Translations under genes and position numbers: made by a program
Assembly: GCF_025766255.1 (NCBI RefSeq)
Contig: NW_026516709.1
Location: 124,001-188,000, forward strand
Source of the DNA: Zychaea mexicana
Lineage: Eukaryota > Mucoromycota > Mucoromycetes > Mucorales > Lichtheimiaceae
Reading direction: 5' to 3'
Length of the DNA stretch: 64,000 bases
Shown: positions 1 to 64,000 of the stretch, one piece after another
How the letters are laid out: the number at the start of each line of letters is the position of its first letter
How positions within the stretch are numbered: the stretch's first letter is position 1
Notes under the pieces: model-generated
Database searches by the model: none
Told to the model about the DNA's origin: nothing
The model's input: the letters and a program-made list of their open reading frames with translations, nothing else

Positions 1-1573
1 GCCAGTCAGGTTCTGTAGGACAATGTTCGAAATTGTCATGCTTGTACCCGATATCGTAGAACCAATGGACTTCACTGGCACCAAGCATAAGTGCTACAGC
101 GATCGAGTGTACAGGTGCATCACCCCATCTAACATTATATCAACTCCTTGTAAGTTTAAGAAACTACCACCAACCCCGCCCCCCATTGAACTATATACCG
201 TTCATAAAAGAAACCACCGGCTTGGTCAAGGTGACGGAAATACGCTTGATATCTTTCTGAGCGCAGGAATGAGACCGAGCCAATCTTATCAATTCAAGTG
301 AAATAAATAATTTTAAGTCTCATATTGTTTGTTGGTGGCAATGAACGCAAACTTGGACGACGACACATTACCTCAAAATTACTCCAAAAGTGGCACAAGT
401 TATACGACAAGCCATTGTCGTTTGTGATGACCTTGAACAGACTGTCCGGGTTTGTCTTTGGGTATATGTACTCTGGATGGTCTTTCACAAAATCCATAGT
501 CGTGTCCCACAATGTAGGCACTGTTGCATAAAATTCCTCTAAAGCGATTGTGAAACCTATCAACGTGTTTTTCCACATTAGCATTCCTCCCCCTCCCTCC
601 TATTGTGTGTGTGTGTGTGTGTGTAACACCCAACCCCCACTTTAATAAGGTTTGCTATACTTGCCATACTTCAAATCGCGTTCTTGCATTACACGGAAAG
701 GATCGTATTCAATGTCGCAAGAAAACTTGACTCCAGGTTCAACCCGCCTATCAAATATAGAACCACAGTGTCAGCGTGGCCGTCACTTTTTTGTCAATCG
801 AGTCTCTTGGGTAACCCCCCCACAGTGTGGTGAGGGGGAAATTACCCTCAAGAACAACAACAACAACTATACCAGTAATAATCAAGTCCATCCAACAACG
901 GATGCTGGACAAAGAATCCAGACTGGAAACGACACATGTGGCGATAACTTTCACTGCCACCATACACGATATTCTGGTCGACCATGGCTTGACGACATTC
1001 TTTGGCATAGGTTTGATTGACCCAGTCAGGATAACTCCAATGTTCCACAGGGACTTGACCATAGAAGGTTTCGGCATCGGTCATTGAACGCGTCAGGTTC
1101 TTGAATTCCTCTGTGAATGGTTCCTCGTTGAGAAAGATCCATGAGTACTTGTATTTGTGGTTGAACCGGTCTTCCAAATAGCGCATCGATGATCGCATCG
1201 CATGTACTTCTCTGTTGCGTGCCAAGGCAACAAATGCTCCTTTGACACGCGGTGGCTGTTGTTGTTGATGTTGTTGCTGCACCACCATTGCTTTGGCCGG
1301 TTGCTGCTGCTGCTGTGCTACGAGTACTGGAGAGGATGGGATGATGTTCTTGTCTGGTGATTGATCTTGCAATGCTGCTGCTCCTTGATGAGAGCCACTA
1401 CTGACGCGCCGTGCGGTATTGATCAGAGCTTCATAGCATTCTCTCGAGGAAAGACATCCAATGTCGTTGCCGCTGTGCGATATCCATAGCCATGTAATTG
1501 CAGACGCAATGACGGTCAAGAAAAAGAGACGGATTGTCCAACGGGACATGCATTGTCGCGCTGGATGAAACAT
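1..1573 (-). CDS. GT15 (KRE2/KTR-type) alpha-1,2-mannosyltransferase, copy 1, partial at window edge
   Basis: Golgi type II membrane enzyme that would add alpha-1,2-mannose from GDP-mannose to N- or O-glycans. Exons read on the minus strand: 873-1573, 665-747, 372-556, 199-284, 1-128; the 3' end lies beyond the left edge. The N-terminus has a short cytosolic tail, a signal anchor at about residues 12-30, a Q/A-rich stem, then the GT15 domain with [40 protein letters not shown] and RWGDAPVHS. The Glu of NFE and the His of APVHS, which I recall as catalytic and metal-site residues in yeast Kre2, are both present. The 664-557 intron starts with GC (GCAAGT); only this donor gives the conserved YGFTI junction. 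Start chosen at 1573; a second Met at 1549 also precedes the anchor. Family assignment is firm; the acceptor linkage is not. Confidence 0.93.
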
Positions 1574-1787
1574 AGTGAGAGAATATATGTGTGTGGAATA
1601 TGCTGACGAGAGATCAAAGGAAAAGAGGGACGATTTCTCTTGAAAGGTCGGTGGTTATTGTATTAATAGTATCAACAGTTGCTATGGTATTTCGATTGTA
1701 TAAGCGAATAGAGGGAGAGTAAATATGCGCGGTTTTCACACATCAAGAATGCTTCAAAGTTATGGGATAATAACAAATGTGTCTAAA

Positions 1788-3590
1788 TTAGGCGTAGAGT
1801 CTACTTAGTAGCGAGTCCGTCCGACCGGCACTACTAAGATGGTTACGTGTAAATTGCACCATCTCGCTAATTCTATCTTTGTCAATGTGCAGCAGCATGC
1901 TTATCGTGCAGCTGTCCTTATTGAAATCTAGTCCAGCCAAGCAAAGAGCCAGGGTGAGTGTGCGTATTTTTTTTATATAACGGACATCGTTGTCGTTGTT
2001 GTTTTTGTTGTCGCTTTTAGTGCCCACCCCCTACCTCTCCCTTGCACTCCTCCTCCACCCACATTTCATCATGCCACATGCATGAAAATATATGCACAGA
2101 CACCAACCTACGCATTTTATCTTTCTTTACCTGAATTTAGTTCTACATCGCAATAGCAACGTGGATAATAGGCCGTCAAACTTAAAGGACAGTGGTTTCC
2201 CAATCGATATTCATAGCCGATCTCATGGAAAAAGTGAAGTTCTTGGCGTTTCAAGAACATGGCTGCTGCCATTGTCATTACGGATCCATCACTCCACCTA
2301 TCAACCCAAATAGAGAACGGGAAAAGAAATGCGAACTAAATAACTTTTCGTTTTTAAAATGGGGACATCAAAATGATAAATAACAACGTACCGTTCGTAA
2401 AAGAATCCACCCGAATAATCCAGAAATGCAAAATACGTCTGATACTCCTCTGATCGTAAGAACGACAAATCGACAATGTGAAAGTTGGACCAAATATGGC
2501 AATAATTGAAACCGGAGGAGGAACCCACGTCATCAAATAACCATGGCAGGATCGTTTCGTGTGAGGGCCGAACATGGTTGGGGAATTGAAGTGCGAATTG
2601 TGATGTGATGGGCCACAAGCTTGTCATGGTATTGTTTTCTTCCTGGCTTGTCATGACGAATCCGAGCGTCTTGTTACGCTCTTTCATTTGTAAGAAAGGA
2701 TCTACCATGTCACAACTGTAGTGAGAGCCAGGTTCGACACGCCAACTGTAGTCTGCATTCTGTAAAAGCGGATGATGAAAGTAAAAGCCAGCGTGATATC
2801 TGCAAAAACAAGACAACAACACGTTGGCCAAAGATGTTTATTGGATAGACACTCCCCCCCACCCCCAGTACTAAACATACCGTGCACTAAAGTGGAACGA
2901 TGGACTGGCCCCTTGGGTGACTTTGTTGTTCGCCATCATACCCAACGCAAGTTCTGCTTGTGACGCTGGAATCCACTCCGGGTAATCCCATGTCTCGCGG
3001 TCGACTCTTCCAAAAAAGATGGGTGCATCATCCGTAGTCTTGGCCAAATATCTCCGGAAATCCCGGTTTAGGTATTGATTGCTCAGGATGACCCATGGGT
3101 AACCCGCCTTGTGATTGAACCTGTCTTGGACGCTTTTGATCGCACTCCGTGCCTTTTGCAGATCTTCGTTGCTTACAAACATGTACAATACACCTTTTAC
3201 GGGCAAATGATGCCATACACCGTCGTCGATCCATGGTGTTGTCGTACCATACGCATTGTCCATTTCGTCTTTATCGAATAAATGATCCACCATGGCGTGT
3301 TCAGGTTGTGGTAATAATGGGTTATCGTCATTGTCATTGTTTGCTGTAGGATCGTACTTGTTGCTACACAGTGATCGAAGGATGAAATCGGCGTCTCGTG
3401 AATTCAGTGAGGATGTTACAAGGCTGCTGCTGCTGAAGGGTATGGCTAGAAACAAGACTGGTATGGATACAAGGACGAATAACACCAATCCGGCTAAGGA
3501 CCAGCGTAGTATTCGTCGGGGTGGTATTGTTGCTTTTGCCTTTGCCGACGGATCTCGCAGATGCAGCGCGCCATTCTGTGAGCGTAGCAT
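1788..3590 (-). CDS. GT15 mannosyltransferase paralogue, copy 2, with altered active-site motifs
   Basis: Four exons (2881-3590, 2392-2799, 2131-2297, 1788-1927) give 474 aa. Start at 3590 puts the transmembrane anchor at about residues 25-50; an in-frame Met at 3671 would add 27 residues. The GT15 fold is recognisable from [42 protein letters not shown] and HEIGYEYR, and the last exon (DFNKDSC onward) aligns with the last exon of the plus-strand copy. Two strongly conserved positions differ: the Glu of the SNFE motif is His, and WGDAPVHS is changed to WSDGSVMT, losing the His. The flanking exons stay open and in frame, so this is a diverged gene rather than a broken one. It may be inactive as an enzyme, or have a different chemistry or a non-catalytic role. 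It lies head to head with copy 3 and head to tail with copy 1. Confidence 0.9.
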
Positions 3591-4022
3591 GATGATGAAA
3601 GGATTGCAAGAAAGTAAAAGAGGGCAAAAAGTAGTAGCCAGACCAGAAAGAAGTGAAAGGAAGTTTGACAAGAGAGCGGGGACACAAAAAGGATTAATGC
3701 GTATAAGTAGAGTTATGCAGGAACGCCCCTCTCTACCCCCCCTTGGATTTTCCTTTTTAATAAAGCAATGGCGAACGGCAAGAAAATTTTATTAGACAAA
3801 ATGGACATATCAGAAATAATAAAACAAAGAGAATGCTCGTCCGGCTTGGTCAAGAACCAAATTGCTCTTCGTTTCCCACATCTTTCGGACGATTAGCTTT
3901 CTCTCTGACTATGTTAGCCCAGCTATACGCGCCACAGCACACTATAGATTATTGAGATGTCACGTCGCTACTTTTCTCTCTCTCTCTCTCTTTCTCTCCT
4001 TTTCTTTTCTCATTGACACAAG
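3591..4022. promoter_or_regulatory. Divergent intergenic region between GT15 copies 2 and 3
   Basis: 432 bp separate the two start codons of divergently transcribed paralogues. A CT-rich run (about 3970-4005) lies just upstream of the plus-strand start. No clear TATA box was picked out. Both promoters must lie here unless the upstream Met at 3671 is used by copy 2. Confidence 0.5.
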
Positions 4023-5690
4023 ATGTTATCCATAACACGTCGATCGTCGTGTTACTGGCTCCAGATCGTCTTTATTATACACATACTTGGAGCCATTTGG
4101 TATGTCGTATACCGTCCTACGCTGGTGCTACCATGGCAGCATCGCCACCAAAGAGGACACATTGGCGATGATGGCGACGGTCTTTTCGCCGCACTCGACG
4201 ACAGCCGTTCTTGGACCACGGGTCCTCCACACAACCCAAACCAGCTTACCGTCCAACTTCCACCCGCAAGCAACCGTACGCCGCGCGTCAATGCTGGGTT
4301 TGTTGTCCTTGTCAGGAACACGGAATTGGGTGAAATGCTCGAGTCCATGTATGAAGTTGGCAAGTGCATAGCTTTTGCTTCTTCTCGATCTTTTCATTTG
4401 GGTGTCGCACAGAAAGAGACACGCTAACAGAGACACTCTTCTGTTATTATTACTCTTATTATTAGAGGAACGATTCAACAGAAAGTTCGATTATCCATGG
4501 CTGTTTCTGAATGAAGAACCGTTCACTGAAGAGTTCAAACGAAGGACTACTGCAGCAACAAACGCAAAGACGCATTTTGGATTTGTGGATGAGTCCATGT
4601 GGTCTTATCCGACGTGGATCAACCAGACGCTTGCTGCAGAACAGCGGGAAAAAATGCGTGGACTTCCTTATGGCGCAAGCGAAAGCTATCGCCACATGTG
4701 TCGTTTTCAAAGGTAAACTGGAAATATACAACAAATGATGGTGTGAGTAGTTTGCAGGTTGTTTTGCAAAGAAGTCAAAATAACAATCTTTGTATACAGT
4801 GGCTTTTTTTGGCGTCATCCTCTGTTTTTAGAGCTTGGATGGGAGTACTACTGGCGCGTCGAACCACATGTACGATACTATTGCGAATTAGACTACGATC
4901 CATTCTTGTACATGAAACAAAACAACAAGAAATACGGTAAAGAGGAAGGAGAGACAATGATGGGGAAAAAGGCGTGGGGGATGGATTGAAAGTATAAAAA
5001 ATACCAGCGTCTTTTTTTCTTAACCCCTCTTATTAACAGGATTCACGATTTCCTTTGTCGAAAACGGCGGCACGATCCCTACGCTCTGGGAAGCCATCCG
5101 TCGCTTTGTGACAGCCACCGAAATCTATGGCCAAAACCAATTCGCCCTCAAAACCAAAGACACGTTGTACCGTTTTATCACGGACGAAAACGGCGAGCAA
5201 TACAATCAATGTCACTTCTGGACCAATTTTGAAATTGCACGGACCGACTTGTGGCAATCAGACACGTATCAAAAGCTTTTCGAGTTTTTAGACAGGTCGG
5301 GTGGATTTTTTTATGAACGATGGGGCGATGCACCAGTGCATTCCATTTTCGCTGCCTTGTTTCTTCACAAGGACGAGTTTCACTATTTCCATGACATTGG
5401 TTATAAGCATTCAGTGTATGAACATTGTCCGGAATCGGACACACTTGCTGACAAGTGTTTTTGTAATCCAGCGAATACGTTAGGTATGGGGAACATTAGG
5501 AGCATGGTTTTTCCAATGCGCTGTGTTGGTAATGAGTGTAAATATTGACACCGTTCACCGCATAAATGCTATAGATTACAAGGATCCAATGAGTTGCTTG
5601 ACACGGTACATGGATGCGCTTGCTGAGAACAGCGTTGACAAGGACACGACTGTCGGACAGTTGCTGCGCTTGCCAGGCGTAGCCGCATAA
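4023..5690 (+). CDS. GT15 (KRE2/KTR-type) alpha-1,2-mannosyltransferase, copy 3
   Basis: Five exons (4023-4359, 4466-4712, 4800-4936, 5040-5483, 5575-5690) give 426 aa, near the usual length for the family. Signal anchor at about residues 11-30 ([16 protein letters not shown]), short stem, then the catalytic domain: [77 protein letters not shown] and a C-terminal SCLTRYM segment. The Glu and His altered in copy 2 are intact. Expected to act in the Golgi on N- or O-linked mannans. The first intron begins GCAAGT at 4360; the GT alternative nearby breaks frame, whereas the GC donor restores the same length as copy 1 between SM and RFN. Copy 3 lacks the two introns that copy 1 has after SNFE and FFYER. 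Confidence 0.94.
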
Positions 5691-8302
5691 TGATTTTTTT
5701 TTCTCAAGCACACACATAATAAAACGATTGCATTAACTCATCTTCATCCATACAAAACACACGCATATTGTAAATCTACTTGTTTTGTAAACCATCTCTT
5801 CCTTTATCTTTATTTTGCTCTCAAGGCTTCTAAATCACTATTATAATTGGGTGTTCCTAAGAGTTATTCGTTAAGCAGAGATAATCTTTTCCGTTTCATA
5901 ATCTGCATGTTAGAAACAACACTTGGATAAGTCCGAGTAACGATTTACCGTATGTGTTGTACATCACTGATTTTTATGTTAAGCGATTCCTTAAATCTTT
6001 CGTTCAATAAGGGACACAACAACAGACTATTTTGGGTGAAATGATTAAATCTCTGATAGAAGCAACAAAGTAGTCCATGAGTCAGTCTAGGGATAACGAT
6101 TGAGCATATTGTATCTATAAACGGATAAATATACAATCATACTTGGCATTGATTAAAGTAGACTGAACTTTTATATCTTGTCGATGGGCCATGTAGACTC
6201 TGTGGTTACTGTTGCAATATCAATTATCTAAAGTGGATTCCTCCTCCTGATCAAGGTATCCAAAGCGACACGTCTAATTATGCACGTTGCTAGGCTTTAT
6301 CATGTTGGACGATAGTTGCTAGACGATGTTCCTTATCGCTTGCCAAGGTTTCATCCTTGAGGGTTTGAAATACGCTAGATGTAGTGTAACCAGCGACTGC
6401 AGAAAAAAAAAAAAGGAGCGTAGCACGCGTCATGCTGAGTCTTGCAGACAAACAAGTCTACATAGGAGCCCACCTAATGTAAAAGATGCTAGCACAAGTG
6501 GCTCTATTTCAGTAAACCTGAATATGATTGTTTGGTATGATCTTTTGGATCAGCCACAAAAAAAAAAGCTTTCTGACTTACAGTAATTCACTTCCTCACC
6601 GTCGCTTACTACAGTACTACATATTATACAATCAGTTGAGATTGGCTTGCATAAGCTCTAAGGAAGAAAGAAGACGCTTTACTGCAGATTATTAGTCCAT
6701 AAACGACGTGTCGATTGACGGCTCTCAGCAGCAAGAACGTAAGCGACATGATGTTAGACACTCTTAAACTTATGCAACCTGCATGTGGACCTGCGGTCAA
6801 TCATGATCACACGGTATGTATATTCTGTCTGTGCGTTATACTTGACTTATGATACATGTGCATAAAGCGTAAGTCTCGTATTACATAGTTGATCGTAGCA
6901 GCAGTAATAAGTGGCGTGTAGTACTATTATAACTATGAGAGTCATTGCTCGTTATTCATGATAAGGATAGCAAAGACTCCTGGGTTCAAAGTGGTGGGAC
7001 ATGTAGGCCATACAATCCCTTTCTTGTTTCGATTTTAATCAAGGTGCAATTTAATCTCGAAAAATATATATATATATATATATATAAATAAAGCGCCAGT
7101 GTAACCATGGAACGAAACGATACAGCATAGACTACAACCTCTCGATATATACTACGATGCAGCGTGATTATTCTGTTCTTGCCGTGCGTCATGACTTTAA
7201 CACAGGCAGACTTCTTTTTTCCCTTAACATGCCACATAATAATAACAACAATGTGCCGGGGGGGGGGTGTTGGCAGCAACACGATCTCATAAACGTGCGA
7301 CGAGATCAAATCAATCAATCCTGATGTGCCGGAAAACAATGACTCAAAAGTGTGTAAACAAAAGTTTTTATAGCTCAAATAAGCTTTTTCCCGCTGATTG
7401 TCTAATTGTTGCTAGTAGACGCAACATCGCCCAAAGCATGACGACAAGGATACACACAAGGACGTGTTTTGCTCAAAGCAACACGAGAAACCTAAAGTAA
7501 GTGGTGCTTCTTTTTATTCCTGGAGTCGCCGTGTTTTTTTTGTCGTGGATTTAAACAAAATAGGCGCTACGCCTTGATGTTGCCAAAACAAGAATGCAGT
7601 CAGTCAGGCATTTTCAAATAACGTTTAGCGGGATTCTAGGCTAAAATGCTATGTGTAGCATGTATACCCCCACCCACCCACAGTCACCAAGAGCGGGAGA
7701 GAGAGAGGGAAGCGGGGTGAGGAACCCCCATTGGGCACCTGTCCAAGCAAGCTGCTCTTTTTTCCCTTTTCTTCCTCCTCTCTCCCTCTCTTCTTTTCCT
7801 CTTACCCTTTGCCTCGTTTTGATCCAGAAAGTGCATTTCGGATTGAGAAGGAAGAACGATAAAAAGAAAGAAAGCAACTCATTCACGTATTTGACTCACA
7901 CCATTGCTAGCTTGCCTCTCCCCCTCCCTCCAGTCAGTCAAACAAATAACGGGGCGAAAAGTCGAACTCCCCCTCCTCCTCCTTTCTCTCGCTCTTTTTT
8001 TTTATTAACCTTTTCACCATTCGGTGTTGTGTGCTTACCATTTCTCGGATCCAAAAGCAGCTACGAAACGGGGTTTAACGATTGTTTGAATTACACGAAA
8101 CCGACAATTTCGATCCAACAACAACAACAACAACCCAAAACACAATTCGAAACGCAATACCGCTTCTTCGTCAACAAGTCCACTTTGCTCTTTTTGACAT
8201 TCCTTCCCCCCCTTCTCCCTACTCTCTCACACACACACTCTCTCTATATATATCACTTTACATTACGTTCTTTTCGTTCTAATATACACATTCATACACA
8301 CA
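5691..8302. other. Gene-poor interval upstream of the GSK3 gene
   Basis: I recognise no gene here. Short open frames are interrupted and lack recognisable motifs. It holds a (TA) microsatellite at 7064-7086, an A-run near 6403, a G-run near 7260, and from about 7740 to 8250 a strongly pyrimidine-rich stretch (CT, CCT and CTCTCT runs) that probably belongs to the promoter or 5' leader of the downstream kinase gene. Confidence 0.6.
7064..7086. repeat. (TA)n microsatellite
   Basis: Uninterrupted alternating A/T of about 11 units in otherwise non-coding DNA. Confidence 0.9.
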
Positions 8303-10254
8303 ATGTCTGCTACAAGCTTCAGTCAATTCCGTTTTTCAGGTAAAAGAACTCTATTCTGATATATACCCCATAGGAAGGGAGCAAGAGGGACCCGAGTTAT
8401 TTTCTCTCTTTGTTCCCGTGGCTCTTTTTGGAACCGGAAAGGGGATGCATGCATATTAGCCAAAAAAAAAAAAAAAAAGGGAGAGACCCGGATTGGGAGG
8501 AGGAGTCATTGTAATTATTGCACTTTGACCTCTCTTGATACAAAAAGCGCATTACTAATCCCCTCCCCCCTTCCTACACGTTTATACATATATACATATA
8601 TATATTTATAAAAGCAGGGGATGCAAACGAAGCGTCAAGGACTGTGCGCGTCGCAGCCAAAGATGGCCGAACTGGCCAAGATATTCAGCTTTATTATACG
8701 AACCACAAAGTGATCGGCAACGGCTCTTTTGGTGTTGTTTACCAAGCCAAGCTTGCACACAGTGGAGAGGATGCGGCCATCAAGAAAGTCTTGCAGGACA
8801 AGAGATTCAAGGTAGAGTGAGTCAGTTCTCGGTGGTCGTGATTGCGTAGAAAGCCAAAAAAAGAGAAAAGAGTTAATGTGTAGGTGGTGGTGGCTGATGA
8901 GATGATACGCGATGTTATTAGAACCGTGAGCTGCAGATCATGAAAGTCATGAGCCATCCCAATGTGTGCGGCTTAAAGGCATATTTCTATACACAAGGCG
9001 ATACCAAGGTAAGATAGCAACGTCAAAAGAAAAAAGTGGAACTGGAGTTGCAAAAGAGGGGAAGAAAGAGATAGAAAAAGGGCCATTCATGTTCACGCGG
9101 AAACTCTTTCTCTTTGTATTTGCTGTGATTGGTTCCTCAACATGTTATCAAAACCATTTTCAAAGAAAGACGAAGTGTACCTGAACCTAGTGATGGAATA
9201 CGTACCCGAAACAGTGTATCGCGTATCGCGCCATTATGCCAAGATCAAGCAGCCCATCCCGATGCTCCTCATCAAGCTATACATGTACCAGCTCTTCCGA
9301 GCATTGGCTTACTCACACACGCTGGGCATCTGCCATCGTGACATCAAGCCCCAGAACCTGTTGGTCAGCCCTGTCACCGGTGTTCTCAAGTTGTGTGATT
9401 TTGGAAGGTAAAAAAACATCTCGCTATTATCATAGAGTACGTAGCATATAACACAGAGGGTGCTAGTGATGTTTGTTACTCAAAACTTCTTTTTTTCTTG
9501 TAACTCCTGTGTGTTACAACAAATATATATATCCAGTGCAAAGATTCTGGTGGCGAGCGAACCTAATGTATCATATATCTGCTCACGCTATTATCGAGCA
9601 CCGGAACTGATCTTTGGCGCCACAAGCTATACTACAGCAATTGATATATGGTCGGCAGGTTGTGTGATGGGCGAGTTCTTACTGGGACAACCGTTGTTCC
9701 CTGGCGAGAGCGGCATTGATCAGCTGGTGGAAATCATCAAGATCCTGGGAACGCCGTCAAAAGAACAGATTGCCAAAATGAATCCACACTATGTCGACCA
9801 CAAGTTCCCTCAGATCAAGCCACATCCATTCTCAAAAGTGTTTCGATCGCGAGTGCAGCCCGAAGCAATTGATCTCATCTCTCGTGTGCTTCAATACGAT
9901 CCACAGGCAAGATTAACAGCAAGTGAGGCACTGGTCGATCCGTTTTTTGATGAATTGCGGAATCCGGATACCAAGCTGTCGACAGGACGAGAACTCCCGC
10001 CTCTTTTTGACTTTACTGCTGAAGGTAACGTATGATTGAACGCGTGTGCTTGTGTTACGTGAAATGGGGGGGTTTTTTTTGACACAATCATGGCTCATCA
10101 ATTTTGCTTATATTCAGAATTATCCATTCGTCCTGATCTGATACACAAACTTGTTCCTTCTCATTGCCACGAAAAACTCTTGTTCCGAGGAATCGATGTA
10201 CACAACTTTCAACCCATCCCACTAGAGAAAATGCGCTTACCCTCCCTCGACTGA
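8303..10254 (+). CDS. GSK3: Glycogen synthase kinase 3 (Shaggy/GSK3) family Ser/Thr kinase
   Basis: Six exons (8303-8339, 8618-8811, 8922-9008, 9166-9407, 9537-10024, 10118-10254) give 394 aa, typical of the family. The kinase domain is almost canonical: the glycine loop and [16 protein letters not shown], the ATP lysine in [20 protein letters not shown], the HRD loop in [14 protein letters not shown] in KLCDFGSAKIL, and the activation-loop tyrosine in [17 protein letters not shown]. The C-terminal lobe ends with [10 protein letters not shown] and a short fungal tail. The family regulates stress responses, development and transcription factors by phosphorylating primed substrates. The tiny first exon encodes only 12 residues plus one base and follows a long CT-rich leader. 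Assignment is certain at family level; which fungal paralogue it matches is not decided. Confidence 0.97.
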
Positions 10255-12299
10255 ATCCCACAACAACAATACAAGTTGATTTTATATATTTCAAATCCAA
10301 TCCTGTGGGAAGGGTTCTCTCGTTTCGGGTTGGCCATCTTATGTGATGTTTTTACAAGGGAATGGGGTTTTAATTCAAATGGTGGGGAAAGAGGGGACGC
10401 GACTTTACTGGTCGTATATATAGCAGCTCTATGTTAGTTCTATCGAGACACAGAACGGATGGTGTATCAAGCAGATGTATCTATAATATTGGAAGGAGCA
10501 AGACTGTTACCGGTTTACTAGTGGCTCTGTCAAAATTTGAGAGAAATATGCGAGGATTGCTTTCGACGCGATTTTATCACCTTGTTCGGTAGCTAATGCT
10601 TCTTCAACACTCGGAAGTTAGCTCCCAGTATGTTCGTGTAAGCTCAGGGTACGTGACTGGATGGTTCGCACGTGGCAGCCATCATAGTGTCGTTTAACTT
10701 TTGCATCCTCTAAGGAACATATGGTTTACCTTTCAAGACATTTGCAACGTCCCATTCTACCAAACATAAAGCCCAGTGCTCTGCTTAGCATAGAATGGAA
10801 CCATGCATCAGTTTCAGTACTTGATATTTATAGGTCCAAAACGGCAAAGAGCAATAATACAGGTCTCTTTCCTTACCTTCAGGATGTATTAAAGATATCA
10901 TTGATATGCATCCAATGTTGCTTGAGTAAATGAACTGATACTATCCATCAACATGTCATGTTCCCGTCTTATCTTGAGTAGGGTAAGTGCTGGTTTACTA
11001 TTTACGTCAACGCTACATCATATCCAAGTTGTTGTTATTGCATAACGTCAAATAGCATCTAGATAACAACGTTGCGAGTACCAATGGCAAAAAGGTTATT
11101 TTTTTGCCATGCGGCCTGGATGTGCAGACAATCAAATATCGTCTTTTTATGAAAGTATGTCCCTGTTGCGGCGTTGCTGAAGACGTGATCTTGACCACGC
11201 GTCGTTTGCATGATTTTTTTGTGGCAGTCGGGGTGCAAGCTTTGGGCGCTGATTGAATATATAAACCAGAAAGAAAATACGAGCGAGATATATAATGCTT
11301 CCGTGGGTATTTATATGTTTTACTACTCATTGCTAACTACTCACGATGTATGCAGATGACGGCGCGCTTGATGAACATCCGGTAGTTGTGTTATATTCGG
11401 GTATCTCACACGGGGATCCAGTTCTGTATAAATTCTAGGGTCTTTTTCTCCCCGGCCCTTTTCTCACTCTCAACAGCAACATGCAGAATTAACCCAAACT
11501 GCACGGATTATGCGGTCGCATATGGGGTTGGTGTTGCCACGATTGACACACTGAAAATTACAGCCTGTGTTTTCAAATCTGGATGCACGATATTGGCTTG
11601 ATCCAAAACGGCTTTGAAAAGGAGTAGGCGTCATCATTGAAAATAATAAACGCCATCATGGAAAATATTATAAAATACATCCTCTTTTCTGCTCGAGTGC
11701 CAAGTTGAAAGTCAAATCCCGCTTTGGTAAAAAAAATGGGGAAGGGGGAGGATGCCCATCTGTGCTTAGTGGGGCGTCCTCCTTTTCTTTCGTAAATTGG
11801 GCATCAAGAGAGTGTGTGTGTATTTGGCATAATGCCGAGAATTCAGGCGCGGCTAAACTATCCGTCCGAAAGACAAATGCTCCAATTACTACCGTCAGGA
11901 AAGGGGCTGTTATGCACTCTCCTGTGGACTTTATGTTATGCATAGAGAGAGCCACTTTGAAATAACTGTCTTCAGACATACAAGCTTGGTAAAAATGCAA
12001 CAACTTCAGCCAACCTTTGGAACCTGTTTTTTTCATGTTTCTTTGCTCTATTCACGATAAATAGAAAAAGGACAGATCGGTAACGTGGACGACGGATTAT
12101 AAAGCATAATTTCTCACGTTACTATAGCGCAAAACCGTTTGGGATTTAGGATAGAAACAACAGTTTTAGACAAGTTTATAGCATGTGAAAAAAAATAGAA
12201 GAAAAATAATAAGTATCACACATTTTACCCCACACTCTTTTTCTTTTTTACTTTCGCTCTTCCCTCATCTGTTAAATTCTAATAATAACAAAATTTATC
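10255..12299. other. Intergenic interval between the GSK3 and thiolase genes
   Basis: No gene recognised on either strand. Open frames of 60-122 codons occur (for example 11668-12036 on minus) but show no domain, no splice-consistent extension and no family motif. The last 100 bp before the thiolase start are T/A-rich. Confidence 0.55.
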
Positions 12300-14024
12300 A
12301 TGGCAAATCTCTCAAAAGTGTACGTTGTTGGCGTTGGCATGTCCAAGTTCATTAAGCCACGCGGTGAAGTCGACTACCCTGGTATGACATTTTATATGTG
12401 CAACGAAATGACAAGACATATTGCATTCCCATTGTATACTTATCCCTCTGTCAACGTCTATAGAGTTTGGTCTTGAGGCTTCTGTCAAGGCATTGAACGA
12501 TGCTAAAATCACCTATGACGAGATTCAGTATGCCGCTTGCGGTTACGTTTATGGAGACAGCACTGCTGGTCAGCGTGTTCTCTACCAACTTGGCATGACT
12601 CAGGTGTGTGCAAAAAAATAATTCTGGGCATGAACATTTTACTGTTTTTATACTAGTCAAGAAATCTGACAAAATTATGCCTTTGATAGATTCCAGTAAT
12701 TAACGTCAATAACAACTGCTCGACTGGTTCGACTGCATTGTTACAAGCCCGTATTGCTGTTGGATCTGGTATGGTTGATTGTGCCATGGCTCTCGGCTTT
12801 GAGCGTATGGCCAGAGGTTCCTTGACAAGCACATACAGCGACCGAACTAACCCCATGGGTAAGAGCTTAAACAGTTCTATACGTGTGAATTTAGCACTTG
12901 TGTTGTCTCTTAAAGAAAATGTATCTAACATGTAACTCATATACAGATCATGTAACCATGGTGATGGCTGGTGAAAAGGGCTTCGAGCCCAAAGCCCCCG
13001 GTGCCGCTCAAATCTTTGGCAATGCCGGTATTGGATACATGGAAAAGTATGGTGCTACTGAAGAACACATGGCCAAGATTGCCGAAAAGAATCATCGCCA
13101 CAGCTCCAAGAACCCTTACTCGCAGTTCCGTGACATTTACTCGTTGGAGCAGATCAAGCAATCTCCCAAGGTCTATGGTCCCTTGACCAAGCTTCAGTGC
13201 TGCCCTACTTCTGATGGCGCTGGTTGTGTGATTGTTGCTAGCGAAGCCTTTGTCAAAAAGCACAATTTGATGGATCAGGCTGTTGAGATCTGTGCCCAGT
13301 CAATGGCCACTGACTCGCCTCGTCTTTTGACCACCGATGCTATCCAATGGGCTGGTTTCGACATGACCGTCTCTGCTGCCAAAGAAGCATTTGCTACTGC
13401 TAAAATTACACCTAACGATGTCCAGGTAGTCGAATTGCACGATTGTTTCTCTGCCAATGAGTTGTTGACATACGATGCCCTCGGCTTGACTGCCCCAGGC
13501 AAAGCTCACACTTTGATCGACTCGGGTGATAACACATATGGCGGTAAATACGTTATCAACCCTTCGGGCGGTTTGATCTCCAAGGGTCATCCTCTTGGTG
13601 CCACTGGCTTGGCTCAGTGCACAGGTAAATAAAAAGTAAAATAATTGATTTATTTGTACAGTAAATGCTCATTGTCAATACCATCCAAAACTTCTTAGAG
13701 CTTACGTGGCAGCTTCGTGGATGGGCTGGCGACCGTCAAGTCCCCAACTGCAAATATGCTCTCCAGCACAACGTCGGTCTCGGCGGTGCCGTCGTCGTTG
13801 GTATCTACAAGAAGGCTAACGGCAATGCTACCCAGCCTCATGTCGGCTACAATCCAGTACGTATTAGTTTTGTCATTTAACAAATATGGGCTAGGGAAAT
13901 ACTAATACAAACCCGTCATTGTAATCAATAGGCAATCGAGGCTCGTCCCATCACCCAAGAGGATTACAACAAGGCTTGCTCAAAGGCAAAGAACCGAGCC
14001 GAGTTTTTGGAAGCCAAGCTCTAA
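12300..14024 (+). CDS. Peroxisomal SCP2-type thiolase (SCPx thiolase domain only)
   Basis: Six exons (12300-12381, 12464-12603, 12690-12858, 12947-13624, 13699-13856, 13932-14024) give 439 aa. It would cleave 3-ketoacyl-CoA in peroxisomal beta-oxidation of branched or other fatty acyl chains. The nucleophilic cysteine sits in [13 protein letters not shown], the HDCFSANE motif carries the conserved His-Asp-Cys-Phe segment, and [14 protein letters not shown] is the C-terminal thiolase signature. The protein stops after the thiolase fold, with no C-terminal sterol-carrier SCP2 domain, and ends in AKL, a valid type-1 peroxisomal targeting signal. The start at 12300 gives the usual N-terminal [17 protein letters not shown]. 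Exon phases are consistent throughout. Confidence 0.95.
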
Positions 14025-14754
14025 ATTATGTAATACGTTCGTCTTTTATAACCAAGTATATTGTAGCTTTTATTATCCCCCCGCCTGTACCTTTTTTCAC
14101 ATCATATATGATAACGTTTTTTATTTGAGAAAAAAAAACACTCAATATAAATATAAGACTTTTCATGTATATATCACCGAACGTCATCAAGGAAAGACTT
14201 CTTTCATAACATGTTATGTCGACCGATGGTAGTATCAAACAACTACAGTAGTATAATACCGTTTACATAGAAAAACAATCTTTTCAATGTAAGTGCTATC
14301 ATACATTTATTGTTAATTACTGTAGATCAGAGAATATGCTGGCAGTCCTTTTAATCAATGACTTTGTGAAGGTTTTGGATAGAAGCTAGAAACGAATTCA
14401 CGACAGTTTAGTTGATTTGTTGAGGTGGAAAGTTGTAATGTTGCAGATACGTGAAAATGGACACAGTTTTCGATGAAAGAGGAAAGAGAGAGGAAATATG
14501 GCGTGGTGTGCACGATGTGGAGGAAAGCTGTGCAAAGTAGTTACTCGAGAAGAGGCACAGCCCAAGACACTGTTACTCGGTTACATAAATTCCCGTGGTT
14601 ACACGGTGCTTACTTGCTCATCTTGCTCATCCTTTGGTGTGCCAAAATCTGAAATATAAACTGATGCGTTGGATCTATTAACAAATAGAGAGGATGGATA
14701 TACTTTTCTCGTTTATTTTTCAAGACGGTATATAGAGTACTGTATGTACAATGA
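14025..14754. other. Intergenic interval between the thiolase and F-box genes
   Basis: Contains AT-rich 3' sequence of the thiolase, with a possible poly(A) region at about 14030-14160. The only coding signal is the short ORF listed separately at 14498-14659. The right end is the 3' flank of the minus-strand F-box gene. Confidence 0.5.
14498..14659 (+). CDS. Possible 53-aa zinc-ribbon microprotein
   Basis: ATG in a purine-rich context (GGAAATATGG) opens a 53-codon frame ending at TAA. Four cysteines form two CxxC pairs (WCARCGG near residue 4 and LTCSSCSS near residue 40) with an extra Cys at residue 12, the layout of a small zinc ribbon. Composition is protein-like with a basic middle. An in-frame stop lies upstream, so it is either a stand-alone small protein or the last exon of something I could not trace. 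No family is recognised. It lies between the 3' ends of the thiolase and F-box genes. Confidence 0.4.
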   Translation: MAWCARCGGKLCKVVTREEAQPKTLLLGYINSRGYTVLTCSSCSSFGVPKSEI

Positions 14755-16772
14755 CTAGAAAGGCCCATAACCAATCTTTATTTTAGGTGGAAATGCTCCG
14801 AATGCTTTAATATCAGTGATTCCTTCCGGCGAAAAAATCTCGACCTTTGTGAGGGATTTACTATCTCCCAAAAGGCGTAAAGATTCCACTGTTATATGTT
14901 CCCACCTAGTAAGTCCAAGGCGCTCAAGATGCGGCAACTGAGCGGCTTTTTGCATAAATTCCTTGACAGTTATCTTTGACGGGCGACTGACACTCCTATC
15001 AAATCCGAGGTATAGGCTTTGCAAGCTTTTAATTTCTGCAGCTGTCAGCAACACCGAATTGTGAACACCTTCGCATTGTTCGAAAACGAGGTCGACTAGT
15101 GCGGGTAATCCTTTCGCATGTACTAGTGCTCTAAAATAGAGTAGTAAACCGTGCGTATCGATGTCTTCGCACTCCCAAATGTGTAGCGAGGAAAGCTTTT
15201 TTACGTTTGTTAAAGCTTGGAACACGCCGATTGGGATACAATATGGGCTTGACAAGTGGAGCTTTTCTAAATTTGGCGTATTCTTTAGCATAGGTCCTAG
15301 CTGGTGACATATGGACTCTTGTGCGTCTCCGAGATGAAAAGTAACCAGGTTTGTGAAAAGGTACGTCGGTAAAGGGCCACTGAGTCTGTCATTATCAAAG
15401 TAGATACTACAGTCTTGTAAGTCAAGTGCACGCAATGTCGAATGATATTTCTTCAATAATGGTTCTTCAGCGCTGCCGGACTGCGTGCTATCTATATTAA
15501 TTGAGAGCAATTTCAATCCAGGAGATGTGTCTTGCGAGAAACGATTGTCGTAATGTCCATATTCGACACATTGTATGTTGTTCACCATTAAATATTTGAT
15601 ACCAGGACAGTGGAGGCGGACAGTTTCATAGACATCGGTTGTAAAGTTATAGAGGAGTACCCATTGAATGTGAGGTGAGTGCTGAATGAGGCTTTCTAGA
15701 CGTTCAGCTTGGATGCTCTCCGAGTCACGCGATAATAGTTCGATCTCTGTTAGCCGAGTAGTATGCGACAGCGAAAACATTGTTGAGAACGCTTTTGAGT
15801 TGTCCTTATGACTGGAATCAAACTTGAGACGCGTCAGATTGCGGCAGATAGACAGTATAGGAGCCAAATATGGAACGTCGTCATCCCTTCCAATGTAAAG
15901 GTCCAGCATCGTTAACGTATTTGCGACATTTGGTAAAGCAGAACAGAGTTCAGAGTATAAACTCTGTTTCCCTGCGATTATGACAGTGATCCCGTTAGCC
16001 TCTTTAGATATCCATTTGCTGTCTTTAGGATAATTTTAGCAAACTGCCTCTGTTGTATACTAACGTTCTTGAATATGCAGTACTCGCAAATTATGAAAGT
16101 TTTCTGTACGAAGGAGTTTGATGCAGTTTAAAGCTTGGTTGGAGAATAGGAGACGAATCTCTTGAACATGCTGACTGACAGAGGGTAACAGTTTATAAGG
16201 GGGTAGCGCACGTGTTCGTCCCCAAGATGTAGCTTCAATGTGACACCATGGTTTTGAATAATCCAGGACCAATGCACGCCAAGCGGAACAGACTCTGGTG
16301 CATTCGGCAACTGCATGCTGTTGGAGAAGGTCGATAATAAGCAAAGCAACGTCGTATGGCAAGCGTGTAAAAATGTCTATAGATGAACAATGCACTTTTG
16401 TTCCTGAAAGAAAACAACTCTTTAGTTCACTTTTTTCTACATGTCATATCTTTCTTGTTTACCATGTTTCGCAGAGTGACAACTGGTAAAACTTTGAGGT
16501 GCTGCGTTTCGAGCAACTAAAACCTTTGAATTCGACGCGTCTTTGGATTCTTTACCGTGTTCTCCTTGCTGAACGAGATTTGCTCGTAGTTTGGCATTGG
16601 CAGGTGAAGCAGACTCATTGATCGCGTCATTGTTGGATTTTTCATATGGTTCCTGATTAACGTTTATGGCATGTTGCCCGTCGACATCGTTCACGATGAA
16701 TCGCTTTTGGGACACAATTGAGTCCTCGTTGTTTGTTGAAGGTCGCTTTGTTGAACCGTGCTTGGGAGGCAT
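14755..16772 (-). CDS. F-box protein with leucine-rich-repeat-like C-terminus
   Basis: Three exons (16463-16772, 16065-16403, 14755-15971) sum to 621 aa with consistent phases. Residues 1-110 are polar and probably disordered, beginning MPPKHGSTKRP. An F-box follows at about residues 110-155 (IDIFTRLPYDVALLIIDLLQQ then CTRVCSAWRALVLD), which would bind Skp1. The rest consists of irregular leucine-rich segments (LTRLKFD, LEKLHLSSPY, LSSLHIWECEDI, LQSLYLGFD, LERLGLTRWE), the usual substrate-recognition part of SCF ubiquitin ligase receptors. F-box/LRR genes are often expanded in early-diverging fungi. The substrate cannot be inferred. The middle intron uses the donor GTTAGT at 16064. Confidence 0.88.
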
Positions 16773-17071
16773 TATCAACAGGATCTCAAGGGAAATAGAA
16801 GCGAGGAGTGCCTTTTTCCGGAATTTTATCTGCCAAATCAGAACTGGAAGGTGCCTGTTAAATTTCATTTAATATGTGGAGACTCCGTACTTGAATTTTT
16901 TTTCTCTGCCTCATATGATGATGATGGTGATGATGAAGATACAGTTATAAGTGACGATCTAACATGTTTACAATTCATATACATCAGTAGAAAAGCTGGG
17001 AAAAAGAAGGAGGGCTACTGTACATACTACAGACTTTAATAGCTGTGATATTTGCAATTTTATTTTTGTTT

Positions 17072-20000
17072 CTACTGCAGAGTTCCTGCACTATTCTGAT
17101 CATTACTGTGCAGATTGGCTGACCAACAAACCAAACCTGCTGGCCCAGATGTATAAACACTATCATCGTTGATCTGTATTTGAGTGACACCATATGCTTT
17201 CAACTACGTATAATTGAAAATTATGCTGTGTTAGTTGAAAATGAGTGGAAATGAAGGTTGGTATCTTTTAACATACCGGAAATCGATTAAATCCTGTACC
17301 CAGGAACCGATTCCTTGGTTGGATGTCATATGCTTGTTTCATCTTATACGTAGACGCATCCCATATCTATGAGTAAAAATAAGTATATATATATATATAT
17401 AAGCACCACAAACATTCCTTTTCCTTGTCCTGTATCAAAGGAATAGGACGGAATTTACCTTTAGGTCGCCATCAATGGAACCAGTTACAAGAGTGCCATT
17501 GGCCTGATCTATAGCAAGCGAACGTATCCGTGAGTTGTGGGCCGAGAATGTATGCATGATGCTACGTTGTCGAATATCCGAAACAACTAAGGTGATAAAA
17601 CAGTAAAATTTAGCTTTTTCAAGGCAGTCGACTCAGATAGTGTTACTGATCCATCGTAGCATGACACCTACCGATTTCTCCACGCTTGCCACCAGTAAAC
17701 AAAAGACGATTTTTAGGCTCATATGCGATAGCGTAGGCACCATTATCATGTGCAGGAATTGCTTAACGAAAAGAAGGCCATTTGTTAGTTGTGTTGGTGA
17801 GACAATAATTTGTGGATGGTGTATACTTACAGCATATCATGGCCTTTGACGGTGGCAGCAACGTATCCCAAAGGCAAATATGGTCCCGTCTACCGTTTTT
17901 TTTTTCAATTGGTCAAATAACATTGCAGCAAAAAAAAGAGAGTTACATAGTCAAGAGAGAGAGAGAGAGAGAGTAGAAATGTACCTGCGACTCATTGCGA
18001 CCGATGTACCTGCACTAGCTACAAGACTGCTTGAGTCTAGATAGGTAAAATCACGTGTTGATTTGGAGTGACAGGATGGAATGCTATAGTACGGCTTGCT
18101 CGAATGGGCATATGAATCGAACCGCCAGAATAAAAGACCTCCTGTAGTATCACCTGCACCAAATCGTTGCCCAACCTGATCAAAGTGGACTCTGTTTCGT
18201 GTGCTGAACTTTAGTAAACCCCACTCGAAAAAGTATACATGCCTTATTATTTATTACCTGGTTACTTTGCCATGACAACCGTTGTAACTAGCAATTTCTT
18301 GCTCTTGTCCATATTGCCATAGCATGACACTTGGTCCACCATTACCGTTAATTTCACAGCCAGTAATATCTACAATATGTGATTCGAAAAAAAGATAATT
18401 GGGTAAGTTGTGTTCGATGCTAGTTCTCGGAAAGTTATACTTACAAAATGGAAAGTATGGATGCGCCTCAGCACACGTTGCTTGTATCGTCCTTTTCAAG
18501 GTTACCTAGGATGGCGTCGTTAGATTTTATTGGGTAGACTATGATAAATTTAGATCCTCATATACGGTTTCTTACCATGTCTGCAATGGAACCATTTGAG
18601 CTTGCGCCTGCCGATGATCGTGATGCTTCTGACCCAGAGAACACGCCGTCTTTGCCACTTATACCGAGTGACCGTTTCAACGTTTCGTGCAAATTATCCA
18701 AATTATGTGTCGTTTGTGCAGTTTTACTTGAAGCACCATCTGTTGCCAGCCGTAAACTTGCTGGTGAAGCAGCAACACTGCTATTGGGCGTTTTCCCATG
18801 GTAAGGTCCACGATGGTGTGGTAAATGATGACTTTTGGATCGCTGCCTTCCAAGTAGTGGCTGTTGCTGTTTGCTGCCTGATACATCGGTTTCAGCATCT
18901 GAAGAATGATTGCCGAAATCGTCTTCTTCTTCAGTATCGGGATAGCTATCCGTATGATGCGGATGATGTCGATGGTGCTCTTGAGCGATACCGGTAGAGG
19001 AATACGACGTAGATCGAACCATATGCTAATTTTCGTCAAAAACGGTGAGTGTGTAGTTGAACAACAGACAGAAAATACGGTGTCTACTCACTGCTCCATA
19101 GTGTTGTGCACCGGCGAGATCGATTTCTTGAACCTCGGATTTCATGACAAGAGCAACAGTATCAGGACATACCTAAGTTATGACGTTCGTCAGTACTGTG
19201 CTATACCTCAGAGAGTGCCGATTGAGTATTTTAGGACAAGTGACTTACTGAGCTCACAGCAAAGGCGTGGGCAGTTGTTGGCGTACTGTACAAGGTTTGT
19301 GGAGGTTGTTCCGTATCATCCGGTAGTACATTGATATCGGGAGGCTAAATGGAACGTGTTAGGGTATACTTGGCTCAAGATTGTACAAGTAAAGAGGATT
19401 TGATACATACAGCAAAGTTAATAAAGGGTAATAATCGCTCTTGCGCTCTTAGTGATTTGAGTGAACGCCAAAACTTTTTCTGTCGCAAAGATTTGAACTC
19501 TCTCGACATATTACCTGTATAAAACATACAAATTCAGTTAGGTAGATGTATTGAAAACCAGAGGACAAAAAAATGGAAACTTACGTTTCGTCAAATCTCC
19601 TTCTAGTTGGGTGTTGATGGTATCTTTGAGACCGTGAGCTCGGTAGGCAATTGGATCCAGCATGACCATCCAAATAAATGAGATTAGCTCACCTACAGTG
19701 ATGATTTTCGTATAGAGACATTGTCGATGAATAAAAATATAGCTGGTCACCATCACGTTTCTTTCTTTGGAACAATACTCAACTGGTCGCTTCCAATTTT
19801 TTCTCAGCATGTTGCATATAGCCTTCCAGAATAGAAAGCACATAATTCAACGCAGCCACCTCCAACATGTTTGATCCTGCTGAACGATCATTACAGTCAC
19901 TTGTAGGTCTGTATACTTCTTCTTCCATATTGTATCCGAATAGGGTATCATCCGAGAATGTATCGAAATCATCGGGATCCATATCTACCTATGAAATTTT

Positions 20001-23000
20001 GTAAAATAATGGTCCTTTATGTAAGCTTCTTCCAAAGAAAAGCACAGCCTCCTTTTTTTTAAAATCAACTTACCATCTTTTCTTCGTTTTGATGAATTTT
20101 GTTCAAACCTTGTTGGATCGTATCAGCAGCAGACAAAGATTCCAAAAAGTTTTTGAAATTGCTCAAAAACGACCACGTCTTTTCAAAGTGCCGCTGCTTT
20201 AATGTGACCATGATCATAGTAACATATGCGTTCAGAGCAATCTTTTGTGCTTGGGCAAACGAAATGTCTTGCTGTAAGTTGCTCCATATCGAATACGTTG
20301 ACATGACGCGCCTTTTGTGTGTTTTTAGCAAACCGGGGTATACCAATACACGGTTTTTTTTTTCACTTCTCTAGCCCCCTTTAACCCATTTATATATATC
20401 TGCAACTTACTCTGACCAATGTTCCATAAAAGCAAGTCCAGAATAGTAGTATTCCTGATCCGTAAGAGCAGCTCTAAAGACTTGTAAACAGCCCGTCTTG
20501 AACGCTGCCATAAATGTCTTTGCGTCGCTTGGAGAGACAATCGACGACGCATCGGCGGTATCAATGATACTGAGATACAGGCCAAACACATCCACCTCTA
20601 TGCTCTTTTCGAGCAAGAGTCGCCGCATTACTGCGCGTGGAATGTGTGCAGATTCACCCAATGAAAGTATATCTTCTTGCGTCTGTACAAAGGAGGCATG
20701 GTAGTTGTGGTTACTTCCAAGCTCTCCTGCAACCGTACTATCATATAACGCAGCAGCGCTATGGAAGATGGTCTATTGTATACATATAAAGTTTGTAAAG
20801 CCATGCCACGCATTCATAAATAGCTTCATAATGAAGAGATCAATTAACACTGCAAATAAAATGGAGGAGGGTTAGCCATACCTGAAGTAACCGTAGCACT
20901 TGTAAAGCCTTATAGACACCAAGGCCATCCATTGCGTTATCACCTTGTTGACCCGACATGGACGTTTCATCACCAGTTTCTGCATCGTTCTCATCACCGA
21001 CGTCTTTTAATAATAGCCCATCGTCATTGTCTGTTTTAAGCCAGTCATCATCGTTATCACCAAAGATGTCCGTTTTTTCCGATACGTCTGGTTCATCAGC
21101 AAAGATATCATCGGACAACGAAGCGGCAGGTTTGCTGGTGGCAAAGATATCTTCCTCGTCCGCAAACAGATCAGCTGCATCGTGTTTCTTGTTTAAACAC
21201 TCTTCATCAGCGAACAAGTCAGCAGCTCTTGATTCCTTTGGCTTGTTATCGTCGTCGTCATCATCATCATTATCAGAAGCGAACAGATCGGCGGCTCTCA
21301 TTTCCTTTGACTTTTTGCTCTTATCTTTTCCGGGAGTGGTAGTACCGTTCCCAATTGCAATGTGTTCAGCAGGTTTCTTGCATTTGGACAGGATAAACAA
21401 AGCCAACAACGGACATCCCAACCGTTCATAGGCTCGACTGACATTCAGTGAAAACACATATTCCACTTGAGGTGATATTTCGAGTCCTTGCTTGTTTTGT
21501 AAACGGAATTGTTTCTTGAGATGTTGGTACAGAATGAATAGGTTTGGATCATTGACGTTGGCGGCAACAGCTGTGCTGTCATTATCATCCGCAGTGATAT
21601 CACTGCTGGTATCATCATCAGTGGTTAGGGGTACCTAGGTAAAGAATATATATTTAGCTGATCTTTGCTGGAGCCATGAAAATACGAGGTTAGTTTTTTT
21701 TTACCACGAGCGACCGAATGCATTCTTTAGAATCATTCAGCATAGAATACGCCATACTCATAAGCCAACGATCATTTGTTTCCTTTGCTATAGGCAAAAC
21801 GTGGGTGTGTAGAATTGATTGAAGTAAAGGACTATGGTCACCTATTTTAACCAAATTGATGACAACAAATAAGCACTACTACTAGACGTTCTTCTCAAAA
21901 GTTAGAAAAATGGCAGAGATAGTTTTGACATATTACCTTCATAAACACGACAAATTGCTATAGCAAGCTGGTAATCTTTAAGGTTCTTGAGAATGACACC
22001 CACTGCATCACCCAATTTGTCCGCAAGCAAGAAGAACGCAGCCGCGTATTCTGGAAAGGGGAAAACAGTTAATTTTTGTTCCATACACACACACACACAC
22101 ACATGGTAAAATGCGTACCATAACGTTGCCTGCCCAAAAGCACGAATGCATTTTTAGATGCTGCCGTTCTCCAACGAGATTCAGTAAAATCATTCGCCAA
22201 AAACTTGACCATGACAACTTGTTCCTTATGATGACTTGCCGTACGCCATAGACTTTGCAATAGACTTTTTTTACGAAGCGCCAGATAATAGAGCGTACAA
22301 TTGATAGGATCCTTGATATCTTGATTGAGATACGTGTTACGCGCTATATTTGTCATTTGCTCGGTCTAAAAAAAAAACCATTTCATTTTAGTATCGCAAA
22401 TATAAAAAAAAGAGGGTTTTTTGTCTACTTACCACCACTTCGGATTTTTGCAACCACATGAAAATGCCCAATGCTCTAGCATCTTCCCAAAGTAGCTTTC
22501 CGCCACACAGACGAAGACATCGTTCCAACAATAGATCCTAGTATTTATAAACAGCGTGCATTTTAATATGTTGTTGTTGTAAAAAAAAGAAAACAACGTA
22601 TCTAACCTGTGATTGACTGTGTAACGCCCAAATAAGGTCTCGAGGAGCAAGCTCTTTCTTTCTTTCCTCAGAAGCAAGTGCTTCGTTTAGATGGAAAAAG
22701 TTTTCTAAAAGAGCCGTGAAACGCGCACCGTTCTCGTCCAAGGATTCGCCTTGTGTTGAAATCTAATGAATTTATTTTTTTGAGATTGGACCCTCTTTTT
22801 GACATGAAAGGGCAATGTGTGTGTGAGAGAGAGAGAGAGAGATATTTTACCTCTACAAATGTATCGATCATGGCCACCAAGTGTATTTTTTCATGGTCGG
22901 AAAGGCCTGGCAGTTGACGTCGTTTCAGTTGATCAACAAGATATCGAGTTTCTTGTCGAGTTAATGGGCGTGTATCGTCCTCATCGTCTGCACCAATGGC

Positions 23001-23612
23001 CATGTCTGTTTCATCAAGACTTTCTTCTCCAAACAATGAACTGTATTGCTGTTCCTTTTTCTTTTTCGACGTTCCATCCTATATATTTTTTATTCCACCC
23101 ACCCCCCAACATAGTAGAGAGCAATAGTTAAGAGACACAAAAATACGCATAAATGTTGTTTTTGTTTACAATGAATTTTTTGTTTTTTTTTTTACCGATT
23201 CATTTTGTAGCCTTAAAAGTGTTGAAAGACATATTTGGGGAACGTGATCGACCGTGATATCGTCTTCGTCAATGATATGGCGCAAGAATCGATATACTGC
23301 TAATAACACTGCATTGATCAAATCGATTTTACCTATACATCATACCGTGAGAAAGCAAAAGTCGCCCCCGAAGATTATAAGTTATTTACTAGTAAGCAAA
23401 CAAAAGAATCATAGTTGCCGCACTTACCCCACATCAAATAGTGGATTAGAAGATTGGGATGATAAAAAGGTAGAGGGCCGTTGAGTTCGTAGGATTCATC
23501 ATAGATGTTGGACATGGGCTCAAACTGCGGATCCAAGGGTGGTTCTTTATTCAAATAGAGAGTAAAAAAAGACGGAAATGTTAGTTTTTTTCTATACTAC
23601 TAATACTTCTAT

Positions 23613-23650
<38 letters not shown>

Positions 23651-26600
23651 TAGGGACACTTTCAACATACGTTGTTTGATATGATCGCCACGCGTTAGCC
23701 ATTTGAGATAGCAACGGAGTTGGTTTCCAGCCGCAACGGCAAGAACACCATAGTCAAGCCATGCAATTCCGGATATATCATCCGGTCTGTAAAGAAAGAC
23801 GTTAGACAAAAAGTGAGTAAATGTCCCGCATCCGCAAAAAAGACACGTCTTGACATTGTGTTGTTCCTTGCTTCTTACGTATCAACATCAAATGTGACAT
23901 AGCTGACCCAATCATTGGAAGAACCATTCCGTTCTTCTGCTGCTACTTGAGTGGCGCGCTTTTCTCCATAAATACTGATCTTTTGAGCAAATGCAACAGC
24001 TAATACAAATTGTCCATCTGAAGAAACGTTCCATGCGATATCTACTACTGGCTCCCTAGGATTAAACAAAAAAACAGTTGGTTCAGTATAACTTGCCCGC
24101 CTTTTTGTTTTCTCCAAATACCATGTTGTTATTTACCAAAAAGAAAGTTGCTTTTGTAGAATAGGTGGAACATCCGTACGAATTTCCGACCATAGCGAAA
24201 GTGTATGTTGCTTTTCAGATCCTGACACTATTGTTTTATGTGTTTAGAACCTGATCCCGAAAGTCCCCTCACAATAAAAAATGTGTGATGTCCCTCACCT
24301 ATCGCCATGACATTGGCCGTCCGGCGAATGCGTCGTATATCCTTTAGATGCGTCTGCACAGTATACATGTCTTTCCATTCAAAGCTTGTTCCTTGTTGCT
24401 CATTGCTCGTTTTTGAAGAAACCAGTTTATAGCAAAGAACGTCTTGGTCTATGGACACCGTCATGGTGACCGTACCACTACCTTCTGTTGTTGTTGTTGT
24501 TGTTGTAGAACGACGTTCGAGCGAAGCAAGTAAAGTCGACGTGGTACTAGTACCATAATTCCCGCTCAACTCGACATGGGTAGTAGTAGCAGCAGCATTG
24601 TTTTTCCACTTTTCACCGAAACTTTGTGATTGAACAAACGTGACATTGTCGATTTCGTTTGGGTTGTTGGAATTCATATGGATTTGCCAAATGAACGAGC
24701 AGCTCGAGCTGGTAGATATGCCGATGAGTAAATAGATGGCCGGTTTTTTGTTGTTGAGGATAAAACTACTGTTGTTGTTGTCTTGCCCTTCATCATCATT
24801 GGGTATATTGCAAAAATGCAAAGAAGATAAAGGCGCTGTGCTGGTTGGATCGTAGGCTTCACATGCGAACCTTTGTTGTATATGATAACCTGTGTTGTCC
24901 AAGACATAGATCGCTACTTGTTCGCCATCATAGATTGCGATATGTCTATCTACGAAAGCAATTCACCTTCCCTTATTCAGTATTTTAAATATTCTAGTAG
25001 TATAAAGCACGTACACACACACAAAGAAAGAAAGATTCGATGGTCACCTTGGCCAAGTGTTGTAGCAAGCAATTTGGAAAAGTTAAAGCTCATTGAACTG
25101 GTCAGACGTAATTGTGTTGTTGGACGCCATCGTGTCTGTCGCGTTAGAGAATCAAATAGGATCAATCATTCAATACTCTCTTTTTCGACACCCTAGTTTA
25201 TCTGTCTTACCTCTCTAAATCCATATTTCCACACATTTACTTCTCCATCCGTCCCGATCGTGCATAGACGATTGTTGGCGACTTGTTTGATAGAACGGAT
25301 GGTATGACGATGACCAAGCCAGCTGTATTTAACATAGAGTCGTGGTGCAAATACCGTCGTATCCAAAAAATCAACGAGATTTAATCCATAACATCGTAAC
25401 TGGCCACGTCGATTCCTTGCAACAAGTGAAAGCTCTGCGGGTTTAATACTCGCTAAAAAAAAAAAAAAGAAACACATTTAGTTTTTTACCACTGTACCGT
25501 CCATAAACGTCCTTTTTTTTTTCTTTTTGCACACGTTACAAGACGATTGTATATGGGCATAGTCGTGGAGAACATGGACCGCGTTGAGAAAGTACGGAAT
25601 ATCATCTGGATTCACAGCTTGTGCCACCCGAAGCACAACAAAGACACGTGGAACTCTACGCGGTAACACATTTAAATGCTAAATCCGCCCGCCAAAGGTA
25701 AAAAATAAATCAGTACCTTGGTCCAGAGTACCTCTCTCTGGGGGCCTTATTATCCCAAATGCAAACCATTAGATATATATACACACGCACCTGAACTCCC
25801 CAGAACGTAAGTGATCCATCAGCCTGAATTCGGAATAACAAATCGGGCGTATCGCGAATCAAATCGCGCATTTTCTCCAAACTGTGATCCAACTTGTCAT
25901 GTTTTGAATGACATCGTAGTTGTGCATAAAGCGAGCTTTTCAATTCGTCACAACTGATATAATGGATAGGTGTAAAATCGTTGTCGTCGTCGTCGTCGTC
26001 GTCATTACATAAAGTGTGATGCTGTTGATTGACGTCGTCCGTTGATGATGATGATGATGGTTCAGTAACAAGCGACTGGTTTGGATCAATCACAGCACTC
26101 ATGTGTAGTCTATGTGGCTGTTCCAGATCGATCGGTCGCCAGAACCGTCCAATACCATCTTTTGCCATTGTAAATAAGGTACAAGCCGGAGCGCTGTATA
26201 TAGGCAGAAAAAAAAACAACACTTGTAGTTTTAGTCGTGTCATTTTTTCTTTGGCCGACCCGAGAAATGTGTTTTACCCATTAGGACCTAGTAGCCGTCG
26301 CCATACAATGTGTGTCACATATTGAGGATGCGAAAGGTATAAAAAGTGGTAATCCAGTTCGGAGGACCCTGCGAAAAAGGGAATAATTTAGCTTTTTTGT
26401 CAACACTTTAAAAAGACTTTTTGAAAAAAGAGCCAACTACTTACCAGTAGTATTAGCTGAGGTATACCACAACGTAACAAGACGATCCGCCTAGAATACC
26501 CGTTTCAGCCCACCAAAATAACTTTCAATACTATATGATTATACACACACAATAGACGCACTACAAGAAAGGAGAGAAAAAAGGAATCTTATATTTACCG

Positions 26601-27582
26601 AGCCAACGGTAGCGAAAAGCATAGAGTTTGGTTCAAATTTTGCTATAGCAACATGCGTTGCTGGTCTATAAATGAACATGTGAGTTAAGTTTTTTTTTTT
26701 TTTTGCTACACATCCTGCACCTTTACAAATAAAAATAACCTTATATGCCACAGCTTTTTCCATGCCGGCAAAGGCTGGCTTCCTTCTTTATGGATAGGCA
26801 TCCACACCGAGATCTCTTGTCCTGCTGCCAAAAGATGGCCTACCCACCACATAACATATATAAATTTTAAAAGACCCATCCTGGTGTATTTGTAGTTCGA
26901 GAGATGAATAGAGAACGAGTGCAACATTTTACCATCTTTGCCCCAATCAAGGCAGCTCACGCGTGTTCCAGTATCAATCACAGTATCGAAATGCCACTGT
27001 TGCTGGTTTGTAAAAAGTAAATCATACTATATCTTCGTGTAATCGCTTTGCTTGGGGGGTTTTTTTTTCAATGAAAGCTTACTTTTGACTTTGTTTTATC
27101 CGAGTATTGCCATATGCCAATTTGTGTTCCGCATGCAAGTGCAAGCTATGAAATAGATCGATGCACACACAAAAAAAGGGTGGGTTTGAGTTTTGATAAC
27201 ATTATAATAACACGCGTTTACCCAGGAACAAGCAACTGGAACAAGCTATTGAGAAAACTTACACGACCCGTCCTTGGACATCCAGCAACAGCTGTCACCA
27301 TTTCGCGCTGGTCGTCATTGCCTAGGGTTTTCGAAGAAACGATTTGAACAAGTTTTGCTGGATCGGCATAAATGACGACTTTTGACCCGGTTGCATATAT
27401 CTAATAAGCGGGGGGGCGGGGGGGAAAGGCGCAAAAGTTAATTCCTTTCTCGTCGAATTGCCCCGCAAAAAGGACAAGAAAGAAAGAATACAAACAATGT
27501 AGCGGATGGATTTCCACACAAAGGCTTCAATCGCATGAGGTTGTGGATTGACTTGGCCTGGACAAATGCTCTCCAGGAACAT
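17072..27582 (-). CDS. RAV1: Rav1/DMX (Rabconnectin-3 alpha) WD-repeat protein, RAVE complex subunit
   Basis: A many-exon gene over 10.5 kb that would promote reassembly of V1 and Vo sectors of the V-ATPase. Start at 27582 gives MFLESICPGQVNP, the usual Rav1 N-terminus, with exon 2 reading IYATGSKVVIYAD. The N-terminal WD region runs from about 27.5 to 23.7 kb. The conserved Rav1 core follows: DEDDITVDHVPQICLSTLLR near 23.25 kb, GLSDHEKIHLVAMIDTF near 22.9 kb, LLWEDARALGIFMWLQKSE near 22.45 kb, and TLYYLALRKKSLLQSLWR near 22.3 kb. An acidic insert with repeated LF/IF motifs lies at about 20960-21310. The C-terminal propeller (VSDIRQRSIMHTFSAHNSRI, GTLVTGSIDGDLKIWD) ends at 17072; the last exons are 17277-17366 and 17072-17203. 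I did not fix every internal exon edge. OXR1 lies directly upstream on the same strand. Confidence 0.93.
23612..23650. repeat. (ACT)n microsatellite in a RAV1 intron
   Basis: About 13 tandem ACT/TAC units in non-coding sequence between two RAV1 exons. Confidence 0.9.
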
Positions 27583-28305
27583 GACACAACAAGGATTTTT
27601 TTTAAAAAAAAAAGGGTCTGTTCTAAGAGAGAGAGAGAGAAGGAGAGAAGAACAAGGCGCGGGAGTCAAAAAAGGGTTTGAGAGAAAGAAAAAGAATCCT
27701 GCAGCTGAGGCAAATTAAAGCATCAAGGGGTGACAGCTTAATAAACAGTAATATTAACCAGTGAGGGATGCTTTAAACTCTTTCATCATCACCCGATGAA
27801 CACGCAAGTTATATATATACCATGTAACATAGTGCATGTATTACTATGGTGGACCATCATGCACCAACAACAGTGGAAGAACTTTTGGTAAACTTTTAGC
27901 GCGTGACTACAATTGGGTTTATGTACAAGGATACGTCATTCATTCCCTGTTGATCACTGGTCTTCACTGCTGGTTTAATTGGAAGCTGTCATTTGCCACA
28001 CAGCAAGCAAGCAGAAAGACAACGCTGCCTCACAAATATAAGATTGATGTAGACATTGGGATTTACTACATACATACACACATAATTTTTATTTTTGCGA
28101 TATTTATACTGCTAACTACTGCTGGAAATTATCCTAGAGATTAAATGTTGATATATGGATGGGAGATGCAAATGCCAGTTGTTGTTGTTGTTGTTGTTTG
28201 TTATGAGTTGTGTCAGGCTTTCTGTTTTTTTTTATACACAAGCCATCAAAACTGTAAAAAAAAAAAAAGATGGGAGAGTAACATAGAGTGTAGAGCTCCG
28301 TTTTT
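27583..28305. other. RAV1 upstream region and OXR1 3' flank
   Basis: 723 bp between the OXR1 stop and the RAV1 start on the same strand. It holds an AG-rich run near 27628-27650 just 5' of RAV1 and (GTT) repeats near 28180-28200. A 102-codon plus-strand frame at 27836-28144 has no recognisable features. The RAV1 promoter should lie here. Confidence 0.5.
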
Positions 28306-28842
28306 TTAAAGTTCACCAGATACTGCAAAGATCTCAAGCTCCATGCAAGCGAATTCCGGTTTACGTGATAAACTTTCATTATCAAACGTTGGGCAAGGTT
28401 CACTATGTCCATGCTCCAAGTCCGAGTTGATCCACAACCCGAATTTGCCGTCACTAAAAAAAAAAAGTGTAGTACCCACCCCCCCCTGTGCGTGTGAGTG
28501 AATGGGATGGGAGGATGAACCACAGTAATAAGACTTACCCGCCTCCAATGGCTATAAATTCTGTTTCGGATAAGATCATGTATTCATTCTTGCCTGTCCA
28601 TGGAAACACTTGGACATTACCCGTATTTTTGCAATATTTCCATAGAAAACTAGTTAAAATGATTCCTTGATTTCAGTATATCTTGTTCTTTTCTTTCAAA
28701 TAATAGTAGTAGTAGGAGTAAGGAAAATACTTGCCATTCACCCGTGCCATAGTAGGAAGCACTGTTGGCCTGGAGAGTCTCATTTAAAAATGCACCAAAT
28801 ATCTATAACAGAGTGACCTTGAAAGTATTAAGATAAAGTCAT

Positions 28843-28879
<37 letters not shown>

Positions 28880-30238
28880 GACGGGAACTACTTACAGTAT
28901 CATCGGCATCCTTGATAGCTAGGACGCACGGTCCACGATAGGATCGACATTGTCTATAAAGCGTGGTCAGACTGGATCCATGTTGGTCCAAACTGTACAA
29001 GAGTGACCATTGGGTGGTAAGTCGATGGCGTCTTGGAAGGTAAGGTCGTAGCTATGTATGTATGTTCGACATGCATCCTGTCAATGTCATGTACAAGTAT
29101 GTGTGTATATATATAACTGAGCCGACATACACACACACACACAAGAAACGCCCGCACACATGCATAAAAAATGCAATGTCGGCTTTTTTTTTACCTTTTC
29201 ACTAATGGTCCGATCCAAGACAGGCTCTGTATCTTCTTTTCTACCCACCAACTGGGGTGGATCCATGATATCCAAGAACGCTACGATACGCTCCTGTCGT
29301 TTTCGTCTTTCTTCTTCGTATTGATTGATGTGTGTGGCCGCCGAAACGAGTGCGTCCACTGCAGCAGATGATGTACTAGTAGTAGTAGTGCTAGCAAATG
29401 TGTTGTTGTTTTTTGCTTTAATACCAGCAGCAACACAACCGCAATAGATTGACGACGAGGACGAGGATACAGAAGATGTCAAAGAAGGTTTCTTATTATT
29501 TCTGCTGCGTCCTCCTCTTTGTTTTCTTCTGCCGGTACAACGCTCGGAACAGACACTTTTTTCGTCTTTTTCTTCTTCGTCTAGACTGGTATTCGAGCTT
29601 GAACTGCTGCTACTGTTGCTGCTTGTAATGCTTTGTGTATCTTCTTCTCCTCGATGATGATGATGCTCTTCCCACTCTATAACCGAAACACTGACAGGCG
29701 TTTCAGTCCCGGTAATCGTTTCGTTATTATTGTTATTGCTGTTGCTGTTGTTATTGTTGTGAATGGTGTAATGGGATGACGATGTTGACGAAATGACTGA
29801 ACTGTCTTTGGTAATGGAAGTGGTAGAGTGTGACTTGTGTGCAAGAGGCGGACGTTGGCGTTGATGTTTATCGTTTGATGAAGAGGAGGTTGCGCCGCCG
29901 AGGCCTTTAATGACCAAAAAAAAAATAATTCAGTGGTTGAGTGCCCCAAACAAACAAACAAACCCTTTGAGAAGTTTCATATTGCTTACGGTTTCTTGCA
30001 AGCATCAAAGCCCCACACACATACCTAGTAATTTCGTGACAAAGCGGGTGATGGGTGATGGTTTGTCGGCATAACTGTCTTCGTCGGTGATCGACCGGTG
30101 AAGCGGATAAAATTCCGGCTTACGGCGTCGATGGTGATGATGATGATGATGATGACGGTGGTGACGATGATGGTACGCGGTGGTTGTTGCTGTTGTTGGT
30201 GCTGGAGACCATGATAAGTGCTGTTGCTGTTTTGTCAT
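28306..30238 (-). CDS. OXR1: TLDc-domain protein, Oxr1 family
   Basis: Six exons (30025-30238, 29195-29904, 28896-29051, 28735-28802, 28539-28649, 28306-28453) give 468 aa with consistent phases. The first ~300 residues are low complexity: poly-His (near 30140), poly-Asn, poly-Ser and acidic runs, with no known domain. The TLDc domain occupies the C-terminal third: LPRRHRLTTQWSLLYSLDQHG, LTTLYRQCRSYRGPCVLAI, FGAFLNETLQ, YYGTGECFLWKY, FGLWINSDLEHG and ELEIFAV. TLDc proteins are linked to oxidation resistance, and several bind V-ATPase; yeast Oxr1 promotes its disassembly. The intron after exon 4 has a GC donor (GCAAGT at 28734), fixed by the GTGECFLW motif. It is tandem with RAV1, a V-ATPase assembly factor. 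Confidence 0.93.
28845..28875. repeat. (AG)n microsatellite in an OXR1 intron
   Basis: About 15 AG units between exons 28735-28802 and 28896-29051, ending some 20 bp from the donor of the latter (minus strand). Confidence 0.9.
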
Positions 30239-31209
30239 GAAGAAGAAGAGTCAAGAAATGTATACTGTGTGAAAAGCGTGGAAAAGCAAGAAGAAGCAGG
30301 AAGGAAAAGGAAGAAAAAGGAAAAGGTATGTGGGCTCCTCCTCTCCTATTTTTATGCTTTTTTTTTTCAACCGTGTAGTATGTACAAGCTACATGCATCC
30401 AATTCTCGAGTAAGAGTGCTTGAATACTCTTTTTGTGTGGATCAAATGGATCGCATCCAATTTATCACAAGCCCTGTGTTTGTTTATTGTTTGTTTCTTG
30501 TTCCTCCTCCTAAAAGTACATCTCTTGTAAGCTTCTTCTTCTTCTTCTTCTCCCCCTTTCTCTTTCCCAGTCAACAACAACAGTCAACAACAACAGTCAA
30601 CAACAACGCCGCAGTCTGCTTCTTTTTCTTTTTATTATCCAAATTGGGTATAAATACGACATGTGTTGTATGCTTTCTTTGAGGGGCCTCACATCTCGTG
30701 AACTAACTATTGTGGTGTGTTGGGCGTGGGAGAAAGTGTTTGTGTCTCTCTTACAACAGCAGCAAAGGTGGTGGTGTCCCATCGTTTTCTTCTTCTTGCT
30801 GCTTCTCGACTCCTGGCCCCCCCCCACCCCTCCCTGTTCTATCCGTCCCTGTCGTTCGGAAAAACGGTCTTTATCTTTTCCCACTTTTTTTTTTTTTGTC
30901 AGCAGTTCATTAATGGGTCTAATGGTGAAATCAATCACCATTTTATTTGGTTTTTTTTTTGGGGGGGGGAAAGAAAAACCTACTCAATGTCTGCTCAGGA
31001 ATCGTGCCATTGCTGTCGAAGATTGCGGGCTAGCTTTTTACGTTTTTGAAACAGTCCTTGGAGTCGCCAGAGCATGTATGTGAATAGTAAACCGCCAATC
31101 CAAAGAAAGAGTGTGCCTGTTTCCATCGATTTCTTTTTTTTTTTTTTTACTACCAGAAACCCCTCTTGCTCCTCCTCCTTGTTTTTGCCACTTTAAAAAG
31201 GTTTATGTG

Positions 31210-31240
<31 letters not shown>

Positions 31241-32028
31241 GCTGAGCTGAGCTGAGCGGAGAGAGCGTCAAAGAAACAAAGAAGAAGAAAGAAAAGGGGG
31301 AGGTCCTCTTCGTTTTACGTACCCCGCGCGCGCGTTGTGGGCGCGCAAGGCTTCTTTTTCTTTTTCTTCTTCCGTTGCATATTGCATACAGCTCCTAAAT
31401 CCCCCCAACGTGTTGAAGAACCAATCATACTCTCTAAAACCAGTACATGACAGCAGGTCTCCCTACCGTTTCTGCGTCTTCGATGACGATGGTTTATTTT
31501 AACAGCTTTAGAGTTCGTACATTATCCTCGTCGTTCTTGACAAACAAAACTAAAGCGATCTTCTTGTGGAAAAGCCCCATTCATGGCTGGTCCTCTTGGA
31601 GTTACTAATTCAATTGTCACCGGGCGAAGGGCCCGTTATGTAGAAAAAGTCTCATATCCACTGCTGCTTCTGTATGTCTATCTTTTTAAAAGTAGTGTGT
31701 AGCGTAGCTATTTTCCAATAGTGTGGCAAGTCACCCCAGGAACTCGAGGATTGCTTTCTTCTAGCACTTGTACACGGACTGTCCTACCACCAACATTCTT
31801 GACTGTCACCCCCCCCCTACCTGCCTACATTTTTATTATCTATATTTGGGACCATTGCTACTGGCATTGATAAAGACCTTTTTTCGCCATCAAGGGAACC
31901 CCCGCACCTACGACATATCAAGCGACCCGAATTTCAAGTGGCGCATTTTGTAAAAAAAAAAAAACAATTTTTCTAAAGGGGTACTGTTTTCTTTTCGTTC
32001 ATTCCCGACGGTCAACAAGAACAAAAAA
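30239..32028. other. Intergenic interval between OXR1 and bL36m
   Basis: Low-complexity DNA: TTC/CTTCTT runs near 30530-30550, CAACAA runs near 30575-30605, long T and G runs near 30890-30970, an (AG) run near 31220, a GAGCT repeat near 31242-31256, and a CG-rich patch at 31324-31346 with two short CGCGCG-type palindromes. The only coding candidate I support is the minus-strand ORF at 30995-31126. Long plus-strand frames here (for example 30661-31083) are products of these runs. Confidence 0.5.
30995..31126 (-). CDS. Possible 43-aa single-pass membrane microprotein
   Basis: ATG at 31126 follows an in-frame upstream stop and an A-rich leader and opens a 43-codon frame. Residues about 5-20 (TLFLWIGGLLFTYMLW) form one hydrophobic segment. 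The rest, LQGLFQKRKKLARNLRQQ, is strongly basic and amphipathic, giving the charge layout of a short tail- or signal-anchored protein. No family is recognised. Mitochondrial outer membrane or ER small subunits have this general shape, but that is only a resemblance. It stands alone, with no splice signal needed. Confidence 0.4.
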   Translation of the reverse strand: METGTLFLWIGGLLFTYMLWRLQGLFQKRKKLARNLRQQWHDS

Positions 32029-32265
32029 ATGTCATTACTCGCACAATTCAGTCGCACATTATTCCAACAAGCACGACAACCTGCTGCTGTTTCACTCATC
32101 ACAACACCCACGGCATCGACTCAAGCCACGCTTCAACTTGTACGTACCATGAAGGTGCGTTCGTCGGTCAAGAAGCTTTGTGATGGATGCACCACTGTTC
32201 GACGACGTGGAAAACTTTTTGTTACCTGTAACAAGAACAAGAAGCACAAGCAACGTCAAGGTTAA
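32029..32265 (+). CDS. RTC6: Mitochondrial large-subunit ribosomal protein bL36m
   Basis: Single exon, 78 aa. The N-terminal ~40 residues are Arg/Gln/Ala-rich without acidic residues and fit a mitochondrial targeting peptide. The C-terminal 38 residues form a complete bL36 protein starting [14 protein letters not shown], with the zinc-binding set C-x2-C-x12-C-x4-H and the basic tail [11 protein letters not shown]. It would sit in the mitochondrial large ribosomal subunit. Start at 32029 is the first ATG after a poly-A-like leader. Assignment is secure. Confidence 0.96.
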
Positions 32266-32590
32266 AGAACAACAACAACGACGACAATGACCACGATGAC
32301 CACGAAAAAAAAAAAAACGTATTGAGTGACATTGGGACAATGACCAGACCAAAAAAAAAAACACAAAACCCCCCACCTCTCCCACCTCGTTTCTTACTCT
32401 TTGTACATAATATTACATATATATCAAACAACTTTGTTCTTTCAAATTATATAAAGTGCCCGAGTTTTGACATTTGACAAAAACAAGCGACTTTATAATG
32501 ACTGGGAGACCGAATTATATCGTTTATTACATGGAGACAGTAGCGTGTACTTTTTTTCTATTCTATTTGCGAAACGGGGGTTACATGTGA

Positions 32591-38033
<5,443 letters not shown>

Positions 38034-38331
38034 TGTGTGCTAAAAAAGGCGGGAAAGTAAAAAAAAAAAGGTTGTCAACGCTTCCAGTGAGTAGTAGTGG
38101 TGGCGATTCGGGGGTTGGGTGTCGCATGAACCGGAGGTAGGGTGTTGGACAGCCAATTCTTGGTTGGGAGAAGGAAAAGTGGCTTGGACCCAGAATGACT
38201 CTGGGTGACATTTTTGGACGCAAGTATGCAAAGCTCACCCCAACCCCACCCAGCAAACCCGCTCTTTTTTTTTTGTGGGCGAATATATATAGCTTCTCTC
38301 TCTCTCTCCCTCTTTGACATTTTAAAAAAAA
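38034..38331. promoter_or_regulatory. Divergent promoter shared by TRM734 and VAS1
   Basis: 298 bp lie between the two start codons. A TATA-like GAATATATATAGC at about 38280 precedes a CT-rich run and the VAS1 ATG by about 50 bp. Stops lie in frame just upstream of the VAS1 ATG (TAA at 38323), so no longer N-terminal form starts from this reading frame. Confidence 0.6.
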
Positions 38332-41300
38332 ATGGCCACCGAAGAAAAGAAGGAAAACGCTCCCCCTGCAGCAACCGATACACCCACCGATGCTGACGCT
38401 GCCGCTGCTGCCAAGAAGGCTAAGAATGAGGCAAAGAACGAAGAAAAGCGTCGTGCAAAGCTTGCCAAATTCGAGGCTAAGAAGGCCAAGGTAATAATAA
38501 ATTACTGTCTTTTTTATTTTGCAAGGCATAGTAGTAACAATAGTAAAAAACATGATTCCGCGCGCAATTGCTATATCGATTCAAAAGAACTGACACTGTT
38601 CATGTTTACGTAAATATATGTTATAGCAAGAGGCAGAGAAGAAGAAGGCCGCAGCAAACGAAAACAGTGAAAAGAAGAAGAAAAAGGCAGCCAAGACTGC
38701 TGAACAGCCCGTCTTTGTCAACAAGACGCCTGAGGGTGAAAAGAAGGGTAAATCAGAAAAAAAAAACGCGTGTGTGTTATTGAGCCCAAGTATATACCCA
38801 GGAACCGAGCTTAACCTGATGTGGTAGACATGTCCGAACCTATGGCCGGTGCCTATGATCCACACGCTGTTGAGTCTGCTTGGTATCATTGGTGGGTCAA
38901 GCAAGGCTACTTTGAGCCTGAATTGACCGAGGATGGCAAGATCAAGCCCGAAGGTTTGTTTGTGGTTCCTGCACCTCCACCCAACGTCACCGGCTCGCTT
39001 CACATTGGTCACGCCTTGACTGTCTCTATCCAAGATACGCTTGTGCGATGGTAAGCTAAAGGGATTCCTTCCACTTTTTAATTGAAAAAGAGCTAAATCA
39101 AGAAAAAAACGAATTTTTGTATCAGGAACCGCATGTTGGGCAAGACTGTCTTGTTTAATCCCGGTACAGATCACGCCGGTATTTCGTGCCAATCTGTTGT
39201 TGAAAAGAAGCTTTGGAACGAGCAAAAGAAGACGCGCCATGATTTCGGTCGTGAGGCATTCGTTGAGCAAGTGTGGCAGTGGAAGGAAAAGTACGGTGGC
39301 AGAATCCATGAGCAGTTTTACCGTCTTGGTGCTTCGTATGACTGGAACAGAGTTGCATTCACCATGGATCCTGTAAGTTTCCTCGCATGAAATTTTTGGC
39401 ATGGCTGGGGTGGGTGAAACACGTTCGCGTGATGGGATGGGATCAACGGAAACTAACCCAGTGGGGAGGGGGGAATATTAGAAACTCTCGAAAGCTGTTC
39501 GTGAAACGTTCGTCCGCTTGCATCAGGAAGGCACCATCTATCGTGCCAACCGTCTCGTCAACTGGTGTGTGCGCCTGAACACTGCCTTGTCGAACCTCGA
39601 GGTCGAAAACAAGGAATTGCCTGGTCGCATCCTGATGAACGTGCCTGGCTATGAAGCCAACGAAAAGTTCGAATTCGGTGTGTTGAACGAATTCGCCTAC
39701 CAGATTGAAAACTCGGACGAACGCTTGGTGGTTGCTACCACGCGTATTGAAACCATGTTGGGTGATTCTGCCATTGCCGTCCACCCCGAGGATCCTCGCT
39801 ACAAGCATTTGCACGGCAAGTTTGCTGTGCATCCATTCCTCCCTGAACGCCGCATTCCTATTGTGACAGACGACGTTGCTGTTGATATGGAATTCGGTAC
39901 TGGTGCTGTCAAGATCACACCCGCCCACGATTTCAACGATTACGAAGTCGGCAAGCGTCACAACCTTGAATTCATCAACATCATGAACGACGACGGTACC
40001 TTTAACGAAAATGCGGGTCCTTACACGGGCATGAAGCGTTTCCATGTCCGTAAGCAGATCGTTGAGGACTTGAAGGCCAAGGGCTTGTTTGTGGATGTCA
40101 AGGATAACCCAATGACCGTCCCCGTGTGCTCCAAGTCCGGCGATGTCATTGAACCTATCATGAAGCCCCAATGGTGGGTCAGCTGCAAGTCCATGGCTGA
40201 TGCTGCTATCAAGGCCGTCACCGATGGTGAATTGAAGATTGCTCCCAAGGTCTCGGAAGCCGACTGGTTCCGTTGGTTGGGCAACATGCAGGACTGGTGT
40301 ATTTCGCGTCAGTTGTGGTGGGGCCACCGTGTGCCTGCCTACTATGTCAAGTTTGAAGGCGAAGATGCTACGGATTATTCCGACAACGATCGCTGGGTTA
40401 GTGGTCAAGACGAAGCTGCTGCTAAGATCGAAGCTGAAAAGAAGTTTGCTGGCAAAAAGTACACCTTGGAGCAGGATCCTGATGTGCTTGACACCTGGTT
40501 CTCTTCTGGTTTGTGGCCATTCTCTCTCATGGGTTGGCCTGATAAGGTAAAAAACACACACACACACACACACACTTATACATTTAGAGCTAACAACAAA
40601 CTTTTTGTCATAGACCGACGATTTCGAAAAGTTCTATCCTTCGTCGTTGTTGGAGACTGGTTGGGACATTTTGTTCTTCTGGGTCGCCCGTATGGTCATG
40701 CTTGGTATCAAGTTGACCGGCAAGGTGCCTTTCTCTGAAGTCTTTTGCCACGCCATGATCCGTGATGCTCACGGCCGTAAGATGTCCAAGTCGCTTGGTA
40801 ACGTCATTGATCCTGTCGATGTCATTGAAGGTATTGCCTTGGACGGTTTGCACGCCAAATTGCTGGAGGGTAACTTGGATCCTCGTGAAATCGAAAAGGC
40901 AAAGGCTGGTCAAAAGACCGATTACCCCAAGGGTATCCCCCAGTGCGGTACCGATGCCTTGCGTTTCGCTCTCTGCGCTTACACTACCGGTGGACGTGAC
41001 ATCAACTTGGATATCCTGCGTGTTGAGGGTTACCGTAAGTTCTGTAACAAGATCTGGAACGCTACTCGTTTCGCCATGATGAAGCTGGGTAACGACTTCC
41101 AGCCCAATGCTGATGCCAAGGTAATATCTCTCTCTCTCTGCTTTTCTTGGCCTGTTTTTTTTAATGGCTGCTGTTTAGAAAGGTGAAGAAAAAAAAGAGG
41201 GGAATAGTTAATCATGAGCTCTTTATACATGTAGCCCACCGGCAACGAGTCCTTGGCTGACAAGTGGATGCTTTCCAAATTAAATGCTGCCGCAAGAGAC

Positions 41301-41972
41301 ACCAACAAGGCACTTGCCGAGCGAAACTTCATGGCTGCTACCAGCGCTGTCCATCAGTTCTGGTTATACGATCTCTGTGATGTATACATTGTAAGTCCAC
41401 TTGATTAGAAAGAACCCTATATCTAGTCCATTAGATACTAACTTAAATCAACTTGTGCTCGATAGGAAATCATTAAACCCATCTGCGACTCCACCGACGA
41501 ATCGATGGCCAAGCAAAAGCGTGCTGCTCAGGATACCTTGTACACTTGTTTGGAAGGTGGTTTGAAGTTAATGCACCCATTCATGCCATTCGTGACCGAA
41601 GAATTGTATCAGCGCTTGAACCGTCGTGCTGGCGACAAGGTCGAGACCATTGTCAAGGCCCGCTACCCTGTTGAAGAAGCATGCTATGCATTCGCCGAAG
41701 CTGAAAAACAGTTTGATGCCGTCTACGAAGTTGTCAAGACCGTTCGTAGTATAGCCGTTCAGTTCAACGTCAAGAAGGATGGCGTTGCTTACATCCACAC
41801 CGATGATGTTGACTTAACGACCTTGCTCAAGGGCCAATTACTGGCTGTCAAGGCTTTGTGCAAGGGCATCAAGGATTTGACTGTCCTTGAAAGCAGCGAT
41901 AAGCAGGAACCTGCCGATTGCAAGAAGGCTTTAGGTCTCAAGGATAAGGTCGCTGTATATCTTAAGGCTTAA
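38332..41972 (+). CDS. VAS1: Valyl-tRNA synthetase, cytosolic type
   Basis: Eight exons (38332-38490, 38627-38747, 38828-39050, 39126-39372, 39482-40546, 40614-41120, 41235-41390, 41466-41972) give 994 aa. It charges tRNA-Val. The first ~100 residues are a Lys/Ala/Glu-rich eukaryotic extension. The class I core follows: [16 protein letters not shown] (HIGH motif), PGTDHAGI, the CP1 editing domain with [43 protein letters not shown] and [14 protein letters not shown] (KMSKS motif). The C-terminal anticodon-binding helices contain [15 protein letters not shown]. Exon 2 has the Lys-rich run KKKKKAAK. No mitochondrial presequence is visible at this start; fungal VAS1 often serves both compartments through a second start, which I cannot see here. 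Confidence 0.97.
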
Positions 41973-44900
41973 ATCTAGAGCGTGTATCTTTTGGGTTATT
42001 TTGCTTTCATGCTTTGTTTCTAAATCGTCTATATATTTCTTTCTCTATACTTTTTGTTTTTAACTCCATCTTCCATCGCATGTTACTATAATAATCCTGT
42101 TTGTATATGTGAAATTTCTCCTCAACTTTTATATTGTGGATGAAAGTCTATTCAAAATCTCATCAAATTTATTGGAAATGAAATGTTCTACCTGACAGAC
42201 TCAATTGATTTTGAATATTTCTGTGTATGTCCTGCTATGCAGGGGAACACAATTCGTGTACCCGCCGACGCGAAATGGATGATCGAGTATGACAGGTAAT
42301 GCGACGTGTAATATGCTTTCTTTTTTTGTAATAAAGGATGGATGACCAAAAGGTACAACCATTATATTGCAGCTTGCGCGAACGACAGCTCCGATCACAA
42401 GTCGTGTTGATTAAAGAAGCTCTTTTGCGGGATTGACGAGCTTGACTATCAACGTCGGCAACAACACAAAAGCGGTCTCACGATAGCAACAACTGTATCA
42501 TCATTCTGTGGTGCGTTGTCAAGTTTTATTTACCACACGACAGTGTCTATGACATAGCTAACGGGGGGGGGGAATTCGCTGTGGTGGAGGGAAAACGATA
42601 CATTTACAAGTCTCAGGTTAAAATCAAGTTCCATTTACCAGAGAAGATGTTAGAGTGATTATACAGCGCTGCCAGCAGCTACGATGATTCGATATAGATG
42701 ATGCATGTGTTGGGATGCCATCAATCGTGTTGCATCAAGCCTCAAAATTTTGACGTACAACAAACCTTTTCAACCTCCTAAATCACTAAACAAAGTCAAA
42801 TAAATATCGATCGACACTTATATACAAGAATCGAGGAATTTTGAAAACAATCTTTGCATACATTGCGGATCTACCACTGGAACAGTACATAATGTACGAT
42901 ATCCGGGGATGTATATTGTAAAAAGCATGTAATCTCACAATATTGCTGTCTCCCGCTTATAGAGCCACTACTCTTACTATCAAAAACACAGCTCTTAAGC
43001 GTCGCAAATGTATCGGACATGATCGAGTTACAGTAATCGCTGGTGCTATCATGAAATCTTGGGCGACTTACTGCAGACCTTTTTATTTCAATAAAGCGCG
43101 TCTACAGCATTGCAGTGTCGTCGAAATTTACACAAATTGTTTGAGCGATACGCAAGACTGTCTAAATCTTAAAAAAGTCATAAGAAAGCATATTATTTCG
43201 GCGCTGCGCTGAGTGGCATCAAAACATCGATCTTCATCAAGCAGGTGCAAGCCTGGTTCATGTTATAAGTCAAGGACTCCAAGAGCTTATTACCACGCTA
43301 TGTAAATCCGGCCAGCTGTCAAGTATCACTCTCGCCAGAATGGACACCGTTACAGACCAAGCCATATACATACTGTTGGAAAGCTCAGTATTAATACGTA
43401 TGATAAACTGGATTGCTGGGGAAAACGTGTCGGAGCAAGGTGCACGAGGACTACGCGATAGCACCCTTCAAACTCATACACAAGGAAGTCTACATATAAG
43501 TAAAAAATAGTGCATACACTTGCTTGCTGTTTCAAATACACCACGTTATGCACATGTATGAAAAGTGGAGGTAATTGCTGATGCGTGTACGGTGATTGAG
43601 CTCCATCGAATGCTGGATCAATATGCAAGTAATAGCTATCAAAATTGGCCTGCATCCTCGTGGAACCGAATCCGATTGCCGTTGCATATATAGCTATCAA
43701 TTCACGTTGCCAATATACAATGATCGCGAACACATCATAGAGCAATATAGACACAAATGGTGTTGTCGTTTACTCATAAGAGGGTGATCCTTGTCATGGC
43801 GCAATGAAAATGGGTAAGGATGCGTTTTTTGCTTACGTATATACAACGATGAGAATGTGAAAGCATGAAAGAAGGTTAACTGGTGCTATTAACAGCTGTA
43901 CATCAACGACCGAGCCCAGAGGTGTACTAGTAGTATAGACAGGAGGTCGTTCTAAATCACTGCATACTTATAATGCAAGGCATATAAATTTTCTTTATAT
44001 TGAATCTTCTCAGCAGGAAAATCCATCACATGATCAAAAGCATCATTCATCAGCACCATAGTGGTTATTTGGAATACATAAAAAGCTCCACATACTATCG
44101 CGGATGACGAATGTGATTTATTACCAAAGCACAAAAGTTCTTTGCCTCAAAGTAAATAAAGATACAAAACATGCACGCACTAATGCACAGTAGCCCACGA
44201 AACCTGGGGCTTGCTACATATTTCTGCTTGCTGCGAGTCCGGTCACGTTCCGCCGCTCATGTAATGAGTGTAAGGGTGAAGCCAGGCGCACTGATTGCAT
44301 ATGATACTTTGAACGTAGTATATGGTGCTACTTTATCAGGAAAACAACCTATCTTGCATTATTTTTGCAGCTTAAAAGTTGCTATTGCTGAGCAACACTG
44401 TATACCACATTGAAAATATACCCAACTCTCTTGTGTGTGCTATAGATACAACTGACTTGGGAACAAAAGTGACAGTACAGTATACGGTATTAATATTTGT
44501 ATATGTGCATTCACATGTTCATGTGTACTTATAGTAGTAACAATGGAGTATGCTGTTTGAGACTACAAATAAACAAAAGGGGAGAGATGTAGAGAATATG
44601 AGATCGCTCTAGTTTTTTTGTTTATGTTTCTCTTTGCTGCTGCTGCTACTATGTAGTTGCTGTGTGTTGTCGATCTGCCGAATCATCCAATGAAATTCAT
44701 TTCAGAAACAACATGACAGATTCTAACGTTTTGGAACAAAAAACAAGATTCTATATGCGTGCATTTTAGGGAAGAAAGAAAAAAAAAGCAGGAGTAAATA
44801 TAAACATAGCGGAATAGTTCCGTTGTTACATATAACAGTGAATGCTTATAATAATGATAATAAGACTACTTTTTACTTTGTTCCTCAATATCAGGGGCGG

Positions 44901-45503
44901 GAACGAGAGGGACATCATTATGTTACAAGATCCCGGCTCTACATTATGGTACCATCATCATCATCATCCTTTATTTTCTTTTATTAGAAGACAATCTAAC
45001 TGTATTTATTTGTTTTTGAAACAGTATAGGGTTATGAAAGGTATGCTGTGTGGCTAGTTGTGTCTTTGTGTGATCGAGCATTATTCATTTTTTTTTCGTA
45101 TATTACTCTTTACACATAACAAGAAGAAAATAAAAAGATGAAAGAAGTTGCAAATAAACAAATTACATTGAGAAGAGGGGGTTATTGCGCAAGTTGGTTA
45201 GAACAGTTCCAGTAGAAATAGCGGGTAAAAAGTGCATTTGTGTTTATACGTTGTGGTGTGGAAAGGGCGCGAGAGAAGAAGAAGAAAGACGAACTAAGGT
45301 GAATGGTGGAGATAAGTAATGAGACTAGAAAACAGTGCGAATGCAATTTATATGACTATGTATTGAGTAGATCAACAAATCGTGCTTGATAGTGTCTTTT
45401 TTTTCTGCGCTTGTTGATCATGGCTGAGCAGCAGCAGAAGAAGAAGTGCACATGAGTTAGTGTGTGTGAGTGTATGGCGTGGCGCAAGGATTGTTGCTAT
45501 TAA
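41973..45503. other. Gene-poor interval between VAS1 and the GT2 gene
   Basis: 3.5 kb without a recognisable gene. Frames of 60-134 codons occur on both strands (for example 42943-43212 plus, 43350-43754 minus), but none shows a motif or splice-consistent extension. It also holds a G-run near 42563 and CAT repeats near 44954. Decayed transposon sequence is possible but not shown. Confidence 0.5.
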
Positions 45504-47223
45504 TTATTGGTAGTGTCCGTAGGGGCTGTTGGGATGGTTTTGAAGTTGCTGTTGACGCTGGTGGTGTTGGATATGATCGTCAGCATAATCGATATCATCG
45601 GAGAATGGGTCTCGTTGTTGTTGTTGTTGCTGTTGGTGTGCCATATCGCTCATTTCAATTTTATTTTCTTGTTGTCTGTGGTGCTCAGCAGTGTTGTCCG
45701 CCGATGAGTTATTCTTTTCATCGTCCACCATCGGCGCGCCAAGACCTTCACCCTATACAAGATTTTTTAAAGTTAGTATATTAGCATGTTTATACTTGGA
45801 GAAGTGTAGATCCAATCCCTCCCCACCCCACTCCTTTTTTTTTCTTCTTCTTCGACTCTTTCCACATAGGCACTACGACACATATACACATCTGCCCACT
45901 CCATCTCTGTCTCTACCCCCGGGGGGGGGGGAGAACCCCCAAAGTATAAAATTTAAGCGTGCAACTTACATTAGTGAACGTTCGAGTACCCCAAGCTGTA
46001 ACATGGAGCGTGAAAAGCGCATAAATTTTCATGATGGCAAAGTAATAGTTGAAGATCAGCCAACAAGGAAGCACCCAAATATCGAGAGGACGGTGGAAAA
46101 AGTGTGGGATGAGCTTGATGAAACGAGTGACCAAGAGCCAGACAATGTAGGACACGGCAACATTCCATCCAGGCAAAGGAGGATTAGTGGGACCGGCATT
46201 CTTTTCTTGCAACGAGGTAAAGACGCCGACGAGAATAGGCCCGGCCAACAAAGTCAAGGGATTGAAGATCTTGTCGACCATGGTGAAAGCCACATAGGGG
46301 TGTCTACGCCAAATATAACGCTCCGTGAAAAGCGAGCGGAAATCAGAGCGCCATGTATTACGGGTCCATCGGAGCACTTGCTTCAAGAATCGCCAATTGT
46401 TCTTGAACGTCGAGTAGAGTTCTGCCTCTGTACACACTTGAGCATACGTGTTCCAGCCATGCGAGCACATCCATCGAGTCAAGAACTTGTCGTCGCCAGA
46501 GTTCAATGGGTACTTGTTGAGCCACAGATCATTGGTGAAGCAGTACTGGAAAGCCGGGTCTTTCAAGATCAGCGTGCGATAGGCTGCGGTACGGCCAGAC
46601 AAGCAGCAGATGCCGCCATCGATATGCGTGGATGCAGCAATTTCGATATTGCGCGAAGTCAATCGAAATCCAGCCAGGATTTCCCAGAGCGTCTGGTGTC
46701 CGTTGGGATCGACCGCATGGACAGTCTGTGAAGTGCCCACCCCGCCCATCTTGAGATCTTCAAAACATGCCAGGATATATTCCAGCATCGTTGGTTTCCA
46801 GATGGCATCGTCGTCAGCAAAGACAAGAATCTCGGTTGTGGTGGCATTCACACCCGCAGTCATCTGCAGGCGCTTATTGGCCTTGGGTACAGTAAGCACC
46901 CTAATTCTGGTAGGGTCGACTTCGTTTGCAAGCTCCTGCAACGGCTCTCTCATTTGTGTCTCGGTGATAATGACGATTTCTTTCGGGTTGCAGGCTAGCC
47001 AGCTTCGTGCGGCAATCTTGAACTCTTCGCCGGCATCGATGGTGGGTACAATGATAGTGACATCATGTTCAGGGCGGTATGTTGGGTTGGCCTTGGGTCG
47101 TCGAGGCTTGTATGTGAGCCACGCAATGACGCGGATGGCATACCACAGGTAACGATAGAAACCAATGATGCCTAGCGGCAGGAAAAATGGAAGCAAGCCC
47201 AAGTCGTCTGTGAGATACAACAT
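45504..47223 (-). CDS. Family 2 glycosyltransferase, processive polysaccharide synthase type (Cps1/hyaluronan-synthase-like)
   Basis: Two exons (45970-47223 and 45504-45752) give 500 aa. A membrane segment lies near residues 8-35, then a GT-A domain: DVTIIVPTIDAGEEF, the metal-binding FADDDA, SGDDKFLTRW and the QxxRW-type motif QVLRWTRNTW. Several hydrophobic segments follow (FNPLTLLAGPILVGVF, NVAVSYIVWLLVTRF, CWLIFNYYFAIMKIYALF), the architecture of membrane polysaccharide synthases. The second exon encodes a polar tail with a Q-run and many His/Gln, probably cytosolic and disordered. The start at 47223 precedes the first membrane segment; an upstream Met at 47382 would only add Ser/Pro-rich sequence. 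The polymer made is unknown. Confidence 0.88.
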
Positions 47224-47486
47224 GACTGCCTCTTGTTTTTTATTATTATCTTCGTAAACGAAGTCTGAAGAAGAAGAAGAAGAAAGAGAGAAAACGGACG
47301 AGGAAGTGGAAGTGGAAGGAAAGGAGGAGTAAAGTGAAGAAGAAGAAGGGCAAAAAAAAAAAAGTGGTGTTGGTGGGTACACAAGGAAAAAGGTTTTTGT
47401 GTTTTAAAAATACTTTTCTGGTAAAAATAACCCCAAAGGGGCACTGCCATCCCGCCCCTCATCGATTGTACCCTTATTTAGTCATT

Positions 47487-48866
47487 TTATTTCGATGACC
47501 GACTGCCTTCATCATCATCGGCAGCAGCTGCAGCAGCAGCTGTGCTTGTAGTAGTAATGCTGCCACTAACAACGCTTTTGTTGTTGTTGTTGTAATTGCG
47601 TGATGTGTCATGGTATATTTGGTATTCCAGTAGTATGGGTAGGATCTTCCAAAATGTAATTTCTGGCCACAAGCAGTTTAAAATCTGTATTTGACAATGA
47701 TCGCTCGCCTATAATACAGAATAATAACAATCAGATAACCCATCGTCGCTGCTTTTTTCTTGCACTAGATCTTTCTTTAATACATCGTTCAAAACTCCCT
47801 CTACCGTGTACATAGAACGAAGCAATTGAATGCGTACCTGCCAAAGCAAAAAATCACTGAGTCTAATTTCGCCAGACGTGCGCACAAGGATGTCTAGTGG
47901 CGGACTTCTTGAGGTAAACAGATGGTTTTGGATGGATCTCTCCGTAATATCGCTATTTTTGAGCCCATTTGAGTGGAAAGTCCCTTTCTTTTGTGCGCCA
48001 CAGGCTTGTAAGTCACTTACTCTATGTCCATTTCGCCTTCTTCTACAAGGTGAACATTCTCCTTGATGGCCGTGGCCATTTCATCTCTCGAGGTGTATGC
48101 GCAGCAGACATTAACGTATCGCCTATGGTTGTTGTTGTTGTCCCCGTTGTCACTTAGCAACAGCCCTTATAAACTACCATTTCCCGTAACCACAACAACG
48201 CTTTCTGAATTCAGAGTAGCAACGGGAGATATAGCAACTTACTCTGTATTGTGTTTTGTCCGGTCCATGACCTCATGTGCTAACTCTACCACATCCGGTG
48301 GCAAACAACTAAGGCGACCGCATACTCGCATGCCAACTTTGTAATACGCAAAGCACTCACTAAAAACAAAATTACATGTTTGTTATTTGCCATGCAAAGA
48401 TAGGCCCACCCCGACACTATTGATAAAAAAAACGAAAGGCTTATTTACTCTTCGGGAATAGTTGCAAAGATCTCACGGAACAATTGCATTAAATAGGCCA
48501 CTTCCTCTTCCGATCGTTTGAAGTTTTCGATACTAAACCCAAACACAGTGATCGAATGGATACCTAGTTCCATACAAAAGCGCACGACCTGGTTTGAGCC
48601 ACAGCAAAAAATGTTGTTACTGCTTTTGTGTCTCTTTTTTTTATTTTTTTCTTAGTGACCAAAACAATATATGTATATACCTTTTTCAAACGCTCGCATC
48701 CTTCATAGTGACCTGATTTTGTGTCGGAAGCACCCGCTTTTTTTGCGTAACGTCGGTTGCCATCCAAGATGAGTCCAATATGTTGTGGAATCCGACCACG
48801 ACGTAAAACAGCAATTGCAGCCTTTTGCGCTGCTGCTGTTCCGTAATCGTATATGGTTGAAATCAT
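47487..48866 (-). CDS. RER2: cis-Prenyltransferase, dehydrodolichyl diphosphate synthase (Rer2 type)
   Basis: Six exons (48681-48866, 48449-48588, 48243-48359, 48021-48122, 47838-47952, 47487-47708) give 293 aa with consistent phases. The enzyme extends farnesyl diphosphate with isopentenyl units to make the dolichol precursor at the ER, feeding protein glycosylation. Signature motifs: [15 protein letters not shown] with the catalytic Asp, [42 protein letters not shown], and [15 protein letters not shown] followed by [11 protein letters not shown]. The C-terminus is a low-complexity Asn, Ala and Asp tail that is absent from the second copy. Start at 48866 matches the usual N-terminus; an in-frame Met at 48968 exists. 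A second, similar copy begins at the right window edge. Confidence 0.95.
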
Positions 48867-51800
48867 GGTTGAAATTAATGTAAGTTGTGAAATGTCAAGA
48901 TCTGAAAAAAAGGGGGGGAGGTTGCTAGGAAATAGGATCTGTCCCCACTTTGTGGTAATATTAGCCAATCATGTGATGAAGTTTGCGAACGCAGTAGTAG
49001 ATTTGCCCATAAATTATGGTGTGCATTTGTGTATACTTGTTTTGGATTAGACCGTTCAATTTGCATACAGCCCTTTTCAATTTAGGATTCCAAATGTACA
49101 TCCCACTCTATGTAAATCTCCTCTCGCTCTGTCCCTGAATCCATTACATGAGATAGAAGACCGGAAAGAAGGGAAGGAGTGGATGGAGAGAGACCGGGAG
49201 AATCGCTCTTTACAAAACTGATGACGATATGCGCTCAATGACCATGCATTTAAATTTATCGCTGCTTTATTACACGAGGTATATTTCAGAACGGTGCAGG
49301 GGCGCGAGTGAGCAAGTAAAAGATTTCCTTCCCTGCTAAGAACCCCCTCTCTCTCTCTCTCTCTATCTCTTTTCCAGAAACCTAGGGAGAGATAGAGAAT
49401 AAGCACAATGCATATTGTCGATCTACTAGAGTGATAAGGCACGACCGCCATGTGAAACACTGCTGGATACAGTTTTCCAAGGTATAGCTACTTCTGGGTT
49501 GATTACCAGCAACATAAACATATTTTATGACTACTACAAAGAAAAAAAAATCAGAGAAAAGGGTTGGCATATGTAAAAACCAAGTAAGAGTGGTAGAGAG
49601 AGCGAGAAAACGAAAGGATGTGCATCGCAGTAGGGGATAAGTTTGTTATGTAGTAGTAGGTAATAGTCGGGGGTGGTTTGTAGTTGGAAGTACAGTAATA
49701 GTTGTGCGATGGATCGGAAGAAGAACAAGAGGAAGAGGAGTAAGGCGTTTTTTTTTCTATGCGTCACTGTGGATGCTGTAGAGCTTGATAATCGGGCATT
49801 GAATACATCATCAGGAACTAGTTGACTCGTGAAGTAGCTCCGGCAACGATATTTGGATCAAAGCCTGAGCTTTGTAAAACAGCAGGCAATGTGTCCATCT
49901 TATACAAGTTCCACACTTTTTTTTTCAAGTAGTACCAGTGGTCAGAAACTCATAACAAAGGAAGCACAGTCCACTGCTGAGACACCTTTGAAGCTTTAAG
50001 TGAGAACAGTCTTGACAAACTTCGGTCTACAAACAACGACGATATACACTACGGATACGCAACTTTCGAAGGAACGGCGACAGCTTTAAAAAACGGTTGC
50101 GACAATAGCGATTACCTATATGCCTATTTATCAATAGGTTGTAAGGAGCTTATAGGTCAAGATATGATTCTGTTATTCCTTTAGCGCCTGACGACCACAT
50201 GCCTGACAGCTCTCAAACACGGATGATAATGCAAATCGCTCCCACAGACTGTTGATTGTTTCTGTTGCTGCCGCTGGGCTCTGTTGCTGACTATAGAGTG
50301 TTACTAGTATGCTCTTCCACAGATTCAGGCGGGAACGTGCCAACAAAAAGATAACCTGACCAAGATGTCATTAATAATTTTGCGACTGGCCAGTTTTGGT
50401 CGTACGGTAGGTCGAACATCGTCCTCAAGGCATTGCTTTATAGACGGCAACGAGTGCCGATTTAGCAGCGAGACTGTGCTGGCTGTATCGTTACATTGTC
50501 AAAATTCCAACAGGAAATGGCTGTCTGCTGATGCTTCGAATTGTAGAGCCATCATGTTGGTGCTGTTGTGTTGTACCGCAAGATCAATCTGGGCTCACGT
50601 ACTCAAGACTGTTCCAGCCACTTGATGCCTCCACCACATGATAGGGACTGGTACGCCACTGCTACTCATGAAATGATGATCACCTCCTGAAGCTGCTGCA
50701 TTATCCGGATTGACTCTGTCATTTATAATTCTTCATTAATGAAACACCGAGCACACTTTTGGAAAGGCAAAGAGAAAACTTGGGTCCAAACTGTTATGCC
50801 GCGACATACTGTCCCGACGGATCTACATTACACACTTGCACCAGAAACTGTACCTTCTCTCATCAAGCGACGAGGACACTAACTGTGACGCCAAAGACGA
50901 CGACGACAATGTCAATTTAGAGGAGTTTACTAGATCCGCTTTTTCTCACGTCATCGTTTAGTGGCAAAGCAAACCCGACTGACAACAGCAGTCCATCACA
51001 CTAGGTTGTTGATTTGAGTATGAATATGGCTGTCATAACGATTCTGCAAGGAACAAGACAAATTGTGCAAGGCATCGACAGCTATAAAAGAGCGCATCTT
51101 AATAATGAATGGTATGTGGCGCGCAAGTGGGATGGCGCACGCAGTACTTTGCCTCTGTATACGTCCTCTAGAATTCATCACATGCTGTTTGCGCTACTGG
51201 ACATGTTGACTATCATGTGCTGGGAAGAATCAGAACACGATTGGAACGATGGTGGTCGTGGTAATAAATTGCCACTTCTGGTTGCAGACAGGGGTTAGTT
51301 TCTGCGTACACTCAGGGAAGCACGTTGCGGTAATTATTATTGCAGCTATAGCCCGTGAGAGCCCATACTTTGAGGTATTTGATATGTGAGCGTGCAAGAT
51401 TTTCACCAGGGCAGGGTGGTGACATGATCGAAGAAGCGGTAGGAGCTATCAGGGCGGTCTGCTTTACGGGTTACCATTAGCTGTGAGCGCCATGTAGTGA
51501 CCCCTTCCGTCCAATATCCTGCTATCGTGTTTCTAAAGAGATATCAAAGCTTGTTTGAGTGGCACTGTGCTTTTTGGCAAGGTATAAGCAGAACAAATGG
51601 GATGCGGAGGGACGCAGCCAAGTGTCAAGAGCATTTTTGTTGATCTCTGTCAAGTTGGCATACCAACGCGTTGCGGTGCTTTGTTAAAACATGTCGCCAT
51701 TTTATCTCTTTTTCCTTCTCTTTTGCTCTTTCATCACAGCTATAGTGTTTTCACATATCCGCAATGTTACAACCGTCAACTTCAACAAATCGACTCATCC

Positions 51801-54800
51801 ATCTTAAATTCGGTAATCCTAATCCATGTAGGAGAAGAAGACATGTCTTACTTGGCAAAGAATTCTTACGGCTTTTTCAGAGAGACGATGTCGTGTGTTG
51901 ACGGCAGGATATCGTGTTCGCGTGGCTAGTATAAGTATACACTTTCATTAAGACGATTACGAAAACCAACAAAAAGACAGCATTATGATACGAGGATGAT
52001 TCTTGGTCTTTTATTTTGTATGAATATATCATCAGGTAATAGACATCCCGTCAATATAAAGTTGGACAAGCAATATTTGCAGACAAACCAAAGGACTATC
52101 AAAGAAAGAAGTTAGAGCAAGCCATACTTGGAGTATTAAGTAAAAGCAAGCAACAATTGAAACAATCACTCACCACTTTGTATTTCCAGAACGGATCGTC
52201 GCGGCCCCTACCCTACCCTCCCATTGCTGGGAGAACCTCCACTTTCGTCTGGGCTCCAGAACCTATCATAGATGCAGATAGAAAAGAAACGAAAAACAAT
52301 TTTCCCCTCGCTCGCTCTTCAGACGTTTTCTTGTGTATATTTTGCAACTAACCTTTCTCTGTGACGCCTCCTCTTATCCGTGTACGTGACCTCACCATAC
52401 TGCCCAATCCCGTATGGCTGCTTGCTACGGCGGCATGACCCTGACAGTCATCGCGTTTAGTTGTGGCCGCGCTCCACTGCATAGTCTCTACGTGTTGCCG
52501 ACCCGTGCCCCGAACCTAACGTCTATGCGCGGCCGGTGGTCAGTTTATACGAGTCATTTCCAGGACTCAGCAAGCGTCACAGGGAGTACAGGATCAAGAG
52601 GTGGGCGCAGGTCACGATTCACTGGAGAGGTGCATGCGCAATCGAACTTACCATGCTTTCGCTCTTCCACTCGCAAGGTAAACCAAAATTTCTTTTAGGC
52701 CTATAGAGAAAAAGGTTAGGCATCGCCCAATCCGCGAACCAATCCTGATAAATCTTAACAGCTACAGCAACGAAAGCACGTAGAAAATCAAGTTATTAAG
52801 AAGTAAATACCAGAAGCATGCCACCCTAGTTGAAGAAGCACAGAAAAAATTAGTTACCCTGTAGTCGTCACGCATATCCGTCCGCCGCCGCTACTACTAC
52901 TACACACGCAAAATCAACGACAATGATTAAAAGAAACGTTGGTGACGCATTGGAAAAAAAAACAAGTTGGAGATTATTGAAAAATGAAAGGTTTTTTTTT
53001 TGGGAAAGAGAAAGATTATAGTAGGAAAAAAACTTACACTGTAAAGGCTCCATAGTACACCGCGTGTGTCAAAAGCGGATTCGCCGACAAGGGTTCATAA
53101 AGAAAGCTAATTGCCAATGGAGTATGTGTTGGAAAAAAAGAACTCTTTTAAAAGAGCGAGTGAGGAAAGGATTGGAGTAACTCGTTCGCGCAATGCTCTA
53201 CTTACATGCCCAGTTTTGTTGCCATCACGGTTCTTGTTGAAGAAAGAGACAAGAGTGGTGATGAAAAAACCTTTACTTGACTGTCAAATTATTGAAACAA
53301 CGACACAACCACTGCGCACTGCCTAAGCCTTTCTGCCTTTCTGCTTTTTTCTGCATGGGATATCATTAAGAGAGAAAAGAGGAGGTTTACACATACACCG
53401 AGTATCTCCATGTCTCCCGGTTCGTGCCTCGTCTGCATTACACCCCGGTTTCACCTTGGGACTAAGCTCCGCACCCTTTGCAGGTACCGCTATACTCGCA
53501 CGGATAAACTGAAGAACCGGATATGTTGTCATGATCACCTTCTTACAACATAGCAATCGTTGCCATCGTTACTTTACCTCACATGCTGCTGCAGAACCCC
53601 CATGCGTAGCTCATATAGCTTTCTCTATGTATTTGTTATCAAAACACACCTCCCCTGAACCAACCCTGGCTAGCAGTACCTCCGCCTCTTGTGTGCCCTC
53701 TGTGAGTATACTTCAATCCACTTCTTGCACGATTAACCATCATCTTCTCGTTAGTGCATACTGATGAGTTGACAGCTAATTTCGCATTAGTAGTCACTAC
53801 CTCAATTAGAGAAATCTCCTATTCCATCATTTTCTCTCTTTCTTCCCTGTGAATTTCGTTCGTCTACTTTACACTGTAAACCGTCAATCAGTAGCATTGG
53901 TGCATATTATATCTGTTGTCTCGGCCCCAATTCTACCACTGACACAATAAAACAGACAGTTATTTTGAGACAATTCAAGTCTACACACATCAGCACTTTA
54001 AGCGTAAGTGGAGAAGCGTAAGTGAGAGGCGTACCCATACACTCTGTTTTTCCGCCTGATACAAAGTGTATGAAAATGTGAATACATATTTTGGTGTTGT
54101 CCCACTCGAACAGTCGTATGTGGTGCTGGCTATTCCTAAATATCTATATTTGTACAGTATTTGTTCGTTGCTTTTGTTCTCACCCCTGTACAAACTGCTG
54201 CTACCCGTGTCAGTAAACTCGGTAATACATCATTGGCTTGAGACCGTGATCCGACAAACGATCAGGATCTAAGCAATTCTTCCAACCACCTTGCGTTTCT
54301 CGGGGAGCGTTCAACTTTTCTGAAGCATACACGTTTGCGCTTCTATATATTTAGTCTTCAGCCTTCAACTTTCCAGGAATTGTTCAATATCAGTACATTA
54401 AAACGCGTCACGATTTGAGACGAACAGCTCATACACGATGGTGAAATAGTCAAGTAATTCGGTTGTTGACATCATGCATACAAACAATGACTTCCCATGC
54501 TCGAGCAAGGGGCCTAAAAAATTAGACACTCTTACAAGCGAGTCAGTCACATCTCTCGATTACGAATCTATGCTGAGCAATTTTGCATTTGACTTGTTTA
54601 TATCTGAGAGCACTGACGTTGTGACCATATAGCTTGGGACCAGAGTTTTAATAAGAATGCTATCAGCGTAAAAAAAAGAAGGGAAAGTGGTGGCACGAAC
54701 ATGTTGTTGAAAAAAAGATCCGGATGGCGACTGTCATTTCTCCTTCTTCTCGACCATCATCCTTCAATAGTAAAAGCATTCTTGTAGATATAACTTGGTT

Positions 54801-55524
54801 TTACGTCGCCATTTCTGTGGCTGCTTAAAAATGAGAATACAGTCGTAAGCGGAGGAGATGAGATGACTCGGTTGTTGCGCGCTTGATACAATTGACAGAT
54901 GAAGAATCATATATTCGTAAGCAAAATCACGCGTATAATAATATTATTGCATCGTTTACTCATACATTCTTCAATACATTGTGCCACGCCAACTCTTACC
55001 AGCAAAAGTAAGCTGACTGATGCAATTGGCAATCTGCATTGTATATGTTTATAGCATGATGTGCCATATAAATTATTCATGGAGGTTATGCGACAGAGAT
55101 AATGCGAGGATGATAACTAAAATGATGAAAGGGTCATTTTTCGCCTGTAAGCACGAGGGAGAAGTAACGCAAGCTCAAACGCTACTGACAAGGTGAAATC
55201 CGTTTACGAAAGACGAATGGTCAAGAGAAAAGTGGTACTTTTTTAGACCGGAGAATAGCGGGAAAAAAGGCATCCTACTTGCGTTATAAAATATCGTATA
55301 AGCCTTTTTAAACCAAGCTTTGACAACGCGAATCCACAGCAGTCGGTCAAGCTTGAAGTCAAGCGTGTCTCACTTGCTGCCGTTGATGGCCATTTGTTTC
55401 AAACGGATCTTGCATCACAGAAAAGAAAAACACAGACGCAGCCTCGTTTCTTTCTTTTAAGAACCGTCGACACTATCTTAAAGGCACTACCACGCCACGC
55501 AAAAAGGCTCACTCGGGATATTGA
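48867..55524. other. Gene-poor, repeat-rich island
   Basis: 6.7 kb in which I recognise no intact gene. Several stretches look like decayed coding sequence: about 50760-50960 plus (an acidic DEDTNCDAKDDDDNVNLEEF patch ended by stops), 51014-51298 plus, and 51597-51929 plus. None carries a motif I can name. The composition differs from the gene-rich half of the window, with fewer long coding frames and few pyrimidine tracts. Old mobile elements are the likeliest source, but this is not shown. Confidence 0.45.
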
Positions 55525-55811
55525 TACCTGCAGCCATCCTGGTTACAGATTTGAACCTGAACCAGATCCACGGCTTGTTCTTGCACAATTCTCTCCCTCA
55601 ACCTCGAGTTAGTGATTTATCCTGGTCCCCAACACCCATCTCTCTCTCTACTCTCTACCTGTTGTCTCTAGTAAAGCCTATGTATATTTTATTTATTTTT
55701 TCTTCTCTTTGTAATATTTAAGCATCACTTACCATCGCTTCATCGCTTTCCACAACCAGTTTTTCTTCCCCTGAGGGGTTTCCCGCATGTCTCTCCCCCT
55801 TATATCAGCTA

Positions 55812-55950
55812 CAGTGGTTCCCCGTTTAAGTTCAGCCTCAACGGGGTCTATAAAGTGCTGAAACTACTGTGGGTGTCACATACTATAAGGGGGTATAGAA
55901 ATAACTGAGGGTTTATCTTGTTGAGTGTGAAATTAGACGGGGAACCACTG
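55812..55950. mobile_element. MITE with Tc1/mariner-like ends, copy A
   Basis: 139 bp bounded by inverted repeats CAGTGGTTCCCCGT...ACGGGGAACCACTG and flanked on both sides by TA, the target duplication typical of Tc1/mariner/pogo elements. It encodes nothing. The same element sits at the matching place in copy B, so it was there before the duplication. Confidence 0.75.
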
Positions 55951-56550
55951 TATATATCATATTTCCTTAGATTTATAATTGCTGGCAAATTGCCTATCAT
56001 AAAGGATGTTGCCACTTTGCCATCTTCACCTAAATGCTGTTTGAACTGCAAAAGACGGAGTCTGGCTGTAGGTGAACTGAGTATATGTGGCGATGATGCG
56101 ATCATCGAAACACAGCCCATATCTGCATATGCACAGCTATATACTTTGAAGAGAAAACACGGTACGTGTGCTGCATATATGCACTCGTGCATAATGCTCT
56201 TCATTTCCACATATACGACGCAGAATACAGAGAAGGTATGAGATTTCTTCTCCAAGAAATACATTAGCTGTCAGCACATTTAGAATAATAGTATTTATAT
56301 TCAACATTTGTGTAATGGGCTGTCAAGTTAATAGGTAGTATGTAGTGTTACTATTTCGTCAACTTTTTCTATATTGATATATAGCCAGATGTGCTCAATT
56401 GATAATCCTTGTGTGGCGTAACAAGGTGGGCTAGGCTTGATTTAACGCATAGGGTTTTTATTTCTATATCATATGCAGCATAATCTACAGATGGCGTTAC
56501 AGTTCCTAGCCCCTTTACATTGAAGAGGTAGATTGGCAGTCAGTCTTTTA

Positions 56551-56710
56551 GTATAAAAGGTTCGCTTTTCTACAGAACTTGCTCTATATCAAATATTTTT
56601 GTGATCCTCACTCAATTGTAAGTCATCTTTTCTTTATTTCACTACTATGCACCTTCATGTTTATTCAACTAACCATTGACATGTACACGCTTATAGTAAA
56701 CAAGACGAAC
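56551..56710 (+). promoter_or_regulatory. TATA box and 5'UTR intron of secreted peptide gene A
   Basis: A TATA box (GTATAAAAGG) at 56551-56560 is followed by a leader with a 79-bp intron, donor GTAAGT at 56618 and acceptor TTATAG ending at 56696. The spliced leader runs into the ATG at 56711. The arrangement is conserved in copy B. Confidence 0.65.
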
Positions 56711-56905
56711 ATGGTTCAAGTTTTCTCTCTCCAACGCCTTTCTCTTTCCGTGGTTTTGGCCTCGATGCTGGCTTCCGTGCTGGTTTCTGCTGATGATAGT
56801 GGCACTTGTATCGCTACTGGGGATCCTTGTATTCCTGGTGGTCCAATTTCTTGCTGCTCCGGCACATGCGAATTGAATACGTTGGGAGTTTCTCTATGCC
56901 CGTAA
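56711..56905 (+). CDS. Small secreted six-cysteine protein, knottin-like, copy A
   Basis: 64 aa. Residues 1-27 form a clear signal peptide with a hydrophobic core (LSVVLASMLASVLVS) and likely cleavage after VSA. The predicted mature part is 37 residues with six cysteines spaced C-x6-C-x7-CC-x3-C-x9-C, the order (C, C, CC, C, C) seen in inhibitor-cystine-knot peptides. No other known domain is present. The start at 56711 is preferred over an upstream in-frame Met at 56579, because the upstream frame crosses a 5'UTR intron and would bury the signal peptide. A poly(A) signal AATAAA lies at 56975. Function is unknown: antimicrobial, effector or signalling roles are all possible. The ICK fold is inferred from spacing only. 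Confidence 0.82.
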   Translation: MVQVFSLQRLSLSVVLASMLASVLVSADDSGTCIATGDPCIPGGPISCCSGTCELNTLGVSLCP

Positions 56906-57218
56906 TCGAAATCATGAGTGAAATGCAAAGATGAATGTTTTGCGCGCTTAAACTTTCTTGCGCACATTTTCACGAATAAAGTGGTTTTAAAGTGTCCAAA
57001 ATCAGCTTACATAAATCATTATGGTGCAAGACAGCTACAACCAGCCAAATTTAGGGCCTACTTTTAAAAAGTATCTAGTCACCTAAAGTTGACGATATTA
57101 AATTTTTATTGCGTTAAAAACGTTATTTCGATGGAGGAGAATAATTTTAACGCAGCCGATTTTTGTTTAAAGCAACACAGCCCAAGAAGAAGGACTTCAA
57201 AGTCGGGATATGCTTATA

Positions 57219-58397
57219 AGTGCAGCCCAGATTTGGCCGGCCGGCAATATTACCTATAGCCAATAAAATCACATATAACAGCCAAAGTGACTGTTTATAT
57301 ATGGGCAAACTATGATCCGGTATAGACTGATGTCTTTCTCTTCTGTGTTTTAGGATCTAATAAGAGACACGATTGTGCACATCGTGCTAAGCGAGAGGTG
57401 TAGAAACGATGCAATTACTCATTCAAAAGCTTGCAAGTGACTGTACCAAAAGTTCTTGATGAAATCATATTGAATATAATATGTAATTTTGAGCGAAAGG
57501 CTTGGTGCTACATCGACGCATATTACCAAGGGTACCAAGGCCGTGAGGCTCTGCAAATGGTAAAAAAAGTACAAGTCTCAGCATAGGGTCGCAGTAAATG
57601 ATTAGTATTTTTCGATGTTTAAAATAAAAAAATTGGGCCGTTTTTTTGGGAAAAGTACGGTTATAGCTGTCTTGCACCATACTTGACATTTTCTCTTTGA
57701 ACATGTTAGCAATGAAGAGTATAGAACAACAGGTTTTGTCATTCAAACAGACACAAAGAGATTTCTCTTCAAAAAACTACATAGGGCAAACGCAGGCTCG
57801 CGACAATTTTCGCAGCGCCTGATATTTAGGAAGAACGTTTCTTTTCTTCAAGATGTGACAGTTAGCCGCTATTACTATATATACTCATCAATATCACTTA
57901 TCGAATAAACGTTGTTCCCTTTCATTTAAACAATCCCTTTCACACAAGAGTAGTACATAAGATACCTAAAAAATAGAGATGCACGTACTTATCGGTACTG
58001 TGATTTAGTTTCTGGCATTAGGATTTTGCTATCATAATTTAGTAAATTCGGTTGGTGTTGCACCGAATAACTTGAAAAAGGGTTTCTGATCTGCATAGAG
58101 CGAATTCGTGGGAAATAAAGGTGACGAAAATCGAAAACTCCTTTCCTCTGACTCAATTTGCTTCATACTGGAAGAAGCAGAGGTCTTGGCTCCGAAACCA
58201 CCGTGCCTTATTTTTCTAAAACTATTTAAGCAATTGAGTACTTCTGATTGCTGGTTCTTCCAGCTTACGTAACTGATAAGTACTACACGCTAAGTTACAA
58301 CAGCAACAGCAACAACTCTTATATTACAAACCACGAGTCAGGAAAAAGGGATGGTAAGAGAACATTGACGTCTTGATCTCTGGTGCTGGACCACTTG
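57219..58397. other. Unique spacer between duplication copy A and the TIR element
   Basis: 1.2 kb, AT-rich, with no gene recognised. A 93-codon minus-strand frame at 57465-57746 has no recognisable features. Confidence 0.5.
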
Positions 58398-58452
58398 CAC
58401 TGCAGGAAAAAAAAACCTTAATATACCTCAAAAAACCTGAATAAACCTGAAT
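58398..58452 (+). repeat. Left terminal inverted repeat
   Basis: Starts CACTGCAGG, then an A-run, CCTTAATATACCT and two AACCTGAA motifs. It matches the reverse complement of the right end. Confidence 0.7.
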
Positions 58453-58583
58453 TTAGTTCAACCAGGACCACCGTTGTTGTACCAAATGAAACTTCCGACA
58501 CACCTGACCACATTTTTTTTTTCATCTCATCAATATGTCAACACCTTCTCTATCACGGAAAAATAATTTTATGCCGCCTGCGG

Positions 58584-58784
58584 TTGACCATTAACACCAA
58601 CAGCTGGCAGGGTAACAATCGCGTTCAGCAGTCCAGGCTTATACGTATTGGTGAAGTTATGGTGTACTTTCAGCATTATGATGTAGACGCTGCCAGATTA
58701 TTTGCCTTGGTGAAAGTATATGACGCTGAAAAGTCTAATGACAGTGGCACGTGGCTGTATCGCACGATGGAGTTGTTAATGTAA
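58584..58784 (+). CDS. Short ORF inside the TIR element, possible gene remnant
   Basis: 66 codons with protein-like composition (IGEVMVYFQHYDVDAARLFA, ALVKVYDAEKSNDSGTWLY). The next frame (58840-59067) may continue it. It could be the C-terminal end of a transposon protein whose 5' part is lost, but I cannot name the family. Confidence 0.3.
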   Translation: MTINTNSWQGNNRVQQSRLIRIGEVMVYFQHYDVDAARLFALVKVYDAEKSNDSGTWLYRTMELLM

Positions 58785-59063
58785 AGCATATCAAACAGCT
58801 GGTGTGCAGTATTGAAAGTACATCGAAGCGTCACTACGTTTGCAGGTCACAAACGAGACAACGAACTTCTTGGTGAACTGCGGTATCTATGGTGATTTCC
58901 ATTTTAGGCAGTATCAAAACAAAGTTGATCCTTTTCTCCTCATTTGTTTGCCCTTGCCTCTCCTTGTATGCTTCATCTTGCCGTTTGAAAAAAAAAAATT
59001 TTCCTTTTATTATTCCTTCTCCTCTTTCGTCAATAATAAAACATCACACAGAAACAACTTAAC

Positions 59064-59880
59064 ATGAATCCTCAAATCCCAGCAATTCTTAACGCTATCA
59101 AAAACAATAAAGATTCAATGCTTGCACTTGCACGGTCGGTCGGCTCCTTGGCAAGGGAAGTTGATGTCACAGTAAGGCGTTGGATGATCTTTCCACATCA
59201 GTAACTCTTATAGTTGGGGATGTACAGTGCTGTCCTTTCATGTCCATCTGTAGAATCTTCCAGCTCCGTATCAAGAGCGTTTTCTTCTGGGCTGTTTGAC
59301 GGCATACTCACAGACGAAGTTTGTAATGGAGGAGCTGACCAGTCTGTGCCACGACGTTGTCAGGGAGCACCAATTGGATATCACGCGCAGCGACGAAGTC
59401 AATATCAGGGACAACATATGGGGACGATCTGGGATAATGGTCGATGGTATTCTCAGCAAACCTGATATTGATTTGCTTAGAACGAGCTGGTCAGCGATAC
59501 CAGAGACGACCTTGAAGGCGCAACAAGATTTATAGAGCGCATGCTAAAGATCTGCACCCTTGGCTGCGTGCGTGAACAGTTGGGCTACAAACAAAATCCT
59601 GCAACTTCGGGGGATCGCGCAATAACTTACAGCGGCTTCAACAACCAAAAATCAGTAAGTACATACTAGGAGTATTAGCGTTTCCGGTATATATGTATAT
59701 AATGCTTACCTTCAAAATATTACAGTTTTTAAACGCTATCAGACATTATCAAGCGCTCCACAAGAGGAAACATGTGTTTTTTCAGAATAAAGGTATATAT
59801 ACTCTACCAATGCTGATGTATTTGACGTACTTCATAGCACACACACTGTTTGTACTCAACCAGCGTTCGTCAACACCATG
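59064..59880 (+). pseudogene. Decayed multi-exon gene inside the TIR element
   Basis: Begins with a plausible start (MNPQIPAILNAIKNNKDS) and a GTAAGG donor at about 59172. A protein-like stretch follows an acceptor near 59315 (FVMEELTSLCHDVVREHQLD). The frame then breaks near 59528, where a one-base shift is needed to continue into the next coding-like stretch. That ends at a GTAAGT donor near 59656, with a TTACAG acceptor near 59726. Intron signals survive, but the reading frame does not hold. No domain is recognised. Confidence 0.35.
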
Positions 59881-60515
59881 AGGTTGCGTTGCCGTCGACA
59901 TCAAACACAGACGACTGTTCAAGGCTCCTAGTGTAATAGTCGGAAGACGAAGACGCGTCGCAACTGCCCAGTGTGTTGCTCTCCTCTTTAAGCCAAGGTA
60001 TACAGTAGATCAAAAATCCATATTGCATGGCATAGAATGAGCATCCATGATATACCAACCTAATTAAAAGAGAGACTACATCACGCAAACGCGCCCGTTC
60101 ATGCGATGGATCTGCTAATGACTTCACTGACAGCACCAGTGTTGCTCGCGTCGGTGCTCGTAATGCTCGTGGTGTTCGCTGTTGCGGTCGTGTTGGCAAC
60201 TAAATAGAATTGAACACTTATTTGCTTGTGTACTACACAATGCAAAAATGATTTGTCAAAGATTTAATATAGAAAGCAAAATTTAATAATAAACATATTG
60301 TCATCCAATCGAAATCAGTTTTTTAGCATATATAATATGAAAGAGGATCAATGAGGAAATGTGAATAGCTGATGAAATATCCAATGATGCTCCCAAACGG
60401 ATCAGCTATACGTACAACGACCAATAAGACACGATGTATGTACCCAATCATAAACACAGTTGAACGCATTCCACACTTCAGCCGACCAATAAAACGAATC
60501 AGAGAAACCAGATAT

Positions 60516-60661
60516 TATTAAGGTATATTCGAGTTTTCTCAGGTTTTTTCAGGTTTAAAAAAAACCTGAATATACCTTAATTTGCCCGTTTCAGGTTTTT
60601 TCAGGTTTTAGGTTTTTTTAGGTTTTTTAAGGTATATTAAGGTTTTTTCTTTCCTATAGTG
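60516..60661 (-). repeat. Right terminal inverted repeat and subterminal repeats
   Basis: Dense TTCAGGTT, AGGTTTTTT and AAGGTATATT motifs, including an internal palindrome (AAGGTATATTC near 60520 against GAATATACCTT near 60571). It ends TTTCCTATAGTG at 60661. Confidence 0.7.
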
Positions 60662-60947
60662 TACCTGCAGCCATCCTGGTTACAGATTTGAACCTGAACC
60701 AGATCCACGGCTTGTTCTTGCACAATTCTCTCCCTCAACCTCGAGTTAGTGATTTATCCTGGTCCCCAACACCCATCTCTCTCTCTACTCTCTACCTGTT
60801 GTCTCTGGTAAAGCCTATGTATATTTTATTTATTTTTCTTCTCTTTGTAATATTTAAGCATCACTTACCATCGCTTCATCGCTTTCCACAACCAGTTTTT
60901 CTTCCCCTGAGGGGTTTCCCGCATGTCTCTCCCCCTTATATCAGCTA

Positions 60948-61097
60948 CAGTGGTTCCCTGTTTAAGTTCAGCCTCAACGGGGATCTATAAAGTGCTGAAA
61001 CTACTGAGGGTGCTACATACTATAAGGGGGTATAGAAAAAAATTGAGATAACTGAGGGTTTATCTTGTTGAGTGTGAAATTAGACGGGGAACCACTG
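60948..61097. mobile_element. MITE with Tc1/mariner-like ends, copy B
   Basis: 150 bp. It has CAGTGGTTCCC at the left, the inverted GGGGAACCACTG at the right, and TA on both sides. It is slightly longer than copy A because of small insertions. Confidence 0.72.
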
Positions 61098-61680
61098 TAT
61101 ATATTCATATTTCCTTAAATTTATAATTGCTGACAAATTGCCTATCATAAAGGATGTTGCCACTTTGCCATCTTCACCTAAATGCTGTTTGAACTGCAAA
61201 AGACGGAGTCTGGCTGTAGGTGAACTGAGTATATGTGGCGATGATGCGATCATCGAAACACAGCCCATATCTGCATATGCACAGCTATATACTTTGAGGA
61301 GAAAACACGGTACGTGTGCTGCATAGATGCACTCGTGCATAATGCTTTTCGTTTCCACATATACGACGCAGAATACAGAGAAGGCATTAGACTTCTTTTC
61401 CAAAAATTTATTAGCTGTCAGCACATTTATTTATATTCAAAATTGGGTAATGAGCTGTCAAGCTAATAGGTAGTATGTAGTGTTACTATTTCGTCAACTT
61501 TTTCTATATTGATATATAGCCAGATGTGTTCAATTGATAATCCTTGTGTGGCGTAGCAAGGTGGGCTAGGCTTGATTTAACGCATAAGGTTTTTATTTCT
61601 ATATCATATGCAGCATAATCTACAGATGGCGTTACAGTTCCTAGCCCCTTTACATTGAAGAGGTAGATTGACAGTCAGTC

Positions 61681-61845
61681 TTTTAGTATAAAAGGTTCGC
61701 TTTTCTACAGAACTTGCTCTATATCAAATATTTTTGTGATCCTCACTCAATTGTAAGTCATCTTTTCTTTATTTCACTACTATGCACCTTCATGTTTATT
61801 CAACTAACCATTGACATGTACACGCTTATAGTAAACAAGACGAAC
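61681..61845 (+). promoter_or_regulatory. TATA box and 5'UTR intron of secreted peptide gene B
   Basis: TATA box GTATAAAAGG at 61686, donor GTAAGT at 61753, acceptor TTATAG ending at 61831. These match copy A in sequence and spacing. Confidence 0.65.
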
Positions 61846-62031
61846 ATGGTTCAAGTTTTCTCTCTCCAACGCCTTTCTCTTTCCGTGGTTTTGGCCTCGA
61901 TGCTGGCTTCCGTGCTGGTTTCTGCTGATGATATTGGCACTTGCTATGCTTCTGGTGATTATTGTATGAGTCCAATTGCTTGCTGCTCCGGCGAATGCGA
62001 ATGGACTTCGTTGGGACCTCAATGCACGTAA
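61846..62031 (+). CDS. Small secreted six-cysteine protein, knottin-like, copy B
   Basis: 61 aa. The 27-residue signal peptide is identical to copy A, also at DNA level. The mature part is 34 residues with spacing C-x6-C-x5-CC-x3-C-x8-C. All six cysteines and a few Gly/Ser are kept while most residues between them differ from copy A, including a two-residue shorter second loop. A poly(A) signal AATAAA lies at 62101. The intact frame, signal peptide and cysteines, with change focused in the loops, point to a functional diverging secreted peptide. Target and role are unknown. Confidence 0.82.
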   Translation: MVQVFSLQRLSLSVVLASMLASVLVSADDIGTCYASGDYCMSPIACCSGECEWTSLGPQCT

Positions 62032-62344
62032 TCGGAATCATGAGTGAAATGCAAAGATGAATGTTTTGCGCGCTTAAACTTTCTTGCGCACATTTTCACG
62101 AATAAAGTGGTTTTAAAGTGTCCAAAATCAGCTTACATAAGTCATTATGGTGCAAGACAGCTATAACCAGCCAAATTTAGGGCCTACTTTTAAAAAGTAT
62201 CTAGTCACCTAAAGTTGACGATATTAAATTTTTATTACGCTAAAAACGTTATTTCGATAGAGGAGAATAATTTTAACGCAGCCGATTTTTGTTTAAAGCA
62301 ACACAGCCCAAGAAGAAGGACTTCAAAGTCGGGATATGCTTATA

Positions 62345-63565
62345 TGTTTCACCGGTATCATGCAGGGCGTGCCCCGACCGTGTCGCCGCCTGTTTCTAAA
62401 TAGGAAGATACGTGCACCCGTTAGCACGGTCTCAGCAACAAGATCCCAGAGAAAAAGTAAATGGCAGGTGCCGGGAATGGTTGACATTGTGAAAAGAAAG
62501 CTCACATAAATAGAGGTTACTTCTGTGGTGGCCGATGCACTTCAACTGAAAAGAGTATTGGCAGCGATTTCTTCGAATTCATAGAATATGATACGAGAGG
62601 AAGACTACAAACTAAAGAAACATTCTCAGTTTTTGGTACAATATCATACACAAAGCTGTCAAACAGCTAGACGAAGGAGATATCAAATGCAATCTTCGCC
62701 TTCCTCATAAAGTACATGATGGTCGCTAATGGTTGGCCATATTTATGTATTATATGCGCTTACCATGCACAGCGCACCAAATTCAAGACGGTCAGATGTC
62801 TTTGGCCCAACCGAGTGTGATCGATCCTGTCCTCTACCTGGCAACCTACTCTCACGACAGGCACCGGTAGCTGAAATGGCAGTTGCATTGGTTTCCCTCG
62901 CATCCCCTCCAAGATTGTCGTTGTGGCACTCAACAAGCGAAGCGCGAGCACTGCAACAATTGTCCGAATATTATGCACCACTACTAATAGAGCTTCTCAC
63001 GGCGTTTGGCACCTTACTAGAAACATCAGTTCGATATACACGTCTTTGGCTGCATTTTAATTAGGTGCCACGATCGGATGCAGCTCTCACCAAAGGTAAA
63101 TCGTAAACTTGTTGGCCAGCACTCATTCGAGTGCCTCGTAAAATTTACCGCCTAAGCCATCCTGTCGCCGACTACACCTCAGGGACGAACCAGCCCCCCA
63201 TTATGAATGCTCTCCAAAGCGATTCACTTATTATCAGCTTCTTCTCGAAACAACGCTTGCGAATTTTCAGTGCGCCATATTCGTATCCATAACTCACATG
63301 TATTCTTTCTCTCTCCATATATATTTTTGTTTGTCATGTACACATCCTCGTCTCTTCTCTGGCCACAATTTTTCCCTCCTAAAGATTTTTTCAGCGATGG
63401 CACCATATTCACCGTTTTATGTACTCTTTAACAATTTAGCTCCGTAACGTAGCCTAGTCTCATTATTAATACAGTAATAATAAATCATAATTTCTCAACT
63501 ATTTGCGCCAGTATGTACTATGAATTCCATCGGCAGCAGCTGCTGCGCTTGTAATATCAATGCTA
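62345..63565. other. Intergenic interval before the second RER2 copy
   Basis: 1.2 kb with no recognised gene. A 111-codon plus-strand frame at 62729-63064 has protein-like composition but no motif or spliced extension that I can support. Confidence 0.45.
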
Positions 63566-64000
63566 CTATGTACTAGCAATGTTTTTGGTTTTTGGTTTGG
63601 TCTTGTTGTTGTTGTTGTTGTGATTTTTGCGTGATGTGTCACGGTATATTTGGTATTCCAGTAGTACGGGTAAGATCTCCCAAAGCGTAATTTCTGGCCA
63701 CAAACAGTTCAAGATCTGTATTTGACATTGATCGCTCGACTAATACACAAAATAATGATGATAAATCATCTTCTCGCCCTAGATCCTTCTTTTATACATC
63801 GTCCAAATCTCCCTCTACCGTGTACACCTAACGAAGCAATTGAATGCGTGCTGAATGTTTCATACCTGCCAAAGCAAAAAATCACTGAGTCTAATTTCGC
63901 CAGACGTGCGCACAAGGATGTCTAGTGGCGGACTTCTTGAGGTAAACAGATGATTTTGGATGGATCTCTCCGTAATATCGCTATTTTGGAGCCCATTTGA
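63566..64000 (-). CDS. Second Rer2-type cis-prenyltransferase, partial (3' end only)
   Basis: Two exons are visible (63866-63980 and 63566-63739); the 5' part lies beyond the right edge. The first reads [18 protein letters not shown] then SDFLLWQ, the diphosphate-binding motif; the second reads [15 protein letters not shown] and ends in a short Asn/Lys-rich tail at TAG. Exon edges match those of 47487-48866 and the DNA is clearly alignable across the intron. The donor has changed from GTACGC to GTATGA, and the C-terminal tail is unrelated (Asn/Lys instead of Ala/Asp). It stays open as far as visible, so it is probably a real paralogue. Confidence 0.82.

Follow-up and report, generated by a model that had tools for sequence, protein, structure and literature searches.

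The two short genes that stand out in the window, the 64-kb stretch of Zychaea mexicana DNA analyzed here, are members of a wider family, and we put at roughly 60% the probability that this family encodes lineage-specific secreted inhibitor-cystine-knot (ICK) peptides that diversify in response to an external target which itself changes. The pairing of a near-fixed leader with a fast-changing mature part suggests a contest with an outside target. In the secretory pathway, signal peptidase would trim off roughly 27 residues, a knot would be tied by three disulfides, and a peptide of 34–44 amino acids would be released; we infer the cleavage, the knot, export, and the existence of an external, antagonistic target. 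The cysteines may act as a scaffold on which the loops, above all that between Cys5 and Cys6, carry specificity, the loops being replaced repeatedly under positive selection while the genes duplicate and die. The peptides would most likely bind and block a protein of another, itself changing organism, such as prey, a grazer, a competitor, or a host.

Copies and gene anatomy

The original prediction described a duplicated pair, here called genes A and B (56711–56905 and 61846–62031). The duplication is real, but the pair is not the whole set. A search of the 50.3-Mb genome, the check proposed with that prediction, brought the intact copies to six by adding C–F and also recovered three apparently decayed copies (G–I) and a distant intact relative (J), while a composed probe returned A–F again and no others. 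Copies have thus both duplicated and decayed, and G–I and J fit birth and death of copies. A and B are the family copies inside the window. Precursors of A–F are 61–71 amino acids long, with mature peptides of 34–44, and all seven intact proteins (A–F and J) carry a signal-like leader with VSA at its end. The mature mass is predicted at about 3.6–4.8 kDa less 6 H.

Both genes lie on the forward strand. Gene A sits in a duplicated unit of about 1.7 kb (55518–57218) that is 95% identical to the unit containing gene B (60656–62344), as found by pairwise blastn and a repeat search. A TATA box (TATAAAA, 56552–56558) lies 159 bases before the ATG, and sequence signals (GTAAGT, CTAAC, TTATAG) predict a 5′UTR intron at 56618–56696. 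The single coding exon (56711–56905, the latter being the end of the gene) encodes 64 amino acids, comprising a 27-residue signal-peptide part with a putative cleavage site (56711–56791) and a 37-residue mature peptide (56792–56902; C-x6-C-x7-CC-x3-C-x9-C, pI 4.05), and an AATAAA signal follows at 56975–56980. Gene B repeats this plan, with a TATA box at 61687–61693, a predicted 5′UTR intron at 61753–61831, one coding exon of 61 amino acids whose stop ends exactly at 62031, a mature peptide of 34 residues (61927–62028; C-x6-C-x5-CC-x3-C-x8-C, pI 4.05), and AATAAA at 62101–62106. The TATA box is placed identically in B and C and lies 161–165 bases before the ATG in D–F. TATA box, GTAAGT donor, acceptor, and AATAAA are common to all six copies A–F, and because they recur in this way the gene structure is not a product of chance. 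The branch-site pattern is present in five of the six, being missing in E, and the AATAAA of D sits inside a repeat. A MITE-like inverted-repeat element with 33-nt arms lies upstream of A (55810–55952); it occurs also upstream of B (60946–61099), in C, and partly upstream of D and E. Rfam and tRNA scans of the 64-kb window gave no matches, and a bacterial-type promoter scan is not meaningful for this DNA.

Cysteine spacing and candidate fold

The seven intact proteins share the pattern C-x6/7-C-x5-10-CC-x3/4-C-x8-10-C, a C-C-CC-C-C spacing compatible with a cystine knot in each case, the second loop of J being long at 10 residues. The mature peptide of B, the one copy modeled, gave a pLDDT of 80.1 and a pTM of 0.43, with strands at 24–27 and 30–33. 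The model matched spider-type cystine knots with weak scores. Cystine-knot peptides aligned with it over 28–32 of its 34 residues at 1.3–2.7 Å, and nearly all of its fold matches were weak cystine-knot hits, with colipase the off-fold entry among 15. Weak sequence matches were also mostly what we take to be cystine-knot peptides, three of four in one search and at least eight of 13 in another; the off-fold matches were AAHIV among the four, and four sialic acid acetylesterase chains and one unnamed chain among the 13. The best E-value for the family profile was 0.0016 (Xt3a). Spacing, model, and fold matches thus favor the predicted knottin, but the matches are weak, and the fold is likely rather than proven.

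Relatives were sought more widely. Among 5.8 billion proteins none was found, a first search yielding one candidate that did not score and a second yielding five, none at E 1. Such searches depend on shared 5-residue words and small genes often go unannotated, so relatives may exist beyond this negative result, and short-gene families of this kind may be widely missed. In Pfam, all seven proteins fell below the curated cut-offs, the closest being PF10530 Toxin_35 (17.2 of 26.8 bits, for E) and PF11703 (16.9 of 23.2 bits, for B).

Charge bears on what the peptides might do. Mature pI is 4.05–4.28 in five of seven peptides, 5.52 in F, and 7.80 in D, values on which a reading as cationic antimicrobial peptides was rejected. 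An alternative we consider possible but unlikely casts the peptides not as toxins but as secreted enzyme (protease) inhibitors or self-directed signals, with loops that track proteases or recognition partners. Knottins are described as including protease inhibitors (PMC4503680), and the acidic mature peptides of A and B, which contain no Lys or Arg, would be better suited to binding an enzyme or receptor than to disrupting membranes. However, no inhibitor family matched in Pfam, and no conserved reactive-site residue is visible in the six cores A–F.

Selection on the mature region and the age of the flanks

As predicted, the signal DNA of A and B is identical (81 of 81 bases) and their flanks nearly so, with 15 of 487 aligned positions differing in the upstream 500 bases, plus 26 gap columns, and 2 of 110 bases after the stop. 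Across A–F the signal DNA shows three changes in 81 bases, two synonymous and one nonsynonymous, with an omega of 0.08–0.23. Its rate is only marginally below that of the flanks (scale 0.33, 2ΔlnL 3.5), and for this reason a special mechanism freezing the signal at the DNA level was dropped. The signal is thus near-fixed, but most of its conservation is accounted for by purifying selection of the ordinary kind together with the recency of duplication.

The mature regions of A and B differ at about 23 of 102 aligned bases plus three gap codons, close to the quarter originally estimated, with 3.5 synonymous and 19.5 nonsynonymous differences, and both keep all six cysteines. B and C differ by 1% in the upstream 500 bases and have a changed amino acid in 15 of 34 mature codons. 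Mature-region dN/dS across A–F is about 2.4–3.5; a value of 2.51 is preferred to 1 (lnL −679.08 versus −684.29), as is 3.51 when D is removed (−521.81 versus −527.82). Two-class codon fits are rough: with D left out, the scaled version came out 0.1 lnL below the fixed one. None of 200 neutral simulations matched the observed mature fit with omega above 1. Strong selection on loop residues, as first proposed, is borne out by these values, and mature dN/dS, fitted separately from the signal, is above 1 rather than near it. Seven of 32 gapless columns are invariant and six of these are the cysteines (chance 8e-6), loop 5 (Cys5–Cys6) is the most variable, and 34 of 36 cysteine codons match the majority at their site. 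A neutral origin, in which a repeat has carried the reading frames along as it spread and the core is drifting, is barely credible: it would suit the MITE-like elements upstream of A–E, the repeats after the coding region of D, and the three seemingly decayed copies, but it was already disfavored by six open frames with every cysteine, by the low signal omega, and by the simulations.

The core is nevertheless too divergent for its flanks, and flank homogenization, bursts of selection, or core-specific mutation must be added. Falling a little short of even odds is a route in which ectopic gene conversion keeps flanks and signal young and mismatched cores resist it, so that the cores are those of old paralogs under ordinary positive selection (omega ~2.5–3.5) and seem hypervariable partly because the borrowed flanks are young; this route is compatible with our preferred explanation. 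Core and flank branch lengths are not proportional (2ΔlnL 154.5, eight extra parameters), inner branches and F roughly fitting the flanks and tips A–E being far longer in the core. Among A, B, and C, 3 of 331 positions vary from −250 to +81 versus 44 of 1210 elsewhere (Fisher p 0.007), limits that were picked after inspecting the window data, and despite this uniformity A and E differ by 7–11 per 100 just upstream. D and E differ in 3 of 15 unchanged codons versus only 10 of 496 upstream bases. Against conversion, B and C show no synonymous difference in 18 unchanged codons, as expected if core and flank were equally young, the duplicated units are 1.7 to ~4 kb long (pairwise blastn), and no conversion donor was identified.

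A dedicated diversity generator, through a locally raised mutation rate or short-patch rebuilding of the core, is very unlikely. Many changed codons carry two or three base differences (8 of 15 for B–C, 19 of 24 for D–E), and in 100-base windows divergence is highest over the mature peptide, but most of the unchanged codons are also free of synonymous differences (which occur in 0 of 18 for B–C, 1 of 22 for A–C, 2 of 20 for A–B) and recombination is not significant (PHI-type p 0.23). Mosaic cores, considered because A and E share one mature start and B, C, and F another, were rejected on the same test. We regard as quite unlikely a conotoxin-like diversification system in an early-diverging fungus, in which strong positive selection would be coupled to a process specific to the core, be it local mutation, exchange of patches, or repeated conversion of the flanks. 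The mature part of a single exon would then evolve tens of times faster than its 5′ and 3′ flanks and so maintain a shifting set of secreted knots aimed at animals, protists, or microbes.

Conversion with unrelated sequence, raised at the outset as what could undo the prediction, was set aside as the source of the cores, with no donor found. Gene conversion in general stays in play: recombination within the core is not significant, but homogenization of the flanks is still a serious candidate. For a stretch of D running from mid-core to 480 bases past the coding end, the genome holds 28 further matches. All of them fall in the portion that begins near the stop codon, six in the first 160 bases (four starting near the stop codon) and 22 beyond, while the mature part of D matches itself alone. 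In topology tests the core data do not reject the flank tree (AU 0.277), although its RELL bootstrap share is just 0.0045. The flank data do reject the tree that suits the core best (AU 0.039) but leave standing two others that score within 0.1 lnL of it on the core (AU 0.236 and 0.186), a mixture on which we make no claim of reassortment.

Comparison with known systems

Venomous animals, along with Dikarya that infect plants or animals, are where diversifying knottins are studied. No description of such a family in Mucoromycota was found among the titles and abstract openings listed for openly accessible papers. The original prediction of an undescribed family of fungal secreted knottins holds in that no relative appeared in the protein searches or above the Pfam cut-offs, but fungal knottin families with conserved signals are already known; what is new here is the mucoralean lineage and the core/flank paradox. 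The family would be a sign that mucoralean fungi interact with a partner so far unrecognized and, as a compact mucoralean example, would offer a fungus for testing the conotoxin puzzle of a core that outpaces its surrounding DNA.

Conotoxin signals are conserved, and many conotoxins have a pro-region between signal and mature part. Conotoxins are described as having hypervariable loops, kept cysteines, and site-specific cysteine codons (PMC3823881). As originally suggested, A–F work like conotoxins in their conserved signal, hypervariable loops, kept cysteines, and positive selection (mature dN/dS above 1); they are taken as an analog rather than as members, and differ in being fungal and few, with no pro-region seen and no sequence homolog found in two protein searches that depend on shared 5-residue words.

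Among fungi, Melampsora AvrP4/MLP124266 is described as a small secreted family with highly conserved signal peptides, a charged flexible N-terminal half, and a C-terminal six-cysteine knot (cysteines 39, 44, 50, 55, 58, and 64; PMC6889267), positions that leave no adjacent pair, unlike A–F; the rust is a plant parasite and not mucoralean. The "Fungi1" knottins of Histoplasma and other Onygenales, an ascomycete family, and Cladosporium Avr9 are described as expanded small secreted six-cysteine proteins (PMC4503680), and it is in this description that Fungi1 resembles A–F. The two protein searches produced no AvrP4 or Fungi1 hit, and nothing so named was among the 13 weak sequence matches. Licosin of Lichtheimia corymbifera, a cysteine-rich toxin-like peptide reported as a defensin (PMC13199095), is also mucoralean and is likened to A–F by description alone. 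Animal and plant ICK peptides (omega-atracotoxin-HVI, 1axh; psalmotoxin, 4fz0; ALO3; bidentatide; agelenin) share the cysteine pattern and the modeled fold, a likeness that is likely to be convergence.

Members of the family in the window and across the genome

Gene A (window 56711-56905, 64 aa) and gene B (window 61846-62031, 61 aa), the window's two predicted genes for knottin-like secreted peptides, lie where the original prediction placed them, and the duplicated unit around each spans about 1.7 kb. The claims made for them hold up: the signal-peptide DNA is identical (81/81 bases), and the near-identical flanks differ at 15/487 positions, plus 26 gap columns, in the 500 bases before the ATG and at 2/110 in the 110 bases past the stop codon. 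The mature region, said to be about a quarter different with indels, differs at about 23/102 aligned bases and by three gap codons. Separating the genes is a 2.2-kb stretch (window 58407-60651) that directly precedes the start of B's duplicated unit; its inverted ends of 45 nt are AGGTTTTTT-type repeats with 89% complementarity, its open frames are all short, and it resembles a DNA transposon. Elsewhere in the window, we observed a conserved hyaluronan-synthase-like family 2 glycosyltransferase (45913-47403, minus strand) and a long (GA)n-type stretch (32703-33512, minus strand). Among the best 120 of 505 matches, the glycosyltransferase shows 95% identity to one of Circinella minor, with Syncephalastrum racemosum at 91% and the rest lower; going by this one protein, the source would be a mucoralean near Circinella. 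The (GA)n-type stretch reads as repeated Arg-Glu within an open frame and is probably an intron or spacer microsatellite.

The original prediction also proposed searching other genome regions. Querying all 50.34 Mb (305 contigs, the window being part of a 316-kb contig) with protein A, the 5' region and the signal DNA recovered six intact copies and three apparently decayed ones, counts that are lower bounds. The four intact copies outside the window are C (C304:26040, +), D (C1:362487, +), E (C1:547409, -) and F (C46:125153, -). Among the apparently decayed copies, G (C212:287.8k, -) has its first ATG out of frame with a mature-like stretch carrying five cysteines, H (C212:194.8k, +) shows no mature part, and I (C290:161.1k, +) has an early break. 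A distant intact relative, J (C231:327260-327463), was found by searching with F (37% identity, E 9e-5); the reverse genome search with J matched only itself and F, and a genome search with D's mature part matched only D.

In each of the six intact copies, A-F, the ATG is preceded by TATAAAA at 159-165 bases, by a GTAAGT donor at 92-96 bases and by an acceptor whose final base is 15 bases away; an AATAAA follows downstream, which in D falls within a repeat. The branch-site pattern matched CTAAC in A-D and TTAAC in F, and nothing in E. Judged by eye, J also shows a TATA box and what may be a 5'UTR intron. No intron lies between signal and mature part.

Repeated DNA occurs near copies A-E. A MITE-like element with 33-nt inverted arms lies upstream of A (window 55810-55952), B (window 60946-61099) and C, and in partial form upstream of D and E; genome-wide, at least 76 stretches match it, some being halves of one element (40/51 candidates scored). 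Copies D and E are 185 kb apart in inverted orientation, and their loci share a duplicated stretch (L030:2763-3830 and L031:6126-7229, minus strand) with MutY-like exons, those of L030 matching the EndIII iron-sulfur motif and NUDIX_4. The DNA directly after D's coding region (L030:5209-5700) is repeated, with 6 genomic matches in its first 160 bases and 22 beyond. Four of the six begin at about D's stop codon (73-93% identity), so D's 3' end seems to derive from a repeat and its 3'UTR from mobile elements.

Selection and the contrast between core and flank

Separate dN/dS (omega) estimates, as had been suggested, place the six-cysteine mature core above 1 and the signal well below it. A codon model with free branch lengths, run on the flank tree, gives a core omega of 2.51 for all copies (lnL -679.08 versus -684.29 at omega 1) and 3.51 without D, the least certain alignment (lnL -521.81 versus -527.82); signal omega is 0.08 with flank branch lengths and 0.23 with scaled ones. 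Re-running the core with a parametric bootstrap gave omega 2.37 and 2dlnL 9.2, which none of 200 neutral simulations attained with omega >1 (top null omega 2.00); the top null 2dlnL, 10.34, exceeded the observed value, but its omega was <1. Ten of 15 pairwise core values are >1 (1.41-3.56), and the five D pairs give 0.62-1.00.

Steady positive selection is not enough to explain the contrast between core and flank. In 100-base windows, divergence peaks on the mature part at +100 to +199 (A-B 18/91, A-C 21/100, B-C 18/100, D-E 42/94, A-E 30/100 and E-F 33/88 differences); other windows mostly show 14 or fewer, and the one following the peak shows 9/86 (A-E) and 21/94 (E-F). Copies B and C are 95% identical over the entire 1.7-kb unit, core and gaps counted, with 5/489 differences upstream and 4/110 past the stop, whereas 15/34 aligned core codons are altered in amino acid. 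D and E differ at 10/496 positions upstream, at 40/1404 bases in their shared duplicated stretch with MutY-like exons further upstream and at 24/39 core codons. Core and flank branch lengths are not in proportion (lnL -756.33 versus -679.08, 8 extra parameters), and a two-class model tying core to flank needs a codon class at omega 55 (all copies) or 117 (without D); in these roughly optimised fits, it is still outperformed by free branches, under which the class falls to omega 11-14. Steady selection is therefore insufficient.

Three alternatives may account for the contrast: the flanks were rejuvenated by conversion, the duplicates experienced selection in bursts, or mutation or patching occurs at a raised rate in the core. 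Conversion is supported by a dip in A-B-C variability at -250 to +81 (3/331 variable positions versus 44/1210, p 0.007, limits set after inspection), and it would leave an aged core beside young flanks. Synonymous differences in 3/15 unchanged D-E codons argue for such an old core, but their absence from the 18 unchanged B-C codons (Met and Trp aside) argues for a young one. Within the core, recombination gave no significant signal (p 0.23). Core data do not reject the flank tree (AU 0.277), and flank data reject the core's single best tree (AU 0.039) but not near-equal core trees.

Predicted function and known relatives

The product is likely a secreted, disulfide-locked peptide whose loops would bind an external protein. 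The Cys5-Cys6 loop is the most variable, with 4.2 distinct residues per column versus 2.2-3.1 elsewhere. A uniform cationic antimicrobial role is disfavoured by the pI values (4.05 in A, B, C and J, 4.28 in E, 5.52 in F and 7.80 in D).

A protein database search for relatives of the family found none, and in the papers listed by literature searches, no title or abstract opening describes such a family in Mucoromycota. Published accounts describe fungal knottins with conserved signal peptides in rusts (PMC6889267), an expanded knottin family in Histoplasma and its kin (PMC4503680), knottin-like effector families in Venturia (PMC9632046) and single proteins of predicted knottin fold in Emergomyces (PMC12705615). 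For conotoxins, a published account attributes the cysteine codons kept amid hypervariable loops to a by-product of cysteine conservation (PMC3823881), an explanation that also fits the A-F family.
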